Positions 1 to 64,000 of a stretch of DNA of 64,000 nt are shown here, piece by piece. Every line of letters starts with the position of its first letter. Position 1 is the first letter of the stretch. A program made the translations under genes and the position numbers. The DNA is from Methanospirillum hungatei. Its GTDB lineage: Archaea > Halobacteriota > Methanomicrobia > Methanomicrobiales > Methanospirillaceae. The notes below the pieces were generated by a model. It saw nothing but the letters and a program-made list of their open reading frames with translations, made no database searches and had not been told where the DNA came from. The stretch covers positions 1,302,001-1,366,000 of the forward strand of contig NZ_CP077107.1 of NCBI RefSeq assembly GCF_019263745.1, written 5' to 3'.

Positions 1-927
1 TTCGATGCTCTAAGGCGGGTAAATTATTCTCCTCTCGGAGCTGCAGCTCTTGCGTCCACAGGCTATCCTCTAGACCGTGAATATACAGCAAAGCTGCTTG
101 GATGCAATGGGTATCTCGAAAACTCAATGGATGCTGTTGCTTCACGTGATTTTGCAGAAGAGATTCTTGCCTGTGATACGATCCTCCTCGTAAATATCTC
201 ACGTTTTTGTGAAGAACTCATACTCTGGAGTTCCTCATTTGTACAATTTGTCATCCTGGATGATCGGTACTGCTCAACCAGTTCAATTATGCCACAGAAA
301 AAAAATCCGGATGTTGCAGAAATCCTTCGTTCACGGGCTGGAACGATTCTTGGCACATTTGTTTCGGCGGCAACAATCATGAAAGGTCTTCCGATGGCTT
401 ATAACCGGGATATGCAGGATCTCAATCCTCATCTCTGGCGCGGAATTTCAGATATAAGAAGAGATGTGGATCTTCTTGCCGGCATGATTGCATCTGCCCG
501 ATTTAACACATCCCGTATGGCTGAAGAAGCAGGAAAGGGTGGAACAACTACAACAGAACTTGCGGACACCCTGGTTCGGGAATATAATATTCCATTCAGG
601 ACGGCCCATCATATCGTTGGGAGAGCAGTCAGGGACGGATCATTAGACCTTGTAACCCTTGATAAAGCAGCGGAAGAGTTCCATGGCAAAACCCTCTCTT
701 CTCTTGGCATTACCGAGGAAAAGATTGAATCAGCACTATCTGTTACAACATCCCTTTCAGTCAGATCCCTTCCCGGTGGTCCGGCTCCAGATGCGGTAAA
801 AAAATCCCTGGCAGGACGAAAAAAGGAACTTCAAAAGGATATTGAAATGATTACGGATAAGAAAAGCCGGATTAACGAATCTATTGATGAACTTCTCACA
901 CATGCACGGAGAATTGCACAATTATGA
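1..927 (+). CDS. argH: Argininosuccinate lyase, 3' part (start lies before the window)
   Basis: Last step of arginine synthesis: argininosuccinate is split to arginine and fumarate in the cytoplasm. The frame is open from base 1, so the 308 residues seen are the C-terminal two thirds of a protein that is normally about 460-490 residues. The fumarase/aspartase superfamily signature is clear (SSIMPQKKNPD at about residues 94-104), preceded by the family segment SPLGAAALASTGYPLDRE near residues 10-27. The first ATG at 127 is internal and not a start. The stop overlaps the gatD start by four bases (ATGA), so the genes are probably cotranscribed and translationally coupled. Function is sure; the true start cannot be seen. 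Confidence 0.97.
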   Translation, partial: FDALRRVNYSPLGAAALASTGYPLDREYTAKLLGCNGYLENSMDAVASRDFAEEILACDTILLVNISRFCEELILWSSSFVQFVILDDRYCSTSSIMPQKKNPDVAEILRSRAGTILGTFVSAATIMKGLPMAYNRDMQDLNPHLWRGISDIRRDVDLLAGMIASARFNTSRMAEEAGKGGTTTTELADTLVREYNIPFRTAHHIVGRAVRDGSLDLVTLDKAAEEFHGKTLSSLGITEEKIESALSVTTSLSVRSLPGGPAPDAVKKSLAGRKKELQKDIEMITDKKSRINESIDELLTHARRIAQL

Positions 928-2156
928 GTGAATTATTGGAGACTGGTGACAATGTCAGATGTACCTTGCAGGGCTCTTCCTGTGAGGGAACATATATTGC
1001 ATCACGGAATGGTATGGCAACGGTAAAACTGACATCAGGATATAATATTGGTATTCCGATTGAGGCCCTGACAAAAAATGGTTCATCAGAGATGACAGAA
1101 CCAAAAGTTCTCGAAGTTACCCAGGATAAAACTCTTCCTTGCATTTCAATCGTTTCTACCGGTGGAACTATCGCAAGTAAAATTGATTACCGTACCGGGG
1201 CTGTTACGAGTCAGTTCCGTGCAACAGATATTCTGAATGCAATTCCAGGTCTCGCATCTCTTGCACAATTCAGGGCAGTCCAGCTCTGTAATATTCTTTC
1301 TGAAAATATGACTCCTGCCATCTGGCAACAACTGGCACGAGCAATCCACGATGAAATAAAAGCCGGAGCACAAGGCATCCTGGTAACACACGGAACGGAT
1401 ACAATGGCATATAGTGCAGCAGCGGTTAGTTTTATGCTCAAGACACCGGTTCCCGTTGTATTTGTCGGATCACAGCGGTCAGCAGACAGGCCAAGCAGTG
1501 ATAATGTTATGAATGGCATGTGTGCTGCTAAAACAGCCTTGTCAGACCTTGGAGAGGTGGTTGTGGTCATGCATGGATCAACAAGTGATGATTCCTGTGC
1601 AATTCACCGGGGAACCAGAGTCAGAAAGATGCATACCTCAAAACGTGATGCATTTCAGACAATTGGGCAGGAAAAACTTGGAAACATCGTATATCCCTCA
1701 CTTGAGGTAACGCTCTCCCCTCATGCCATCAGGAGAGGGGCATCAGAACTAATACTGAAAGATAATCTGGAAGAAAAGTGTGGCGTTGTCTGGTATTATC
1801 CAGGCATGGATCCGAAGATCCTCTCGGCGTGGGATGGATATAAAGGAATTGTACTTGCAGGGACCGGGCTTGGGCATGTCGGAACTGAAATTATCAGTAA
1901 AATTCAGGACATGATTGCATCAGGAACAATGGTGATAATGACCTCACAATGCCTTCATGGAAGAGTATGTGACCGGGTGTATGACACTGGCAGGGATTTA
2001 CTTTCCGTTGGAGTAATCGAGGGTGAAGATCTCCTCCCGGAAGTAGCCCTGGTCAAACTCATGTGGGTTCTGGGCAACAGTAAAAGCCAGGAAGAAGCAC
2101 GGAACCTGATGACACACAATATTGCCGGAGAGATCTCGTGGAGGTCTGCAGAATGA
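924..2156 (+). CDS. gatD: Glu-tRNA(Gln) amidotransferase subunit D
   Basis: Archaeal amidotransferase subunit that frees ammonia from glutamine (or asparagine) so that GatE can convert Glu-tRNA(Gln) to Gln-tRNA(Gln). The protein has 410 residues, the usual size. A small N-terminal beta domain (about residues 1-70) is followed by an L-asparaginase-type domain. Its catalytic motifs are visible: STGGTIAS near residue 78 with the nucleophilic Thr, and THGTDTM near residue 155. The start overlaps argH by ATGA and the end overlaps gatE by ATGA, which fits the obligate GatDE heterodimer. Confidence 0.96.
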   Translation: MSELLETGDNVRCTLQGSSCEGTYIASRNGMATVKLTSGYNIGIPIEALTKNGSSEMTEPKVLEVTQDKTLPCISIVSTGGTIASKIDYRTGAVTSQFRATDILNAIPGLASLAQFRAVQLCNILSENMTPAIWQQLARAIHDEIKAGAQGILVTHGTDTMAYSAAAVSFMLKTPVPVVFVGSQRSADRPSSDNVMNGMCAAKTALSDLGEVVVVMHGSTSDDSCAIHRGTRVRKMHTSKRDAFQTIGQEKLGNIVYPSLEVTLSPHAIRRGASELILKDNLEEKCGVVWYYPGMDPKILSAWDGYKGIVLAGTGLGHVGTEIISKIQDMIASGTMVIMTSQCLHGRVCDRVYDTGRDLLSVGVIEGEDLLPEVALVKLMWVLGNSKSQEEARNLMTHNIAGEISWRSAE

Positions 2157-3997
2157 GTGAAGACTATGCAGCACTCGGGCTGGTTGCAGGAATCGAGATT
2201 CACCAACAGTTGAACACAAAAGAAAAACTGTTCTGTAGATGTCCAACCATAATCAGGGAAGCTGAAGAAGCGAATGGTGAGTTTTTCAGGTACCTCAGGG
2301 CAACAAAAAGTGAAATGGGTGAGCTGGACCGGGCTGCAGAAGAAGAGATGATGCAGGTACGACAGTTTCGATATCTGACCTATGATACGACCTGTCTTGT
2401 AGAAAACGATGAAGAACCCCCAGCACCGATGAACCAGGAAGCTCTTGATATCGTCCTTACTATTGCCAAAGTCTGTGGTATGACCCCGGTTCCTGAAATC
2501 CATACCATGAGAAAACTCGTCATTGACGGGTCAAATACGAGTGGATTTCAGCGGACAGCCCTGGTTGCGATGAATGGTATACTTCCCGGAGGAGCAGAAA
2601 TTGAAACTGTCTGTCTTGAAGAAGAGGCTGCTCAGCGGATTGAAGACACCTTCTTTTCTCTGGATCGTCTTGGAATTCCATTGATTGAAATTACCACCAG
2701 TCCCTGTCTGCATACCCCGGAAGCAGTTCAGGAAACCGCCGCTCAGATAGGGATGATTCTCAGGTCCACCGGGAGAGTAAAACGAGGACTTGGAACAATC
2801 AGACAGGATATTAACATCTCCATCCGGGAAGGAGCCAGGGTTGAGATCAAAGGTGTGCAAGAACTTGATCTGATCAGTGAAGTCGTCAGAAGAGAAGCAC
2901 AGCGGCAGGTAGCCCTTCTTGAAATCAGAGAAGAACTCAAAAAACGTGGTGCATCGATAGAAAAGACGCCGGTTGATGTGACATCCCTTTTTTCTGAAAG
3001 CAAAAGCAGGGTCTTAAAAAATGCATCAATGATCCTTGCAATCAAACTGAACAAATGTGCAGGACTTGTAGGCAGGGAGATTCAACCAGGACGAAGACTT
3101 GGTAGTGAAATGTCAGATTATGCCAAAAAATGTGGGGTAGGAGGTCTTTTCCACACCGATGAACTACCAGCGTACGGGGTTACTGAGGAAGAAGTTGTCA
3201 GCCTGAAAGCGGCACTCTCTGCATCACCAGAAGATTGTGTCATCATAGTTGCAGACAAACCACAACGATGCCAATGTGCAATTAAGCAGATTATCAGACG
3301 AGCAGAGATGGCATTTGAGGGCATACCAAAAGAGACCAGAAAAATGCTTGAGGGAGGCTCTACAGCATATATGCGCCCACTTCCTGGAGCTGCCAGAATG
3401 TATCCTGAAACAGATGTATTCCAGGTCAGAGTCACTCCGGAGCGGTTTGCAGACCTTGAAATTCCCGAGATGATTGATGACACCATTGCACGGTACATGA
3501 AGGAGTTTGGTCTTACACGGGAAGTTGCCAGGCAGATGGCATATTCTGAACGGAGAAGTGCGTTTGAAGAGGTCATAGCATCAGGAATTAAACCAGCACT
3601 GGCAGAACGGGCTTTTAACTCAACTCTTCGGGAACTCAGCCGTGAAGGAATATTGATAACCCGGATTGCGGATGATGACATCAAAACAATCCTCTGTGCA
3701 ATAAATTCTGGAGACATTGCTAAAGAAGCACTATCTCCTATTCTCTCTGCATTAGCAGAAGGGAAAAAGCCGGAAGAGGCATGTGAGATTGCTGCACCGA
3801 AAGTTACAGAAAATGAACTGACCCTCATTATAGAACGGATTGTGACCGAACGAAGTGACTTTATCCGGGAGCGCGGGAATGCAGCAACCGGGCCAATTAT
3901 GGGTGTCGTGATGAAAGAAGTAAGAGGATCTGTTGATGGAAAAGTTGTGAACCAGATCCTCCGCGAGTCTATCTCTCGTGTACTCAAATCACCATGA
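2153..3997 (+). CDS. gatE: Glu-tRNA(Gln) amidotransferase subunit E
   Basis: tRNA-binding and kinase/transamidase subunit of archaeal GatDE. It phosphorylates the Glu on tRNA(Gln) and amidates it with ammonia channelled from GatD. The 614-residue product starts with the GatB-type cradle (GLVAGIEIHQQLNTKEKLFCRCP, too long a motif to be chance; key residues are the GIEIH segment and the two Cys), has the Asp-tRNA-synthetase-like insertion found only in GatE, and ends in a helical GatB/YqeY tail. I chose the ATG at 2153 because it overlaps the gatD stop by ATGA and has GAGG about 8 bases upstream. An in-frame GTG at 2138 lies inside that ribosome-binding site. Confidence 0.96.
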   Translation: MSEDYAALGLVAGIEIHQQLNTKEKLFCRCPTIIREAEEANGEFFRYLRATKSEMGELDRAAEEEMMQVRQFRYLTYDTTCLVENDEEPPAPMNQEALDIVLTIAKVCGMTPVPEIHTMRKLVIDGSNTSGFQRTALVAMNGILPGGAEIETVCLEEEAAQRIEDTFFSLDRLGIPLIEITTSPCLHTPEAVQETAAQIGMILRSTGRVKRGLGTIRQDINISIREGARVEIKGVQELDLISEVVRREAQRQVALLEIREELKKRGASIEKTPVDVTSLFSESKSRVLKNASMILAIKLNKCAGLVGREIQPGRRLGSEMSDYAKKCGVGGLFHTDELPAYGVTEEEVVSLKAALSASPEDCVIIVADKPQRCQCAIKQIIRRAEMAFEGIPKETRKMLEGGSTAYMRPLPGAARMYPETDVFQVRVTPERFADLEIPEMIDDTIARYMKEFGLTREVARQMAYSERRSAFEEVIASGIKPALAERAFNSTLRELSREGILITRIADDDIKTILCAINSGDIAKEALSPILSALAEGKKPEEACEIAAPKVTENELTLIIERIVTERSDFIRERGNAATGPIMGVVMKEVRGSVDGKVVNQILRESISRVLKSP

Positions 3998-4070
3998 AAG
4001 AGTGACTCATATTAGACAATCTTTAATTGATGATAACAGGCAATAGTACAGGCATTCGCGAGGTGCAATT

Positions 4071-4406
4071 ATGGGCAAGACAGGAACCACGGAATGGATG
4101 CAGATAAAGGGAAGCAAGGGTCAGATACGCCTTGTACCGAAGAAAGAAGCAGGAACAAAGAAGCCGGGTCCAAACCAGCGGTTCAAAGCACAGACCACCA
4201 TTAAAAGAATGGAGCGGGCTGCAGGCCGTGGTGGAAGAGGCCGCGGCAACGAGATGCGTGGCGGAAGCAGAGGTGGAAGAGGCGGCGGTGGAGGTCGTGG
4301 CGGAAGCAGGGGAGGACAGACTCAGTCTCTGCGAACCATGGCAGCCCGGAGAAGAATGGGACGCCCGAAAGTATCCATGCTTGGCCAGAAACAGCGCTCG
4401 AAATAA
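4071..4406 (+). CDS. Small Arg/Gly-rich (RGG) basic protein, unknown function
   Basis: 111 residues, very basic. The N-terminal about 50 residues (MGKTGTTEWMQIKGSKGQIR onward) look like a short conserved methanogen domain; from memory it may match DUF5350, unverified. Residues about 52-84 are almost only Gly, Arg and Ser (GGRGRG, GGSRGGRGGGGGRGG), an RGG-box tract like those of eukaryotic RNA-binding proteins. The C-terminus is a Lys/Arg-rich tail. GAGGTG about 9 bases before the ATG supports the start. A T-run follows at 4426-4431. RNA or nucleic acid binding is inferred from composition only. Confidence 0.8.
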   Translation: MGKTGTTEWMQIKGSKGQIRLVPKKEAGTKKPGPNQRFKAQTTIKRMERAAGRGGRGRGNEMRGGSRGGRGGGGGRGGSRGGQTQSLRTMAARRRMGRPKVSMLGQKQRSK

Positions 4407-4423
4407 CCAAATACCCTTAGTAA

Positions 4424-4434
4424 ACTTTTTTCCG
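4424..4434 (+). terminator. Oligo-T termination signal after the RGG gene
   Basis: A run of six T shortly after the stop codon. Archaeal RNA polymerase stops at T-rich stretches without needing a hairpin. It is a reasonable end for the transcript, but only the T-run is seen. Confidence 0.4.
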
Positions 4435-4444
4435 CCACAAAAAC

Positions 4445-4475
4445 TCCAGGAAGGTGCAAAATGTTACTTCCTGGA
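4445..4475. repeat. Inverted repeat (9-bp stem, 13-base loop) in intergenic DNA
   Basis: TCCAGGAAG at 4445-4453 and CTTCCTGGA at 4467-4475 are perfect reverse complements. The repeat sits after the T-run of the RGG gene and about 115 bases before the next gene. No T-tract follows, so it is not a classic terminator. It could be a palindromic protein site or an RNA hairpin; nothing here decides. Confidence 0.5.
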
Positions 4476-4589
4476 ATGAACCGAAAAGTAGGGGTTATTT
4501 CAAGACACGCATTTTGACAACAATCTATTTTCAAAAACTTTTCCACAAAGATCGGACATTAACTATAATGTGTAAAGTCAGCATGTACT

Positions 4590-4946
4590 ATGGATAAAAA
4601 AGGTGCTGTTTCTGCATATCAGTATGGTGAACGAGCAAAATCAGAACTAATCATCGCATCACAACTGATTACTGTTCTTTCAGGTCTGAAAGATGCTGAA
4701 CGCACCGGCGGGAGAAAGATTGTACTGCAGTGTCTTGAATCAGTGCGTATTGAACTCCAGTTTGCATTACGTGCAACAAACGATCACGAATTCCAAAAAT
4801 CAATAGACAACCTGAACCAGGCTATCAGCCTTGTTGAAAGCAATGATTTTGACCAATCGGTGAAAACCATCGGTGCTGCAATTAGTAATGCGACAACGGT
4901 TGCGATGATGGCATGGCAGGAACTTGAAAAACATGAATTTGTCTGA
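4590..4946 (+). CDS. Helical hypothetical protein, cytoplasmic
   Basis: 118 residues without signal peptide or membrane segment. It is predicted by eye to be nearly all alpha-helix: long amphipathic stretches such as residues 15-45 and 60-110 with regular hydrophobic spacing. I do not recognise the family. It ends 14 bases inside the following nitroreductase gene, so the two are probably cotranscribed. The ATG at 4590 is the only good start; the upstream region has no strong Shine-Dalgarno sequence. Confidence 0.72.
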   Translation: MDKKGAVSAYQYGERAKSELIIASQLITVLSGLKDAERTGGRKIVLQCLESVRIELQFALRATNDHEFQKSIDNLNQAISLVESNDFDQSVKTIGAAISNATTVAMMAWQELEKHEFV

Positions 4947-5460
4947 ACTTAGTCGATTTTTAGCTGGGAGAACCTCGGTCAGGCATTATTTGTCAGACCA
5001 GGTACCTGATAACATCATAGAAGAAATCCTTGCATCTACAAGATCTGCTCCGTCAGCAGGGAACCTTGAGTCCTGGGATGTTGTCGTGGTAACGGATGAA
5101 GGGACCAGAGAACTTCTGGCAGATGCAGCATTTAACCAGGAACATGTATCAGCAGCTCCTGTTGTGTTTGTTGTCTGCGCAAATTACGTACGTTCCATGT
5201 CCAGGTACGGTGAACGAGGTATTCTCTATGCTATGCAGGATGCAACTATTGCAGGAACATATCTGATGATGGCTATTCATGCATCAGGGCTTGGTTCTTG
5301 CTGGACTGGAGCTTTTGATGATGAAATGGTACGTGAAACATTGGATTTACCAGGGCATATCAGACCAGTCACGCTTCTTACCGCTGGATATACCAAAGAA
5401 GTCAACCCATCACCGCATCGAATGGAAACTGCTGAACATGTTCATTTCGGGTACTGGTAG
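4933..5460 (+). CDS. Nitroreductase family protein
   Basis: A flavin (FMN) enzyme of the nitroreductase superfamily, 175 residues, which fits the short single-domain members. The N-terminal FMN phosphate-binding pattern R-x-S-x-R is present (GRTSVRHY), followed by STRSAPSAGNLESW, the usual A-P-S-A-x-N segment. Later, GLGSCWTGAFDD and the closing GYTKE are family-like. The ATG at 4933 has AGGA about 11 bases upstream; an in-frame TTG at 4924 lies too close to that site. It overlaps the gene before it. Substrate unknown. Confidence 0.88.
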   Translation: MNLSELSRFLAGRTSVRHYLSDQVPDNIIEEILASTRSAPSAGNLESWDVVVVTDEGTRELLADAAFNQEHVSAAPVVFVVCANYVRSMSRYGERGILYAMQDATIAGTYLMMAIHASGLGSCWTGAFDDEMVRETLDLPGHIRPVTLLTAGYTKEVNPSPHRMETAEHVHFGYW

Positions 5461-5488
5461 CCCAAATATTTAGAAAAAAGGAGAAATA

Positions 5489-5827
5489 ATGCCTGATTAT
5501 CTGGTTGTTTTAGAATCTGCATGGACTATCCGTGATGCAAACTCAGTGGATGATGCTATCAGCATTGCCATTAGCGAAGCAGGAAAACGATTAAATCCAA
5601 AAGCGAAGTTTGTCGAAGTCGAAGCGGGATACCTCTCCTGTCCTTATTGCGAGGAGGAACTTCCGTGTACTCTTGTGGTTGCCAAGACCGCCCTCGTCGG
5701 GATTAAAATGGAGATGAAAGTGTATAAGGCAGATTCCGAGGAACACGCAAGAAGAATCGCACTCTCGACTATCGGAAAAGCACTCCGTGACATCCCTCTG
5801 GAGATCATCGAGGTTGAAGAACTGTGA
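5489..5827 (+). CDS. UPF0212 (DUF555) archaeal conserved protein
   Basis: 112 residues, matching the archaeal UPF0212/DUF555 family along its length: it opens with the typical [11 protein letters not shown], has the GKRLNPK segment, and ends with [22 protein letters not shown] pair at about residues 52-55 is a possible metal ligand, but I see only one such pair. The function of the family is unknown. AAAGGAGAA just before the ATG is a good ribosome-binding site. Its stop overlaps the next start by GTGA. Confidence 0.9.
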
Positions 5828-6723
5828 TTTCAGTAGTCGGCCATACTGCTGTTGATCATATCTGTAGTGTATCCCATCTTCCAGGCCCGAATGCATCTGC
5901 ATCCATACTGAACAGAACTATTGCATTCGGTGGTGGTGCAGCAAATATTGCAGTCGGAATTGCACTCCTTGGAGGGAAGACATCCCTCATAAGTGCAGTA
6001 GGTGGTGATTTTCCTGGAAGTGACTATGATATCCGGATGAAAGAACTGGGAATAAAACAACAATTTTTTATCGTTCCTGATAAGCACACCGCTACAGCAT
6101 TTATGTTCACAAATCCGGAAGGAGACCAGATGACATATTTTGAATGGGGAGCATCATGTCTTTTTGAAACAGAGCCAGCTCCATCACTTCCCTTTGTGCA
6201 TATGGCAACCGCTGATCCGGGATTTAATATGCAAGTGGCACAAAAAGCAGGATTTGCATCTTTTGATCCTGGTCAGGATCTCCATAGGTATACAACAGAC
6301 ACTCTTTCTATTATCATAGACTCAATCGATCTTCTTATTGCAAATCATCATGAATACGCGGGGATGTGCAAGATCCTTGACATGAACAGGGACGACTTAA
6401 TCTCCCAGGTCCCAATGGCAATAGAAACACGGGGAGGGGAAGGAGCTATCCTGTATGAAAAAGGCGAAGAAAAGGTTATTCCTTCTGTATCAGTCCCGTG
6501 TGTTGATCCAACCGGGGCAGGAGATGCGTTCAGGGCAGGTTTTCTAACCTCATATGCTGCGGGATATTCATCTGAAGATTCATGTAAAATCGGAGCGGTT
6601 ACTGCATCTTTTGTTGTGGAAACCTGTGGATGCCAGATTGGGCTGCCAGACTGGAATACGATGGCAGGACGGTTTGAAGAAAAGTTTGGCCCCATTCCGA
6701 CACATGGTCCGAATAGGGCATAA
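5824..6723 (+). CDS. PfkB-family sugar/nucleoside kinase
   Basis: 299 residues. The ribokinase/PfkB fold shows the N-terminal GG motif ([17 protein letters not shown] at about residues 36-52) and the C-terminal signature [13 protein letters not shown] near residues 225-237, in which the last Asp is the catalytic base. The start is GTG at 5824, overlapping the UPF0212 stop. The phosphate acceptor could be ribose, fructose-6-phosphate, a nucleoside or another sugar; the sequence does not decide. Confidence 0.92.
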
Positions 6724-6739
6724 TCTCGGGTAAATTTGT

Positions 6740-8479
6740 ATGGATTCAGTACCCGGAAGTGCAGTGCGGATGGAGAAGATGTCAAAGTATATCTTCACCG
6801 CACCTCGGTGGCCTGCATCATTAATTATTCTGATAATTCTGGGACTTCTGATAGAATTTCTCTCCCGAAGACTGGATCCTTCATATGAATGGTTCGGCCT
6901 TTTGGCTTTTATTTTACCAGGTTTTTTAGCATTTCTTCTGACAAGACCACTCATTATTATTCAAAACCGGCAGATGACCTGGAACCGGAGTGCTCTTCTA
7001 GCTGTTTCATGCACTCTGTTCTCATGTCTGATTACCCTTATCGGACTGATTTTCCTGCAGGATTTGCTTGATTTATGCTATGCCCTCTCCTTAGGATTTA
7101 TCTTTGGAGTCAGGCTTTTAGTCCTTGTTTCGATAGCCGATTACCGGACGACACGTATGGTGTTTCCGGCAGTAATTCAAAGTCTGGCCGGATGGCTGCT
7201 TGTCTCTTTCATCCTCCCGGATCCTTTTTTGGTACTTGCTCCGGTCCTGATGATCTTTTTTGGAACCGGATTTACCATACTGATCTGGCTTATTGACCGG
7301 CCACTGTACCGGGCATTTCGCATTAGAGGCCTTAAATTTCTGAATGCTTTCATTGCCCATCTTACTGATGGTGACAAAGGCATGGAGGATTTTTTCAGGG
7401 GAATTGGTCAGGAAGCATGGGTTCCTCAGGTGAGCATTTTCTTTCAAAGAGAAGGAAAAAAAGATCTCATATTTACCATACCAAATGTGCATCCCGGTCC
7501 TATGGGGGAGATAGGGGGAGGTAATCTTCCATCAATACTCCGAGGCAGATTTGATGAAGAAATGATGGTTGCTCACGGATGTGCCACTCATGATTATAAT
7601 CTTGTTTCTGAATCTGAAATCGACAAGATCGTGGATGCAGTAAACGAGACAAGGGAACAACTCAAGTGGCACACGACAGCAGGAGTATCTGGTAGAATTC
7701 AGGCAGGAACTGTCTCATTATTATATCAGCGAATCGGTGACACACTTCTTATGGTAAGTACCCGATCCCCAGATAAAACCGAAGACATTGATTTTGGAAT
7801 CGGACATGCAATAATTTGTGAAGGACATAAAATCACCCCCCATATCGGTTTTATTGATGCACATAACTGTCTTGGTGAAGAGATTGATGTTATCCTTCCA
7901 GGAACCAGAACTGCACATGAATACTTCACTGCTGCTTCACAGGCCATGGACACCTGGGAAAAGGTTCCACTCTTTCCCCTCAAAATCGGGTATGTACATC
8001 TTCCACTTCCCTATACGAGAGAGGAAGGAATTGGAGACATCGGACTTCAGGTACTGATCACAGACACGGGGAAGACGACTGCATATATTCTCATTGACGG
8101 GAACAACATGGCTCAGGGAGTACGAGAGCGAATCAGAGATGAGGTTCTTACTCTTGTAGACGAAGCTGAAATTATGACCACTGACACTCATGTTGTCAAT
8201 ACCATCAGCGGGAAAAATCCAGTCGGATTTCGAATATCTCCGGATGATATTGTCAGTCATGTTCTCGATGGTGTAGAAAGTGCCCTTGACGATAGATCTG
8301 ATGCCCGTGCAGCTGGAAGTTCTGCGACCTGCAACGGAGTTATCATCTTTGGATCTGATTCAATAGCCCAGCTCGCAAGTATAGTAAATACCATTCTCGT
8401 GTACGTTGTCCCTATCAGTGCCGGAATGTTACTCCTTGCGGTTGTATTATCAGTTATTGCTTACATGGTGATCACCTGA
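6740..8479 (+). CDS. DUF2070 family archaeal membrane protein
   Basis: 579 residues. About six hydrophobic segments fill residues 25-185, a large soluble domain follows (about 195-545, with the conserved-looking VHPGPMGEIGGGNLP near 250 and HDYN near 290), and one last membrane helix closes the protein at about 553-577. This matches the layout of the archaeal DUF2070 family, of unknown function. The HPGP...GGGN segment and several conserved His/Asp suggest a hydrolase-like soluble domain, which is inference. The start is uncertain: ATGs at 6740, 6770 and 6779 are all possible. Confidence 0.88.
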   Translation: MDSVPGSAVRMEKMSKYIFTAPRWPASLIILIILGLLIEFLSRRLDPSYEWFGLLAFILPGFLAFLLTRPLIIIQNRQMTWNRSALLAVSCTLFSCLITLIGLIFLQDLLDLCYALSLGFIFGVRLLVLVSIADYRTTRMVFPAVIQSLAGWLLVSFILPDPFLVLAPVLMIFFGTGFTILIWLIDRPLYRAFRIRGLKFLNAFIAHLTDGDKGMEDFFRGIGQEAWVPQVSIFFQREGKKDLIFTIPNVHPGPMGEIGGGNLPSILRGRFDEEMMVAHGCATHDYNLVSESEIDKIVDAVNETREQLKWHTTAGVSGRIQAGTVSLLYQRIGDTLLMVSTRSPDKTEDIDFGIGHAIICEGHKITPHIGFIDAHNCLGEEIDVILPGTRTAHEYFTAASQAMDTWEKVPLFPLKIGYVHLPLPYTREEGIGDIGLQVLITDTGKTTAYILIDGNNMAQGVRERIRDEVLTLVDEAEIMTTDTHVVNTISGKNPVGFRISPDDIVSHVLDGVESALDDRSDARAAGSSATCNGVIIFGSDSIAQLASIVNTILVYVVPISAGMLLLAVVLSVIAYMVIT

Positions 8480-8546
8480 AAATACTTTTGTGATGAAAAG
8501 ACTTGGGTGTACTGAAAGAGAAGTCAATAATTTGAGGATAATAGAA

Positions 8547-9407
8547 ATGAGTTATCATTCTCCTTACGAAATCATTGCACAAGGCGCAAAAGCCGGAAGA
8601 TACCGGATGTCGCTCCCTGGCTGGAATCTCCTTCTTCGTGGTGGAATGGCCGGAGCATATATGGGAATGGGTGGAGTCCTGATGATTATTGTATCATCAG
8701 GTGTTGCCGCAACGCTTGGGATAGGGATCGCTCAGTTTCTCATGGGTCTTGTATTCCCTCTTGGACTAATCCTGATTGTACTGACCGGTGCTGAACTATT
8801 TACCGGAGATGCGATGCTGGCACCATTTGCCGCATTTTCATTTAATACTGGAATACTTTCAGTTTTCAGGATCTGGATTCTGTCATATCTTGGGAATATA
8901 ATAGGGGCATTCGGGTTTGCAGGGCTGATTACATTCGGAGTGTTACTTCAGCCAGGTTCTGAAGGATACGCGGCTGGATCCTATGCTGTTTCTATGGTGG
9001 CATTTGCTGCGGAGCGATGTAGCTACCCGGGAGCAGCAGGGATACTTTCATGTTTCTTAAAAGCTCTTGCAGCCGGATGGCTCCTGAACCTGGCGGTTCT
9101 TCTTGGAATCTGTGCCGATGATGCGATTGGAAAAATTGCAGGAATATGGTTTCCATCAATGGCTTTAGCATCAACCGGGATGGAACATGCGATCACAAAT
9201 GCCTGCCTGATACCTGCAGGACTTTTCTCAGCCCCGTATCTTACTCCGTTACAGGTAGCAGAAGTCGGACCACTTGCAGGAAATCTCGCATGGAGTGTTT
9301 TTCTCCTCAATAACCTTCTACCAGTCACCCTTGGAAATCTTGTTGGAGGACTGGTCTTCTCAGGCATACTTCTCTGGATAGCCTTTCAAAAGGAAATTAG
9401 ATCGTAA
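8547..9407 (+). CDS. fdhC: Formate/nitrite transporter (FNT) family protein, probable formate channel
   Basis: 286 residues with six hydrophobic segments. FNT hallmarks are visible: LLRGGMAGAYMGMGG in the first helix, GAELFTGDAM after the third, and NLVGG near the end. Formate is a growth substrate for many Methanomicrobiales, so formate uptake is the best guess; nitrite or hydrosulfide members look alike, and no fdhAB genes are next to it. The ATG at 8547 has GAGG 9 bases upstream. The longer frame from 8490 lacks such a site. It ends 6 bases from the convergent HerA-like gene. Confidence 0.88.
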   Translation: MSYHSPYEIIAQGAKAGRYRMSLPGWNLLLRGGMAGAYMGMGGVLMIIVSSGVAATLGIGIAQFLMGLVFPLGLILIVLTGAELFTGDAMLAPFAAFSFNTGILSVFRIWILSYLGNIIGAFGFAGLITFGVLLQPGSEGYAAGSYAVSMVAFAAERCSYPGAAGILSCFLKALAAGWLLNLAVLLGICADDAIGKIAGIWFPSMALASTGMEHAITNACLIPAGLFSAPYLTPLQVAEVGPLAGNLAWSVFLLNNLLPVTLGNLVGGLVFSGILLWIAFQKEIRS

Positions 9408-9413
9408 TGAGGT

Positions 9414-10889
9414 TTAGGAATACCAATTGAGGTACTCCTCAAAATGGTGAATATGACAACTGACCGGAAAGGGAATACCAATTGTTGAGATAATGGCCTC
9501 ACCCCGGTCAAGCGTCTGAATTTCGGTATCCAGAATTCTGAGATCATGTTTCGCAGATGAAGCGATAATCTCACGATCCTGGCGATCAGCAAGCCCCATT
9601 ACAATAAGAGTGTTCATCTGGGCTAATACCCGTTGATCAATATTTTTTGGTTGTTGGGTAATTACACCTATCCCAACACCAAATTTACGCCCTTCCATTG
9701 CTATCTCACGAAATATTCCAGTCTTTTCAGATCGCTGAGAAAGAACACGTTGAGCTTCTTCAATTGAAATGAGAATATTCCCATTTGTTTGCGATAAACC
9801 TTCATTTATAAACCGGTTTTGCCGGTCTTTAAAAATAGACCGGGATATCGCTGAGAGAACAAACAATTCAGCAGCATCACTCATCCCAGGAATGTCAATC
9901 AAGACAACTTTGTTCTCGTCAAGAGCAGAGATAATCTCCGGAAATGATGATTCTGTTTTATTGACAAAACCAGACGTGAGATCTAGAAGAGTTCTTATCT
10001 GTCGCTGAACCAGACGCAGTGCATCAGGTGACGCAGACCTGACTCGTTGAGCTATATCCTGATGATTTCCGATGTATGCTGTCGTCCGAAGATGAGATGG
10101 AAGTGATTCGACATCATCATGTATAAAAAAATCAAGAATCTCGTCGGTTTTAAATGGCATCAGAAGATGGATGACTTCATATTGATCGTGCGAAAGGTCA
10201 AAAATCAGACCCAGATCTGCTATGGAGAGATCAGAATGTGATATCTTCAACGGTTTTAATCCATGCATTCTGGCAAATGACTCATCCCGGATAGTAAAAA
10301 CAGAAAGTCCTACATGAGCCAGAGGGTGGTGGACAAGTCCGCAAGCATGAGGATCTCCTGGTTGTCCGGTTGCATATTCCCCATGAGGATCGGTAAGGAG
10401 AATCCCGGCTTTTCTCGTAACGATAGCCGATGCACACAACACTTTCATGAGATTGCTTTTTCCCATCCCGGTCGTTGCAAAAATCCCCAAATGCTGATTT
10501 AATACAGAAGGAGGAATTCCAACAGGGATCTCAGAAATCAACCGGTTCCCACTCATCATACATCCCATTTCAAGATCTCCCATGAACATATTAAGAAGAG
10601 AGATTTCTTCTGTATCCATCCCGCGAACCGGAGAATGTAGTGGAGGGATTGTCCGGGGCTTTCGAAAGATGTTATCTGATCCGATACAACCAATAGGAAA
10701 TCCAGTGACCAGGACTCCTCCGGATTCATATTCATGATGCATGCCGGTGACTCGTGTAAAATACCTGATGCTTTTTTTCTCATCTGATACGACAACCAGT
10801 TCCCCAACAGCAGTCATGCTCTCCGACGGAACAATCCACCGATACGTCAGAACATCTGTCCCGGTCAGTTGGTTATACCTATCCTCCAT
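9414..10889 (-). CDS. HerA/FtsK-like ATPase with DUF87 domain
   Basis: 491 residues. After an N-terminal beta domain (HAS-barrel-like, about residues 1-100) comes a P-loop NTPase of the HerA group: Walker A GIFATTGMGKSN near residue 134, DPHGEYATG near 165, Walker B KVVLIDIPG near 330, and the ISIEEAQRVLS segment near 373. HerA proteins form hexameric DNA translocases, usually with the nuclease NurA and Mre11-Rad50 in end resection. None of those partners is nearby, so this is an orphan member. No clear Shine-Dalgarno site is seen before the ATG. Confidence 0.88.
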   Translation of the reverse strand: MEDRYNQLTGTDVLTYRWIVPSESMTAVGELVVVSDEKKSIRYFTRVTGMHHEYESGGVLVTGFPIGCIGSDNIFRKPRTIPPLHSPVRGMDTEEISLLNMFMGDLEMGCMMSGNRLISEIPVGIPPSVLNQHLGIFATTGMGKSNLMKVLCASAIVTRKAGILLTDPHGEYATGQPGDPHACGLVHHPLAHVGLSVFTIRDESFARMHGLKPLKISHSDLSIADLGLIFDLSHDQYEVIHLLMPFKTDEILDFFIHDDVESLPSHLRTTAYIGNHQDIAQRVRSASPDALRLVQRQIRTLLDLTSGFVNKTESSFPEIISALDENKVVLIDIPGMSDAAELFVLSAISRSIFKDRQNRFINEGLSQTNGNILISIEEAQRVLSQRSEKTGIFREIAMEGRKFGVGIGVITQQPKNIDQRVLAQMNTLIVMGLADRQDREIIASSAKHDLRILDTEIQTLDRGEAIISTIGIPFPVSCHIHHFEEYLNWYS

Positions 10890-10992
10890 AGTATGATAGG
10901 TGTATCAATCCGGATGTAATAATAATTGAACGATACGTATACCCATCCTTGGTATTTGATAAAACTGAGTAAAAACAGGAAGCGAAGACTAC

Positions 10993-11907
10993 TTGAACCA
11001 TGAAACTGTACAAAATTACATGCAAAATCTGTGTATCAAAATTGCGGGGCATATTCTTTTTCTTGCAGTGATTTCTTTGGTTTTAATATCCAGTGCATAT
11101 GCTGCTCTTGTCCCCTGTGGAGACAGTTCTTATGATCCTGGGAAGCAAGCCTGTTGTCAGGGAACGGTCTATGATGACAAATCAAAAATTGTCCCCTGCG
11201 GTGACAGTTGCTATGATCCAAGTACACAATCGTGTTGTAGAGGTCAGGTATATGACGGGCTTATGTGGGGAGAATGCAAAGGAGTCTGTTTTAATAAAGA
11301 AAAGCAGGTCTGTTGTGAAGGATACCCAGTAAATGGCAGCAGATGTTTGTCAACCTGCCATGGTGTACAGTTTAATCCCGATACTCAGTCGTGTTGTAAT
11401 GGTCAGATACTTGACGGCAGGTTCTGGCGAGCCTGTGGAGACGAATGTTATGATTCATCAACCCAGTCATGTTGTAATAATAAAACCTACGAAGGTGCGA
11501 ACTGGAAAGAATGTGGTAATGCCTGTTATGATTCTGAAATCCAGTTTTGCTCACAAAATAAAGTATATGATGGAAAGGGTGTGATGTTTTGTGGAGGAAA
11601 AACGTTTGATCCTAAAAGCCAGTCATGTTGCAATGGGATAGTGTATGATGGATTTGGATACCAGCCATGTGGAGATACCTGTTTTAATCCAAAGGTCCAA
11701 ACCTGCTGCCAGGAACAGGTTTATGATGGAACCGGATATCAGCCATGTGGAGATGGATGTTATAACCCGAAAACCCAATCATGCTGTCAAAAGCAGGTAT
11801 TTGATGGGATAGGCTATCAAAAATGCGGGGATACCTGCTATAATCCAAAAACACAGACCTGTTGCCGGGGTGCTGTACTCGAAGGTAAGCAGGACTGCCA
11901 GTATTGA
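10993..11907 (+). CDS. Secreted Cys-rich protein with ten galaxin-type repeats
   Basis: 304 residues. A hydrophobic stretch (about residues 17-36) ends in SSAYA, a likely signal peptide cleavage site. The rest is ten tandem units of about 26 residues with the pattern CGD-x-CY(D/N)P-x-x-Q-x-CC-x-x-x-V(Y/F)DG-x-x-Y. Most units hold four Cys including a CC pair, so many disulfides are expected outside the cell. This is the pattern of galaxin, a coral skeleton protein. The role here is unknown; surface or cell-cell structure is inference. The TTG at 10993 has AGGAAG about 9 bases upstream; an ATG at 11020 is the alternative. Confidence 0.85.
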   Translation: MNHETVQNYMQNLCIKIAGHILFLAVISLVLISSAYAALVPCGDSSYDPGKQACCQGTVYDDKSKIVPCGDSCYDPSTQSCCRGQVYDGLMWGECKGVCFNKEKQVCCEGYPVNGSRCLSTCHGVQFNPDTQSCCNGQILDGRFWRACGDECYDSSTQSCCNNKTYEGANWKECGNACYDSEIQFCSQNKVYDGKGVMFCGGKTFDPKSQSCCNGIVYDGFGYQPCGDTCFNPKVQTCCQEQVYDGTGYQPCGDGCYNPKTQSCCQKQVFDGIGYQKCGDTCYNPKTQTCCRGAVLEGKQDCQY

Positions 11908-11935
11908 TCAACCAGCAATCAATCCAAAACCAGAT

Positions 11936-11951
11936 TCATTATTTTTTTTTA
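11936..11951 (+). terminator. Oligo-T terminator after the galaxin-like gene
   Basis: Nine T in a row about 35 bases after the stop codon, typical of archaeal intrinsic termination. No hairpin precedes it. Confidence 0.5.
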
Positions 11952-12060
11952 TAAAAATCCCACCCAAGGTGTGGAACTATCTAATCCATTTTTATACCAC
12001 AGGCGTATGGAATCGTTTCTCTTATTGCATCATGACACCAACCATATAACAGGTGATTTT

Positions 12061-12243
12061 ATGTCAAAACGGGCGGTAGATGCCGTATTTCAGGGACTAT
12101 ACCTGCTAACTGATGTCAGAGGCATACTTCGGGACACCGTCCCGCACCATCGATTATCAGCGGAGCAAAAAACAGAAGCAGAAAAAATTCTTGGGAAGTT
12201 GGAGAAACAAGTTGCAATATTAAAGGAGGAACTCCTCTTATGA
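12061..12243 (+). CDS. 60-residue helical protein coupled to SepCysS
   Basis: A small protein beginning MSKRAVDAVFQGLYLL and ending in an amphipathic helix (about residues 34-58). AGGTGAT just before the ATG at 12061 is a good ribosome-binding site; the frame is open further up to 11971, but those starts lack one. Its stop overlaps the pscS start (ATGA), so the two are made together. It could be a free-standing version of the short N-terminal segment or the SepCysE-type adaptor that tethers SepCysS to SepRS and tRNA in other methanogens. That link is inference from position and helical content. Confidence 0.75.
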   Translation: MSKRAVDAVFQGLYLLTDVRGILRDTVPHHRLSAEQKTEAEKILGKLEKQVAILKEELLL

Positions 12244-13412
12244 ACTGCGGTGAAGGTATTGACACCAGACAGATTGACGAGCTTTTCATCAATCTTGATC
12301 CCATTCAGGCAGGTGGTCGGCTTACCACCGATGCGATGAAAGCAGTCCTCGCATATGGAGATGGATATTCAGTCTGTGATCATTGTACAAAACCGTTCAG
12401 ACTTGATCATATCTCAAAGCCACCCCTTGCTGAATTTCACAAAGATCTGGCTACATTTCTCAATATGGACACCGCACGTCTTGTCCCAGGAGCTCGACGA
12501 GGTTTTCAGGCGGTTGCAGACGCATTGGTAAAACCTGATGATCCAGTTCTTTTAACTGCATATTCTCACTATACAGAGTTTCTTTCAGTAGAGCAGGCAC
12601 GAGCTCAACCGTTTGAGATACCTGCAAATGACTCGCATATTATAACCCCCGATGCTGCAGCTTCCAGGATAGAAGAGGTAATAAAAACAACAGGGAAGAC
12701 TCCTGCCTTAATGTTTGTTGAACAAGTTGACTATCAGTACGGGAATCAACACCCGGTTAAGGATCTCATAAAAGTTGCTCATCAATATGATATCCCCGTT
12801 CTCTGTAACGGAGCATATACAATTGGAATTATGGAAGTAGATGGGAAAGAACTGGGTGCGGATTTTCTGGTAGGATCAGGCCATAAAAGTATGGCAGCCC
12901 CTGCACCATCAGGAGTGCTTGCAACTACCAATGAATGGGCAGAAACTGTCCTCAGAACAACCGGAGTAAAAGGTGATCTCACCGGCAGAACATTCGGAGT
13001 CAAAGAAGTGGAGATGATGGGATGCACCCTGATGGGTGTGACCTCTGTTGGAATGATGGCCTCTTTCCCTCATGTAAAGAAACGAGTGAAGGAATTTGAT
13101 GCCCAGGTCAGGTACGGTAATATGATTGTTGATGCACTCCTGACAATAGATGGAACACAAGTTCAGAGTGAATACCCTCGGAGGCATACTCTGACCAGAA
13201 TGAATACCACCGATTCATTTGATAAAGTAGCAAAAAAACATAAAAAGAAAGGATTCTTCCTGACAAGTGCACTTCGGGAACGGGGGATAACCGGCATTCT
13301 TGCAGGTTCAACCAGAGTCTGGAAATTCAATAGTTATGGCATAACAAAGGAACAGGCATCGTATGTTGCTGATGCATTTGTCGAGATTGCAAAAGCTGAA
13401 GGAATTGCCTGA
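12240..13412 (+). CDS. pscS: O-phospho-L-seryl-tRNA:Cys-tRNA synthase (SepCysS)
   Basis: PLP enzyme that converts Sep-tRNA(Cys) to Cys-tRNA(Cys), the second step of tRNA-dependent cysteine synthesis in methanogens. 390 residues, full family length. The PLP-binding lysine lies in GSGHKSMAAPAPSG (near residue 210). The redox and sulfur-handling cysteines are present: a CxxC at residues 46 and 49 (SVCDHC) and a later Cys in MMGCTLMG. The start overlaps the small upstream gene by ATGA. The sulfur-insertion enzyme ThiI is encoded convergently just downstream. Confidence 0.96.
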   Translation: MNCGEGIDTRQIDELFINLDPIQAGGRLTTDAMKAVLAYGDGYSVCDHCTKPFRLDHISKPPLAEFHKDLATFLNMDTARLVPGARRGFQAVADALVKPDDPVLLTAYSHYTEFLSVEQARAQPFEIPANDSHIITPDAAASRIEEVIKTTGKTPALMFVEQVDYQYGNQHPVKDLIKVAHQYDIPVLCNGAYTIGIMEVDGKELGADFLVGSGHKSMAAPAPSGVLATTNEWAETVLRTTGVKGDLTGRTFGVKEVEMMGCTLMGVTSVGMMASFPHVKKRVKEFDAQVRYGNMIVDALLTIDGTQVQSEYPRRHTLTRMNTTDSFDKVAKKHKKKGFFLTSALRERGITGILAGSTRVWKFNSYGITKEQASYVADAFVEIAKAEGIA

Positions 13413-13446
13413 ACATTACATTTTTCAAACGAAAAAATAACCTGCT

Positions 13447-14619
13447 TCATAACTTTATTTTTGTTATCGTAGCCTGACTCAGTATATCGCTGATAACTGC
13501 CTTCATTGATACCTGGGCAAGAGATGCCTCTATTTGAGCAGTGTCAGACTTTGTCACCGGGCGGGGAGGCAGAGCATGGCAGGATGTGTCTCCAGGCTCT
13601 GAAGAAAATGATCCTATCTTTCGTGCCAGGGAGATAATCTCCTCTTTATCATACCCGATGAGTGGCCGGTAGATGGGAATCCCTATGCCGGTAGAGATAG
13701 AAGCAAGGTTGTGAAGTGTCTGTGTTGCAACCTGCCCCAGGTTATCTCCAGTTACAATACCATCACAGCCGGTATCTCTCGCATACTGCTCAGCAAGGAG
13801 CAGCATTGCCCGCTTGCATATAACACACCGAAGTTTTGCTTCAGAAAGATCCATTAATGCCTGATAAAGTGGTTCAGCAGGAACGGTAACCAGCCGTAAT
13901 TCAAGACCAGGTACCCAACGTGAGAGGGCTGAGAGATTGTTCAACATATTTTTTGGAATATCAGTCCCACCAAACTTCCCAGGAGCAATGTGGAGAAAAA
14001 CCATTCTGACACCTCTGCGCATCATGAGCCATGCAGCAACAGGTGAATCTATTCCTGCAGAGATGAGAGAGACCGCTTTTCCCTGTGTCCCATAAGGAAG
14101 ACCACCAGGTCCTGGAATCCTGGTATCATATACCATTCCTCCTTCTTTGCGGGCCTCAATAAAGATCTCATATTCCGGTGTGGTCAGATCCACTTTCAGG
14201 TCTGGAATGGCAGTAATGATTCGGGAGCCTGCTTCTGCAGCAAGTTCCTGACTGGAAAATCCATCAACTCCCTCCCTCCGTGCCCGTACTGCAAATTTTG
14301 TATGAGGAACGAGATGGGATCTGGCAACCTTCAACGCAGCATCGCAGAGATCATCCATGCTGTTTCCGCAGATAGTAACCGGAGAAATATCTATGAGGCC
14401 AAAAATTCTGGAGAGCAGGAGAACAAGATCTTCAGATGACTCAGCATTCACAAGAATCCTGCTCCGGGTGATAGTAATCGATCCGTCCACATTACTCGCT
14501 TTAAGAGCTGACCGAATATTGTCACGTAATCTGTTTAAAAACTCCCTGCGCACCGGTTCGCTCTTTAAAAATATTTCTCCAAACCGGACCATCACTACCT
14601 TGCGGGTATCCTGCTCCAT
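13447..14619 (-). CDS. thiI: tRNA 4-thiouridine synthetase ThiI
   Basis: Adds sulfur to U8 of tRNA (and may act in thiamine thiazole synthesis). 390 residues: a ferredoxin-like/THUMP N-terminus (about 1-165) and a PP-loop adenylation domain with SAGIDSP near residue 187. There is no C-terminal rhodanese domain as in E. coli; instead a CVICKRAM CxxC pair (near residue 265) is present, as described for methanogen ThiI. It lies tail to tail with pscS, 34 bases away, so both sulfur-tRNA functions sit side by side. Confidence 0.94.
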   Translation of the reverse strand: MEQDTRKVVMVRFGEIFLKSEPVRREFLNRLRDNIRSALKASNVDGSITITRSRILVNAESSEDLVLLLSRIFGLIDISPVTICGNSMDDLCDAALKVARSHLVPHTKFAVRARREGVDGFSSQELAAEAGSRIITAIPDLKVDLTTPEYEIFIEARKEGGMVYDTRIPGPGGLPYGTQGKAVSLISAGIDSPVAAWLMMRRGVRMVFLHIAPGKFGGTDIPKNMLNNLSALSRWVPGLELRLVTVPAEPLYQALMDLSEAKLRCVICKRAMLLLAEQYARDTGCDGIVTGDNLGQVATQTLHNLASISTGIGIPIYRPLIGYDKEEIISLARKIGSFSSEPGDTSCHALPPRPVTKSDTAQIEASLAQVSMKAVISDILSQATITKIKL

Positions 14620-14733
14620 CTTGTCAGTACTTTAGGTTCTGTCCAAAAATGCCTGTTGTCAGGGGATGACTCTGATCAGAATGTGTTGTGCAGCCGACAA
14701 ACTCTTATGCTGATCAAATCACAGGTGTATGTA

Positions 14734-15372
14734 ATGGCTCCACGCAAAAAGAAAGACTCGGCATCAGCGCAGGAAGAAGCTCCCATGAAGCTCTTCTATA
14801 TCTTTTACAGTCAGGAGCGATGGGATAACTGGATTAACTCCCTGCGTGAGGCTGATTTCGAAGGTGGCGATGATGACGAGATGCCTGAAGGATACCAGAT
14901 GTTGAATGGATTTAATCAGGATATTTGTATTGAAGTATTGAAAATTATCAAACTCTATCAGAATAACCGGTTCTCTAAGGATGAGTCTATGACAAAACTC
15001 ATCGAGGTAGAGGGGATCATTATGGAACAGGAGGTTGATGAGGATATGATTGAACTCATAGCCCCCATGCACTTCCAGTTACTTGTCCTGTTTGCATCTG
15101 CCAAGAAATTCCTTGAGGGTGGTTTTGAAGAGGATATCAAGGCACTTGTCAAAAAAGGGAGGGGTATCGATGAGGAGAACACCGAGGAACTACTTGCCGT
15201 TGCAGCTGATATCGGTGCAAACGTTATAAACGGTAAATCATGTTGTGGCAGATACATCAAAGATTCAGAAGATATGGGAGTCTTTGATGAGTGGCTTATA
15301 CAGATTGAAACCATCAATGAAGCAATGGGTACCCTGAAGAACTTTGATGAGGAAGCAGGCGAAGTTTCGTGA
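14734..15372 (+). CDS. DUF2150 family archaeal protein
   Basis: 212 residues, acidic, with a short Lys-rich N-terminus followed by KLFYIFYSQERWDNW, typical of the archaeal DUF2150 family. No signal peptide or membrane helix. The centre holds EVEGIIMEQEVDED and a GKSCCGRYIKD stretch with a Cys pair. Function unknown. I chose the ATG at 14734 because AGGTG lies 6 bases upstream; the frame is open to 14656 but without a ribosome-binding site. Its stop overlaps the next start by GTGA, so the pair is one operon. Confidence 0.87.
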   Translation: MAPRKKKDSASAQEEAPMKLFYIFYSQERWDNWINSLREADFEGGDDDEMPEGYQMLNGFNQDICIEVLKIIKLYQNNRFSKDESMTKLIEVEGIIMEQEVDEDMIELIAPMHFQLLVLFASAKKFLEGGFEEDIKALVKKGRGIDEENTEELLAVAADIGANVINGKSCCGRYIKDSEDMGVFDEWLIQIETINEAMGTLKNFDEEAGEVS

Positions 15373-15842
15373 TTGCGTCCCGTGCACGACTTCGTTATCA
15401 TCGTCAGATTGGAAAATTAATCGGATATCGCTTACCTGAGGGTGCATTTCATGGTGCAACCCTCGAAGCCCTCCTTTCAATTCCCTATGACTCATTTGAT
15501 AGATCAACAAGGGAACAGATAATCACTTTCATCAAGAGTTTTCTCTCATGCAAATGCCAGGACAATCCCTTTTGTGGATGCCCGGAAAGGAAATTTGTCA
15601 GAGAAATTATTGAACTTCGGGAATCCGGCCTTGATCATGTGCAAATAAGTCAGTACCTTCGGGACGAGTTTGGTATTGAGATTTATGCCGCAGATATCCT
15701 GAGTTATCTTGAGGAAGCAGTACATTTATTAGAAGCAATTCAGGATGTTGCAGATCAGTTTCAGGTTCCAAAAATGCAGGAACTTGTTGAGCTTCATATT
15801 CATGCCATTGAAAAAGGAACTCCAGTTATTGTTGACTCTTAA
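15369..15842 (+). CDS. Cys-rich archaeal conserved protein
   Basis: 157 residues with a GTG start overlapping the DUF2150 stop. The middle has a compact cysteine cluster CKCQDNPFCGCPERK (four Cys in 11 residues, about 58-68), a likely metal site, followed by a helical part (SQYLRDEFGIEIYAADILSYLE) that looks like a small helix-turn-helix. From memory it resembles DUF5814, but I cannot verify that. A strong hairpin terminator follows. Confidence 0.78.
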   Translation: MIASRARLRYHRQIGKLIGYRLPEGAFHGATLEALLSIPYDSFDRSTREQIITFIKSFLSCKCQDNPFCGCPERKFVREIIELRESGLDHVQISQYLRDEFGIEIYAADILSYLEEAVHLLEAIQDVADQFQVPKMQELVELHIHAIEKGTPVIVDS

Positions 15843-15926
15843 GGTCAATTTTTCATTTTGTGAAAATTTTTTAGAGACTCTTTCGGTCCGTAAGAGACGT
15901 ACATAACAAAGAGCACCCATAAAAAA

Positions 15927-15955
15927 GAAAGCCGGAGGTCCGGCCTTTTTTATTT
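15927..15955. terminator. Hairpin terminator between convergent genes
   Basis: GCCGG-AGGT-CCGGC forms a short GC-rich hairpin, with A-rich sequence before it and a T-run after it. It can therefore serve the + strand DUF2150 pair and, read the other way, the - strand lipoprotein gene. Confidence 0.7.
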
Positions 15956-15960
15956 GAATG

Positions 15961-16395
15961 TTACTCTACAAGAATTGCCAGAGAATAGGTCGTTTCATTG
16001 CCAACGGTTTCTTCCCATGGCTGCTTGTAGATACCATCGAAGGTTTGGTTTCCGACTGCAATAGCTTCAATGTACCATTCATGAACGCCCCCAACGCCCA
16101 CCATACCTTCAGCTGCTGCATCCTGAACATATGTCTCGTTCAGAAGTGCAAGCCCATCAGAGAGAGTTACATTCCATGAATAGCCAGTTGTGGGGTTCTC
16201 CGGAAGTTGAACAAATGCAACCTGATTCATGGTCATATTTAGTTCAGTTGTGTTCACATCTGCAGTGACGTTGTACGCCGGCGTGACTATTGCCTCATCA
16301 ACTACTTCAGATACTGTCTGTTCTTCTGCAATACACCCCGGGATCAGCAGAATCGCTGAAACCAGTAAGAGAAGGAACGTTACAATCCGATCCAT
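15961..16395 (-). CDS. Chagasin-like (inhibitor family I42) lipoprotein
   Basis: 144 residues. The signal peptide ends in a lipobox-like IPGC (Cys about residue 21), so it should be membrane-anchored outside the cell. The mature domain carries all three binding loops of chagasin-type cysteine peptidase inhibitors: NPTTGYSW, GVGGVHEW and KQPW. Family members block papain-like (C1) proteases by inserting these loops in the active site. The target here is unknown, since no C1 peptidase gene is in the window. A diverged tandem copy lies just upstream on the same strand. Confidence 0.86.
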   Translation of the reverse strand: MDRIVTFLLLLVSAILLIPGCIAEEQTVSEVVDEAIVTPAYNVTADVNTTELNMTMNQVAFVQLPENPTTGYSWNVTLSDGLALLNETYVQDAAAEGMVGVGGVHEWYIEAIAVGNQTFDGIYKQPWEETVGNETTYSLAILVE

Positions 16396-16508
16396 ATCAG
16401 ATCAGGTTATCTTACTACCCCAATAAGATGGTGGTATACTCGAATTATTAAAAAAAACACGAAACAAAAACAAAAAGAATTGCCGGTCGAACCGACAATG
16501 AATGAAAT

Positions 16509-17006
16509 TTACTCTACGAGGATGTTAAGAGTGTATTCGCTGCCAGTCTCTTCTGAATCTGCCTTCTGCTCTACACCAGAGAAAGCCTGTTCTCCGGCTG
16601 CAGCTGCTTCAACAAACCACTGGTGGAAAGCGCCGACTGTGCCCTCTACTGCATCGATGTGGGTGTCGTTTACAATGGTGAGACCTTCAGATGCGGTTAC
16701 ATTCCACTCAAAGTCGGTGGTTTCTGGGAGCTCGATCATGACAACCTGACCAACAGTCATGTTGATGTCAGTGGTGTTCACGTCTGCAGTGACATTGTAT
16801 GCAAAGATTTCCTCGGTGATCTCTTCGGTCACTTCTTCAACGACCTCTTCACCTGGAAGCTGTGCTGCAACTGCTTCTTCAACAACTTCTTCTAATACAG
16901 CGCCTTCAGGGAGAACTTCAGGTGCTACCTGTTCTTCTGCAATACACCCCGGTACCAGCAGGACTGCTGAAACCAGTAAGAGAAGGAACGTTACAATCCG
17001 ATCCAT
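16509..17006 (-). CDS. Diverged chagasin-like lipoprotein, paralogue of the next gene
   Basis: 165 residues. The first about 25 residues are almost the same as in the gene at 15961 (MDRIVTFLLLLVSA, lipobox VPGC), and the DNA is also nearly identical there. An acidic Glu/Val-rich linker (about residues 25-68) has been added. In the mature domain the inhibitor loops are eroded: NPTTGYSW has become ETTDFEW, the GVGG loop is GTVGAFHQW, and the RPW-type loop is lost. It keeps the fold but probably not the usual protease contacts. Confidence 0.8.
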   Translation of the reverse strand: MDRIVTFLLLLVSAVLLVPGCIAEEQVAPEVLPEGAVLEEVVEEAVAAQLPGEEVVEEVTEEITEEIFAYNVTADVNTTDINMTVGQVVMIELPETTDFEWNVTASEGLTIVNDTHIDAVEGTVGAFHQWFVEAAAAGEQAFSGVEQKADSEETGSEYTLNILVE

Positions 17007-17161
17007 GTCTCTTTAGGTTACCTCAATAGGGTAATAAGTTAATGGTCCATTTGCAGCAAATTCAGAGGAAAAAGATCTAAGAATCCACGATAACAGTTTT
17101 GCTTAAAGCATTTGTGGAGAATCACATTGCGCGTATCTCAAAATCCTAAAATCGTAATGAA

Positions 17162-17968
17162 TTAGGGGACAATTCCCTTTCCTTTGTAAAAAGTATAACT
17201 AAACGTCCCATCATCTAAAGCCGAGCGAGAGAGATCTGCTATGCCTTTATTCCATTCTTCTGCTGTGAGAAGACCTGCCGCAATTGCTGGTTCGCGGACA
17301 CCCTCAATCATTGCTATGAATGTATTTTTTGTAAAACCAGTTACCATCTCAGGCCTTCCAGCATCAGCATACACAAGACGGGGAGACACAGTTACATGAT
17401 TGAGACCCGATGACACAAGTATTGGATAGAGTTTTCTGCCAATACAGGCATCTCCTCCAGCTCGCTCCTGAAGGATGACCTGACATTGAATCGTTAAAAG
17501 TGCCTTTTCAGATTCAGGATGAAAACAGACTGAACCATGATCTCCTTCAATCGCAGTAATGGTGCCTCCAGGTTTTACCATCTGCATCACTTTTCTGATT
17601 GCCCCTACAGGATCTGCCAGGTGTTCAAGAACAAAGCAGAACACGGCATGATCAAAGAGACCGAGTGATATATTCGGGCTGAGAATATCGACCTGTTGAA
17701 AGATAACATTAGATAGCCCCATTCCATGGATCCTTGTTCTGGCAGAGTCCAAAGATTTTGTTGAGATATCAACCGAAACAAAATCACAGGATGGATTTAG
17801 TGTTGCCAGAATACCTGTTTGAGCACCAGTTCCACATCCTGCTTCAAGTATCCGGCTGTTTTTTGGAAAAACTGAGTCATGATGTATAAGATGAGTCAGA
17901 GTACCAGCCTGATCGGCCAGACGTTGAGCTTCACGGTCTGAATACCCATGAACATATGATTGTGACAT
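17162..17968 (-). CDS. SAM-dependent class I methyltransferase
   Basis: 268 residues. The SAM-binding motif I is ILEAGCGTGAQT near residue 41, followed by the acidic motif FVSVDIS and motif IV/post-II FCFVLEHLADP. A ubiE/Methyltransf_11-type fold with an extra C-terminal helical part. The substrate cannot be told. It follows the RsbW-like gene on the same strand with a 62-base gap, so it may share the transcript but need not share its function. Confidence 0.88.
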   Translation of the reverse strand: MSQSYVHGYSDREAQRLADQAGTLTHLIHHDSVFPKNSRILEAGCGTGAQTGILATLNPSCDFVSVDISTKSLDSARTRIHGMGLSNVIFQQVDILSPNISLGLFDHAVFCFVLEHLADPVGAIRKVMQMVKPGGTITAIEGDHGSVCFHPESEKALLTIQCQVILQERAGGDACIGRKLYPILVSSGLNHVTVSPRLVYADAGRPEMVTGFTKNTFIAMIEGVREPAIAAGLLTAEEWNKGIADLSRSALDDGTFSYTFYKGKGIVP

Positions 17969-18030
17969 GTGTTCTTTTACATTTCATGTAGAGGTTGAGA
18001 TTGTTTCCGCTAGAAATTGAAAGAATAATA

Positions 18031-18444
18031 TTAATGAGCCCGGTTTTTTTTCATAATCAGACAATTTCCGGACTCTGTCTGTTTATACGTAACCTCATCC
18101 ATGAGAGATCGTATCAAGTGCACTCCAAGGCCTCCAATACGGCGCTCATCAATACCTGCCTCTGTGTCAGGAGTGGGAAGTGTAAGTGGATTAAAGAATG
18201 GTGCTTCATCACGGATGCAAAGCACAACCTGATGAGCAGAGATGATGCAACGAATTTCAATGAGTCCGGGACCTCCTTTATACCCGTGATTCATAATATT
18301 TACAACGGCTTCTTCAGCAGCAAGTTGCATCGCGTTTTCCACATCCGGGGGAGAATTTTCTGCTTCCAGTATTTCAGAGAGAAAATCAGCTAATTGGGTT
18401 ACGGCATGTTCAGGATCTGTCAGGTTAATCTGGTATGTTGCCAT
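18031..18444 (-). CDS. RsbW/SpoIIAB-like ATP-binding anti-sigma-type kinase
   Basis: 137 residues, a lone GHKL ATPase domain. The N-box is AAEEAVVNIMNHGY, the G1 region is RDEAPFFNP, and the G2 region is IGGLGVHLIRSLMDEVTY, all as in serine kinases of partner-switching systems. In bacteria such a protein phosphorylates a STAS protein and sequesters a sigma factor. Archaea have no sigma-70, so the output partner must differ. It lies 24 bases downstream of a STAS gene on the same strand. Confidence 0.9.
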   Translation of the reverse strand: MATYQINLTDPEHAVTQLADFLSEILEAENSPPDVENAMQLAAEEAVVNIMNHGYKGGPGLIEIRCIISAHQVVLCIRDEAPFFNPLTLPTPDTEAGIDERRIGGLGVHLIRSLMDEVTYKQTESGNCLIMKKNRAH

Positions 18445-18468
18445 TCATATCAAACAGATAGAAACGCA

Positions 18469-18822
18469 TTATTTAGTCTGTAATTTTTCAATAGCCTGAT
18501 CAACTGAGGAGCATATTGGAAAAAGACGATCAAATCCTGTCATTTTAAACACTTCACCGGGACCAGCCTGTAGATTGGATAGAGCAATAATCCCTCCACA
18601 GGATTTCACCCGTTTGAGTGCTGCAAGAATGACACGAAGACCAGAACTACTGATGTAACTTAAATCACTCATGTTTAGCACCATGCTTGTAACACCGGAG
18701 TCGATCTTCTTTCCAAGTTCTCCCTCAATTTGTGAAGAGGTCGCGGCATCAATTCTCCCAGATATGTCAAGGATTGTGACTCCAGACACTTCGCGCTCGC
18801 TTACGGCTAGATTTCCTTCCAT
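18469..18822 (-). CDS. STAS-domain anti-anti-sigma-factor-like protein
   Basis: 117 residues, one STAS domain. The segment LSYISSSGLRVILAA has the serine that RsbW-type kinases phosphorylate and SpoIIE-type phosphatases dephosphorylate. It is the first gene of a pair with the RsbW-like kinase. A SpoIIE-family phosphatase is encoded 1.8 kb away, beyond the metallo-beta-lactamase gene, so all three parts of a partner switch are present. Confidence 0.9.
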   Translation of the reverse strand: MEGNLAVSEREVSGVTILDISGRIDAATSSQIEGELGKKIDSGVTSMVLNMSDLSYISSSGLRVILAALKRVKSCGGIIALSNLQAGPGEVFKMTGFDRLFPICSSVDQAIEKLQTK

Positions 18823-18913
18823 TCGTTTATCAACTCTTCATCTGTAACAGGTCAATTCTTATATATGAAGTCCATTGCATGGAATTTATGACTTGTGAAA
18901 TAGAGATCATTTC

Positions 18914-18924
18914 CTGGAGGAAGG
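18914..18924 (+). promoter_or_regulatory. Strong Shine-Dalgarno with no normal start codon at the right distance
   Basis: GGAGGAAGGA lies upstream of the MBL gene. The first in-frame ATG is 47 bases after GGAGG. At the usual distance there is only an in-frame ATT (18929, 8 bases after GGAGG) and then CTG (18935). An out-of-frame ATG at 18942 opens a 9-codon frame whose stop overlaps the ATG at 18968 (ATGA). Confidence 0.55.
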
Positions 18925-18967
18925 AAAAATTCCCCTGAAAAATGAAAGCTGGAATAATATCCCTGGC

Positions 18968-20656
18968 ATGAATGGCGGACGGATTTTTCCATTTATGCGA
19001 AAGCCGGATGTTACATGTTCTAATGTTTTCATCATTGATATCGGGGCTTTTACGGTACTTATTGATACAGGTGTATCGCGGGGTCTCATGGATTCCATTT
19101 GTAAGGTGCTCGCTGAGCTCAGTCAGGATAATCAGAAACCAATTCTCATAATATTTAGCCATACACATGTTGATCACATATATCTTGGCCTCGTTGACCA
19201 GAGATTTCAAAATTATGGGAAGGTATTCTATGTTTGTCATACATCAGGATCTGATCTCCTAAAATCCGGTGATCAAAAATATACACAGGCAGAGCTTGTG
19301 GGGATCCCAATACCCTCTCTTTGTGTAGACATCCCACTATTTCAGAAAAATTTAGATCTTAAGGGTCTGTCAAATATTCCTGAAATCGAAATAGAACACA
19401 AGCACTATCAATTATCTGACTCAGTGTCATTAGAATGCGTACGTTTTATCTTTCCGAATAACCAATGCATCAGTTTTTGGGAGGTTCCTGGACATTCTGC
19501 TGACAGTATCGCAGTTCAGGCAGGATCTCTCCTGCATGTTGGGGATATTCCTTTCGCTACTAGTCCCGGAATAGCTGGAGTGCCGGGATGGAATCCAAAA
19601 GAATTATCCAGAACGATAATTCGGCTATCATGGATCATACTGAACCAAAAAATTTCAATAATCTGTCAGGGCCATGGAAATGCCTGTACATCAGATGAAT
19701 TGAAAAAGAATCTTATGAATCTTCAGCAAGATTTGGATGCGATGCCAGAAATCACGATGTTTGACAAAACCCGATTGTCAGGGGCATTATTACATGCAAC
19801 AGACCTCATCGATGAAGCTCATCGGATCCTTCCCATTCTAGCCGGGAGAATTATGCTTCTTCGATACCGTCTTGAAGAACTGGAAGAGGATGATCTTGCC
19901 CGGAACCTTGAAAAGATCCTTCCAGATGAAGAGATTGATAAAATACTAGTACAATTTTCCCGCTACTATGATAATTTCAAAAGTGGATTACGATGTGAGT
20001 ACCAGGTTATCTTAAAAGCGATTCAGACATTGCAGAAGATCAAGTCATTTCTCTCGGGAAATAATGTTGAAAATATCATTGATTCATCTCTTCTCAGGCG
20101 TACTCTACAACTTTTTTCAGATCTTCTATCCTCAATTCAGGGGAACATTCCAACCGGCTCTCTCTCATTCGTCAATCCTGTTGATTTAATTCAGGATGTT
20201 GCTCATCGGAGGTCCTCTCATATGATGAGTGATGAGGAAATTCTACTCAAGGCAGACGATGAAGACGAATTTAAAAAAGTGCTCGTGTGTAGGTTGGCAG
20301 AATATCAAAACCTTTCGGACATTAAAATTACTATCGACTCTCCAATAGATCCTCAAACCATTTATGCAGATTCAGAACGACTTTCAGATTTTTTTAGTGT
20401 CCTCATTGACTACTATTACACGTATGGTGCAGATGAAGCGCACATTACGATAAATACTCTACCAGAATTTGTCCTTATCAAAATTGCTCCAAATGGTGCT
20501 TGCTTTCAGCCATGCCTTCCTCTCTCCCGTGCCATGATCAGATCAATCAAATATGCAGGCGGCGAACTTGTTAAAATTCCCGGAAAAGAATCAGAAGAGA
20601 TGGTTCTTAAGTTTTCAACAAAAGACCCATCACTAACAGGCTCGAATCAGAATTAG
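18968..20656 (+). CDS. Metallo-beta-lactamase domain fused to a degenerate histidine-kinase-like C-terminus
   Basis: 562 residues from the ATG at 18968. Residues 1 to about 240 form a metallo-beta-lactamase fold with every metal ligand in place: SHTHVDH, PGHS, HVGD and the late QGHG. Residues about 255-390 are long helices resembling a dimerisation domain. Residues about 425-550 resemble a GHKL ATPase (ADSERLSDFFSVLIDYYYTY, then AGGEL), but the N-box Asn and the Gly-rich lid are missing, so ATP binding is doubtful. It sits between STAS/RsbW and the SpoIIE phosphatase and overlaps the latter tail to tail. A sensor role in the partner switch is inference. The true start may be ATT 18929 or CTG 18935. 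Confidence 0.82.
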   Translation: MNGGRIFPFMRKPDVTCSNVFIIDIGAFTVLIDTGVSRGLMDSICKVLAELSQDNQKPILIIFSHTHVDHIYLGLVDQRFQNYGKVFYVCHTSGSDLLKSGDQKYTQAELVGIPIPSLCVDIPLFQKNLDLKGLSNIPEIEIEHKHYQLSDSVSLECVRFIFPNNQCISFWEVPGHSADSIAVQAGSLLHVGDIPFATSPGIAGVPGWNPKELSRTIIRLSWIILNQKISIICQGHGNACTSDELKKNLMNLQQDLDAMPEITMFDKTRLSGALLHATDLIDEAHRILPILAGRIMLLRYRLEELEEDDLARNLEKILPDEEIDKILVQFSRYYDNFKSGLRCEYQVILKAIQTLQKIKSFLSGNNVENIIDSSLLRRTLQLFSDLLSSIQGNIPTGSLSFVNPVDLIQDVAHRRSSHMMSDEEILLKADDEDEFKKVLVCRLAEYQNLSDIKITIDSPIDPQTIYADSERLSDFFSVLIDYYYTYGADEAHITINTLPEFVLIKIAPNGACFQPCLPLSRAMIRSIKYAGGELVKIPGKESEEMVLKFSTKDPSLTGSNQN

Positions 20657-22744
20657 AGTAATATCATCTGATTGAGGCGTTTCTTTCGTGAACTCCTTTA
20701 TTGATTCTCTGATCTTTTCTATAAGATCAGGAAGTTTTCGATCCCGGTTATTTATCAAAACTTCAGAAAACCTCTCCATACCATACTCTTCCCCATCTTT
20801 ATTCATCGCTTCAGTGATACCATCAGTATACAGTGCGACAAAATCTCCTTCCTTCAAATCAACGGTGACTGAGGCAAGATCAATACCATCGATTATTCCA
20901 AGAGCTATACCCTCAGCTTTCAGAAGTGTGATGTCATTTTTATTCTCCCTCGTCAACATGAGCGGAGGATTATGACCAGCATTCACGTAGGTAATTTTCC
21001 GGTGTTCTGAATCGATTACCAGATAGAACAAGGTAACAAACATGCTTGCTTTTGAATCACGGCAGATCAGTGAGTTTGCTTCAGTTATCGCAGATGCCGG
21101 ATCACTTTTCCAGGTAGCACTCACCCGAATCAGAGTCCTTGATAATGCCATAAACAATGCAGCGGGAACTCCTTTTCCGCTCACATCAGCAATAACAAGC
21201 CCCCATTCATGATCTCCAACCGGAATAAAGTCATAAAAATCACCCCCAACTTCAAGGGCTGGGCTGGAAAAAACGGCAAGCTCCATACCAGGAATATCAG
21301 GCACTGAATCAGGGAGAAAACTCTGCTGAATTCCTTGTGCGATCTCCAACTCCCGGGTAAAACGTTCTTTCTCTGCTGTTGTACGCCGTAATTCAAGAAT
21401 ATAATTTCGAAGATCGCCCGTCATCTTGTTAAAGACTCCGGCAAGTTCTTCAAACTCATCACCGGAATTAATCGTCACCGGAGTCTGAAGATCACCAGTA
21501 CCAATTCTTTTGGCCCCTTCACTCAAAATTCGGACAGGCCCGGTAATAAATTTCGAGAAGAATATCGAAATGCCGGTTACTCCAATGAATAACAGGATAA
21601 AACTGAGTATCAGAACTGTCTGTAAAAAAGACATCTGGTGAGTGATGTGAGTATGAGTCTCTTCGCTGGCATTTCGAATAACACTCCCTGTTATCTGGGC
21701 TGGTGCAATGACACTTTCAACCGGCAAAACGAGACCGATACTCCAGCCAACACTTTTAACCGGTGCATATGCAATGTATTTGTCGCCTTCCTCAAACCGG
21801 CACCTGCTGACACCTGAAAAACCCTGAGTCATTTCAGTTGCAATCTTCCGAAGATCTTCATTGGTACTCTGAAGAAGATTTTCGGTCTCATATGATTCGT
21901 CCCATCTGGTAGCACCTGCAGTAAGCCCGGGACGAGAAATGATGTCTCCTCTCTGGTTAATCAGGAATGCATACCCATTTTCACCAAGCTGCGTTGTGAT
22001 GATACGGTAATTGATGGTTTCAATGGTAATATCCGCTCCCATCACCCAGGTCTGATTGTGTACTGGATCTTCAAGAGCTTTTGAACAGGTTATGGTCAGA
22101 CCATTTCCAAGTACATCAACATAGGGATCAGACCATGTCAGAGTTTTTTTTGCCAGTGCATCTATAAACCAATCTCTTGAACGTGGTTCAAATGTCGCGT
22201 CAACTCTTGGAGTCCATGGAAATATAATTGTGATTCCTGATGAGGATGTTACATACAGGGCAGTCAGCCGGTTATCTGCATGGAACAGTGGATTGAATAC
22301 CGCCTGAAAAGAACTGATACGGTCAATTTCATCACGGACATCGTTTAATTGCACCTCAGGAGAGAGATGAATTACACCGGCTTCACCAGGTTTCAGAGGT
22401 TTATTGTCTTTTGTATACCACTGAACAGGAGTGGTATTCGAACCTTGTATTATCTCTCTCCCATATGCATTGATGACATTCATCTCTGAGATAATCCGTT
22501 CAAATATCATGTCGGTTATCTCTGCCTGATCAGTCGCTAATCGGAGAAGATAGATCTCGGCATCTTCTTCTAGTGCGGTGGTGCTTTCCCCTATTGCTTT
22601 TTCACCTAGTGCCTGACTTGAGCCGGTTGCATAATTCCCCAGATTATCCATCATTATCCAGGAAACTCCTCCAATTACAAGAAAGATAATACTAGTGAGC
22701 AGGATCATTACCAAGAGCAGTTTTGCTGCAACTCCAAACCTCAT
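20633..22744 (-). CDS. Membrane sensor phosphatase: dCache - HAMP - SpoIIE/PP2C
   Basis: 703 residues. A membrane helix at about 9-31, an outside dCache-like sensor (about 35-345, with PRSRDWF and GYAFLINQRGDII), a second helix near 370-393, a HAMP linker, then a PP2C-type SpoIIE domain from about 480. Metal-binding aspartates are seen in VGGDFYDF, ADVSGKG and the final QSDDITL. It should dephosphorylate the STAS protein in response to an outside ligand. Its start overlaps the upstream lipoprotein stop by ATGA, so an outside lipoprotein and the sensor are made together. Confidence 0.93.
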   Translation of the reverse strand: MRFGVAAKLLLVMILLTSIIFLVIGGVSWIMMDNLGNYATGSSQALGEKAIGESTTALEEDAEIYLLRLATDQAEITDMIFERIISEMNVINAYGREIIQGSNTTPVQWYTKDNKPLKPGEAGVIHLSPEVQLNDVRDEIDRISSFQAVFNPLFHADNRLTALYVTSSSGITIIFPWTPRVDATFEPRSRDWFIDALAKKTLTWSDPYVDVLGNGLTITCSKALEDPVHNQTWVMGADITIETINYRIITTQLGENGYAFLINQRGDIISRPGLTAGATRWDESYETENLLQSTNEDLRKIATEMTQGFSGVSRCRFEEGDKYIAYAPVKSVGWSIGLVLPVESVIAPAQITGSVIRNASEETHTHITHQMSFLQTVLILSFILLFIGVTGISIFFSKFITGPVRILSEGAKRIGTGDLQTPVTINSGDEFEELAGVFNKMTGDLRNYILELRRTTAEKERFTRELEIAQGIQQSFLPDSVPDIPGMELAVFSSPALEVGGDFYDFIPVGDHEWGLVIADVSGKGVPAALFMALSRTLIRVSATWKSDPASAITEANSLICRDSKASMFVTLFYLVIDSEHRKITYVNAGHNPPLMLTRENKNDITLLKAEGIALGIIDGIDLASVTVDLKEGDFVALYTDGITEAMNKDGEEYGMERFSEVLINNRDRKLPDLIEKIRESIKEFTKETPQSDDITLILIRAC

Positions 22745-23235
22745 AGTACCTCTGTACTTTGGCTCATATCTGCATCATCAACAACAATGACATTCAGTCT
22801 TTGTTGAACAATCTCCTGATTCCAGGAAGTGGTTCTGGGTCGCAAATTTCCCATAAACATATGATCGCCAGGAGCTATTGCTTTGACCATCCATTGTCTG
22901 GTTCCTGATACTGCAACCGGCATATCTGGGGGATAGGGAACATACCGATCACCAGTTACAAACAAACCACTTGTGACAGAAATTCTCCAGTATCGCCCAT
23001 CTTCCGGAGTCCAGGGATATGAAACTAGCATCGTTCCATTCAGGGGAAGAGTCACCTGCATAGAATTTTCATCTGCATAGATATCCGGCGGATTGGTAAA
23101 TGCTTCTGGACGAATAGTATAGCCAGCGTTTGTCTGTACACACCCAGAGGAAATCAGAAAGAAAATACAGATACCAATAAAAAAGACTATTTTGAGGTTA
23201 ATTTTTTTCTTCCGAAATTGAATTTGATGAAACAT
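22741..23235 (-). CDS. Chagasin-fold-like lipoprotein coupled to the sensor phosphatase
   Basis: 164 residues. A basic start, a hydrophobic helix (about 15-30) and a lipobox-like ISSGC (Cys about residue 32) mark a lipoprotein. The rest follows the chagasin layout: PWTPEDGRYW in place of NPTTGYxW, AVSGTRQW in place of the GxGG loop, and LRPRTTSW in place of the RPW loop. Inhibitor activity is not certain, since the first loop is altered. Its overlap with the dCache-SpoIIE gene suggests it may act as, or present, the sensor's ligand (inference). Confidence 0.75.
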   Translation of the reverse strand: MFHQIQFRKKKINLKIVFFIGICIFFLISSGCVQTNAGYTIRPEAFTNPPDIYADENSMQVTLPLNGTMLVSYPWTPEDGRYWRISVTSGLFVTGDRYVPYPPDMPVAVSGTRQWMVKAIAPGDHMFMGNLRPRTTSWNQEIVQQRLNVIVVDDADMSQSTEVL

Positions 23236-23338
23236 CAGTCTATGAGAATTTCGTTTTCATGAGATAAGTACCGTTTCATATACTATCTTGAGATGGAATG
23301 CGACAGACCTATTTCCTTAATCTTCCTATCATTGTATT

Positions 23339-24073
23339 ATGACCACCAGCCAGATACCTGACGTTATTGTTCAGGCACGGCCACTCACTTCCGAAGGTTC
23401 GGCAATATTGATTGGATTTCCGGGAAGTGGTCTTGTAGGGAGTATTGCACTCTCATACATGGTTGATAAGCTTGGCTTTGATTCGATTGGAACTATGACC
23501 AGTAAGTATTTTCCTCCAATGGCTATGATGTCAGAAGGGGTCATTGCAGTTCCAGTGCGGATTTATGAGAAAGACAAATTAGTAGCTATCCTTGCAGACA
23601 TACCAATACACCCTCAGATATGCTATGAAGTGTCTAACGCCATCCTTGACTGGCTCACTCCCTTTAAGATTTCAGAGGTAATTACTCTGGCAGGTATCAT
23701 AACGAATGAACCTGAAAAACGCGTTTTTGGTGTAGCAACTGATAAAACTCTCCTCGATCGGCTAGGAGAATCTGCGATAAGACTTCCAATAGGCAGTATT
23801 TCTGGTATCGCAAGTAGTTTGCTAACCGAATGTAAGATTCGGGGGATTCCCGGAATTGGACTACTGGGTGAGACAATTAATGCACCGGATCCAAGAGCAG
23901 CAGCAAAAACTATTGAAGTCCTCAATGTATTGTACAATCTTGGAATAGAAACAACGGGACTCATCGAACAGGCAGAAGAGATAGAAGCACAGATGCACAG
24001 ACTTGCAGAAGATGTCCAGACCGCTGAAGAACAACCGGTCAGGAAAGAACAGCAACTGCCAATGTATGGGTGA
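23339..24073 (+). CDS. PAC2-family proteasome assembly chaperone-like protein
   Basis: 244 residues. The start of the domain (ILIGFPGSGLVGSIALSYMV) and GIPGIGLLGETINAPDPRAA are typical of the archaeal PAC2 family, which includes PbaA/PbaB proteasome assembly factors. The C-terminal about 35 residues are a charged helix, like the tails that dock on the proteasome, although here the tail ends in LPMYG rather than a clear HbYX motif. Overlaps the next gene region by a few bases. Confidence 0.88.
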   Translation: MTTSQIPDVIVQARPLTSEGSAILIGFPGSGLVGSIALSYMVDKLGFDSIGTMTSKYFPPMAMMSEGVIAVPVRIYEKDKLVAILADIPIHPQICYEVSNAILDWLTPFKISEVITLAGIITNEPEKRVFGVATDKTLLDRLGESAIRLPIGSISGIASSLLTECKIRGIPGIGLLGETINAPDPRAAAKTIEVLNVLYNLGIETTGLIEQAEEIEAQMHRLAEDVQTAEEQPVRKEQQLPMYG

Positions 24074-24078
24074 TAACC

Positions 24079-24474
24079 ATGGAATGTATTGCACTCACAG
24101 GGATTTTTCCCCAGGTTATCGATGAACTCAAAAAAGGAATACCACGGACAGTTGAACTTACCAGTGCCCATAATGTGATATCACTTGCACAGGTAAATCC
24201 AGGTTCGCAGATATTCATGACAACCGTGGATTGTGAAGATCTCTCTGTAGGAGACTCAGGAATTGTAGTCGAGATACTATCGGTTGCAATTACTATGAAA
24301 CATACCGTTGAATCGGGACATGGTTACCATATCATGGAGCGCGAAAAATTATCAGCACGGTGTAAAGTAAAATATCTTTCAAACTCAACCATTCGTGCTA
24401 ATGTTACCAGGTGTTCCATAACCGAGCCAAGAATCGTCGATGTTGTCAGGCCGGTCGCCTTTCATGCAGGGTAA
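24079..24474 (+). CDS. DUF473 archaeal conserved protein
   Basis: 131 residues, matching the archaeal DUF473 family by its start (ECIALTGIFPQVIDELKKG), the RTVELTSAHN segment and the ERLSARCKVKYL-like stretch. No membrane segment. Function unknown. The ATG at 24079 follows GGTGAT closely; an in-frame GTG at 24070 that overlaps the PAC2 stop is also possible. Confidence 0.82.
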   Translation: MECIALTGIFPQVIDELKKGIPRTVELTSAHNVISLAQVNPGSQIFMTTVDCEDLSVGDSGIVVEILSVAITMKHTVESGHGYHIMEREKLSARCKVKYLSNSTIRANVTRCSITEPRIVDVVRPVAFHAG

Positions 24475-24552
24475 ATAACCCCTCCCTCATGTTTGATTGA
24501 CACGCTACTATTATCAGGTATGGATGTAAACAAAATAAGGCACATCTTTTAT

Positions 24553-24627
24553 GGGCCTGTGGCTTAGCCAGGATATAGCGTCGGGCTTCTAACCCGAATG
24601 TCGGGGGTTCGAATCCCTCCAGGTCCG
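24553..24627 (+). tRNA. tRNA-Arg (TCT)
   Basis: 75 bases that fold as a cloverleaf: acceptor GGGCCTG/CAGGTCC, anticodon stem TCGGG/CCCGA with loop CTTCTAA, and T-arm GGGGGTTCGAATCCCTC. The anticodon TCT is at 24588-24590. CCA is not encoded. No intron. Confidence 0.95.
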
Positions 24628-24654
24628 CTAATTTTTTTAAAAAAAAGTTCAGGA

Positions 24655-25434
24655 TTATATCATCCTGCTTATGTGAATTACCTCATCATAGAAATGATAC
24701 ATAGTGCCATCTATGAATGAGACATCAGCATATACCCGATCCATACAATTGTTTGTAGCTTTGAAATTTATCTCATCACCAATACTGTGACCAAGATCCA
24801 TTGTCTCTTTTGATCCATCCGGACCTGTCCGGGTAACCTGTAAAGTCTTGATCATGTTTTGACCAAATCCTCCTCGGAACTGGACCTCAATAGTACTGAT
24901 ATCAGGGTTTACCTGAATGATAACAGACTTGTTAAACGGAATTTCCTGTACTGGGTCTGGTTTTAATGCAGGAGAGGCTGCTATCTCAGCGCACGGATCT
25001 ATTGTTTCTGAATAGTCTGCTGGACATATGCCCCGGATGTATTGCATTTTTTCATTTAGAACAACGTAACTCATTCCATTTTTAAAATAAGCAGTTCCAA
25101 TTACCTGATCACCACACCCTGATCCTCTCAAGGTAACAAAATCTCCAACATCATTTCCAATGGCTCCTGAGTCCTTCGAACCATCAGGATGGATTACATC
25201 GACCTGAATCTCCTTTAGCAGACTTTGTCCATGACCCCCTCTAAAAATTGCTGTTGTATACATCCCTTCCTGATTGAGTTGAACAGATACTGTCAGGTTA
25301 GCGGGGGGTTTAACAGTCTCAACAGGTATGGGAAAAACCCCGGTTTCAGATGTTCCTGACGAAAAGCCAGTGATTATTGTAACCAGAAGTGCTCCGCAGA
25401 GGACCCATTTCAATGTTCTCATATGAAGAGCCAT
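24655..25434 (-). CDS. Secreted protein with two copies of an about 75-residue domain
   Basis: 259 residues with a signal peptide-like start (about residues 5-28). Two internal repeats align well: FRGGHGQSLLKEIQVDVIHP...GNDVGDFVTL at about 64-115 and FRGGFGQNMIKTLQVTRTGP...GHSIGDEINF at about 186-235, each followed by a Cys-containing segment and a Y/F-rich strand. I do not recognise a named family. Lies after nusA on the same strand but with a 70-base gap. An ATG four codons in (25422) is an alternative start. Confidence 0.78.
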   Translation of the reverse strand: MALHMRTLKWVLCGALLVTIITGFSSGTSETGVFPIPVETVKPPANLTVSVQLNQEGMYTTAIFRGGHGQSLLKEIQVDVIHPDGSKDSGAIGNDVGDFVTLRGSGCGDQVIGTAYFKNGMSYVVLNEKMQYIRGICPADYSETIDPCAEIAASPALKPDPVQEIPFNKSVIIQVNPDISTIEVQFRGGFGQNMIKTLQVTRTGPDGSKETMDLGHSIGDEINFKATNNCMDRVYADVSFIDGTMYHFYDEVIHISRMI

Positions 25435-25506
25435 ATGAGAGAATCCTACTGCTACCTATTTCAAGATTTTGAAAGAAAAATGTGGGATGATTCCCAGGTA
25501 ATCCGG

Positions 25507-25935
25507 TTATTCAATGATGATATTCTGAATATCGTGTTCACGGAGAGCGAGCATTTTTGTTCGGACCAGGTTTTTTCCTGATTTCCCGATAGCCCGTCCC
25601 CGATCTTCATCCCGGATAACAACATGAGCAATCTGATCCCCATGATAATCTGAAAACTGTACCTCTTTCACTTGAGCCGGATGAAAGCAGTTCCTGATGA
25701 ACTGGGCTGGATCGTCAGAATACTCCACTGCCTCTATCCTTTTACCGAAGGATTCTGATGCCTTTTTAATATTGACGCCTTTTTTCCCAATCGCATATCC
25801 CATATCACCGGGATTTACTATGAAAATGAGACGATCATCTTCACCGTCATCAATAACATCGCGACTTCCTGCCCCGGTGATTTTTTCAAACTGGGCGATA
25901 AGTGCGATTGTTTCTTCATTCAGGACTACTCCCAT
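25507..25935 (-). CDS. nusA: NusA-like transcription factor (two KH domains)
   Basis: 142 residues, the archaeal short NusA made only of KH domains. Two Gly-rich RNA-binding loops are seen: GYAIGKKGVNIKKA near residue 46 and GRAIGKSGKNLVR near residue 112. It lacks the N-terminal polymerase-binding and S1 domains of bacterial NusA. It is the last gene of the RNA polymerase operon, 9 bases after rpl30e. Confidence 0.94.
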   Translation of the reverse strand: MGVVLNEETIALIAQFEKITGAGSRDVIDDGEDDRLIFIVNPGDMGYAIGKKGVNIKKASESFGKRIEAVEYSDDPAQFIRNCFHPAQVKEVQFSDYHGDQIAHVVIRDEDRGRAIGKSGKNLVRTKMLALREHDIQNIIIE

Positions 25936-25944
25936 GCAGCCTCG

Positions 25945-26232
25945 TTACCGGGAAAGGGTAAGAATGTCGGAGTCACCGGACTCTTCAATTGAGAGTGCGC
26001 TCACCATGAAGGGTTTACCACAGGCACGACCAAGCTGGACGCCAGATCCTTCATAGGTATAAGTCTTTACTCCGTCTTTTCCTGTAAGATAGCCAGCAAA
26101 ATCAGCAGGGCAGTTTGCCGCAACTACTACAAGTTTTGCAGATCCCTTCTCAATGCTGTCCTTTGTTTCATTCTGACCGAGGATTACTTTCCCCGTCTTA
26201 ATTGCACGCCTGAGCGATGTATTGAAATCCAT
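25945..26232 (-). CDS. rpl30e: Ribosomal protein L30e
   Basis: 95 residues of the L7Ae/L30e fold: LRRAIKTGKVILGQNET at the start, AKLVVVAANCP in the middle and GVQLGRACGKPF near the end. In archaea it lies between rpoA2 and nusA, as here. Eleven bases separate it from rpoA2. Confidence 0.95.
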   Translation of the reverse strand: MDFNTSLRRAIKTGKVILGQNETKDSIEKGSAKLVVVAANCPADFAGYLTGKDGVKTYTYEGSGVQLGRACGKPFMVSALSIEESGDSDILTLSR

Positions 26233-26243
26233 ATCAGATACCC

Positions 26244-28205
26244 CTATACTTTCTGCTTTACTACTAATTTAACATCCCCTGTTCCGAGCTGGATGGGTTG
26301 ACCAACAATAACATTTTCAGTCACACCACAGAGGATATCAGCCTCATGAGCTACTGCTGCATCCAGGAGATGGTTCACGGTCACTTCAAACGCGGCACGG
26401 GAAAGAACTGATTCCTTCTCTCCGGCGATACCGTGACGTCCGATCTGCTTTACTTCACCTTCCATGCACATCATATCTGCAACCAGCATGATGTGGCGCA
26501 CATCAACCATGATACCCTGTTCACCAAGGGTTGCAAGTGCTTCATTGATGATGGCGTTTCTGGCTGCTTCAACTCCCAGAACTTGTGAGATCTCATTAAT
26601 GTTGTTGGTCCTGGTCCTGGTTGTATCAACACCCCGGATCGCAAACACATCTTTCAGGTTGGAACCTTCAGTGTAGAGGATATATTCACCAGACTCTTTT
26701 CTGACCACCACACGCTCGATGTCATCAATACCCTGGACAATGACATTTCTCACATGTTCTTTCAACTGAAACAGGTTCTGATAACTCCCCCGGTCCTTTG
26801 GAAGGAATATGAGGAGACCTTCAGATTCATTGGTCTCAAAGTCAAAGTCACGATAGTGCCTTCGTTCCTTGATCTTCTTAGGTCCAATCTCCAGGATCTC
26901 CCGGACAGAGATCTTCCGTTTCTCACAGACCGCCTTGTTGACATGAACTACGATCTGCATATTTGCCATATCAGTAGTAATGTCTCCAAACTCCTGAAGC
27001 GGGGCCGCCTCAATCTGCCAGGATACCTGCCTTGCTTTGTCACGGTCGGTTGAATACCCCTCACGGAGGTAAATAGTCATGGTTGGTGTGGAGGGTTCTT
27101 TCCTCGCATCCATGATCTCAATCAGACGGGGAAGTCCTAAAGTAACGTTAATTTCAGCGACACCCGCGTAGTGGAAGGTACGCATCGTCATCTGGGTGCC
27201 TGGCTCACCAATCGACTGGGCTGCAACAACACCAACCGCTTCACAAGGCTCAATTCGGGTATGCTTATACTCCTTAACCATCTGGGCCAGGATTTTGGAG
27301 TAATGCTCATCGGTAACAATCCGAGCTGGTTCATTCAGACCATCTATCTCTCTGGCGATAATGATCTTGGCAAGGGTCGTGTTGGTCCGGTGCGGGAGGC
27401 CGATTGCAATCAACTCAAAAAACCGTTTTGACATCCGCTGGGTTACCTGTGGATGCTCTATAAGTTCATTGAGAGAAGTGAGATGATCCCGGAGTAATGC
27501 TCGGAATTTATCTTGCTCAAACCGGTTCAATCTCTCAAAGGCTGTAGCGTCGACCCAGTCAGGGATCTTGATCTCTTCTTCAGGAACAACCTTCCTGACT
27601 GTAAAGACTTCCTGCTCCATATCAGCCGGAAGCGGGAACGTCTCCATAATCCAGTCTTCAAAATCTCCCTTTTTAAGAAGATCAGTCAAAAAGACTGTAT
27701 ATTGTTTTTGGGTCAATCTGAAATTCGGATTCTCATCCCGCTTGATATCCTTAATCCGATCCTTGAGTATCTTCTCGATCCGCTCAGGGATAGATCCGAT
27801 CTTCTCTATCGTCATCTGGTAATCAGAGAAGTGTTCCCTGACTTCCATGGCTTTTTTATCAAGGGTGGTGAGCCGTGGACGAGCTGTCGGAGTGATAATG
27901 GTCTGGGGAAGAACAACCTCCTCTTCATCATCAGATGAGGTAACAAGAGGAGTAAAACTATCCATCAGCCATTCATAGAATTTTTCTGCATGGATGAGAT
28001 CTTCCATCTTTGCGATGAACATCTGGTCATCGATGGTATCTTCCGCCTCCTCATCCTCTTCCTTCATCCGGTACTCTACCATCTCGATGAGAACTTCACG
28101 AATGTGTTCTGGAACATCATCCGGAAATTTCTTTTTTACTTTATGTTCATCAAAATAGCGGAGTACCGCTGCTGCTGCTTCGGAGGGGATATTCAGCTCT
28201 TCCAT
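26244..28205 (-). CDS. rpoA2: RNA polymerase subunit A'' with a long N-terminal extension
   Basis: C-terminal piece of the largest polymerase subunit (bridge-helix and trigger-loop part). The usual A'' core begins near residue 290: [23 protein letters not shown] and [14 protein letters not shown] are standard. The 653-residue product is much longer than the roughly 380-400 normally seen. The extra about 285 residues are charged and helical, with two or three related modules: residues 8-88 (ending [14 protein letters not shown]), 115-193 (ending [14 protein letters not shown]) and perhaps 219-285. The start is well supported: GGAGGAG lies 5 bases before the ATG, which overlaps the rpoA1 stop. 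No intein motifs are seen in it. Confidence 0.95.
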
Positions 28206-30865
28206 TAAATCTCCTCCTTGAGGATGTTACTCACAATTCCTTCAACATCCACCGGTTCACCAAATGAACTCTTCATTGGATCAGTTGAGTCTTCACCATA
28301 TTCGAACTGGATAATTCTTCCTCCGGTGGTTCTGACAGTCATATCATATGCGACTTTCAGATCCTGCAATGCATTTATCATCCGGCGCTGGAGATAACCA
28401 GACTGTGATGTTCTGACTGCAGTATCCACAAGACCTTCACGACCTCCGATTGCATGGAAGAAGAACTCTGTCGGGTTCAGGCCGGACTTGTAACTGTTCA
28501 TAACAAATCCGTGAGCCATTGCCCCCCGATCATCTTTCTTAAAGTGAGGGAGAGTCCGGTCTTCGTATCCTCTCATGATACGCTCACCACGAACTGCCTG
28601 CTGACCAACACAACCGGCCATCTGTGTCAGGTTCAGCATAGAACCTCTGGCACCAGAGACAGCCATGACAACCGCAGAGTTGGACAGACCAAGATGTCGG
28701 CCTGCAATCTCTCCCGTGTTATCACGAGCTTTGCCGAGCACCTGCATGATCTGCATCTCAAGGGTTTCTTCCGGAGTACGGCCAGGCATGGGCTCTAGCT
28801 GACCGTCCTCAAAGATCTGAATACGACGCTCAACGTCCTGAGCAGCACGTTCAAGAACCTCCCGTATCTGACCGTAATCGCTTTTTGACAGATCTTCATC
28901 ATCAATCGCAAAGGTAAATCCGTCATGCATAATTGCACGGATAGACAGCCGGGTCATGTCATCAATAAACCGTGCTGCTCGGGCATATCCATACTGACGG
29001 ATAATACGGTGAAGGATGGCTCCATCGAACGCACCGACTGCTTTCTTATCAATAACTCCGGATGTTAACTCACCATCAATGATCTGGACATATGCATCAC
29101 GCTCACAATCAATACGCTGACATTCGTCACACCCTTTACAGGATGATGCACGGAAGACCATGTTCAGATCATCAGGGAGAATTTTGGAGAAGATCTGTTT
29201 ATTGGACCAGTATGAAATCCCGTTCTCCACTCTTCCTGGTTCTCCCAACCGATCAATTTTATTATTTTTCAGGAGATCAATGGTTTCTTCCTTGGTAAAC
29301 CACCGGAGCGTGTGTGTCAGAAGGAAAATACCAGAAATGTGGTCGTGGATACCCCCGATAATCGGTCCACCAAAGCGGGGTGAAAGAATATTCTCCTGCA
29401 CCGCAGCAAGCATGGCCGCTTCAACCCTGGCCTCCTCAGTCTGCGGAATATGCAGGTTCATTTCATCACCATCAAAATCCGCGTTATATGGTGGACAAAC
29501 TGCCGGATTCAGACGGAATGTCTTGCCATCCATGAGTCTGACCCAATGGGCCATGATTGACATGCGGTGAAGAGATGGCTGTCGGTTAAAGAGCACAATA
29601 TCTCCATCACGGAGATGACGCTCAACAATCCATCCGACTTCTATCTGGTCAGCTACAAAGTCAAGGTTTCCGTCATCAGTTCCGGTACCTTTCACCAGAC
29701 GAATACGACGCTTATCAGGTCTGATGACGTAATTTGCTCCACACGGCGCCTTAAGGTTAGGACGTTCCGGCCCAACCCTGACGATCCGACGGAGTTCATC
29801 AATATTAAAGACCGTAACCTGCACAGGGATGGTCATCTCATTTGCAATCTTCTGTGGGATACCTACTTCATTGACCGAGAGGTTTGGATCCGGAGAGATG
29901 ACAGTACGGGATGAGAAGTTCACACGCTTACCAGACAAACTTCCTCTGAAACGCCCGTCTTTTCCTTTCAGACGCTGGGAAAGAGTCTTGAGTGGACGAC
30001 CAGACCGGTGACGTGCAGGCGGACAACCAGCGACCTCGTTATCTATATAGGTGGTCACATGGTACTGTAGAAGTTCCCAAAGATCTTCGATAATCAGCTG
30101 AGGTGCTCCTGCATCCTGGTTTTCTTTGAACCGTTGATTAATCCTGATGATATCGACGAGCTTATGAGTCAAATCGTCCTCGGAACGCTGACCATTCTCA
30201 AGGATAATGGATGGGCGCATGGTGACCGGAGGGACCGGAAGCACAGTCATAATAGTCCATTCAGGACGGGCAACACTCCCGATGATACCAAGTTTCTGCA
30301 GATCATCATCAGGAATCTTCTCAAGACGAGCCCGGATATCAGCCGGGGTAAGTTTGTTCTCTACCTTCTTTCCCCGGTCGTCAGTAGTAATTTCTGCAAA
30401 AGTGGTGGGTTTTTCGAAGTTAATCTTGAGCTGCTGCTCACCACAATGAGGACATATACGCTCCTTTTTAACATCCTTTTCACTGACAGAGTCAGTACCC
30501 ATCTCTTCTTCAGGTCCGATGATCTTTTCAATCTCTTCATCAGACAGGAGAAGACGTCCACACTCACGACAAGTAACACGGAGCAGTTTTCTGATTAGTC
30601 TCGTATATCCTACATGAATGACAGGCTTTGCAAGTTCAATGTGACCAAAATGTCCTGGACACTCTCCTGCTTTTTGACTGCAGGTTTTGCACCGGAGACC
30701 AGGATCAATCACACCAAGATGTAGATCCATGAGACCCTGGGGATAAGGGAACCCATCATCATCATAGGTATCAGCCCAGATGATCTTCCTGACACTCATC
30801 TGTCTGATTTCTTTCGGGGAGAGGAGACCAAACTCAATCTTCCCGATCCGTTTAGGACTTGGCAT
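28205..30865 (-). CDS. rpoA1: RNA polymerase subunit A'
   Basis: 886 residues. The N-terminal zinc site ([17 protein letters not shown]) and a second Cys cluster (CRECGRLL with CPHCGE) are present, and the catalytic Mg-binding loop [12 protein letters not shown] lies near residue 460. It ends where A'' begins, sharing one base with its start. It is preceded by GGAGGAGAG, a very strong ribosome-binding site. Confidence 0.98.
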
Positions 30866-30879
30866 TGTTTCTCTCCTCC

Positions 30880-32700
30880 TTATACAACATCCTCAAGATT
30901 GAGACGGGGAGCGATAGTCATACTCTTCATCTCATCGAGGAGCAGTTTAAATGCATATGACATCTCAACGGGGTAAATGTCTGTTTCACTGCCACAATTC
31001 AGACAACGGGTGATATTCTGCTTCCGATCAAGCATAGCTACCATACCACACCGTGCACACACGAATTCGGTGACCTTATCGGATTCTTCTAGCAGACGCT
31101 CTTTGAGAGCCATGGCAGCACCATGACCAATCATGACATCACGTTCCATTTCTCCGAAACGCAGACCTCCTTCACGGGCACGACCTTCTGTTGGCTGACG
31201 GGTAAGCACCTGAACCGGACCTCTGGAACGGGCATGCATCTTGGATGAGACCATGTGGTAAAGTTTCTGATAGTAAATAACGCCAACGTAGATATCAGCA
31301 AAGAACCGTCTTCCGGTGATGCCATCCCACATTGCTTCTCTGCCAGTATGAGAGAATCCAAACTTTTTCAGTGATGCACGAAGATTCTCTTCACGTTCTC
31401 CCGAAAAAGCAGTGCTGGAGATACGACGACCTTCTAAGGATCCTACTTTCCCTCCAAGCATCTCAAGCATATGACCGATGGTCATACGAGACGGGATTGC
31501 ATGTGGGTTAATTACAAGATCCGGGACCATACCTCCGGCAGTAAAGGGCATATCAACAGATGGAGTAATTAATCCAACCACTCCTTTCTGCCCATGCCGG
31601 GATGCAAACTTGTCACCAACTTCTGGAACTCGAAGATCACGGGTTCGGACCTTCACAAGTTTTGAGTTGTTCTCTCCTTCAGTCAGGATAACGGTGTCAA
31701 CAATACCATGTTCATTTGACCGCATTGTAACGGATGTATCACGGCGTTTTTCCACAGTTATTAGTTCTGATGTTGGTTCTTCGAGGAAACGAGGTGGTGA
31801 AGTCTTTCCGATGATTACATCTTTTTCTTTGACAACTGTCTCAGGGTTGATGATACCATCATCATCCAGATTTGAATAATAATCTGAACCATGAGCTCCC
31901 GTCACTTCCTCATCAGGAACCTCAATCCTGTCAATCTGACCTCCCGGATATCGGCGTTCCTCGCCTTCGTATGTTCTGAAAAAGTGTGAACGGCCAAGAC
32001 CTCTGTCTATGGACGCTTTGTTGAAAATAAGTGCATCTTCAATATTATATCCTTCGTAGGAGAGGATAGCGACAACAAAGTTCTGTCCTGCAGCCCGGTC
32101 ATCTGAACCAATCACATCAGAAGTCTGCGTATATACCAGAGGCTTTTGTACATAATGGAGCAGGTGACCACGAGTGTCTGGCCGGAGTTTCATATTTGCA
32201 CAGCCAAATCCAAGTGCCTGCTTGACCATTCCTGCCCCCATTGTAACACGGGGAGATGCATTATGTTCAGGGAATGGAACATGAGCTGCACCGATTCCCA
32301 GGATAAGCGAGGGATCAACTTCAAGATGAGTGTGGTTCGGAGTAATATCTTCAGGCTTTATTGCAATCCGAAGATCTTCTTCCTCTTCTGCATCGATGAG
32401 TTCAATATAACCTTTTTTTATGAGATCGGTAAATACGATCTCTTTATTTTTAAGTTTTTGAACTTCTTCATCAGGAACGGTAGGGATCCCATTTTCAAGC
32501 ACAATCAAAGGTCTGCGTGCCCGACCACGATCGGTATGGATGATAATATCCCCATTAAATTCCTTGTATGAGCAGTTCACCTCGGTTGAAATGACACCCT
32601 GGCGACGCATGGACCGGATTTTTGCAACCAGTTCTTTTGGATCATCTACAAGTCCGATTAATGCTCCATCAACAAATACCCGTGACTGAGTTGTAATCAT
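30880..32700 (-). CDS. rpoB1: RNA polymerase subunit B'
   Basis: 606 residues, the C-terminal half of the second-largest subunit, split as in methanogens. It has [18 protein letters not shown], the [13 protein letters not shown] nucleotide-binding region, [16 protein letters not shown], and a C-terminal zinc ribbon (CARCGMV...CLNCGS). The start overlaps the B'' stop by ATGA. Confidence 0.98.
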
Positions 32701-34256
32701 CAGATCTCAACTCCGATTCTCTCTACTCCCATTCCATAGAGCATGCGAACAATTTCCTCATCAGAATGAACACCTTTGCTTATCTCAACCATCTGTGCAA
32801 AGTTTTTCACCAGACCACAATTTGGTCCTTCAGGAGTTTCACTCGGACAGATACGCCCCCATTGGGTCGGATGCAGATCACGAGCTTCGAAGTGAGGCTG
32901 GGATCTGGAAAGAGGAGATATTACTCTTCGTAAATGAGAGAGAACACTCATGTGATCCACACGATCCAAAAGTTGTGATACACCAGTTCTTCCACCAACC
33001 CAGTTCCCTGTTGCAAGTGGATGGAGGAGACGTTCGGTTAATACGTCTGCACGTACTGCTGTCGCAATGGAAAGATCACGATGTCTCATACTTGCACGTT
33101 CAAGCTGATACTTGACATCACGGGTCAACCGGTTCAGAGAAATACGGAACAGATCTTCCATCAGATCACCTGCCAGTTTGAGTCGCTTATTAGCGTAATG
33201 ATCCTTATCATCAATACGCCGGCGATTCAGAACCAGATCAAAACATGCTTCTGCCATACGGCCCAGGAAATGTGCTTTTGCAAGCCGGACAGAATGCACA
33301 ATTCTCATACATTCTTCATCCTCCTCATTTACAGTCCGAGGCATCAGGTAATTCAGATGGGGAAGCAGATAATTGTCCAGTACAAATTCAGCACGTTTTC
33401 GTTGATAGTCACGAGTCTGATTTGGAGCCAGTTTTTTTCCGACATACATGACTCCACACTCAACAGTTTCACATTCACTCTCCTCAAGATTCTGCATCAT
33501 GAAGGTGAGTATTTCCTCATCAGTTGAGACAGCACGGACAACATCAGCATCACTGGTCATACCAAGTGCCCGCATCATATCAACGAAACGGAGATGACCT
33601 GCAACAGACGGGAAGGTTACTTCAAGCAGATTTTTTCTGTTCCGCTCAACTACTACAAGTGCTCGATAACCACGGAACTGTGAAAACACCTTCGCTACAT
33701 AGATACGTTCATTGTACCGCTCGGTGTATTCTGTCATGATCTTGTTTGAAGCAAGATCCTCGAGCGTCATAAGGACACGCTCAGTCCCATTTACGATAAA
33801 ATAGCCACCTGGATCAAGTGGGTCTTCTCCGTGTGATGTCCGCTCCTCATCAGTCATCCCATACAGGTTACACGCAACAGAACCCACCATAATTGGAAGT
33901 TGACCAATTGTTGCAGTAACCGGTTCATGTCTGACTCCTCCCTGAACAAGAGTCAGATCTAACTGAATCGGAGCTGCATAGGTGATGTTACGAAGCCGTG
34001 CTTCACCAGGATACAATTCAGACTGAGATCCATCTGCTTCACGGACAAGTGGTTTTAAAATTTTCAGGTCTCCAAGTTCTACAGAGACCGGTTCGTTCCC
34101 TTTTCCTCGTGTTTCGATATCAGTTTCAATTACACGCTGTTCATCAACAACCTTCTGAAGATTATTGATAAGAAAATGGTTGTAAGAGTCTAACTGATGT
34201 CGGGCAACATGTTCACGGGAAAAGTAAGCCTGGGAAAGTATACTAAGGTCTATCAA
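32700..34256 (-). CDS. rpoB2: RNA polymerase subunit B''
   Basis: 518 residues, the N-terminal half of the second-largest subunit. [13 protein letters not shown] and [41 protein letters not shown] (fork and rifampicin-region homologue) are clear. The only suitable start is TTG at 34256, with GGGGCTGAT upstream. Eighteen bases from rpoH. Confidence 0.97.
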
Positions 34257-34274
34257 CAGATCAGCCCCGGAAGG

Positions 34275-34526
34275 TTATTTTTTCGGTCGCCTTACAACCA
34301 GTCGGTATGCTTCAGCACGGCCGGCGGTCATACTTTTTCGGACGATTTTGATAACGTCGCTAATTCTTGCCCCTATCGCTAAAACTGCCGGATCATCATG
34401 ATAAATCTTCGGCAATTGCTCAGGTCCGATCTGGTATCGAGCAAAAAGAGTTTTTACGTCTTCTTCGCTCATGATACTATGTTCTGGTACCATCTCATGT
34501 TTCAGTACGTTCAGCTCGGCGGTCAC
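34275..34526 (-). CDS. rpoH: RNA polymerase subunit H (Rpo5)
   Basis: 83 residues with the GTG at 34526, just right for archaeal Rpo5. It has [18 protein letters not shown] and [24 protein letters not shown], the standard jaw-domain motifs. The frame is open to 34577, but the residues before the GTG do not belong to the family, and GGGGG lies about 6 bases before the GTG. First gene of the polymerase operon, 64 bases after tRNA-Lys. Confidence 0.93.
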
Positions 34527-34590
34527 GCCATACCCCCTGGAAACGCGTTTCGGTAAAAAGTCTGCACAAAAGACCACAACTGTCGTGGAG

Positions 34591-34664
34591 CGGGCTCGAG
34601 GGGATTTGAACCCCCGACCACCTGGTTAAAAGCCAGGCGCTCTGCCTAACTGAGCTACGAACCC
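34591..34664 (-). tRNA. tRNA-Lys (TTT)
   Basis: 74 bases. Acceptor GGGTTCG/CGAGCCC, anticodon stem CCTGG/CCAGG with loop CTTTTAA, T-arm with GGTTCAAATCC. The anticodon is at 34628-34630 of the + strand. CCA is not encoded. It lies in front of rpoH on the same strand and may be cotranscribed. Confidence 0.96.
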
Positions 34665-34699
34665 TGTTAGTCACTGCTTTGCAGCACTATTAGAATGAT

Positions 34700-34716
34700 G
34701 TTTTTAGATATAAATG
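34700..34716 (-). promoter_or_regulatory. Box A (TATA) promoter for tRNA-Lys
   Basis: Read on the - strand, ACATTTATATCTAAAA contains TTTATATC, a near-perfect archaeal box A. It is about 45 bases before the tRNA, which puts the start of transcription about 15-20 bases upstream of the mature 5' end. Confidence 0.65.
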
Positions 34717-34944
34717 TATCCACTACTTTTGTCACTCTTTGAGTTGGATTACATAAGGGATCATAATATCTTCACTCATAACCCACGATATTAAAAATCA
34801 ATACCTGCGCGGGAATAACATATATCAGTCTTCATGGTCTAGTTTTAAAGGAATTGTCCTTCTCCAGTTCTGGAGATAAATAATCAGGATGATTTTTGTA
34901 CAATACCATACCCAGCGGAATATGGAGGAAAGTGTCATTACATA

Positions 34945-36120
34945 ATGGACAATCTCGCCGAATGGATAGAATCTCACCAAAAACTTTGTCAGCCCCGAAA
35001 AGAGCATGCTCAGCGGGCCTTAAGGCATCTCTCAAAGGTTGAAAAGAAAAATCTCTTCTCTGATGAGATTTCTTACATGCGGTCTGCAGAAGGGCGATGG
35101 TTTGAGATGATCGCCTATGAACTCTTTCTTGATATTGCTGGTAAGACCGATGCGATAAAGACAGTTGTCCTGAAAGGTGCTGATGTGAGGGGAAAAAACC
35201 CTTTCCCAGCACTCGGTCAAAATGGTTTTTATTACTCAAGAAACGGCGATATTACCATCAGGGGAAATGGTCAGGATCTTGCTGAATTTGATCTTTTGAT
35301 GACGAAACCTGATGGATCAGTAATATTTGTTGAAGTAGTTACATCTCCGTCAGATCTGAAAGATTTTCTCCAGGAAATATATTATAAAAAACAGGTTATC
35401 AGATATCTGTTCAATCAGAAAGCAGTTACTTTTATCCTGGTCACATCCTTCCCACTTACAAATTACAAAGGCGGAAGAAAAGTACTCGGATCAGAAGAAC
35501 ATATTTCATTGTGTACCCGATCATGTGACAATTTCAGGAAACATATTTCGGGTAGTTGGAGCAAGCAAGCTCAGAAACCCATTTATCCACCTGGAAAGAC
35601 ATGTCTCTCAACCGAACTTATCACATCAGCTCCCTTTCCTTACAAGCAGTTCCATGATATGGAACGGGAGTGGGTATTCACTCACCTGGTTGATGAGGGT
35701 GCTATTGATCTCCCTTCACCGTATCGAACGCACACACTTGTAAAAAAGATCCTGTTTGGTCGTCTTTTCCCATCAACGATAAAGCGACTCTGTGAACATT
35801 ACCGTTTTGTCTATAAAGATAAGGAATATGATGCTGAAGAATTGCAGGCCAACTTCTCAAAAATAATCCTCGCCGCCGATATTCCTGATTACAGTCCGCT
35901 TATCTACCTGAAGCCACGTCAAAAAAAGGAATATTATAAAATGGTCTATGATGGTCAGGGAACATTCAAATATGAGCGAAAAACTCCACCAAAAGTGGGA
36001 TTTTATGTCTGGCTTGAATCCCTCGAACCTGAACTCGGATCACATGTAACAATAAAATTAATTGAGGCATTATCCAGGTATTGTTTTTCTGCTCCGGTAA
36101 AGCAGCCACCCGGATCATAA
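34945..36120 (+). CDS. Hypothetical protein with PD-(D/E)XK nuclease-like core
   Basis: 391 residues, no signal or membrane segment. The N-terminal half shows the order of a PD-(D/E)XK fold: a helix with Glu (EGRWFEMIAYELFLD, about residue 49-63), then strand QDLAEFDLLM with Asp near 115, and SVIFVEVVTS near 125-134, where the usual E-x-K reads EVV, so Lys is missing or supplied elsewhere. The C-terminal half is rich in aromatic and basic residues and I do not recognise it. Nuclease activity is not certain. Confidence 0.78.
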   Translation: MDNLAEWIESHQKLCQPRKEHAQRALRHLSKVEKKNLFSDEISYMRSAEGRWFEMIAYELFLDIAGKTDAIKTVVLKGADVRGKNPFPALGQNGFYYSRNGDITIRGNGQDLAEFDLLMTKPDGSVIFVEVVTSPSDLKDFLQEIYYKKQVIRYLFNQKAVTFILVTSFPLTNYKGGRKVLGSEEHISLCTRSCDNFRKHISGSWSKQAQKPIYPPGKTCLSTELITSAPFPYKQFHDMEREWVFTHLVDEGAIDLPSPYRTHTLVKKILFGRLFPSTIKRLCEHYRFVYKDKEYDAEELQANFSKIILAADIPDYSPLIYLKPRQKKEYYKMVYDGQGTFKYERKTPPKVGFYVWLESLEPELGSHVTIKLIEALSRYCFSAPVKQPPGS

Positions 36121-36155
36121 AATTTAAAAAAAAAGGATTGTTAAAATTCTCTATT

Positions 36156-37745
36156 TTATTCGAGAAGTATATCCCAGGCCTGGTCCCGGTATGCTTCCAT
36201 GACATATGGAATACCAGATACTTCTGATGCTTCTGGGGTAAGGGACATGAGATCATTTCTGGAAACTGATTTCAGGGAGAAGTTTCTGCTTCCTGCCATG
36301 ATCTGCTGCATTCCGGTTCTGAATTTCTGGGCATAGGTGTAAATACCAAGTGCACCTGCCGGAATTTCGCTCATACGGTTTCCGTATTTTTCTTTCAGGG
36401 TTTCATAGGTGACAAAGAGCTCAGGGATGCTGGATCCATATTTGGAAACGGTTTTTGGAAGTTCACCATTCTTGATCCATTTCTCAATGTTCTTGCCTAC
36501 CATTCCCGGAATCATGAGAGCACGACCCATACAGACAGCCTTGAAGTATGGAGCACCCATGGCGATTGCCTTGAATGCATTTGCTTCATCTGCAAATCCT
36601 CCGGCGATTGCAAGATCAGGTACACGCATTCCTTTTTTCTTTAATGCCTCTGCCATCTGGTATGCAAGTGACTGGATATAGAAGGTTGGAATACCCCACT
36701 CGTTCATCATTGGCCATGGGCTCATTCCGGTTCCTCCCGGAGCACCATCGATAGTCAGAAGATCAATCTTGGCTTCTGATGACCACCGGATTGCCATTGC
36801 AAGTTCCTTCATGGAATATGCTCCGGTCTTCAGGGTTACCCGTTTAAATCCGATACCCCGGAGTCGGTCTACTTCCTCAAGGAATCCTTCCTTAGAGACA
36901 AAACCAAGACGTGAATGACGCTCAAATTCCTTGATAGCTCCATCCTTGAATGCTGCAATATTATCAGCCCGGGTTGGATCTGGAAGAACGATATATCCAC
37001 GTTTTTTAAGTTCCTGAGCTCTTTCAAGATTCCTTACCTTAATTTCACCACCGATACACTTGGCACCCTGACCCCATTTCAGTTCAATGGTCTCAAGGTT
37101 ATGCTTGGAAGCAACATACTCTGCAGTTCCGAGCCGGGTATCTTCCACATTCATCTGAACGAGAAGTTCTCCAAAGCCCTCGTGGAATTTCTTGTAAATA
37201 TTGATCCTGCGATCCATTTCAGGTGATGAAACGACCTTACCATCTGAACCAAGTTTCAGTTCAGGATCTACACCACAGACATTTTCTCCACAAACTAAAG
37301 TAACACCTGAAATTGCAGCTCCGATAGCAAAGTGCTCCCAGTTGATTCGTGCAATATCAGTAGAGCCCAGAGCACCGGTGAAGATTGGTACGCGCATCTT
37401 TACTTTGATGTCCCACCCATACTCGGTTTCTGTGTTGACATCCTCAAAAACTGCTGTATCAGGATTTGCAGACACTCCATCCGGAAGTCCATTTGCTCCG
37501 CAAGCATAGCCGTGAATATTCAGATGAGAGTAATCAATCGGGTAATTCTTGTCTGCCCCTGCAGTGACCTCACCAAAAGGCCCGGGATACAGAACTTCTC
37601 TTCCCCGAAACGATGCAAGCCATACATCACAGGCTCCTTTACACCCGTCCACACAACGGGAACATAATCCGGACATTGGAACAACATCGCGTGAGCGATT
37701 TACTGTTCCAACAGCCTCATTGGAATTTGGACGTTTAAGATTCAT
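36156..37745 (-). CDS. FMN-binding glutamate synthase-like protein
   Basis: 529 residues from the ATG at 37745, which has GGAGAAG upstream. It has a short N-terminal Cys cluster (CSRCVDGCKGAC, residues about 24-35) that may hold an Fe-S centre, then the glutamate synthase FMN/synthase barrel: LTIDGAPGGTGMSPWPMM, AIAGGFADEANAFKAIAMGA and FKAVCMGRALMIPG. This is the archaeal stand-alone synthase domain without the amidotransferase. Whether it makes glutamate is not proven. It stands alone, facing away from the ferritin gene. Confidence 0.9.
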   Translation of the reverse strand: MNLKRPNSNEAVGTVNRSRDVVPMSGLCSRCVDGCKGACDVWLASFRGREVLYPGPFGEVTAGADKNYPIDYSHLNIHGYACGANGLPDGVSANPDTAVFEDVNTETEYGWDIKVKMRVPIFTGALGSTDIARINWEHFAIGAAISGVTLVCGENVCGVDPELKLGSDGKVVSSPEMDRRINIYKKFHEGFGELLVQMNVEDTRLGTAEYVASKHNLETIELKWGQGAKCIGGEIKVRNLERAQELKKRGYIVLPDPTRADNIAAFKDGAIKEFERHSRLGFVSKEGFLEEVDRLRGIGFKRVTLKTGAYSMKELAMAIRWSSEAKIDLLTIDGAPGGTGMSPWPMMNEWGIPTFYIQSLAYQMAEALKKKGMRVPDLAIAGGFADEANAFKAIAMGAPYFKAVCMGRALMIPGMVGKNIEKWIKNGELPKTVSKYGSSIPELFVTYETLKEKYGNRMSEIPAGALGIYTYAQKFRTGMQQIMAGSRNFSLKSVSRNDLMSLTPEASEVSGIPYVMEAYRDQAWDILLE

Positions 37746-37857
37746 GGTTACTTCTCCCTGTGCACAGAATGTTATCTGTACCGGATAAGATGGTCCGGTT
37801 ATATCCGAACAAGTTATCTTTCTTTGTGAACAGTATAATCCCTTTCCTTCCGTCACT

Positions 37858-37873
37858 CTTAAAATATATATGG
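37858..37873 (-). promoter_or_regulatory. TATA-like element upstream of the glutamate synthase-like gene
   Basis: CCATATATATTTT on the - strand lies about 115 bases before the start codon. Between it and the gene is a small inverted repeat, CGGATA (37782-37787) and TATCCG (37802-37807), which could be a regulator site in the leader. Both are weak evidence. Confidence 0.35.
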
Positions 37874-37967
37874 AAAGTCTTTAAGTCAAACGTAAGAAGG
37901 AAGTAGATTGTCCCTGTGACTCCGATGCACCCGCATCTTGAAATATTTGAAGGTACAATTTGCACAC

Positions 37968-38528
37968 ATGCCCCCAAGAAAAAAGGTAAATGTAGCCCCA
38001 ACAGGTAGCATGAACCCAAAAATCGAAAAAGCGTTAAATGAACAGATTAACGCTGAACTATATTCCGCATACCTGTATCTTTCAATGTCGTCATGGTTTG
38101 ACGCAACCGGTCTGAAAGGATTTTCAAACTGGGAACGAATTCAGGCAATGGAGGAACGGGATCATGCAATGAAAATATTGGATTATCTCCTCGCCAGAGG
38201 TGGTCGTGCTATCATGACACAGATAGATACACCCCAAAGCACCTGGAAAGATGCAAAAGATGCATTTGAAACACAATTATCCCATGAATTGAAAGTAACA
38301 AGTCTCATTCATAGCCTGATGGATCTTTCCATTGCAGAAAAAGACCATGCAACGGTAAATTTCCTCCAATGGTTTGTTAATGAACAGGTCGAAGAAGAAG
38401 AAAATGCACGAACTATTCTTGATCAACTCAAGATGATTAGTGTAGAAAAAGGGGTTGGTCTTTTGTATATGCTGGATAAAGAACTTGGAACCAGAACATA
38501 TACTGCTCCGAATACATCTGACTCCTAA
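37968..38528 (+). CDS. Ferritin (non-haem)
   Basis: Iron storage protein of the ferritin type, cytoplasmic. 186 residues from the ATG at 37968, or 172 from the ATG at 38010, which is nearer to the family length. Core motifs: ALNEQINAELYSAYLYLSM (first ferroxidase Glu), AMEERDHAMKI (Glu and His ligands), and NEQVEEEENA with the Gln/Glu of the last site. AAATATTT at 37941-37948 may be a TATA element that puts transcription start near 37968, which would make that ATG leaderless. Confidence 0.92.
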   Translation: MPPRKKVNVAPTGSMNPKIEKALNEQINAELYSAYLYLSMSSWFDATGLKGFSNWERIQAMEERDHAMKILDYLLARGGRAIMTQIDTPQSTWKDAKDAFETQLSHELKVTSLIHSLMDLSIAEKDHATVNFLQWFVNEQVEEEENARTILDQLKMISVEKGVGLLYMLDKELGTRTYTAPNTSDS

Positions 38529-38551
38529 AAATTTTTAAAAAACACTTGATG

Positions 38552-39316
38552 TCATTGAACCTCTACCTGAACTGATGGATCAAAAGGATTTGTCCTCACT
38601 GCAAGTGAATACAGGTACGGGTAATTTTTGTTCAGATATCCCATATAATGGACCCATTCGAATGTAAGTGCCTTATAAACCCTGCCAATATCCCCTGCAA
38701 GATGAATCCGATCTGAAGTACTGACATGAGATGGATCAGAACGATGTCCAAGTTCTGCAGTCAGATGAAATGCTGCCTGTAATAAAAAGGTAAAACTCTG
38801 ATGTTCCAGCATGACCGGATTTTCCATGAGACGAAGCAGAAAATTTCTCTTTTTTTGAAGAAAATCATGTATTTCCAGAAGATCCAGCTGCTCAGGTTCG
38901 AGTTTAAAATGATGTTCGGCTACAACACGCTGCATTACCCGCTCATCTGGTCGCTCTTTCCCCTTAAGTAAAAAAGAATCCCCAAAGTTGTGTTTATCAA
39001 CATCAGCGGGAATAATTCGCCTGAGCAGATCATTTCCAACTTCAGTAAAAAATAAACCAATCACAATATTGAGTTTTTCAAGTCTGGCATTTCTGGCGCG
39101 TCTTGAAAGTAATTCGTTTATTACCAGTGTAACAAGTAAAACGTTGATGAAAAGAAATCCAAAAGAGTTGAAGATGTATTCTATTGTTCCTGGGACATTA
39201 TCTATAACGGTAAGTTTTGTCATATACACAACTGCAGAACAACTAACCAGAATTATCCCAAGTCTGGCCTGCCACGGAATTACAACCATGAGTATTCTTA
39301 GGTTCTCCGGATGCAT
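38552..39316 (-). CDS. Hypothetical protein with two N-terminal membrane helices
   Basis: 254 residues. Two hydrophobic segments (about 16-34 and 50-67), then a soluble helical domain rich in charged residues and His (for example RVVAEHHFKLEPEQLDLL). I do not recognise the family. Faces a small unknown gene on the + strand; GAGAGG just before the ATG supports the start. Confidence 0.78.
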   Translation of the reverse strand: MHPENLRILMVVIPWQARLGIILVSCSAVVYMTKLTVIDNVPGTIEYIFNSFGFLFINVLLVTLVINELLSRRARNARLEKLNIVIGLFFTEVGNDLLRRIIPADVDKHNFGDSFLLKGKERPDERVMQRVVAEHHFKLEPEQLDLLEIHDFLQKKRNFLLRLMENPVMLEHQSFTFLLQAAFHLTAELGHRSDPSHVSTSDRIHLAGDIGRVYKALTFEWVHYMGYLNKNYPYLYSLAVRTNPFDPSVQVEVQ

Positions 39317-39363
39317 TACCTCTCTTACAGAAATAATAGGATAAAAGACTCAAATATACAGAT

Positions 39364-39702
39364 ATGCCACGAGAGTTATCTGAACGGGATATTGCACTTT
39401 TAAAAATTCTTGCCCCTGAATTTTGTGGAGAGTCCTGTACAGGTTCAGGAATGTTTTATCGTTCCATCCTCCCTCCGGTTGCGAATCATTATGCATCTGA
39501 TGCTGAAGATTTTCGTCTCCGGATAAGCAGATTAGATGCTGATGATATTGAGTACCTGGTAAACCTTGTGATGTCCGGAGAAGAAAGTCTCCATTGCATT
39601 TCGCCTGAATATTATGAAATACTAGAGAAAAAAATTGCAGAACTTCTCGGTGATACTATTGCACGAAGAGTTGCGGGTTTTTATGCTATGTCCTGTGAAT
39701 AA
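39364..39702 (+). CDS. Small hypothetical protein
   Basis: 112 residues, acidic, probably cytoplasmic. Contains CGESCTGSG (two Cys, residues about 21-25) and a helical C-terminus. No family recognised. Codon use and composition resemble its neighbours, and no other frame is better, so I take it as real. Confidence 0.65.
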   Translation: MPRELSERDIALLKILAPEFCGESCTGSGMFYRSILPPVANHYASDAEDFRLRISRLDADDIEYLVNLVMSGEESLHCISPEYYEILEKKIAELLGDTIARRVAGFYAMSCE

Positions 39703-39749
39703 GAGATTCACCCACTAGCACAATATACCAGCTCATCAAATTTCTATAT

Positions 39750-40613
39750 ATGAAACGATACCCATTATTTTTCACCATCACTCTCCTGATGCTGATTTGT
39801 ATCGCGTATCCGGTACAAGCATATATTATCACCATTGATGCCCCGAAAACCATGATTAAGGGAACTCCATTAACTGTTACCGGAAGCACGTCCTTTCCTG
39901 AGGACTCATATTTTGATCTGGTACTCTTTTATTCAAAATATACAGCAGGAGAAGTAGCACGAACACGGGTAATAGTAGATAAGACACAGGTATTCCGTGT
40001 TGATTTTGATACCCGCAATCTTGAAAAAGGTCAATACAAAGTAGAAGTTCATAATGTTGTTTCAGACAATGAATTGTTTGTAGAACGACAACTGGGATCT
40101 TCTTCAGTAGTAAGAAAAATTGTTCAGATTACTGACAGATCTGATGAAATAACACTGACATCTCCTCAAAGCCAACAAATTGCACAGGCATTAACCATTT
40201 CTGGCAGAATGAGAGGAATTGGCGATGGGGTGCTTACTGTTCGGCTCTTTGGGCCTTATGAATTTATGCATGGCCCACAACAGGTCATTACAAAGAAAGG
40301 ATTTGCAGATAACTCTGGAGAATTTTCAACCACAATACCTGTTCCTTCCTCTGGAGAGTACCAGGCAAGCATATCAGATAAATCCGGATATATCGGTGAA
40401 TATACATTTACCGTATCAGATCCATCACAATCCGAGGGAACAGCTCTGACAACTGAACCAACAGAGGAACCAACCAGTGCACCTACACCAGTCATTACAC
40501 CAGAAACCATAATAGCACCTCCCAGCCCGACTCCAACACAATCATCATTTCCCTTTATTAGCCTGTTATCAGCGATTATCGGAGCAGTATTTATTCTTAA
40601 TAAAAAAGACTGA
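39750..40613 (+). CDS. Surface-anchored Ig-like protein with Thr/Pro stalk
   Basis: 287 residues. Signal peptide (about 1-24, ending VQAY), two beta-rich domains (about 25-128 and 133-225), a Thr/Pro/Glu-rich stalk (about 228-265) that is likely glycosylated, and a C-terminal membrane helix (FPFISLLSAIIGAVFIL) with a short basic end. This is the usual plan of archaeal cell-surface proteins in Methanomicrobiales. Ligand unknown. Confidence 0.8.
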   Translation: MKRYPLFFTITLLMLICIAYPVQAYIITIDAPKTMIKGTPLTVTGSTSFPEDSYFDLVLFYSKYTAGEVARTRVIVDKTQVFRVDFDTRNLEKGQYKVEVHNVVSDNELFVERQLGSSSVVRKIVQITDRSDEITLTSPQSQQIAQALTISGRMRGIGDGVLTVRLFGPYEFMHGPQQVITKKGFADNSGEFSTTIPVPSSGEYQASISDKSGYIGEYTFTVSDPSQSEGTALTTEPTEEPTSAPTPVITPETIIAPPSPTPTQSSFPFISLLSAIIGAVFILNKKD

Positions 40614-40655
40614 ACAAAAAATTACAGAAAATTTTTTAGAGATATGTCTTTTCAA

Positions 40656-41321
40656 TTAGGATTTTTGATGATAATCGATGAAAATCCCAATAAGGACAAC
40701 CAGAACTGCCCCTATGAGTATACCCAAAGCAAGATCTGAAAAATAAAAAAGGGGCTCAATGAACGTTTCAGTAATCGGGGTTCCCATAGCCAAAGGTGCT
40801 GGAGCAGCTTCCATGGTTTGCTCCATTGCAAATGAACCAGTATTCATCACCATTTTAGCAACTCCATCCCCGGTTGCAGAATCTGATGAAGAAACTACTC
40901 CCCAGGTTTTGAAATTATTCACATATGCAAGGATACACGCCACTGCCAGTGGAAGTGAAAGTAATGTTGCGCATCTGGTCAGGACTGTTTTTATATCATG
41001 TTTTTTGGATGAAACTATGAGGACCTGATCAATAAGCCGGTATACTTTCATTTCCCGGCCTTTCACGCTATACCGGGTTTTACTCACTTCTATTAGACCA
41101 GCAGAGGCTAAGTTTTCAAGATGATACATAACCGTTGAAACCGGGATCTGTAATTCCTCGGCCAGTACCATTGCGGTTACCTCCCTCCCGGACATTGAAG
41201 ATAGAATTTTTCCTGCCGTTTCACTAGCAATTGCTTTCCCGATAAGCCGGGTCTGCTCATCTTCCGGTGAGAGCAGCCTGACTTTCTGGGTTTGTTCTGA
41301 ACTTATCTGATCATCAGACAT
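40656..41321 (-). CDS. Membrane-anchored winged-helix (ArsR-like) regulator
   Basis: 221 residues. The N-terminal winged helix (about residues 25-110) has SVTMYHLENLASAGLIEVS-like recognition features (here STVMYHLENL) and a wing with GREMKVYRL. Two membrane helices follow (about 128-148 and 195-217) with a short outside loop between. So the DNA-binding domain is tethered to the membrane. Its start lies inside the 3' end of alaS (8-base overlap), so it may be cotranscribed with it. Targets unknown. Confidence 0.82.
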   Translation of the reverse strand: MSDDQISSEQTQKVRLLSPEDEQTRLIGKAIASETAGKILSSMSGREVTAMVLAEELQIPVSTVMYHLENLASAGLIEVSKTRYSVKGREMKVYRLIDQVLIVSSKKHDIKTVLTRCATLLSLPLAVACILAYVNNFKTWGVVSSSDSATGDGVAKMVMNTGSFAMEQTMEAAPAPLAMGTPITETFIEPLFYFSDLALGILIGAVLVVLIGIFIDYHQKS

Positions 41322-44064
41322 GGAGTGCAGTTTTAATGAAATTCTCACCGGTTGCAAGTGCCTCATCTATCTTTGATGTGTCTGGACCTCCACCTTGTGC
41401 AAGGGTTGGTTTTCCTCCACCTTTTCCACCAAGCACTACACATACCGATGCGATAAGATCACCAGCTTTGATATTTTTGTTACCGGATGAAACAACTACA
41501 CGGGCAGTCTCGCCACCAGCAACAAGAACCGCAATCCCACCTTTATCTGAAATACCTGTTGCAACTTTTACCAGTTCAGGATTTGGAAGATCAAGCCGCT
41601 TTAAAAGGACTGATACACCATTGTAATCAACAGTCTCCAGATTTTTTAGTTCCATCTCACTGATTCTGGCAGAAAGACGTTCAATCTCCTTTCTTTGTTC
41701 TTTCCACTCCTCAAAGAAACGTTTTGAAGTTGCTGGAAGAGCATCTACCTGTACAGAGAATGCTTCAGCTGATTTGTTCAGAATATCTTCCTGGTGGTGT
41801 TTATGTTGTATTGCGGCTAATCCTGCAGCAAATTCAAGACGTTCCACACCATCCTGAACATGTTCTACACGAATTATAGTAATTGTTCCAACATCACCAG
41901 TTTGGGCACAATGAGTTCCTGCACATGCTTCAATATCGCCCGCTACTTTCACTACCCGGATGCGGGATCCAGGAGGGACACCTCCCTGGTACAGACAGAA
42001 TCCATATTTTTGTTCCGCTTCTGTCCGGTCTTCCCAACCAATCGTCGTTGCGGTATTTGCCATTACAAGCCTGTTTGCCACAACTTCGATCTTTTTGAGT
42101 TCTTCAGGACTGATGTGTTTATAATGCCTGATATCAATTCGAGAACTATATTCTCCTTTTTGTGCACCAGCCTGATGAATATGAGCCCCAAGGACTTCTT
42201 TTGCAGCATAAAGAAGAATGTGTGTTGCAGTATGATGTCTCATCAAAGACAGCCGACGATCTTCATCAAGTATTCCACGAAGAGTATCTCCTTTTCGGAC
42301 GATACCTCCGGAAATACGGTGAAGGATGGATTCACCAAGTTTTAATGTATCACTGACTCTGACGGTAAGACCATCGGGTGTCAAAAGCAGTCCGGTATCT
42401 CCTGGCTGGCCACCACCCTCAGGATAGAAGAGAGTCTGGTCAAGAACGACATATTCATTATCAAATATCTCAAGGACTCGTGCTTCAAACTCCATGGATC
42501 CCGGACGTTCATAATAGAGTTTTTTCGTTTCAGGAAGATGGGCTAACCGATCAAGATAATCAAACAGTGGGTTTTTCTCCTGCACCTGTTCAGATTCAGA
42601 ATGCATGTCTGCAATCCGGGAGTAAAAATCATCCGGCAGATCAACTACAGCACCCTGTGCTGTTGCCAGATCGCGAACCATGTCTGGAGGAATTCCATGG
42701 GAATCGTAGAGCGTAACAATCTCTTCAAGAGGGATCTTTTCACATTTCTTTTTATACGTCTGGGCAAGACGATCTACCGTTCTTGCACCACGATCCATTG
42801 TTGTCCGGTACTTATCCACCTCACGGTCAACGATCTCCATGACTACATCAAGATCCTGTTCAAACCTTGGAAGCCCAATAATCTTCATCTGCCGCTCGAT
42901 GAGATCAGATAATTTGTCATCAGGAAGATCAAGTTCACGCATCATCCGTAATGTCCGGCGAATAACAAGTCGTGCCAGATACCCGTCTTTTGCATTTGAT
43001 GGAACAATACAATCTCCAAGCATGTACGAAAGACAGCGGGTATGATCAACGATTGCATATACACTCTCAACCGGAGCTATCATCTTTTCGAGTTTATCAA
43101 CAGGTATTCCGATTTTATCAGCAACTTTTTGCCGCAGTTCATAAATCCGCTGTCCGGATATATCCATAAGACCTGCAAACTTTGCATTTTCTCCAAGAAT
43201 ACGGATAAAATCTGGATCATGCAGACGATGCCCAAATCCTGCTTCCTGCATGACATGGCTGACCATCTCAGGAAATACCGCATCATATATTGTTGGAGAA
43301 CCCTGTGATGCCCAGACAAATCGCTCAAGCCCATACCCGGTATCTACAATCCGAAGTGTCATCGGATAATAGGGCGTCCCTTCAAGTTCAATTGGTGGTT
43401 TGTCTGTCTTTTGTTTACCAAGACTCATGAACACCAGAGTAGCAACTTCAAGGCCGCCAATAAGCACTTCAACACTCGGGCCTGCATTCCCTCCACCTAT
43501 CCATGGGTGCTCTTTATAGGTCACCATCTCTTTGTTTGCACCAAGGGAGGTAAGCAATTGATCACACAGTTCAACAGTCCGATCTTTCCAATAAACCTCT
43601 TTCTCATCAGAGTTGAATGCATGGTGCGCCATCATTTCAAAACAGGTCAGATGACGACCAGACCGCCCGACAGAATCTAAATCATTCAGTCGGATACAGG
43701 GCTGTGAGATGGTGAGCGGGTTTGCTGGGGGTGGCACTACTCCACTCGTAACAAAAGGCTGAAAATCTGCTATAGATGCTATCGTAAGGTAGATATCGTC
43801 ACGCCATCGTGCAGCTACAGGATACCGATCAATTCGTGTATGTCCTTGTTTTTCAAAGAATGAAAGATATGCTTCCCGCATCTCATCGACAGTATGGGGC
43901 CTGAAGATAGGATTTCCAATAAACTGGTATGGTTCACAGGGAGCATCCCCGCACACGGTCCGATCAGGATCCCGGGTCCAGAATGCCTTTCCACACGAAG
44001 TACAAATGTTTCGAGTGAGACCTTCGGACCTGAAATATTCAAGTTGATATTCATTTTCCATCAT
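41314..44064 (-). CDS. alaS: Alanyl-tRNA synthetase (archaeal type)
   Basis: 916 residues. Archaeal AlaRS with an N-terminal zinc-like Cys group (CTSCGKAFWTRDPDRTVCGDAPC, key Cys only), class II catalytic core (FEMMAHHAF, WGGxGPS-type GGGNAGPSVEVL), the editing-domain HxxxH (RHHTATHILLYAA) and CAGTHC, and the C-terminal oligomerisation domain with GGKGGGKPTLAQGGG. A second ATG one codon downstream (44061) is equally likely as the start. Confidence 0.97.
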   Translation of the reverse strand: MMENEYQLEYFRSEGLTRNICTSCGKAFWTRDPDRTVCGDAPCEPYQFIGNPIFRPHTVDEMREAYLSFFEKQGHTRIDRYPVAARWRDDIYLTIASIADFQPFVTSGVVPPPANPLTISQPCIRLNDLDSVGRSGRHLTCFEMMAHHAFNSDEKEVYWKDRTVELCDQLLTSLGANKEMVTYKEHPWIGGGNAGPSVEVLIGGLEVATLVFMSLGKQKTDKPPIELEGTPYYPMTLRIVDTGYGLERFVWASQGSPTIYDAVFPEMVSHVMQEAGFGHRLHDPDFIRILGENAKFAGLMDISGQRIYELRQKVADKIGIPVDKLEKMIAPVESVYAIVDHTRCLSYMLGDCIVPSNAKDGYLARLVIRRTLRMMRELDLPDDKLSDLIERQMKIIGLPRFEQDLDVVMEIVDREVDKYRTTMDRGARTVDRLAQTYKKKCEKIPLEEIVTLYDSHGIPPDMVRDLATAQGAVVDLPDDFYSRIADMHSESEQVQEKNPLFDYLDRLAHLPETKKLYYERPGSMEFEARVLEIFDNEYVVLDQTLFYPEGGGQPGDTGLLLTPDGLTVRVSDTLKLGESILHRISGGIVRKGDTLRGILDEDRRLSLMRHHTATHILLYAAKEVLGAHIHQAGAQKGEYSSRIDIRHYKHISPEELKKIEVVANRLVMANTATTIGWEDRTEAEQKYGFCLYQGGVPPGSRIRVVKVAGDIEACAGTHCAQTGDVGTITIIRVEHVQDGVERLEFAAGLAAIQHKHHQEDILNKSAEAFSVQVDALPATSKRFFEEWKEQRKEIERLSARISEMELKNLETVDYNGVSVLLKRLDLPNPELVKVATGISDKGGIAVLVAGGETARVVVSSGNKNIKAGDLIASVCVVLGGKGGGKPTLAQGGGPDTSKIDEALATGENFIKTALHV

Positions 44065-44102
44065 GAGGATTGCCTGCGATGCCTTAGATATCCGCTTGTA
44101 TT

Positions 44103-44438
44103 CTATATGGGTGTAATTCCCTGATCTTTCAAATCTTCATAATACCAGAGATCGATAAGTTCGTATCTCCCGATAGCACGGGAAATCAGAACGGCTAAAA
44201 TATGAGCACACATTCCACCCCGATGAAGAAAATCATCACATGAACAGTAATTACCCTCGACCACATATTCCCCGGTTTCACCAACAACCACAAAAAAATC
44301 CCGATATCGTTTAACCCGGTCATGATCAATTATTTCCAGGGCTTTTACTCCACGATTACGGTAAAATCCACCTATCCGTCTTCGCATCCGCTCATCGAGA
44401 ACATTGGTATCATACAAATCATCAAGAGGAGTAATCAT
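44103..44438 (-). CDS. SWIM zinc-finger protein
   Basis: 111 residues. A single SWIM motif, C-x-C-x(8)-C-x-H (YCSCDDFLHRGGMCAHI, about residues 66-82), predicted to bind zinc and DNA or protein. The rest is short beta/alpha with no other domain. Its start overlaps the Nif3-like stop by ATGA, and alaS follows 38 bases later. Confidence 0.85.
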   Translation of the reverse strand: MITPLDDLYDTNVLDERMRRRIGGFYRNRGVKALEIIDHDRVKRYRDFFVVVGETGEYVVEGNYCSCDDFLHRGGMCAHILAVLISRAIGRYELIDLWYYEDLKDQGITPI

Positions 44439-45172
44439 GCATGTGTGAGCAATTGGGGAGGATCATCAATATAGGTCCATCCATATTTTTCTGCCAAAAC
44501 GCGCATTGAGGGAGATTCAAGAGCATAATGAGTTGATTCCAGAAGAGGGATGGGTGATGATCGAAATACTGAATGACGAAGTTCTGCTGAAAGAAATGCA
44601 TCAGCTCCAAGTCGTGTCGCTTCATGGATGATGTCTATATCAAATCCTGATCCCGCTACAATAGCCAATCGCCTTATGGAATGAATTTTTCCCCATATGC
44701 GTAAAGGAGCATGAAGTTTTTGAGTTATTTCTTCTAACGTTATTGAACATGTTCCAACGAGCCCAAGTGACATTGGAGTTGTATCAGTGAGCCCAAGTAT
44801 ATCAGCCAGAATGTCATTTACGCCTCCAGGTGCATGATCCCAATTTGTATGCATCACATAGACATTCAGACCAGAGCTTAAAATTTCAGATAATAAAAGG
44901 GCATTATCACCATTGATACGAGTCAGCGGATTCCATATAGGAGTATGATGTGCTACCAAAAGGTCAGCATTTTGAGCAATTGCAGCCCGGACAACTGTAG
45001 GAGTAACATCAAGGCAGGTATTTATTCTATTAATTTCATTTTTTCCTTCAACAATTAATCCAATTCTACCTGAATCAAATGGCTCTGCAAGTTCAGGAGG
45101 TGCTAATCCTTCAAGAATTTCGATAATCTCCTGACGTGAATGACCCTGATGAGATGGATGGATCTTTTCCAT
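44435..45172 (-). CDS. Nif3-like dinuclear metal-centre protein
   Basis: 245 residues of the Nif3/YbgI family. Metal ligands are visible: the double-His LVAHHTPIW near residue 75, MHTNWDHAPGG near 106-116, and the final ESTHYALESP near 218. LTRI, the usual GLTRI-like part, follows the HH motif. Family members have been called GTP cyclohydrolase I type 2 or hydrolases, but the biological role is open. Coupled to the SWIM gene. Confidence 0.88.
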   Translation of the reverse strand: MEKIHPSHQGHSRQEIIEILEGLAPPELAEPFDSGRIGLIVEGKNEINRINTCLDVTPTVVRAAIAQNADLLVAHHTPIWNPLTRINGDNALLLSEILSSGLNVYVMHTNWDHAPGGVNDILADILGLTDTTPMSLGLVGTCSITLEEITQKLHAPLRIWGKIHSIRRLAIVAGSGFDIDIIHEATRLGADAFLSAELRHSVFRSSPIPLLESTHYALESPSMRVLAEKYGWTYIDDPPQLLTHA

Positions 45173-45212
45173 GTATTGAACTGGTGGGATTACTAAAAAA
45201 AGTATAAGATCC

Positions 45213-45728
45213 TTATGTTTGGTGAATCAACCGAAGTTCTTCTTCTCCCATATCTATTCTGCCCTGACAAATATATATTGCAGTCCGAATTAACGATGCC
45301 ATATAAATATCATCAGACCCCGGAACTCCTTCATGTATTATCCGACTTACAAGATGCAACGCATCATCATCCGCTCCTGTCTGCATAAGAGCATATGCAT
45401 GAGCCACATGAGGACCACAGACCCCTGGTTTAAATGAACGTACCTTTCGATCAGGAGGAAACCATTCTTTGTGGTATTGAGTTCTCCATCCAATCACATT
45501 GAGCAATTGCCCGGCCTGTTCAAAAACCATCCACTCAGGGGGAACTGATGCAATGATCTCCTGAAGCAGACTGACAGCTCGATCCAGATCTCCGTCTTTT
45601 TTCGAGACTTCAATCATAGCCATCGAAAATGCACGATGAAATGGAGTTGGATTTGTACAACATATCGGAGGAGCTATCCGACCCGCTATCATATACCAGA
45701 TGTCAGGGACATAATCCAGAGTGTTCAT
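45213..45728 (-). CDS. Hypothetical TPR-like helical protein
   Basis: 171 residues, mainly helical, with repeat-like segments (DLDRAVSLLQEIIASVPPEW; ADDDALHLVSRIIHEGVPGSDD) that look like tetratricopeptide helices. No named family. An ICC pair near residue 23 is the only Cys cluster. Ends 41 bases before the Nif3-like gene, and starts 3 bases after mscL on the same strand. Confidence 0.68.
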   Translation of the reverse strand: MNTLDYVPDIWYMIAGRIAPPICCTNPTPFHRAFSMAMIEVSKKDGDLDRAVSLLQEIIASVPPEWMVFEQAGQLLNVIGWRTQYHKEWFPPDRKVRSFKPGVCGPHVAHAYALMQTGADDDALHLVSRIIHEGVPGSDDIYMASLIRTAIYICQGRIDMGEEELRLIHQT

Positions 45729-45730
45729 TG

Positions 45731-46036
45731 TTATTTCTTTTCTACCTTCTCTTCACCCATCACAACTTTTGCGATCATGAAAACAACTATAGCAATAATG
45801 ATAAAATTTATACACTCTGCACCAAAAGGCCCGATACCAAAATTGATTGATCCTACTGGCAATACTGCTTCTTTCCAATTTCCGGAAGGGGTCAGGACAC
45901 CAATTATTGGCATAATAAGATTGTCAACAAATGATTTTACAAGAGCAGTTGCTGCTACACCCATGATAAATGCCACTGCTAACGCAACAACTTTGTACTC
46001 TTTTAAAAATTCAAAAAATTCTGCTAATAAAGACAT
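45731..46036 (-). CDS. mscL: Large-conductance mechanosensitive channel MscL
   Basis: 101 residues from the ATG at 46036. The N-terminal helix (LLAEFFEFLKEYKV), first membrane helix (VALAVAFIMGVAATALVKSFVDNLIMPIIG) and second (FIIIAIVVFMIAKVV) are all family-like. It opens under membrane stretch to release solutes in osmotic shock. Seven residues of open frame before this ATG are not conserved. Short C-terminus without the long cytoplasmic helix. Confidence 0.93.
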   Translation of the reverse strand: MSLLAEFFEFLKEYKVVALAVAFIMGVAATALVKSFVDNLIMPIIGVLTPSGNWKEAVLPVGSINFGIGPFGAECINFIIIAIVVFMIAKVVMGEEKVEKK

Positions 46037-46093
46037 GGTAGTCACAGGTATATCCAATCGAATAACAATTGAAGCTTTGCATGATAGAATTGA

Positions 46094-48058
46094 TTATATG
46101 GCTGGTTGCTGTTGTGTGGCACAATGAATCGTTCCATAACCCTCAACCATAGCACGAGCATCTATCCCTACAACCTTTTTTTCAGGAAACAGATACTGCA
46201 AAATAGAAAGTGCCTTTTGATCCCTGGGATCATTAAAAATCGGAACCAAAACAATGGTATTGCCGATATAAAAATTCAGATAACTTGCTGGATACCGATT
46301 GTTTTCATCTTGAACCGGATGGGGCATTGGAATCGTGATGATGGTAAACGGTTTATTATTCTGATCTGTTTCACCTGTCAAAATTTGAAAGTTTTCCTGC
46401 AATATCTGATAATTTTCATCGTCCGGATCTTCTTCAATAGCACAGACTATTGTTGTGGGATTAACAAACCGGGCAATATCATCAATGTGACCATCAGTGT
46501 CATCTCCGACAATACCATTATTTAACCAGATTATTTTTTGAACACACAAGTAGTCTTTTAGATATTGTTCAATATCATCTTGCGTAAGTGATGGATTCCT
46601 GTTCGGATTTAGGAGACATTGTCTTGTTGTGAGAACACAGCCCCTGCCATTTACATCAATGGATCCTCCTTCAAGAATGATTCCGGGGAAAAATGTCCGA
46701 ATCTGCCGCTGAGAGAGTATATTCCTACAGATAATCCCATCGTCAATGAGCTCATCATACTTATTCCCCCATGCATTAAAATCCCAGAAGACTGCAGAAA
46801 TATTCTTTTGAGCACGATTAATTACAAACGAGGGGCCATAATCACGAATCCATACATCAGAATATGACGAAATATGAAAAGTAATACCCGGGTTTTCTAT
46901 CCCTCTCATATGAAGAAAATGTATGATTTTTTCCTCCATTTCTCTATCAGGAACAAGCATTTCAATATGTTCAGTGGGAACAAGTGCGATAATTATATTC
47001 AGATAGGTTTCTTCTACTTCTTCGAGATGGAGAAATGTCAAATCATTATGTGGCCATGCCATCCATACTGACTGGTGCTGTTCCCATTCAGCAGGCATAT
47101 GATATCCCTGATTGGCAGGAGTCAGAGAGTAAGATCCAGTACTTTGGTAATCGACTTTTGAAACAATAGATTTATATGTGTCAATCCTTCGGTTTCTAAA
47201 AAAACCCCATCCTTCGCGTATATCTGAACCATAAGCGAGATCAATGTCAGCATACAGTATCTCTTCTTTTTCTGCAGCTTCGGTCAAAATATTTCCAAAT
47301 GCATCACACACAAAAGAACCTCCAAAAAAGAAGATATTATCCTCCCACCCACACCGATTCACAGCAGCGACCGGAATACTGTTGGCAATAGCATGTGACC
47401 GCTGGATGATCTGCCATGCCTCTTTCCAGGATCCTTCACCCGGAATTTCTCCTTTAATATGCCCAATCGCGGTTGGATAAAAGATAATATCTGCCCCCAT
47501 CAGGGCGACTGATCGTGCTGCTTCAGGAAACCACTGATCATAACATATCAAAACTGTTATGTTTGCATAACGGGTTTGGTGAGTGAGATAGTTCTCCCCA
47601 GGGTGAAAATATCCTTTTTCAAAAAAATAAGGATCCTGTGGAATATGCACCTTATGATAAGGAGGAAGGAGTGAACCGTCTGCATCTATGACAACTGCAG
47701 TATTAAAAACAGTTCTTTCTTTATTTATTTCACAAAATGGGAGTATTAATACAATACCCAGTTCTAGAGCAAGTCTTTGAAAACCACGAATAAAAGGACC
47801 ATCCAAACTCTCACAATATTGCCTGATGTCAAATCCTATGTACTGAGGAAAGTAAATTGATGAAAACAATTCAGGAAGACAGATAATTTCTGAACCATTA
47901 AGTGCAGCGGTTCGGATATTTTTTTCGGTTTGCTGTATAGTATTTCTGATAGTTGAATCAACCGATTGTTGTAGTAATGCTATCCGGCATAATCTGCTCT
48001 TCATAGAATTATCCACTTCCATATTTTTGATTGATCTTTCTTTGGATTGAACATTCAT
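46094..48058 (-). CDS. Fused N-carbamoylputrescine amidase - agmatine deiminase
   Basis: 654 residues, two enzymes in one chain. Residues about 20-305 are a nitrilase-superfamily amidase with the Glu (LPELFSS), Lys (HKVHIPQ) and Cys (LICYDQW) triad, most like AguB. Residues about 318-654 are an agmatine deiminase (AguA): PAEWEQHQSVWMAWPHN, WIRDYGPSF, LEGGSIDVNG, DTDGHIDD, and the nucleophilic Cys in GTIHCATQQQP. Together they would turn agmatine into putrescine. The start at 48058 overlaps the transporter stop by ATGA; ATGs at 48022 and 48004 are alternatives. Confidence 0.9.
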   Translation of the reverse strand: MNVQSKERSIKNMEVDNSMKSRLCRIALLQQSVDSTIRNTIQQTEKNIRTAALNGSEIICLPELFSSIYFPQYIGFDIRQYCESLDGPFIRGFQRLALELGIVLILPFCEINKERTVFNTAVVIDADGSLLPPYHKVHIPQDPYFFEKGYFHPGENYLTHQTRYANITVLICYDQWFPEAARSVALMGADIIFYPTAIGHIKGEIPGEGSWKEAWQIIQRSHAIANSIPVAAVNRCGWEDNIFFFGGSFVCDAFGNILTEAAEKEEILYADIDLAYGSDIREGWGFFRNRRIDTYKSIVSKVDYQSTGSYSLTPANQGYHMPAEWEQHQSVWMAWPHNDLTFLHLEEVEETYLNIIIALVPTEHIEMLVPDREMEEKIIHFLHMRGIENPGITFHISSYSDVWIRDYGPSFVINRAQKNISAVFWDFNAWGNKYDELIDDGIICRNILSQRQIRTFFPGIILEGGSIDVNGRGCVLTTRQCLLNPNRNPSLTQDDIEQYLKDYLCVQKIIWLNNGIVGDDTDGHIDDIARFVNPTTIVCAIEEDPDDENYQILQENFQILTGETDQNNKPFTIITIPMPHPVQDENNRYPASYLNFYIGNTIVLVPIFNDPRDQKALSILQYLFPEKKVVGIDARAMVEGYGTIHCATQQQPAI

Positions 48059-49146
48059 ATTTTATGCTCATGCTGATGATGGAGATCTGGTTTGTGAGGA
48101 TGATCATGAGTTATCTCCTTATGTGCATGTAGATGACTATGTTCACCAGTTGATGATACCGGTGGTACGTGGGAACCATGAACATGATCATGATGAAGGT
48201 CGTTATGTGCATGACGGTGATCATGAACCAAGGGAACATGTGTGTGTATATGGGCATGTTTTTCACTGACCAACAAATATACTCCAAGAATCATGATCAG
48301 AAATGCAAGTGGAAATGCCTGATGAATAGGTTCATGAAACAATAAAAATGAGAATAAAACTCCAAAAAATGGAGATAACGCTAAAAATAAACCTGTTCGT
48401 GCAGTACCAATAGAACGGAGAGCCAATAAAAAAAATACACTCGCAAGGCCACCATAACTAAAAAAACCAATCAAAAGGAACATAGGCACTTCAACATAAG
48501 AAGGCAGATGTTCTCCTATGAGAATTGCTATAAAACCAGTGCACAATCCTGCAGAAAGCCCTTTTATCATTATACATGAAAAAGGATCTTTTCCAGACAC
48601 TCTCCTGCTGATATTGTTATCGAGTGCCCAAAAAATACATGCCAGTAAAACTCCAGCAGCGCCCAGAGATAATCCAAAAATCCCTGATGGATCATATGAT
48701 AAAAGGAGACAGGACATGGTAATCAGTACCATAGCCCCCCAGATCCGTTTTCCAACAGCTTCCTGAAAAATAAATGCTGCAAAAAGCCCGGTAGCAACAG
48801 GTTCGAAATTCAATAAGAGGGATCCAGTTGCCGCCTGTGTTTCTTTCATCGAATACATTAAGACAACAGGTGCTAATATTCCGCCAAAAACAGACATTCC
48901 AGCAAGATAAGGCAGATCATGAATGGTTACTGGTGAATCTGAAGGTGGTTTTCCTCTTCGGAATATTCTGCACCCAATAATCAATGTAAGCATACCAAGC
49001 CCGCTGCCAAGATAAAAGAGAGCAGCTAACATGAGGGGTTCAATATCAGAGACAAAATATTTGGTAACCGGAGCACAGCTCCCAAAAAATACTGCTGATA
49101 ATGTAGCATACAGGAGAGGAATTAAATTTTGCTGTCTAAAATTCAT
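48055..49146 (-). CDS. DMT-family (EamA) transporter with His-rich tail
   Basis: 363 residues. Ten hydrophobic helices (two EamA repeats, residues about 8-292) are followed by a cytoplasmic tail of about 68 residues with 24 His (HAHIHTH, HDHRHAH, HHDHVHGSH and so on), likely to bind metal. The gene is coupled to the agmatine-pathway fusion by ATGA overlap, so it may move agmatine, putrescine or a related amine; a metal-linked role is the alternative. Both are inference. Confidence 0.88.
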   Translation of the reverse strand: MNFRQQNLIPLLYATLSAVFFGSCAPVTKYFVSDIEPLMLAALFYLGSGLGMLTLIIGCRIFRRGKPPSDSPVTIHDLPYLAGMSVFGGILAPVVLMYSMKETQAATGSLLLNFEPVATGLFAAFIFQEAVGKRIWGAMVLITMSCLLLSYDPSGIFGLSLGAAGVLLACIFWALDNNISRRVSGKDPFSCIMIKGLSAGLCTGFIAILIGEHLPSYVEVPMFLLIGFFSYGGLASVFFLLALRSIGTARTGLFLALSPFFGVLFSFLLFHEPIHQAFPLAFLIMILGVYLLVSEKHAHIHTHVPLVHDHRHAHNDLHHDHVHGSHVPPVSSTGEHSHLHAHKEITHDHPHKPDLHHQHEHKI

Positions 49147-49225
49147 GATGCATATAATCCGGACCAGGATATCTCTGACAGATTTATCATGATCAGGTTT
49201 ATGCTATTCGGAAAAAGGAGATGGA

Positions 49226-50056
49226 TTATTCCATTTTATATTTCTGTTTCAAAGCTTCCCAGTCAGGGGATGCCATTAATTTGTCAAGACCTGCATTCAG
49301 TTTTTCAAGCAGTTCTGTATCATCCTTCCGCACAGCAATGCCGAAATCCTCATTAGTCTCTACCATACCAATTTTTGCAACAGGTTTACCTGCAATGATG
49401 TCATTCATTACGGTACTGTCATACATAACTGCATCAATACGACCAGACACCAGATCATCAACTGCCAATGGTGTATTGTCATATAATTTCAGATTCGCTG
49501 CAGACATGAGACTCTTGTTAACAAGGTTTTCATCAATCCAGATTGCAGCAGTACATCCACGCTGAGTTCCAATAATTACAGATCCATTCTTTACCTGATC
49601 TAATGTTATCGGAGAACCTTCTTTCACAACCACCATCTGATTGACGGTCCAGTATGGCTTTGAAAAGTTTACTTTTTCTTTCCTTTCATCAGTGATGGTC
49701 ATCCCTGCATACACAAGATCAATCTTGCTTGCCTGGAGTGCAGGAATAATTCCATCCCATGCGATTGGAATAAATTCTACTTCAAATCCCTGATCTTTCG
49801 CGATCCATTTCATTGAATCTACATCAAACCCGGTCGCTTTTCCATCAGGACCTACCATTGAAAATGGCTGATAAGCTGCATCAATTCCTACTCTATAAAA
49901 ATCTGCTGTGCTTTGAGTGACAGGAGCTGACTCTGTTGTTTGTACATTTGCTTCAGGTGTTGATGCAGGTTGCTCTGTTGTCGTACATCCACATACAAAC
50001 AATAAGGCTACCAGTCCGATGAGAGAGACTAGTACTAATACACTTTTCTTCATCAT
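49226..50056 (-). CDS. Polar amino acid ABC transporter, substrate-binding lipoprotein
   Basis: 276 residues. Lipobox VCGCT (Cys about 24) after a hydrophobic segment, a Thr/Ser/Pro-rich linker, then the family 3 solute-binding fold: VGIDAAYQPFSM, GFDVDSMKWIA, WDGIIPALQASKIDLVYAGMTIT and ER-K-x-VNFS. Divergent from a paralogous binding protein gene; probably shares its permeases. Ligand not deducible. Confidence 0.92.
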   Translation of the reverse strand: MMKKSVLVLVSLIGLVALLFVCGCTTTEQPASTPEANVQTTESAPVTQSTADFYRVGIDAAYQPFSMVGPDGKATGFDVDSMKWIAKDQGFEVEFIPIAWDGIIPALQASKIDLVYAGMTITDERKEKVNFSKPYWTVNQMVVVKEGSPITLDQVKNGSVIIGTQRGCTAAIWIDENLVNKSLMSAANLKLYDNTPLAVDDLVSGRIDAVMYDSTVMNDIIAGKPVAKIGMVETNEDFGIAVRKDDTELLEKLNAGLDKLMASPDWEALKQKYKME

Positions 50057-50200
50057 TGATGGTATTGTCTGCCTCGTACATATGTATTAGGAAATGATTC
50101 ACATACGAATGTCCATTATGATTTATATACCTAAATTTATCGGGATAGAATTATGAAAACAAAAGCAAAACGGATAAATGAGTTCTGATAAAAACGTTTG

Positions 50201-51025
50201 ATGATGGACAAAAAGGTTGTATCTGTGATTCTGGGTATCTTTGTTCTCATAGGTGTGTGCCTATGTGGATGCACGGAAAAACCCGCGGAACAGTCAGGTG
50301 AAATTATCTCTCCAGAAACTACATCTGAAGCAGCTATTTCAGACAAACCAACATACATTGTTGGAATTGACGGCGAATATCCACCATACAGTTTTATCGA
50401 TAAAAATGGTGAGCCACAAGGATTTGATGTGGAATCAGTCAAGTGGATTGCTGATGATATGGGCTTTAACGTCAAGATTCAAGCAATGGCATGGGATGGA
50501 ATTATTCCTGCACTTCAGGCTGGCAAGATTGACATGGTCTATTCAGGTATGACCATAACAGATGAACGGAAAGAAGTAGTTAACTTTAGCACCCCATATT
50601 TGAAAATTAACCAATCTGTTGCGGTACATGATGATACAAACTTGACAATGGATGACTTTATGGCCGGAACCGGAAAAGTAGGTGCACAGCGCGGAACTAC
50701 CGGAGCTTTCTGGGTAGAAGAAAACCTTGTCAATAAGAGTGTGATGTCAGCCGATATGTTGGTAACATACGATAATTTCCCACTGGTCGCAACAGATCTC
50801 CAAAATAAGCGGATTGATTTCGCAATTTACGACAGACCACCAATGATGGATGCAATTTCAGGAAAACCACTTCACATAATCGGTGAAATTGATACAGGTG
50901 AAGATTATGGTGTTGCTATTCGAAAGACTGACCCAGAACTTCTTGAGACGATTAATGAAGGACTGGCTCACCTGATGGCATCTCCAAAGTGGATCGAATT
51001 ACAACAAAAATATGAGATGGAATAA
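50201..51025 (+). CDS. Polar amino acid ABC transporter, second substrate-binding lipoprotein
   Basis: 274 residues, clearly a paralogue of the divergent gene at 49226: LCGCT lipobox, VGIDGEYPPYSF, GFDVESVKWIA, WDGIIPALQAGKIDMVYSGMTIT. Amino-acid ligand-contact loops differ, so the ligand may differ. ATGs at 50201 and 50204 are both possible. First gene of the + strand transporter cluster, 125 bases before the first permease. Confidence 0.92.
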   Translation: MMDKKVVSVILGIFVLIGVCLCGCTEKPAEQSGEIISPETTSEAAISDKPTYIVGIDGEYPPYSFIDKNGEPQGFDVESVKWIADDMGFNVKIQAMAWDGIIPALQAGKIDMVYSGMTITDERKEVVNFSTPYLKINQSVAVHDDTNLTMDDFMAGTGKVGAQRGTTGAFWVEENLVNKSVMSADMLVTYDNFPLVATDLQNKRIDFAIYDRPPMMDAISGKPLHIIGEIDTGEDYGVAIRKTDPELLETINEGLAHLMASPKWIELQQKYEME

Positions 51026-51150
51026 AACATTTCATCTTTTCTTATCACCTATTATTGAATACAATACGTCCCATGCCTTACGTCATGTATCAAAGAGTCG
51101 AATAAAGAACTCTGGGAAGCCATGATGTTTAGGTCGGAGTTTTACTGATT

Positions 51151-51822
51151 ATGGTTATAGAGATTCTAATTGACTGGTTTCCGTATCTTTTCAGCGGTAT
51201 TGTCCTGACTCTTGGACTTGTTGCATCAGCCCTTATAATCGGAGTCGGTCTTGGTCTTCCTATGGCATTAGGACAAGTATATGGCTCTTTGCCAGTCAGG
51301 ACTGGAATATCCATATATGTCTGGTTTTTCAGAGGTCTTCCTGTCCTTGTCCTTCTCTTTTTGTTTTATTTTGGTATATTTCCTGCATTGGGTTTTGATT
51401 TTCCTGCATTTTATGTTGGAGCAGTTGTTTTGGGGTTGTGGGGTGCAGCTTATCAGTCACAAGTTTTCAGAGGAGCAATCCAATCAATATCTGAAGGACA
51501 GATGACTGCAGCACGATCACTTGGTATGTCCAGATTTCAGGCAATAAGAAGTGTCATTTTGCCTCAGGCTATGAGAATTGCACTCCCAGGATGGTCTAAT
51601 CAATACCCTGAAATTTTAACAGAATCATCTGTATGTTATGCTATTGGAGTAGCTGAACTACTCACTCGATCATCACAGATTGTTTCTCAAACCTATGTTA
51701 CTTTACCAATTTATCTGGCATGTGCGGTCATATTTATTCTTTTGAGTTATGTAGGCACGACAGGTATCCATATGCTTGAGAAAAAAATTGAAATTCCCGG
51801 GTTCGGACCAGGAGGGTCATAA
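51151..51822 (+). CDS. Amino acid ABC transporter permease (HisM/Q type)
   Basis: 223 residues with about five membrane helices. The EAA loop contacting the ATPase is seen as GQMTAARSLGMSRFQAIRSVILPQA. An arginine-rich FFRGLPVLVLLF segment is typical. Starts ATG at 51151. Confidence 0.93.
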   Translation: MVIEILIDWFPYLFSGIVLTLGLVASALIIGVGLGLPMALGQVYGSLPVRTGISIYVWFFRGLPVLVLLFLFYFGIFPALGFDFPAFYVGAVVLGLWGAAYQSQVFRGAIQSISEGQMTAARSLGMSRFQAIRSVILPQAMRIALPGWSNQYPEILTESSVCYAIGVAELLTRSSQIVSQTYVTLPIYLACAVIFILLSYVGTTGIHMLEKKIEIPGFGPGGS

Positions 51823-51826
51823 TTAC

Positions 51827-52579
51827 ATGACTGAAGAAAAATATATTTTACGGGTTGAAGAGGTTAAAAAAGCATTTGGAACGAATGAAGTACTAAAAGG
51901 TGTATCAATAAAAGTTAAAAAAGGTGAGACAATATGCTTCATTGGTCCATCTGGTACTGGAAAAAGTACGCTCCTTCGGTGTATAAATCAGCTCACTATT
52001 CCGGATAGTGGAAAGATATTCCTCAATGAAGAAGAAGTCACTCATGCTGGTCCCCGGATAAATTACTTCAGACAGAAAATTGGCATGGTATTTCAAAATT
52101 TTTTCTTGTTTGATCATCTCACTGCAGTAAAAAATGTTGAAATCGCTCTTCTCAAAGTAAAAAAAATGTCAGCCAAAGAAGCAAGAGAAAAAGCAATGTT
52201 TGAATTGAAACAGGTTGGCATGGCAGACTGGGCTAATCATTACCCTGCCGAATTATCTGGAGGACAAGCACAAAGAGTGTCAATTGCCCGGGCCCTGGCA
52301 ATGGATCCGGACATTATGCTCTTTGATGAACCAACAAGTGCTCTTGATCCGGAACTTACCAGAGAAGTTCTTGAAGTAATGAAAAAATTATCACAACAAG
52401 GTATGACCATGTTAGTCGTCACCCATGAAATGGGGTTTGCATGTTCTGTTGCGAATAAAATTTGTTTCATGGAACATGGGCATATTAAGGAAGAAGGGTC
52501 ACCAGATGAACTACTGAATAATCCGAATTTTGAACGATGTAAAGCTTTTATCGGAGAATTCAGAGAATACAGTCAATAA
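51827..52579 (+). CDS. Amino acid ABC transporter ATP-binding protein (GlnQ type)
   Basis: 250 residues. Walker A GPSGTGKST, Q-loop MVFQNFFLFDH, signature LSGGQAQRV, Walker B IMLFDEPTSALDPE and H-loop VTHEMGF are all intact. ATG at 51827 is 4 bases after the permease stop with GGAGG upstream. Lies between the two permease genes. Confidence 0.96.
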   Translation: MTEEKYILRVEEVKKAFGTNEVLKGVSIKVKKGETICFIGPSGTGKSTLLRCINQLTIPDSGKIFLNEEEVTHAGPRINYFRQKIGMVFQNFFLFDHLTAVKNVEIALLKVKKMSAKEAREKAMFELKQVGMADWANHYPAELSGGQAQRVSIARALAMDPDIMLFDEPTSALDPELTREVLEVMKKLSQQGMTMLVVTHEMGFACSVANKICFMEHGHIKEEGSPDELLNNPNFERCKAFIGEFREYSQ

Positions 52580-52588
52580 ACCAGAAAA

Positions 52589-53191
52589 ATGGATCAGACA
52601 ACATTTATTTTTGACGTCATGATTCCGGCCTTTGGAAACGGTTTACTCATGACCCTTGCTCTTGTTGCAGTAACTGCACCTATTGGATTACTCATAGGTA
52701 TAGGAGTTGCATGTGGGAGAGTGTATGGAGGTAAAGGACTGACTTGGTTGATGCAATTATATGCCATTTTTTTCCGAGGGTGCCCCTTACTACTTCTCTT
52801 ATTTATTTTGTATTTCGGTCTGCCTTCTTTTGGAATTGTATTGACTCCTTTTGTTGCATCAGTTCTCGGTTTTATTTTATGTAATAGTTCATATAATTCA
52901 GAATATATTAGAGGGTCAATTCTTTCAGTGAAAGAGGGTCAGCTTATTGCAGCGAAAGCACTGGGAATGACAAAAAATCAGGCTGTATTAAATATTGTTT
53001 TACCTCAGGCATTAAGACGGTCAATTCCAGGAATATCCAATGAATTTATTTATCTGATTAAATATTCATCACTTAAATATTTTGCATATAATGAAACATT
53101 TTTCGCAGTAGCATTAGTGTATCTGGCACTTGTTACCATTACAACATTCGGAGCAAATGCATTAGAAAAGAAGTATGCTATACCGGGATAA
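52589..53191 (+). CDS. Amino acid ABC transporter permease, second subunit
   Basis: 200 residues, about five membrane helices, EAA loop GQLIAAKALGMTKNQAVLNIVLPQA. Paralogous to the permease at 51151, so the channel is probably a heterodimer. Follows the ATPase by 9 bases. Confidence 0.92.
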   Translation: MDQTTFIFDVMIPAFGNGLLMTLALVAVTAPIGLLIGIGVACGRVYGGKGLTWLMQLYAIFFRGCPLLLLLFILYFGLPSFGIVLTPFVASVLGFILCNSSYNSEYIRGSILSVKEGQLIAAKALGMTKNQAVLNIVLPQALRRSIPGISNEFIYLIKYSSLKYFAYNETFFAVALVYLALVTITTFGANALEKKYAIPG

Positions 53192-53209
53192 TCCCGATTT
53201 TTCCTTTCG

Positions 53210-53941
53210 TTACAAAACTACAGGATATGCTATTTCAGAATCACTTTGTCCATATATTTCATCTCCGGGGAATGTTGCCTTCACTGCATACTTCCCATTA
53301 TCACGTGCAGGAAATGAAAATTCGAAATAACCAATCTCATCCGTTGTAACCGGACCTAAAGTTTGCCAAATCCTTCTCGTATCATCTTCGCACAGAGCAC
53401 AACTATACGAGGGTAATCCAAAAGAATACGAAACTTGTCGATACCCGATACCATTTCCTTCTATATCGCGAAGCCATCCGCTCATCTGAACATTATCTCC
53501 TTTAAAGACAGTATTAAATGGACCTGATAATGTGAGCTCAGTCTCTTTTACACGTAATCTGGGAGTAACTTTTAATGGCACTGATGGGCTTGAGTATTCT
53601 CCATACCTGGCATTAAAACTCCAGTCACCTATCGCATCTGCATTCATCTCAAGACTAAATAGTCCTTCAGAGTTTACACGCTGTTGATAATAGACACCTG
53701 CACGACTACCCTTGGGAGAAGTAACCTGCAGTAAAATTCTGTCTCCCGGATGTGATAATAAAGATGGGACAATATATCCTTCAATCAGAAACGTATCTCC
53801 AATTTCAATAGAATTTTCTGAAATAGTTAAATCAATAAAAAAAGCCTCTGATATTTGGCTTTCATTTCCCGTTGCACATACAATTGCGGAGGTAGTCAAT
53901 AAAAGAAAAGACACACAGATAATATTATAAATTCTCATCAT
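53210..53941 (-). CDS. Secreted Ig-like beta protein
   Basis: 243 residues with a signal peptide (about 1-23, ending VCA). The mature part is beta-rich with two Ig-like units; LTISENSIEIGDTFLIEGYI and LTLSGPFNTVFKGDNVQMSGWL begin them in the same way. CALC pair near residue 180. Typical of methanogen surface proteins; function unknown. The ATG at 53941 precedes the signal peptide directly; longer frames to 54013 have non-signal residues first. Confidence 0.78.
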   Translation of the reverse strand: MMRIYNIICVSFLLLTTSAIVCATGNESQISEAFFIDLTISENSIEIGDTFLIEGYIVPSLLSHPGDRILLQVTSPKGSRAGVYYQQRVNSEGLFSLEMNADAIGDWSFNARYGEYSSPSVPLKVTPRLRVKETELTLSGPFNTVFKGDNVQMSGWLRDIEGNGIGYRQVSYSFGLPSYSCALCEDDTRRIWQTLGPVTTDEIGYFEFSFPARDNGKYAVKATFPGDEIYGQSDSEIAYPVVL

Positions 53942-54015
53942 ACAATTTTCAGTATCCTCTAGAACTGTTAAATATATGAGTTTTTCCAGATAATGAGGAA
54001 CAAGGTAACACAATG

Positions 54016-54056
54016 TAACAATTTACAATAATAACAAGAAGAACAATTCAAGAATA
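54016..54056 (-). terminator. Pyrimidine-rich terminator of rRNA operon 1
   Basis: Read on the - strand after 5S, TTGTTCTTCTTGTTATTATTG is a T-rich run typical of archaeal termination. The same 41 bases follow the second operon (59956-59996). Confidence 0.5.
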
Positions 54057-54074
54057 GATCATTTTTTCATTGAA

Positions 54075-54197
54075 CAATAGCAGCGAGGAAGGTTTCCCGA
54101 GGACTCGCGTACCTCAGTACCATCATCCACGTGAGGTGTCTTAACTTCCGTGTTCGGAAAGGGAACGGGTGTAACACACCTGCTGTGGCCGCTATTG
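54075..54197 (-). rRNA. rrf: 5S rRNA, operon 1
   Basis: About 123 bases. The closing stem CAATAGC/GCTATTG and the loop sequence with CCGAACACGGAAGTTAAG are standard 5S. Ends are set by the closing stem and may be off by a few bases. Three bases from tRNA-Cys. Confidence 0.95.
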
Positions 54198-54199
54198 AG

Positions 54200-54271
54200 A
54201 GCCAAGATCCGGATTTGAACCGGAGTGTAGTTGATCTGCAGTCAACCGCGTGGCCGCTCCGCCATCTTGGC
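54200..54271 (-). tRNA. tRNA-Cys (GCA), operon 1
   Basis: 72 bases: acceptor GCCAAGA/TCTTGGC, anticodon loop CTGCAGA, T-arm GGTTCAAATCC. The anticodon is at 54237-54239. It lies between 23S and 5S, not after 5S as in many euryarchaea. Confidence 0.96.
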
Positions 54272-54288
54272 CTGGCTTGGACAGTGTT

Positions 54289-54344
54289 GGAGACGCAGGA
54301 AAAGAATCAGTAGCGTTTCAGGATTTCGTCTGGGTTTGAGAAAC
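54289..54344 (-). other. 23S processing stem, 3' arm, operon 1
   Basis: On the - strand this 3' flank of 23S (…CAAACCCAGACG…CTGCGTCTCC) can pair with the 5' flank at 57271-57327. The two flanks share CAAACCCA, GAAACGC and CTGCGTCTCC with small offsets. This is the long stem that archaea cut at a bulge-helix-bulge site to free pre-23S. Confidence 0.7.
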
Positions 54345-54349
54345 TGAAT

Positions 54350-57270
<2,921 letters not shown>

Positions 57271-57327
57271 GTTTCTTCAAACCCATGTAACGTCCAGAAA
57301 CGCCTAGTGATCTCTTTCTGCGTCTCC
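57271..57327 (-). other. 23S processing stem, 5' arm, operon 1
   Basis: Flank just before 23S on the - strand; the + strand reads GTTTCTTCAAACCCATG and ends with CTGCGTCTCC, matching the reverse complement of the 3' flank at 54289-54344. Confidence 0.7.
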
Positions 57328-57420
57328 TTTACACAGCGTATCATTGCCCCGGTTTCACGGGGTCTCAAGCCCTTCCCCGGATCTGTCGCCAGACCGGGTG
57401 CATCTAAAATCTAACACCAG

Positions 57421-57493
57421 TGGACCCGTGGGGATTTGAACCCCAGGCCTCGGCGTTGCAAACGCCGCGCTCTTCCAACTGAGCTACGAGCCC
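57421..57493 (-). tRNA. tRNA-Ala (TGC), operon 1
   Basis: 73 bases in the 16S-23S spacer: acceptor GGGCTCG/CGGGTCC, anticodon loop TTTGCAA, T-arm GGTTCAAATCC. The anticodon is at 57458-57460. The usual spacer tRNA in euryarchaea. Confidence 0.97.
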
Positions 57494-57507
57494 TCTGATT
57501 CCATTCC

Positions 57508-57553
57508 GGAACACTGGCAACTCTATGGTCTGTCTGCATCTGCTACTACTTTC
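57508..57553 (-). other. 16S processing stem, 3' arm, operon 1
   Basis: On the - strand AAAGTAGTAGCAGATGCAGACAG…GCCAGTGTTCC pairs, allowing G-U, with the 16S leader at 59057-59101, whose complement reads AAAGTATTGGCAGATGTAGACAG…ACCAGTATTCC. Such stems carry the site cut to free pre-16S. Confidence 0.75.
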
Positions 57554-57561
57554 ATTTCGTT

Positions 57562-59028
<1,467 letters not shown>

Positions 59029-59056
59029 TCCAAATTTCTCGCACACTGTATCACTT

Positions 59057-59101
59057 AAAGTATTGGCAGATGTAGACAGATATCCACATTACCAGTATTC
59101 C
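59057..59101 (-). other. 16S processing stem, 5' arm, operon 1
   Basis: Leader sequence complementary to the 16S 3' flank (57508-57553), with G-U pairs and a few mismatches. Confidence 0.75.
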
Positions 59102-59175
59102 TATGTCAGAACCGATACTGCACTTCAATGCATTCGTCGGCTCTCCATTAAAACGGCCTCTTACGTTGCTCCCTG

Positions 59176-59195
59176 AAGGTTATATACTTTTGTAT
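59176..59195 (-). promoter_or_regulatory. Candidate box A promoter of rRNA operon 1
   Basis: The - strand reads ACAAAAGTATATAACC: a purine-rich BRE-like part and a TATA element about 150 bases before 16S. That leaves room for a leader holding the 5' processing arm. A CTATATATG element near 59278-59288 is a second candidate. Confidence 0.5.
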
Positions 59196-59459
59196 TTACC
59201 TTCCGAAGCAAACATTCCCCGGCCGCCGGCTCCTGATGTTTCAGGAAGCGTGTGGGATACAATAATTGATCGAAGTCACATATATAGATATCCTGAATCT
59301 GAAGGAAAATTTCGGCCACCATATAATATTCAGTCTGCCTCTGGTTCATCACCCGATGTTTTCTAATTCAATTTTATAACGATATTATTTCAAAATTATA
59401 CATCTGAAACAGGAACTGGTTAGATCTCTGGAGATCTCTATTGTCTCTATAGCGCAGTT

Positions 59460-59879
59460 TCAGTTCGTACTGATACTTTGATATTCATGATTCACCGCAT
59501 AGAGTCCCGGCAAGGGAGAAATATACACCTCGCCAAAAAATGTCTCCTGAATGATCTCGAGATATCCTTCATGCATAAGGAATAACAAGGGAATAAAAAC
59601 ATGAACCGGAGGCCATGAAAGCCGATTCGCCATATCTGATAAGGTGACTGTGCCCCCGGAAGTAGCGCAATCGGCAAAGCAGGACAGAACCTGCATGGCA
59701 CTTTCCTGGTAGGCTTCTTCATGAGCGATTGACACGACTTCTTCGGTATAAACAAGTCCGTCAAAACTCCAGACCTCACGTTGGCGCCGTCGCTCTTCTT
59801 TTTCAGCATTTCGAAGAAGATTTATCAGATCATACAGAGTAATTGGTTATTTCCGCGTGTTTTTCCGTTTTAAAGACAC
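59460..59879 (-). pseudogene. scpA: Broken 3' end of scpA (kleisin-type segregation protein)
   Basis: In one frame the - strand reads SLKRKNTRK, stop, PITLYDLINLLRNAEKEERR…, VFIPLLFLMHEGYLEIIQ, FFGEVYIS. This is the C-terminal half of ScpA, the kleisin that bridges SMC: P-(I/V)-(S/T)-LYDL, then a winged helix ending in a FGEIYI-like strand. An in-frame TAA at 59847-59849 interrupts it and there is no N-terminal half: 5' of it lies the end of the second rRNA operon. A GTG at 59735 gives only 91 residues. The true scpA is presumably elsewhere. Confidence 0.68.
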
Positions 59880-59955
59880 TTGATCTCATGCTTAAGTAGA
59901 GACACGAAATAGAAAAAACGGCAATCGACCATTAAACTCAAAAATCAAATCAATA

Positions 59956-59996
59956 TAACAATTTACAATAATAACAAGAAGAACAATTCAAGAATA
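59956..59996 (-). terminator. Pyrimidine-rich terminator of rRNA operon 2
   Basis: Same bases as after operon 1; the identity of the two operons begins here. Confidence 0.5.
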
Positions 59997-60014
59997 GATC
60001 ATTTTTTCATTGAA

Positions 60015-60137
60015 CAATAGCAGCGAGGAAGGTTTCCCGAGGACTCGCGTACCTCAGTACCATCATCCACGTGAGGTGTCTTAACTTCCGTGTTCGGAAA
60101 GGGAACGGGTGTAACACACCTGCTGTGGCCGCTATTG
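60015..60137 (-). rRNA. rrf: 5S rRNA, operon 2
   Basis: Identical to the copy at 54075-54197. Confidence 0.95.
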
Positions 60138-60139
60138 AG

Positions 60140-60211
60140 AGCCAAGATCCGGATTTGAACCGGAGTGTAGTTGATCTGCAGTCAACCGCGTGGCCGCTCC
60201 GCCATCTTGGC
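60140..60211 (-). tRNA. tRNA-Cys (GCA), operon 2
   Basis: Identical to 54200-54271; again between 23S and 5S. Anticodon at 60177-60179. Confidence 0.96.
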
Positions 60212-60228
60212 CTGGCTTGGACAGTGTT

Positions 60229-60284
60229 GGAGACGCAGGAAAAGAATCAGTAGCGTTTCAGGATTTCGTCTGGGTTTGAGAAAC
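60229..60284 (-). other. 23S processing stem, 3' arm, operon 2
   Basis: Same as 54289-54344; pairs with 63211-63267. Confidence 0.7.
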
Positions 60285-60289
60285 TGAAT

Positions 60290-63210
<2,921 letters not shown>

Positions 63211-63267
63211 GTTTCTTCAAACCCATGTAACGTCCAGAAACGCCTAGTGATCTCTTTCTGCGTCTCC
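63211..63267 (-). other. 23S processing stem, 5' arm, operon 2
   Basis: Same as 57271-57327. Confidence 0.7.
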
Positions 63268-63360
63268 TTTACACAGCGTATCATTGCCCCGGTTTCACGG
63301 GGTCTCAAGCCCTTCCCCGGATCTGTCGCCAGACCGGGTGCATCTAAAATCTAACACCAG

Positions 63361-63433
63361 TGGACCCGTGGGGATTTGAACCCCAGGCCTCGGCGTTGCA
63401 AACGCCGCGCTCTTCCAACTGAGCTACGAGCCC
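63361..63433 (-). tRNA. tRNA-Ala (TGC), operon 2
   Basis: Identical to 57421-57493; anticodon at 63398-63400. Confidence 0.97.
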
Positions 63434-63447
63434 TCTGATTCCATTCC

Positions 63448-63493
63448 GGAACACTGGCAACTCTATGGTCTGTCTGCATCTGCTACTACTTTC
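63448..63493 (-). other. 16S processing stem, 3' arm, operon 2
   Basis: Same as 57508-57553; its partner lies beyond the window. Confidence 0.7.
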
Positions 63494-63501
63494 ATTTCGT
63501 T

Positions 63502-64000
<499 letters not shown>

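Follow-up and report, generated by a model that had tools for sequence, protein, structure and literature searches.

Gene organization of the locus

The window, a stretch of 64,000 nucleotides from the methanogenic archaeon Methanospirillum hungatei, carries a partner-switch locus of bacterial type in which a metallo-beta-lactamase (MBL) gene is located between the genes for a STAS protein and a SpoIIE-type phosphatase. The features, in window positions, are as follows.

18031..18444, minus strand: RsbW/SpoIIAB-like serine kinase (HATPase_c_2), 137 aa; PF13581, E=6.4e-31
18469..18822, minus strand: STAS anti-anti-sigma-like protein, 117 aa; PF01740, E=2.4e-21; TIGR00377 above cut-off
18823..18928, no strand: divergent STAS/MBL intergenic region, with a TATA-like TTATATAT near 18858
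18929..20656, plus strand: MBL-pseudokinase protein; the ATG open reading frame 18968-20656 encodes 562 aa
18968..19741, plus strand: metallo-beta-lactamase domain, residues 1-258; PF00753, E=1.2e-7
19766..20140, plus strand: predicted helical bundle, residues 267-391, in a DHp-like position; AlphaFold model and conservation
20162..20617, plus strand: predicted degenerate GHKL/HATPase_c-like domain, residues 399-550; AlphaFold model, weak profile matches and alignment
20633..22744, minus strand: membrane sensor phosphatase dCache-HAMP-SpoIIE, 703 aa; PF07228, E=1.9e-53; dCache_1 and HAMP by Pfam
Within the SpoIIE protein, minus strand: dCache about 21734-22279, HAMP 21407-21562, SpoIIE/PPM 20642-21214; Pfam
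22741..23235, minus strand: chagasin-like (I42) lipoprotein; PF09394, E=6.6e-11

Pfam matches confirm the STAS protein, the dCache-HAMP-SpoIIE protein and the intervening MBL protein where the original prediction had placed them. The RsbW-like kinase of that prediction is also present, but it lies just outside the interval then assigned to the locus.

The MBL gene diverges from the STAS gene and runs on the strand opposite to the RsbW, STAS and SpoIIE genes, and therefore lies outside their operon. We notice that this opposite orientation in the window counts against an output role for the MBL protein. The 3' ends of the MBL and SpoIIE genes share 24 bp, and the start of the SpoIIE gene has 4 nt (ATGA) in common with the chagasin-like lipoprotein gene. 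This lipoprotein, a possible periplasmic accessory, is a lineage-specific neighbour, retained in close Methanospirillum relatives only. In the STAS/MBL intergenic region, we found no sigma-70-like promoter.

Judging from the reading frame, the MBL protein probably begins before the ATG at 18968, and its start codon would then be ATT (18929) or CTG (18935) instead of ATG. The in-frame segment LKNESWNNIPG, preceded by GGAGGAAGG, is found upstream of this ATG and contains the N-terminal family motif W-x-x-x-P-G, which reads WQPxPG in most members.

The partner-switch proteins

The three constituents of a partner switch are found in the window: a STAS protein with a phosphoacceptor Ser, a HATPase_c_2 kinase with N and G boxes, and a SpoIIE/PPM phosphatase. 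The kinase has the N-box EEAVVNIMNHG and a GGLGVHLI box, and the NCBIfam RsbW/SpoIIAB models match it below their cut-offs. The STAS protein, one of only 4 STAS matches in the 3.39 Mb genome, carries a Ser at the position of SpoIIAA Ser58 (YISSSGLR). A Ser occupies this position in all 76 distinct STAS proteins adjacent or fused to the MBL family. The motifs GGDFYD, ADVSGKG, TDG and DDIT are present in the SpoIIE protein.

The original prediction started from the absence of sigma-70 in archaea. In agreement, the sigma-70 region 2 profile (PF04542) has no match in the window genome, and the same profile matches 10/14 control genomes.

The recognisable sensors of these clusters sit on SpoIIE and are exchanged between lineages, being dCache-HAMP, 5TMR_LYT, PAS, CHASE4-HAMP-PAS, Cache, REC or GAF, whereas the MBL-tail protein is constant.

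The MBL domain and its GHKL-like tail

The metal site is complete, as proposed earlier: the ligands H65-x-H67-x-D69-H70, H176, D193 and H236 are invariant in all 113 aligned family members. The ligand type is the HxHxDH of hydrolases, and the best Foldseek match of the MBL domain, among the matches listed, is S. aureus GloB (7l0b, TMt 0.79). Flavodiiron and ODP diiron redox sensors have the ligand pattern HxExD. This pattern is absent from the 113 members, all of which have His (H67) as the second ligand.

With an alignment of 54 relatives, AlphaFold models the MBL protein at pLDDT 90.6 and pTM 0.87; the single sequence had given a pLDDT of 35.6. At residues 399-550, the predicted order of elements agrees with the HATPase_c fold and would leave no room for an ATP lid, with only a short loop between strand 501-509 and helix 521-529. 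The tail gives profile matches that, though weak, single out histidine-kinase ATPase domains (ZraS, E=0.0047, and ThkA, 0.056, in the PDB). Similarly, hhalign gives E=4.8e-5 against histidine kinases and 0.07-0.15 for the STAS and SpoIIE controls. The listed Foldseek matches cover the MBL part only, so the likeness of the tail is drawn from element order and these profiles. The tail is probably GHKL-like, and the fold unlike a GHKL/DHp module that would have spoken against the original prediction was not obtained.

None of the histidine-kinase hallmarks (H-box His; N, G1 and G2 boxes with an ATP lid) is found in this tail. The N-box Asn column holds Tyr482 in the window and Asp in most family members, and the lid is absent from the model, in line with the losses already suspected. 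Neither DxGxG nor a second Gly box was seen in the tail, and the positions that at least 85% of members conserve across the DHp-like region 267-391 include no His. We therefore describe the tail, on the strength of the model, as a putative degenerate GHKL-like domain without the catalytic N-box Asn or an ATP lid.

The family motifs of the helical bundle are G293-R294, K350-x-x-Q353, R378 and D385. Archaeal members conserve K350-x-x-Q353, which just 2/8 Desulfobacterota orphans share. As a STAS contact it was set aside as only a hint: most archaeal copies without an adjacent STAS keep the motif, and a few STAS-linked ones vary. In four Methanospirillum species, a membrane protein with 5TMR_LYT sensor domains has this tail at its end, an arrangement as compatible with a transducer as with an output.

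The original prediction took the MBL domain for a catalytic or redox sensor whose kinase-like tail passes a signal into the STAS/RsbW/SpoIIE switch. The tail does come after an N-terminal domain, where a histidine kinase would have its core, it follows membrane sensor domains in the Methanospirillum proteins just mentioned, and seven family members weakly match ODP (PF19583, E down to 2.3e-4). However, the ligands are not those of the flavodiiron/ODP sensors, the tail lacks the catalytic residues for kinase signalling, and it is SpoIIE that bears the variable sensors. Together with the STAS-MBL pairs and fusions that have no RsbW or SpoIIE nearby (see below), these points leave a sensor role unlikely.

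Linkage of the MBL protein to STAS across genomes

We examined the gene neighbourhoods of 113 non-redundant relatives of the MBL-tail protein. In the contig search, the family alignment recovered 67 loci and a single-protein query none. Neighbours were identified by profile searches over all ORFs, as greedy longest-ORF calling was misled by shadow ORFs in high-GC loci. An ABC ATPase following the MBL gene in Methanoregula was set aside as a generic neighbour.

The expectation that homologues would mostly adjoin STAS, RsbW or SpoIIE genes is borne out. STAS is fused to the MBL protein in 5/113 relatives, co-directional within 400 bp in 50/113 (mostly overlapping or spaced by less than 50 bp) and divergent within 400 bp in 17/113, which amounts to 72/113 with STAS fused or at most 400 bp away. 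RsbW, SpoIIE or a long STAS protein is adjacent in 4/113, and a switch gene is found only within 8 kb in 18/113, which brings to 94/113 the relatives with a switch gene fused or no more than 8 kb away. No switch gene is near in 19/113, 6 of these 19 being on contigs shorter than 13.4 kb. The tree shows at least 19 changes in the arrangement of the MBL and switch genes, and the proximity is therefore not merely inherited synteny.

The pairing also occurs apart from the rest of the switch. At 14 loci, the STAS-MBL pair has no RsbW or SpoIIE within 5-kb flanks on both sides, and the two form one polypeptide in a Methanolinea clade, with STAS joined to the C-terminus of the MBL protein. In contrast to such pairs, eight Desulfobacterota copies, two of them on single large contigs, have no STAS, RsbW or SpoIIE nearby, nor is a switch gene near five archaeal copies whose flanks are complete. 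The MBL-tail protein is therefore usable without a linked switch.

Among near-complete Methanomicrobia genomes, SpoIIE is present in 77/77 MBL-positive ones, and the MBL protein in 0/30 SpoIIE-negative ones (Fisher p=3e-14, not corrected for phylogeny). Some genomes have SpoIIE but not the MBL protein, which therefore cannot be the sole target.

These counts bear on a further reading, in which the MBL protein would be an enzyme belonging to one stress pathway or regulon with the switch genes, moving along with them and making no contact with STAS. The divergent orientation in the window and the orphan copies in Desulfobacterota would suit such an association. Nevertheless, it is STAS by itself, and neither RsbW nor SpoIIE, that is the tightest neighbour, and overlapping genes and the C-terminal fusion point to stoichiometric contact; we regard mere association as very unlikely.

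Another explanation makes the pseudo-GHKL tail a decoy for STAS, in competition with RsbW, with the MBL domain making the decoy metabolite-responsive and the output being another protein, such as STAS-435. STAS-435 proteins are indeed found in many of the same clusters, and the tail and RsbW both fall in the GHKL superfamily, though their similarity is very weak (hhalign E=0.007). SpoIIAB is engaged by its STAS partner at the lid and the ATP site. The tail lacks both features, and there would be little point in competing for a separate STAS where the pair is kept with no RsbW or SpoIIE gene near, or as a fusion. A decoy thus appears improbable, a little more so than the sensor role.

An enzyme as the probable output

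We return to the reading in which the MBL protein is the output. Its place beside STAS in most relatives, and its fusion with STAS in some, make it the best candidate for the target of the switch. Since it is on SpoIIE that the sensors differ, while the MBL protein does not change, we read the latter as a STAS-controlled output, like SiaC-SiaD or HsbA-HsbD of Pseudomonas. This is a better reading than a sensor; we infer the direction of control, the physical binding of STAS to the tail, the choice of output over input, and the hydrolysis of a small molecule by the enzyme.

We speculate that, in the presence of an extracellular signal, the dCache-HAMP-SpoIIE phosphatase would dephosphorylate STAS, and that in its absence the RsbW-like kinase would phosphorylate it. 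One STAS state, most likely the dephosphorylated one, may dock on the helical/pseudo-GHKL tail and set the activity or oligomeric state of the metallo-hydrolase domain. The dead GHKL domain would then serve as a docking and relay module with no kinase role. On balance, we lean towards such a sigma-independent partner switch, in which the state of STAS sets the MBL metallo-hydrolase through its tail and the enzyme is the probable output. The wider statement has about an even chance of being right: that the archaeal SpoIIAA/SpoIIAB/SpoIIE-type switch has its missing target in the MBL-pseudokinase, with STAS phosphorylation gating the hydrolase through a dead GHKL docking domain. Such an output, in use among archaea and a few bacteria, would be enzymatic and non-transcriptional, and would belong to a class that partner switches are not known to have.

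Anderson et al. (2009; PMC2686161) described SpoIIAA/SpoIIAB/SpoIIE genes, the same type of archaeal switch, from M. labreanum, M. marisnigri and M. hungatei. In the relevant passages of that paper, the switch genes are reported only inside Methanomicrobiales, their targets are described as not determinable from sequence with none named, and the MBL neighbour is not mentioned. Compared with this account, the MBL-linked switch extends beyond the order, to family f22, and a few (five) bacterial MAGs carry STAS-MBL pairs. A literature search for partner switching or anti-sigma antagonists with metallo-beta-lactamase or the MBL fold, with subscription journals mostly outside its scope, found no paper. 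The neighbourhoods across more than 100 genomes and the natural STAS fusion point to one candidate target protein. If the MBL protein is the output, archaeal partner switching works without transcription factors, and partner switches gain a new enzyme class beside the diguanylate cyclases SiaD, HsbD and BgrR.

Comparison with known systems

The window resembles the RsbU/RsbV/RsbW and SpoIIE/SpoIIAA/SpoIIAB systems of Bacillus in its clustered genes for a sensor PPM phosphatase, a STAS protein with a phosphoacceptor Ser and a HATPase_c_2 kinase. It differs in the genome lacking a sigma-70 region 2 match, in the extra MBL-pseudokinase protein, and in the below-cut-off matches to the RsbW/SpoIIAB models.

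In the SiaABCD system of Pseudomonas aeruginosa, a sensor phosphatase, a kinase and a small STAS-like protein control an enzyme through direct contact with its helical part: SiaC in its unphosphorylated form activates SiaD by binding to the helical stalk of this enzyme (PMC8457831). By analogy, based on linkage and fusion, the window may work in a similar way, and SiaA is the best NCBIfam match of its SpoIIE protein (E=4.7e-26, below cut-off). The output of SiaABCD is a GGDEF cyclase, whereas the candidate here is an MBL-fold protein with a pseudo-GHKL tail; SiaC is a DUF1987 protein phosphorylated on Thr (PMC8457831), whereas the partner here is a STAS protein with Ser. The STAS proteins HsbA and BgrV likewise control cyclases (PMC8457831). 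HsbR-HsbA-HsbD and BgrV-BgrR, STAS partner switches with a diguanylate cyclase output (PMC8457831, PMC5085249), would share with the window the proposed enzyme output and differ from it in enzyme class and domain of organism.

Finally, GloB/glyoxalase-II-like hydrolases (S. aureus GloB 7l0b, TTHA1623 2zwr) have the same MBL fold and HxHxDH...H...D...H ligands. Unlike them, the MBL protein of the window adds a 300-residue helical and pseudo-GHKL tail.

Organization of the switch locus

The window belongs to an archaeal genome assembled as a single contig of 3.39 Mb, in which we found no match to sigma-70 region 2. The gene of the MBL protein, a metallo-beta-lactamase domain followed by a helical bundle and a degenerate kinase-like tail, locates between the SpoIIE and STAS genes. 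It is divergent from STAS and converges tail to tail with SpoIIE, overlapping it by 24 bp.

Features of the switch locus (window positions)
15961–16395, minus, chagasin-like (I42) lipoprotein
16509–17006, minus, chagasin-like (I42) lipoprotein
18031–18444, minus, RsbW-like kinase
18469–18822, minus, STAS protein
18968 (ATG)–20656, plus, MBL protein
20633–22744, minus, dCache-HAMP-SpoIIE phosphatase
22741–23235, minus, chagasin-like (I42) lipoprotein

The three lipoproteins flanking the locus are conserved only in close Methanospirillum relatives. The one at 22741–23235 has a 4-nt overlap with the SpoIIE start codon; it may serve the dCache sensor as a partner in the periplasm.

Translation of the MBL gene probably starts at an upstream non-ATG codon after GGAGGAAGG, because LKNESWNNIPG, encoded in frame 5' of ATG 18968, includes the N-terminal motif of the family. 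Within 18896–18970 the apparent start is ATT or CTG (not ATG, GTG or TTG), with a strong GGAGGAAGG in front of it; gene callers relying on ATG would therefore trim 11–13 residues.

The genome may hold a second switch, since region 16965–30141 of the same genome contig (G000:C1) brings together, within 13 kb, another STAS, a SpoIIE gene and an RsbW-like kinase in a 505-aa frame. We also notice STAS proteins of ~435 aa, whose C-terminal region has no Pfam family, recurring in Methanoregula and Methanoculleus switch clusters; they are candidates for a second output or partner.

STAS proteins of the ~435-aa type
L044 (locus of a relative), 11946–13253, minus
G000:C1, near 1604765, 442 aa

Fold of the MBL protein

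All seven MBL metal ligands are invariant in the family alignments (113/113 members), and the closest solved structures are GloB-like hydrolases. AlphaFold with an alignment of 54 relatives gave a confident model across the full protein (pLDDT 90.6, pTM 0.87), in which residues 267–391 form a helical bundle after the MBL domain and residues 399–550 follow the HATPase_c strand/helix order, with a short loop in place of the ATP lid. No Pfam family covers this tail, and the family alignment contains none of the HATPase_c catalytic boxes. Sequence comparisons give weak but consistent support: a search of the PDB with the tail profile found ATPase domains of histidine kinases (ZraS, E=0.0047), and hhalign scored histidine kinases at E=4.8e-5 and RsbW at 0.007, against 0.07–0.15 for the STAS and SpoIIE controls. 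The predicted structure and the weak profile matches together suggest a HATPase_c-like fold for the tail.

The same helical/pseudo-GHKL tail ends a membrane protein of ~1150 aa in four Methanospirillum species. Its N-terminus is transporter-like (NRAMP-like by eye) with no Pfam match, and ahead of the tail come 5TM-5TMR_LYT sensor domains, which form two stretches in L079. No STAS gene adjoins it within the four locus sequences.

Tail-bearing membrane proteins in loci of relatives
L079, 1433–4876, plus
L078, 2685–6143, plus
L060, 16887–20000, minus, cut at locus end
L061, 2–2377, plus, cut at locus start

Distribution and linkage with STAS

The MBL-tail protein is present in 118 of the 232 genomes of the class Methanomicrobia and in family f22 from another order. 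Scattered bacterial genomes carry it as well: 8/395 in the phylum to which a Geobacter MAG belongs and, in Pseudomonadota, 1/398, namely the genome serving as search centre. Among near-complete class genomes, SpoIIE accompanies it in 77/77 positives, and it occurs in 0/30 SpoIIE-negative ones, counts uncorrected for phylogeny.

In 72 of 113 non-redundant copies, with shared ancestry not fully corrected for, STAS is fused to the MBL gene or within 400 bp of it. RsbW, SpoIIE or a long STAS protein adjoins 4 further copies, and a switch gene lies within 8 kb of another 18; 19 are unlinked, 6 of them located on short contigs. Usually STAS precedes MBL on one strand with an overlap or tiny gap, SpoIIE and RsbW adjoining divergently. 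The pair stands without RsbW or SpoIIE at 14 loci with 5-kb flanks. The MBL protein of Methanolinea relatives ends in a C-terminal STAS domain, and in most Methanoculleus genomes STAS is 3–6 kb off and a STAS-SpoIIE-RsbW cluster 10–14 kb off. On a quick tree with long branches we count at least 19 changes of arrangement. This repeated rearrangement, together with the fusion, argues against simple inheritance of the linkage.

Five bacterial MAGs (Omnitrophota, Binatia, Burkholderiales, Gammaproteobacteria, Acetobacteraceae), in which binning errors are possible, carry STAS at most 130 bp upstream of the MBL gene on the same strand. The eight Desulfobacterota copies (loci L239–L245 and L247), two on single large contigs, are orphans with no STAS, RsbW or SpoIIE nearby. 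Mere association of the MBL protein with the switch genes, free of STAS contact, remains as a rival reading of the linkage. In most Desulfobacterota copies the helical part has no K-x-x-Q motif, and an NtrC-type response regulator gene precedes the Geobacter MAG copy on the same strand.

Sensors and proposed control

The original prediction held that the MBL protein is a catalytic or redox sensor feeding the switch through its tail. This is possible but less supported, as the sensor domains sit on SpoIIE instead, their types varying with lineage: dCache-HAMP in the window, 5TMR_LYT in Methanoregula, and elsewhere multiple PAS, CHASE4-HAMP-PAS fused to RsbW, Cache, REC or GAF. The constant element across loci is the MBL-tail protein, its closest partner is STAS, and the partner STAS has the phosphoacceptor Ser in 76/76 cases. 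On the simplest reading, SpoIIE and RsbW would set the phosphorylation state of STAS, which would control the MBL enzyme by way of its tail. A tail acting as a decoy, competing with RsbW for this STAS, remains an alternative.

Anderson et al. (2009, PMC2686161) noted SpoIIAA/SpoIIAB/SpoIIE genes of this switch type in M. labreanum, M. marisnigri and M. hungatei. SpoIIE domains receive only a brief mention in an archaeal two-component system census (PMC5847659), archaea are not covered by a review on STAS-only proteins (PMC8256260), and in the openly accessible literature we found no paper joining partner switching with an MBL protein. The proposed control of the MBL enzyme by STAS through the tail would resemble that of SiaD, which is activated when unphosphorylated SiaC binds its helical stalk (PMC8457831).
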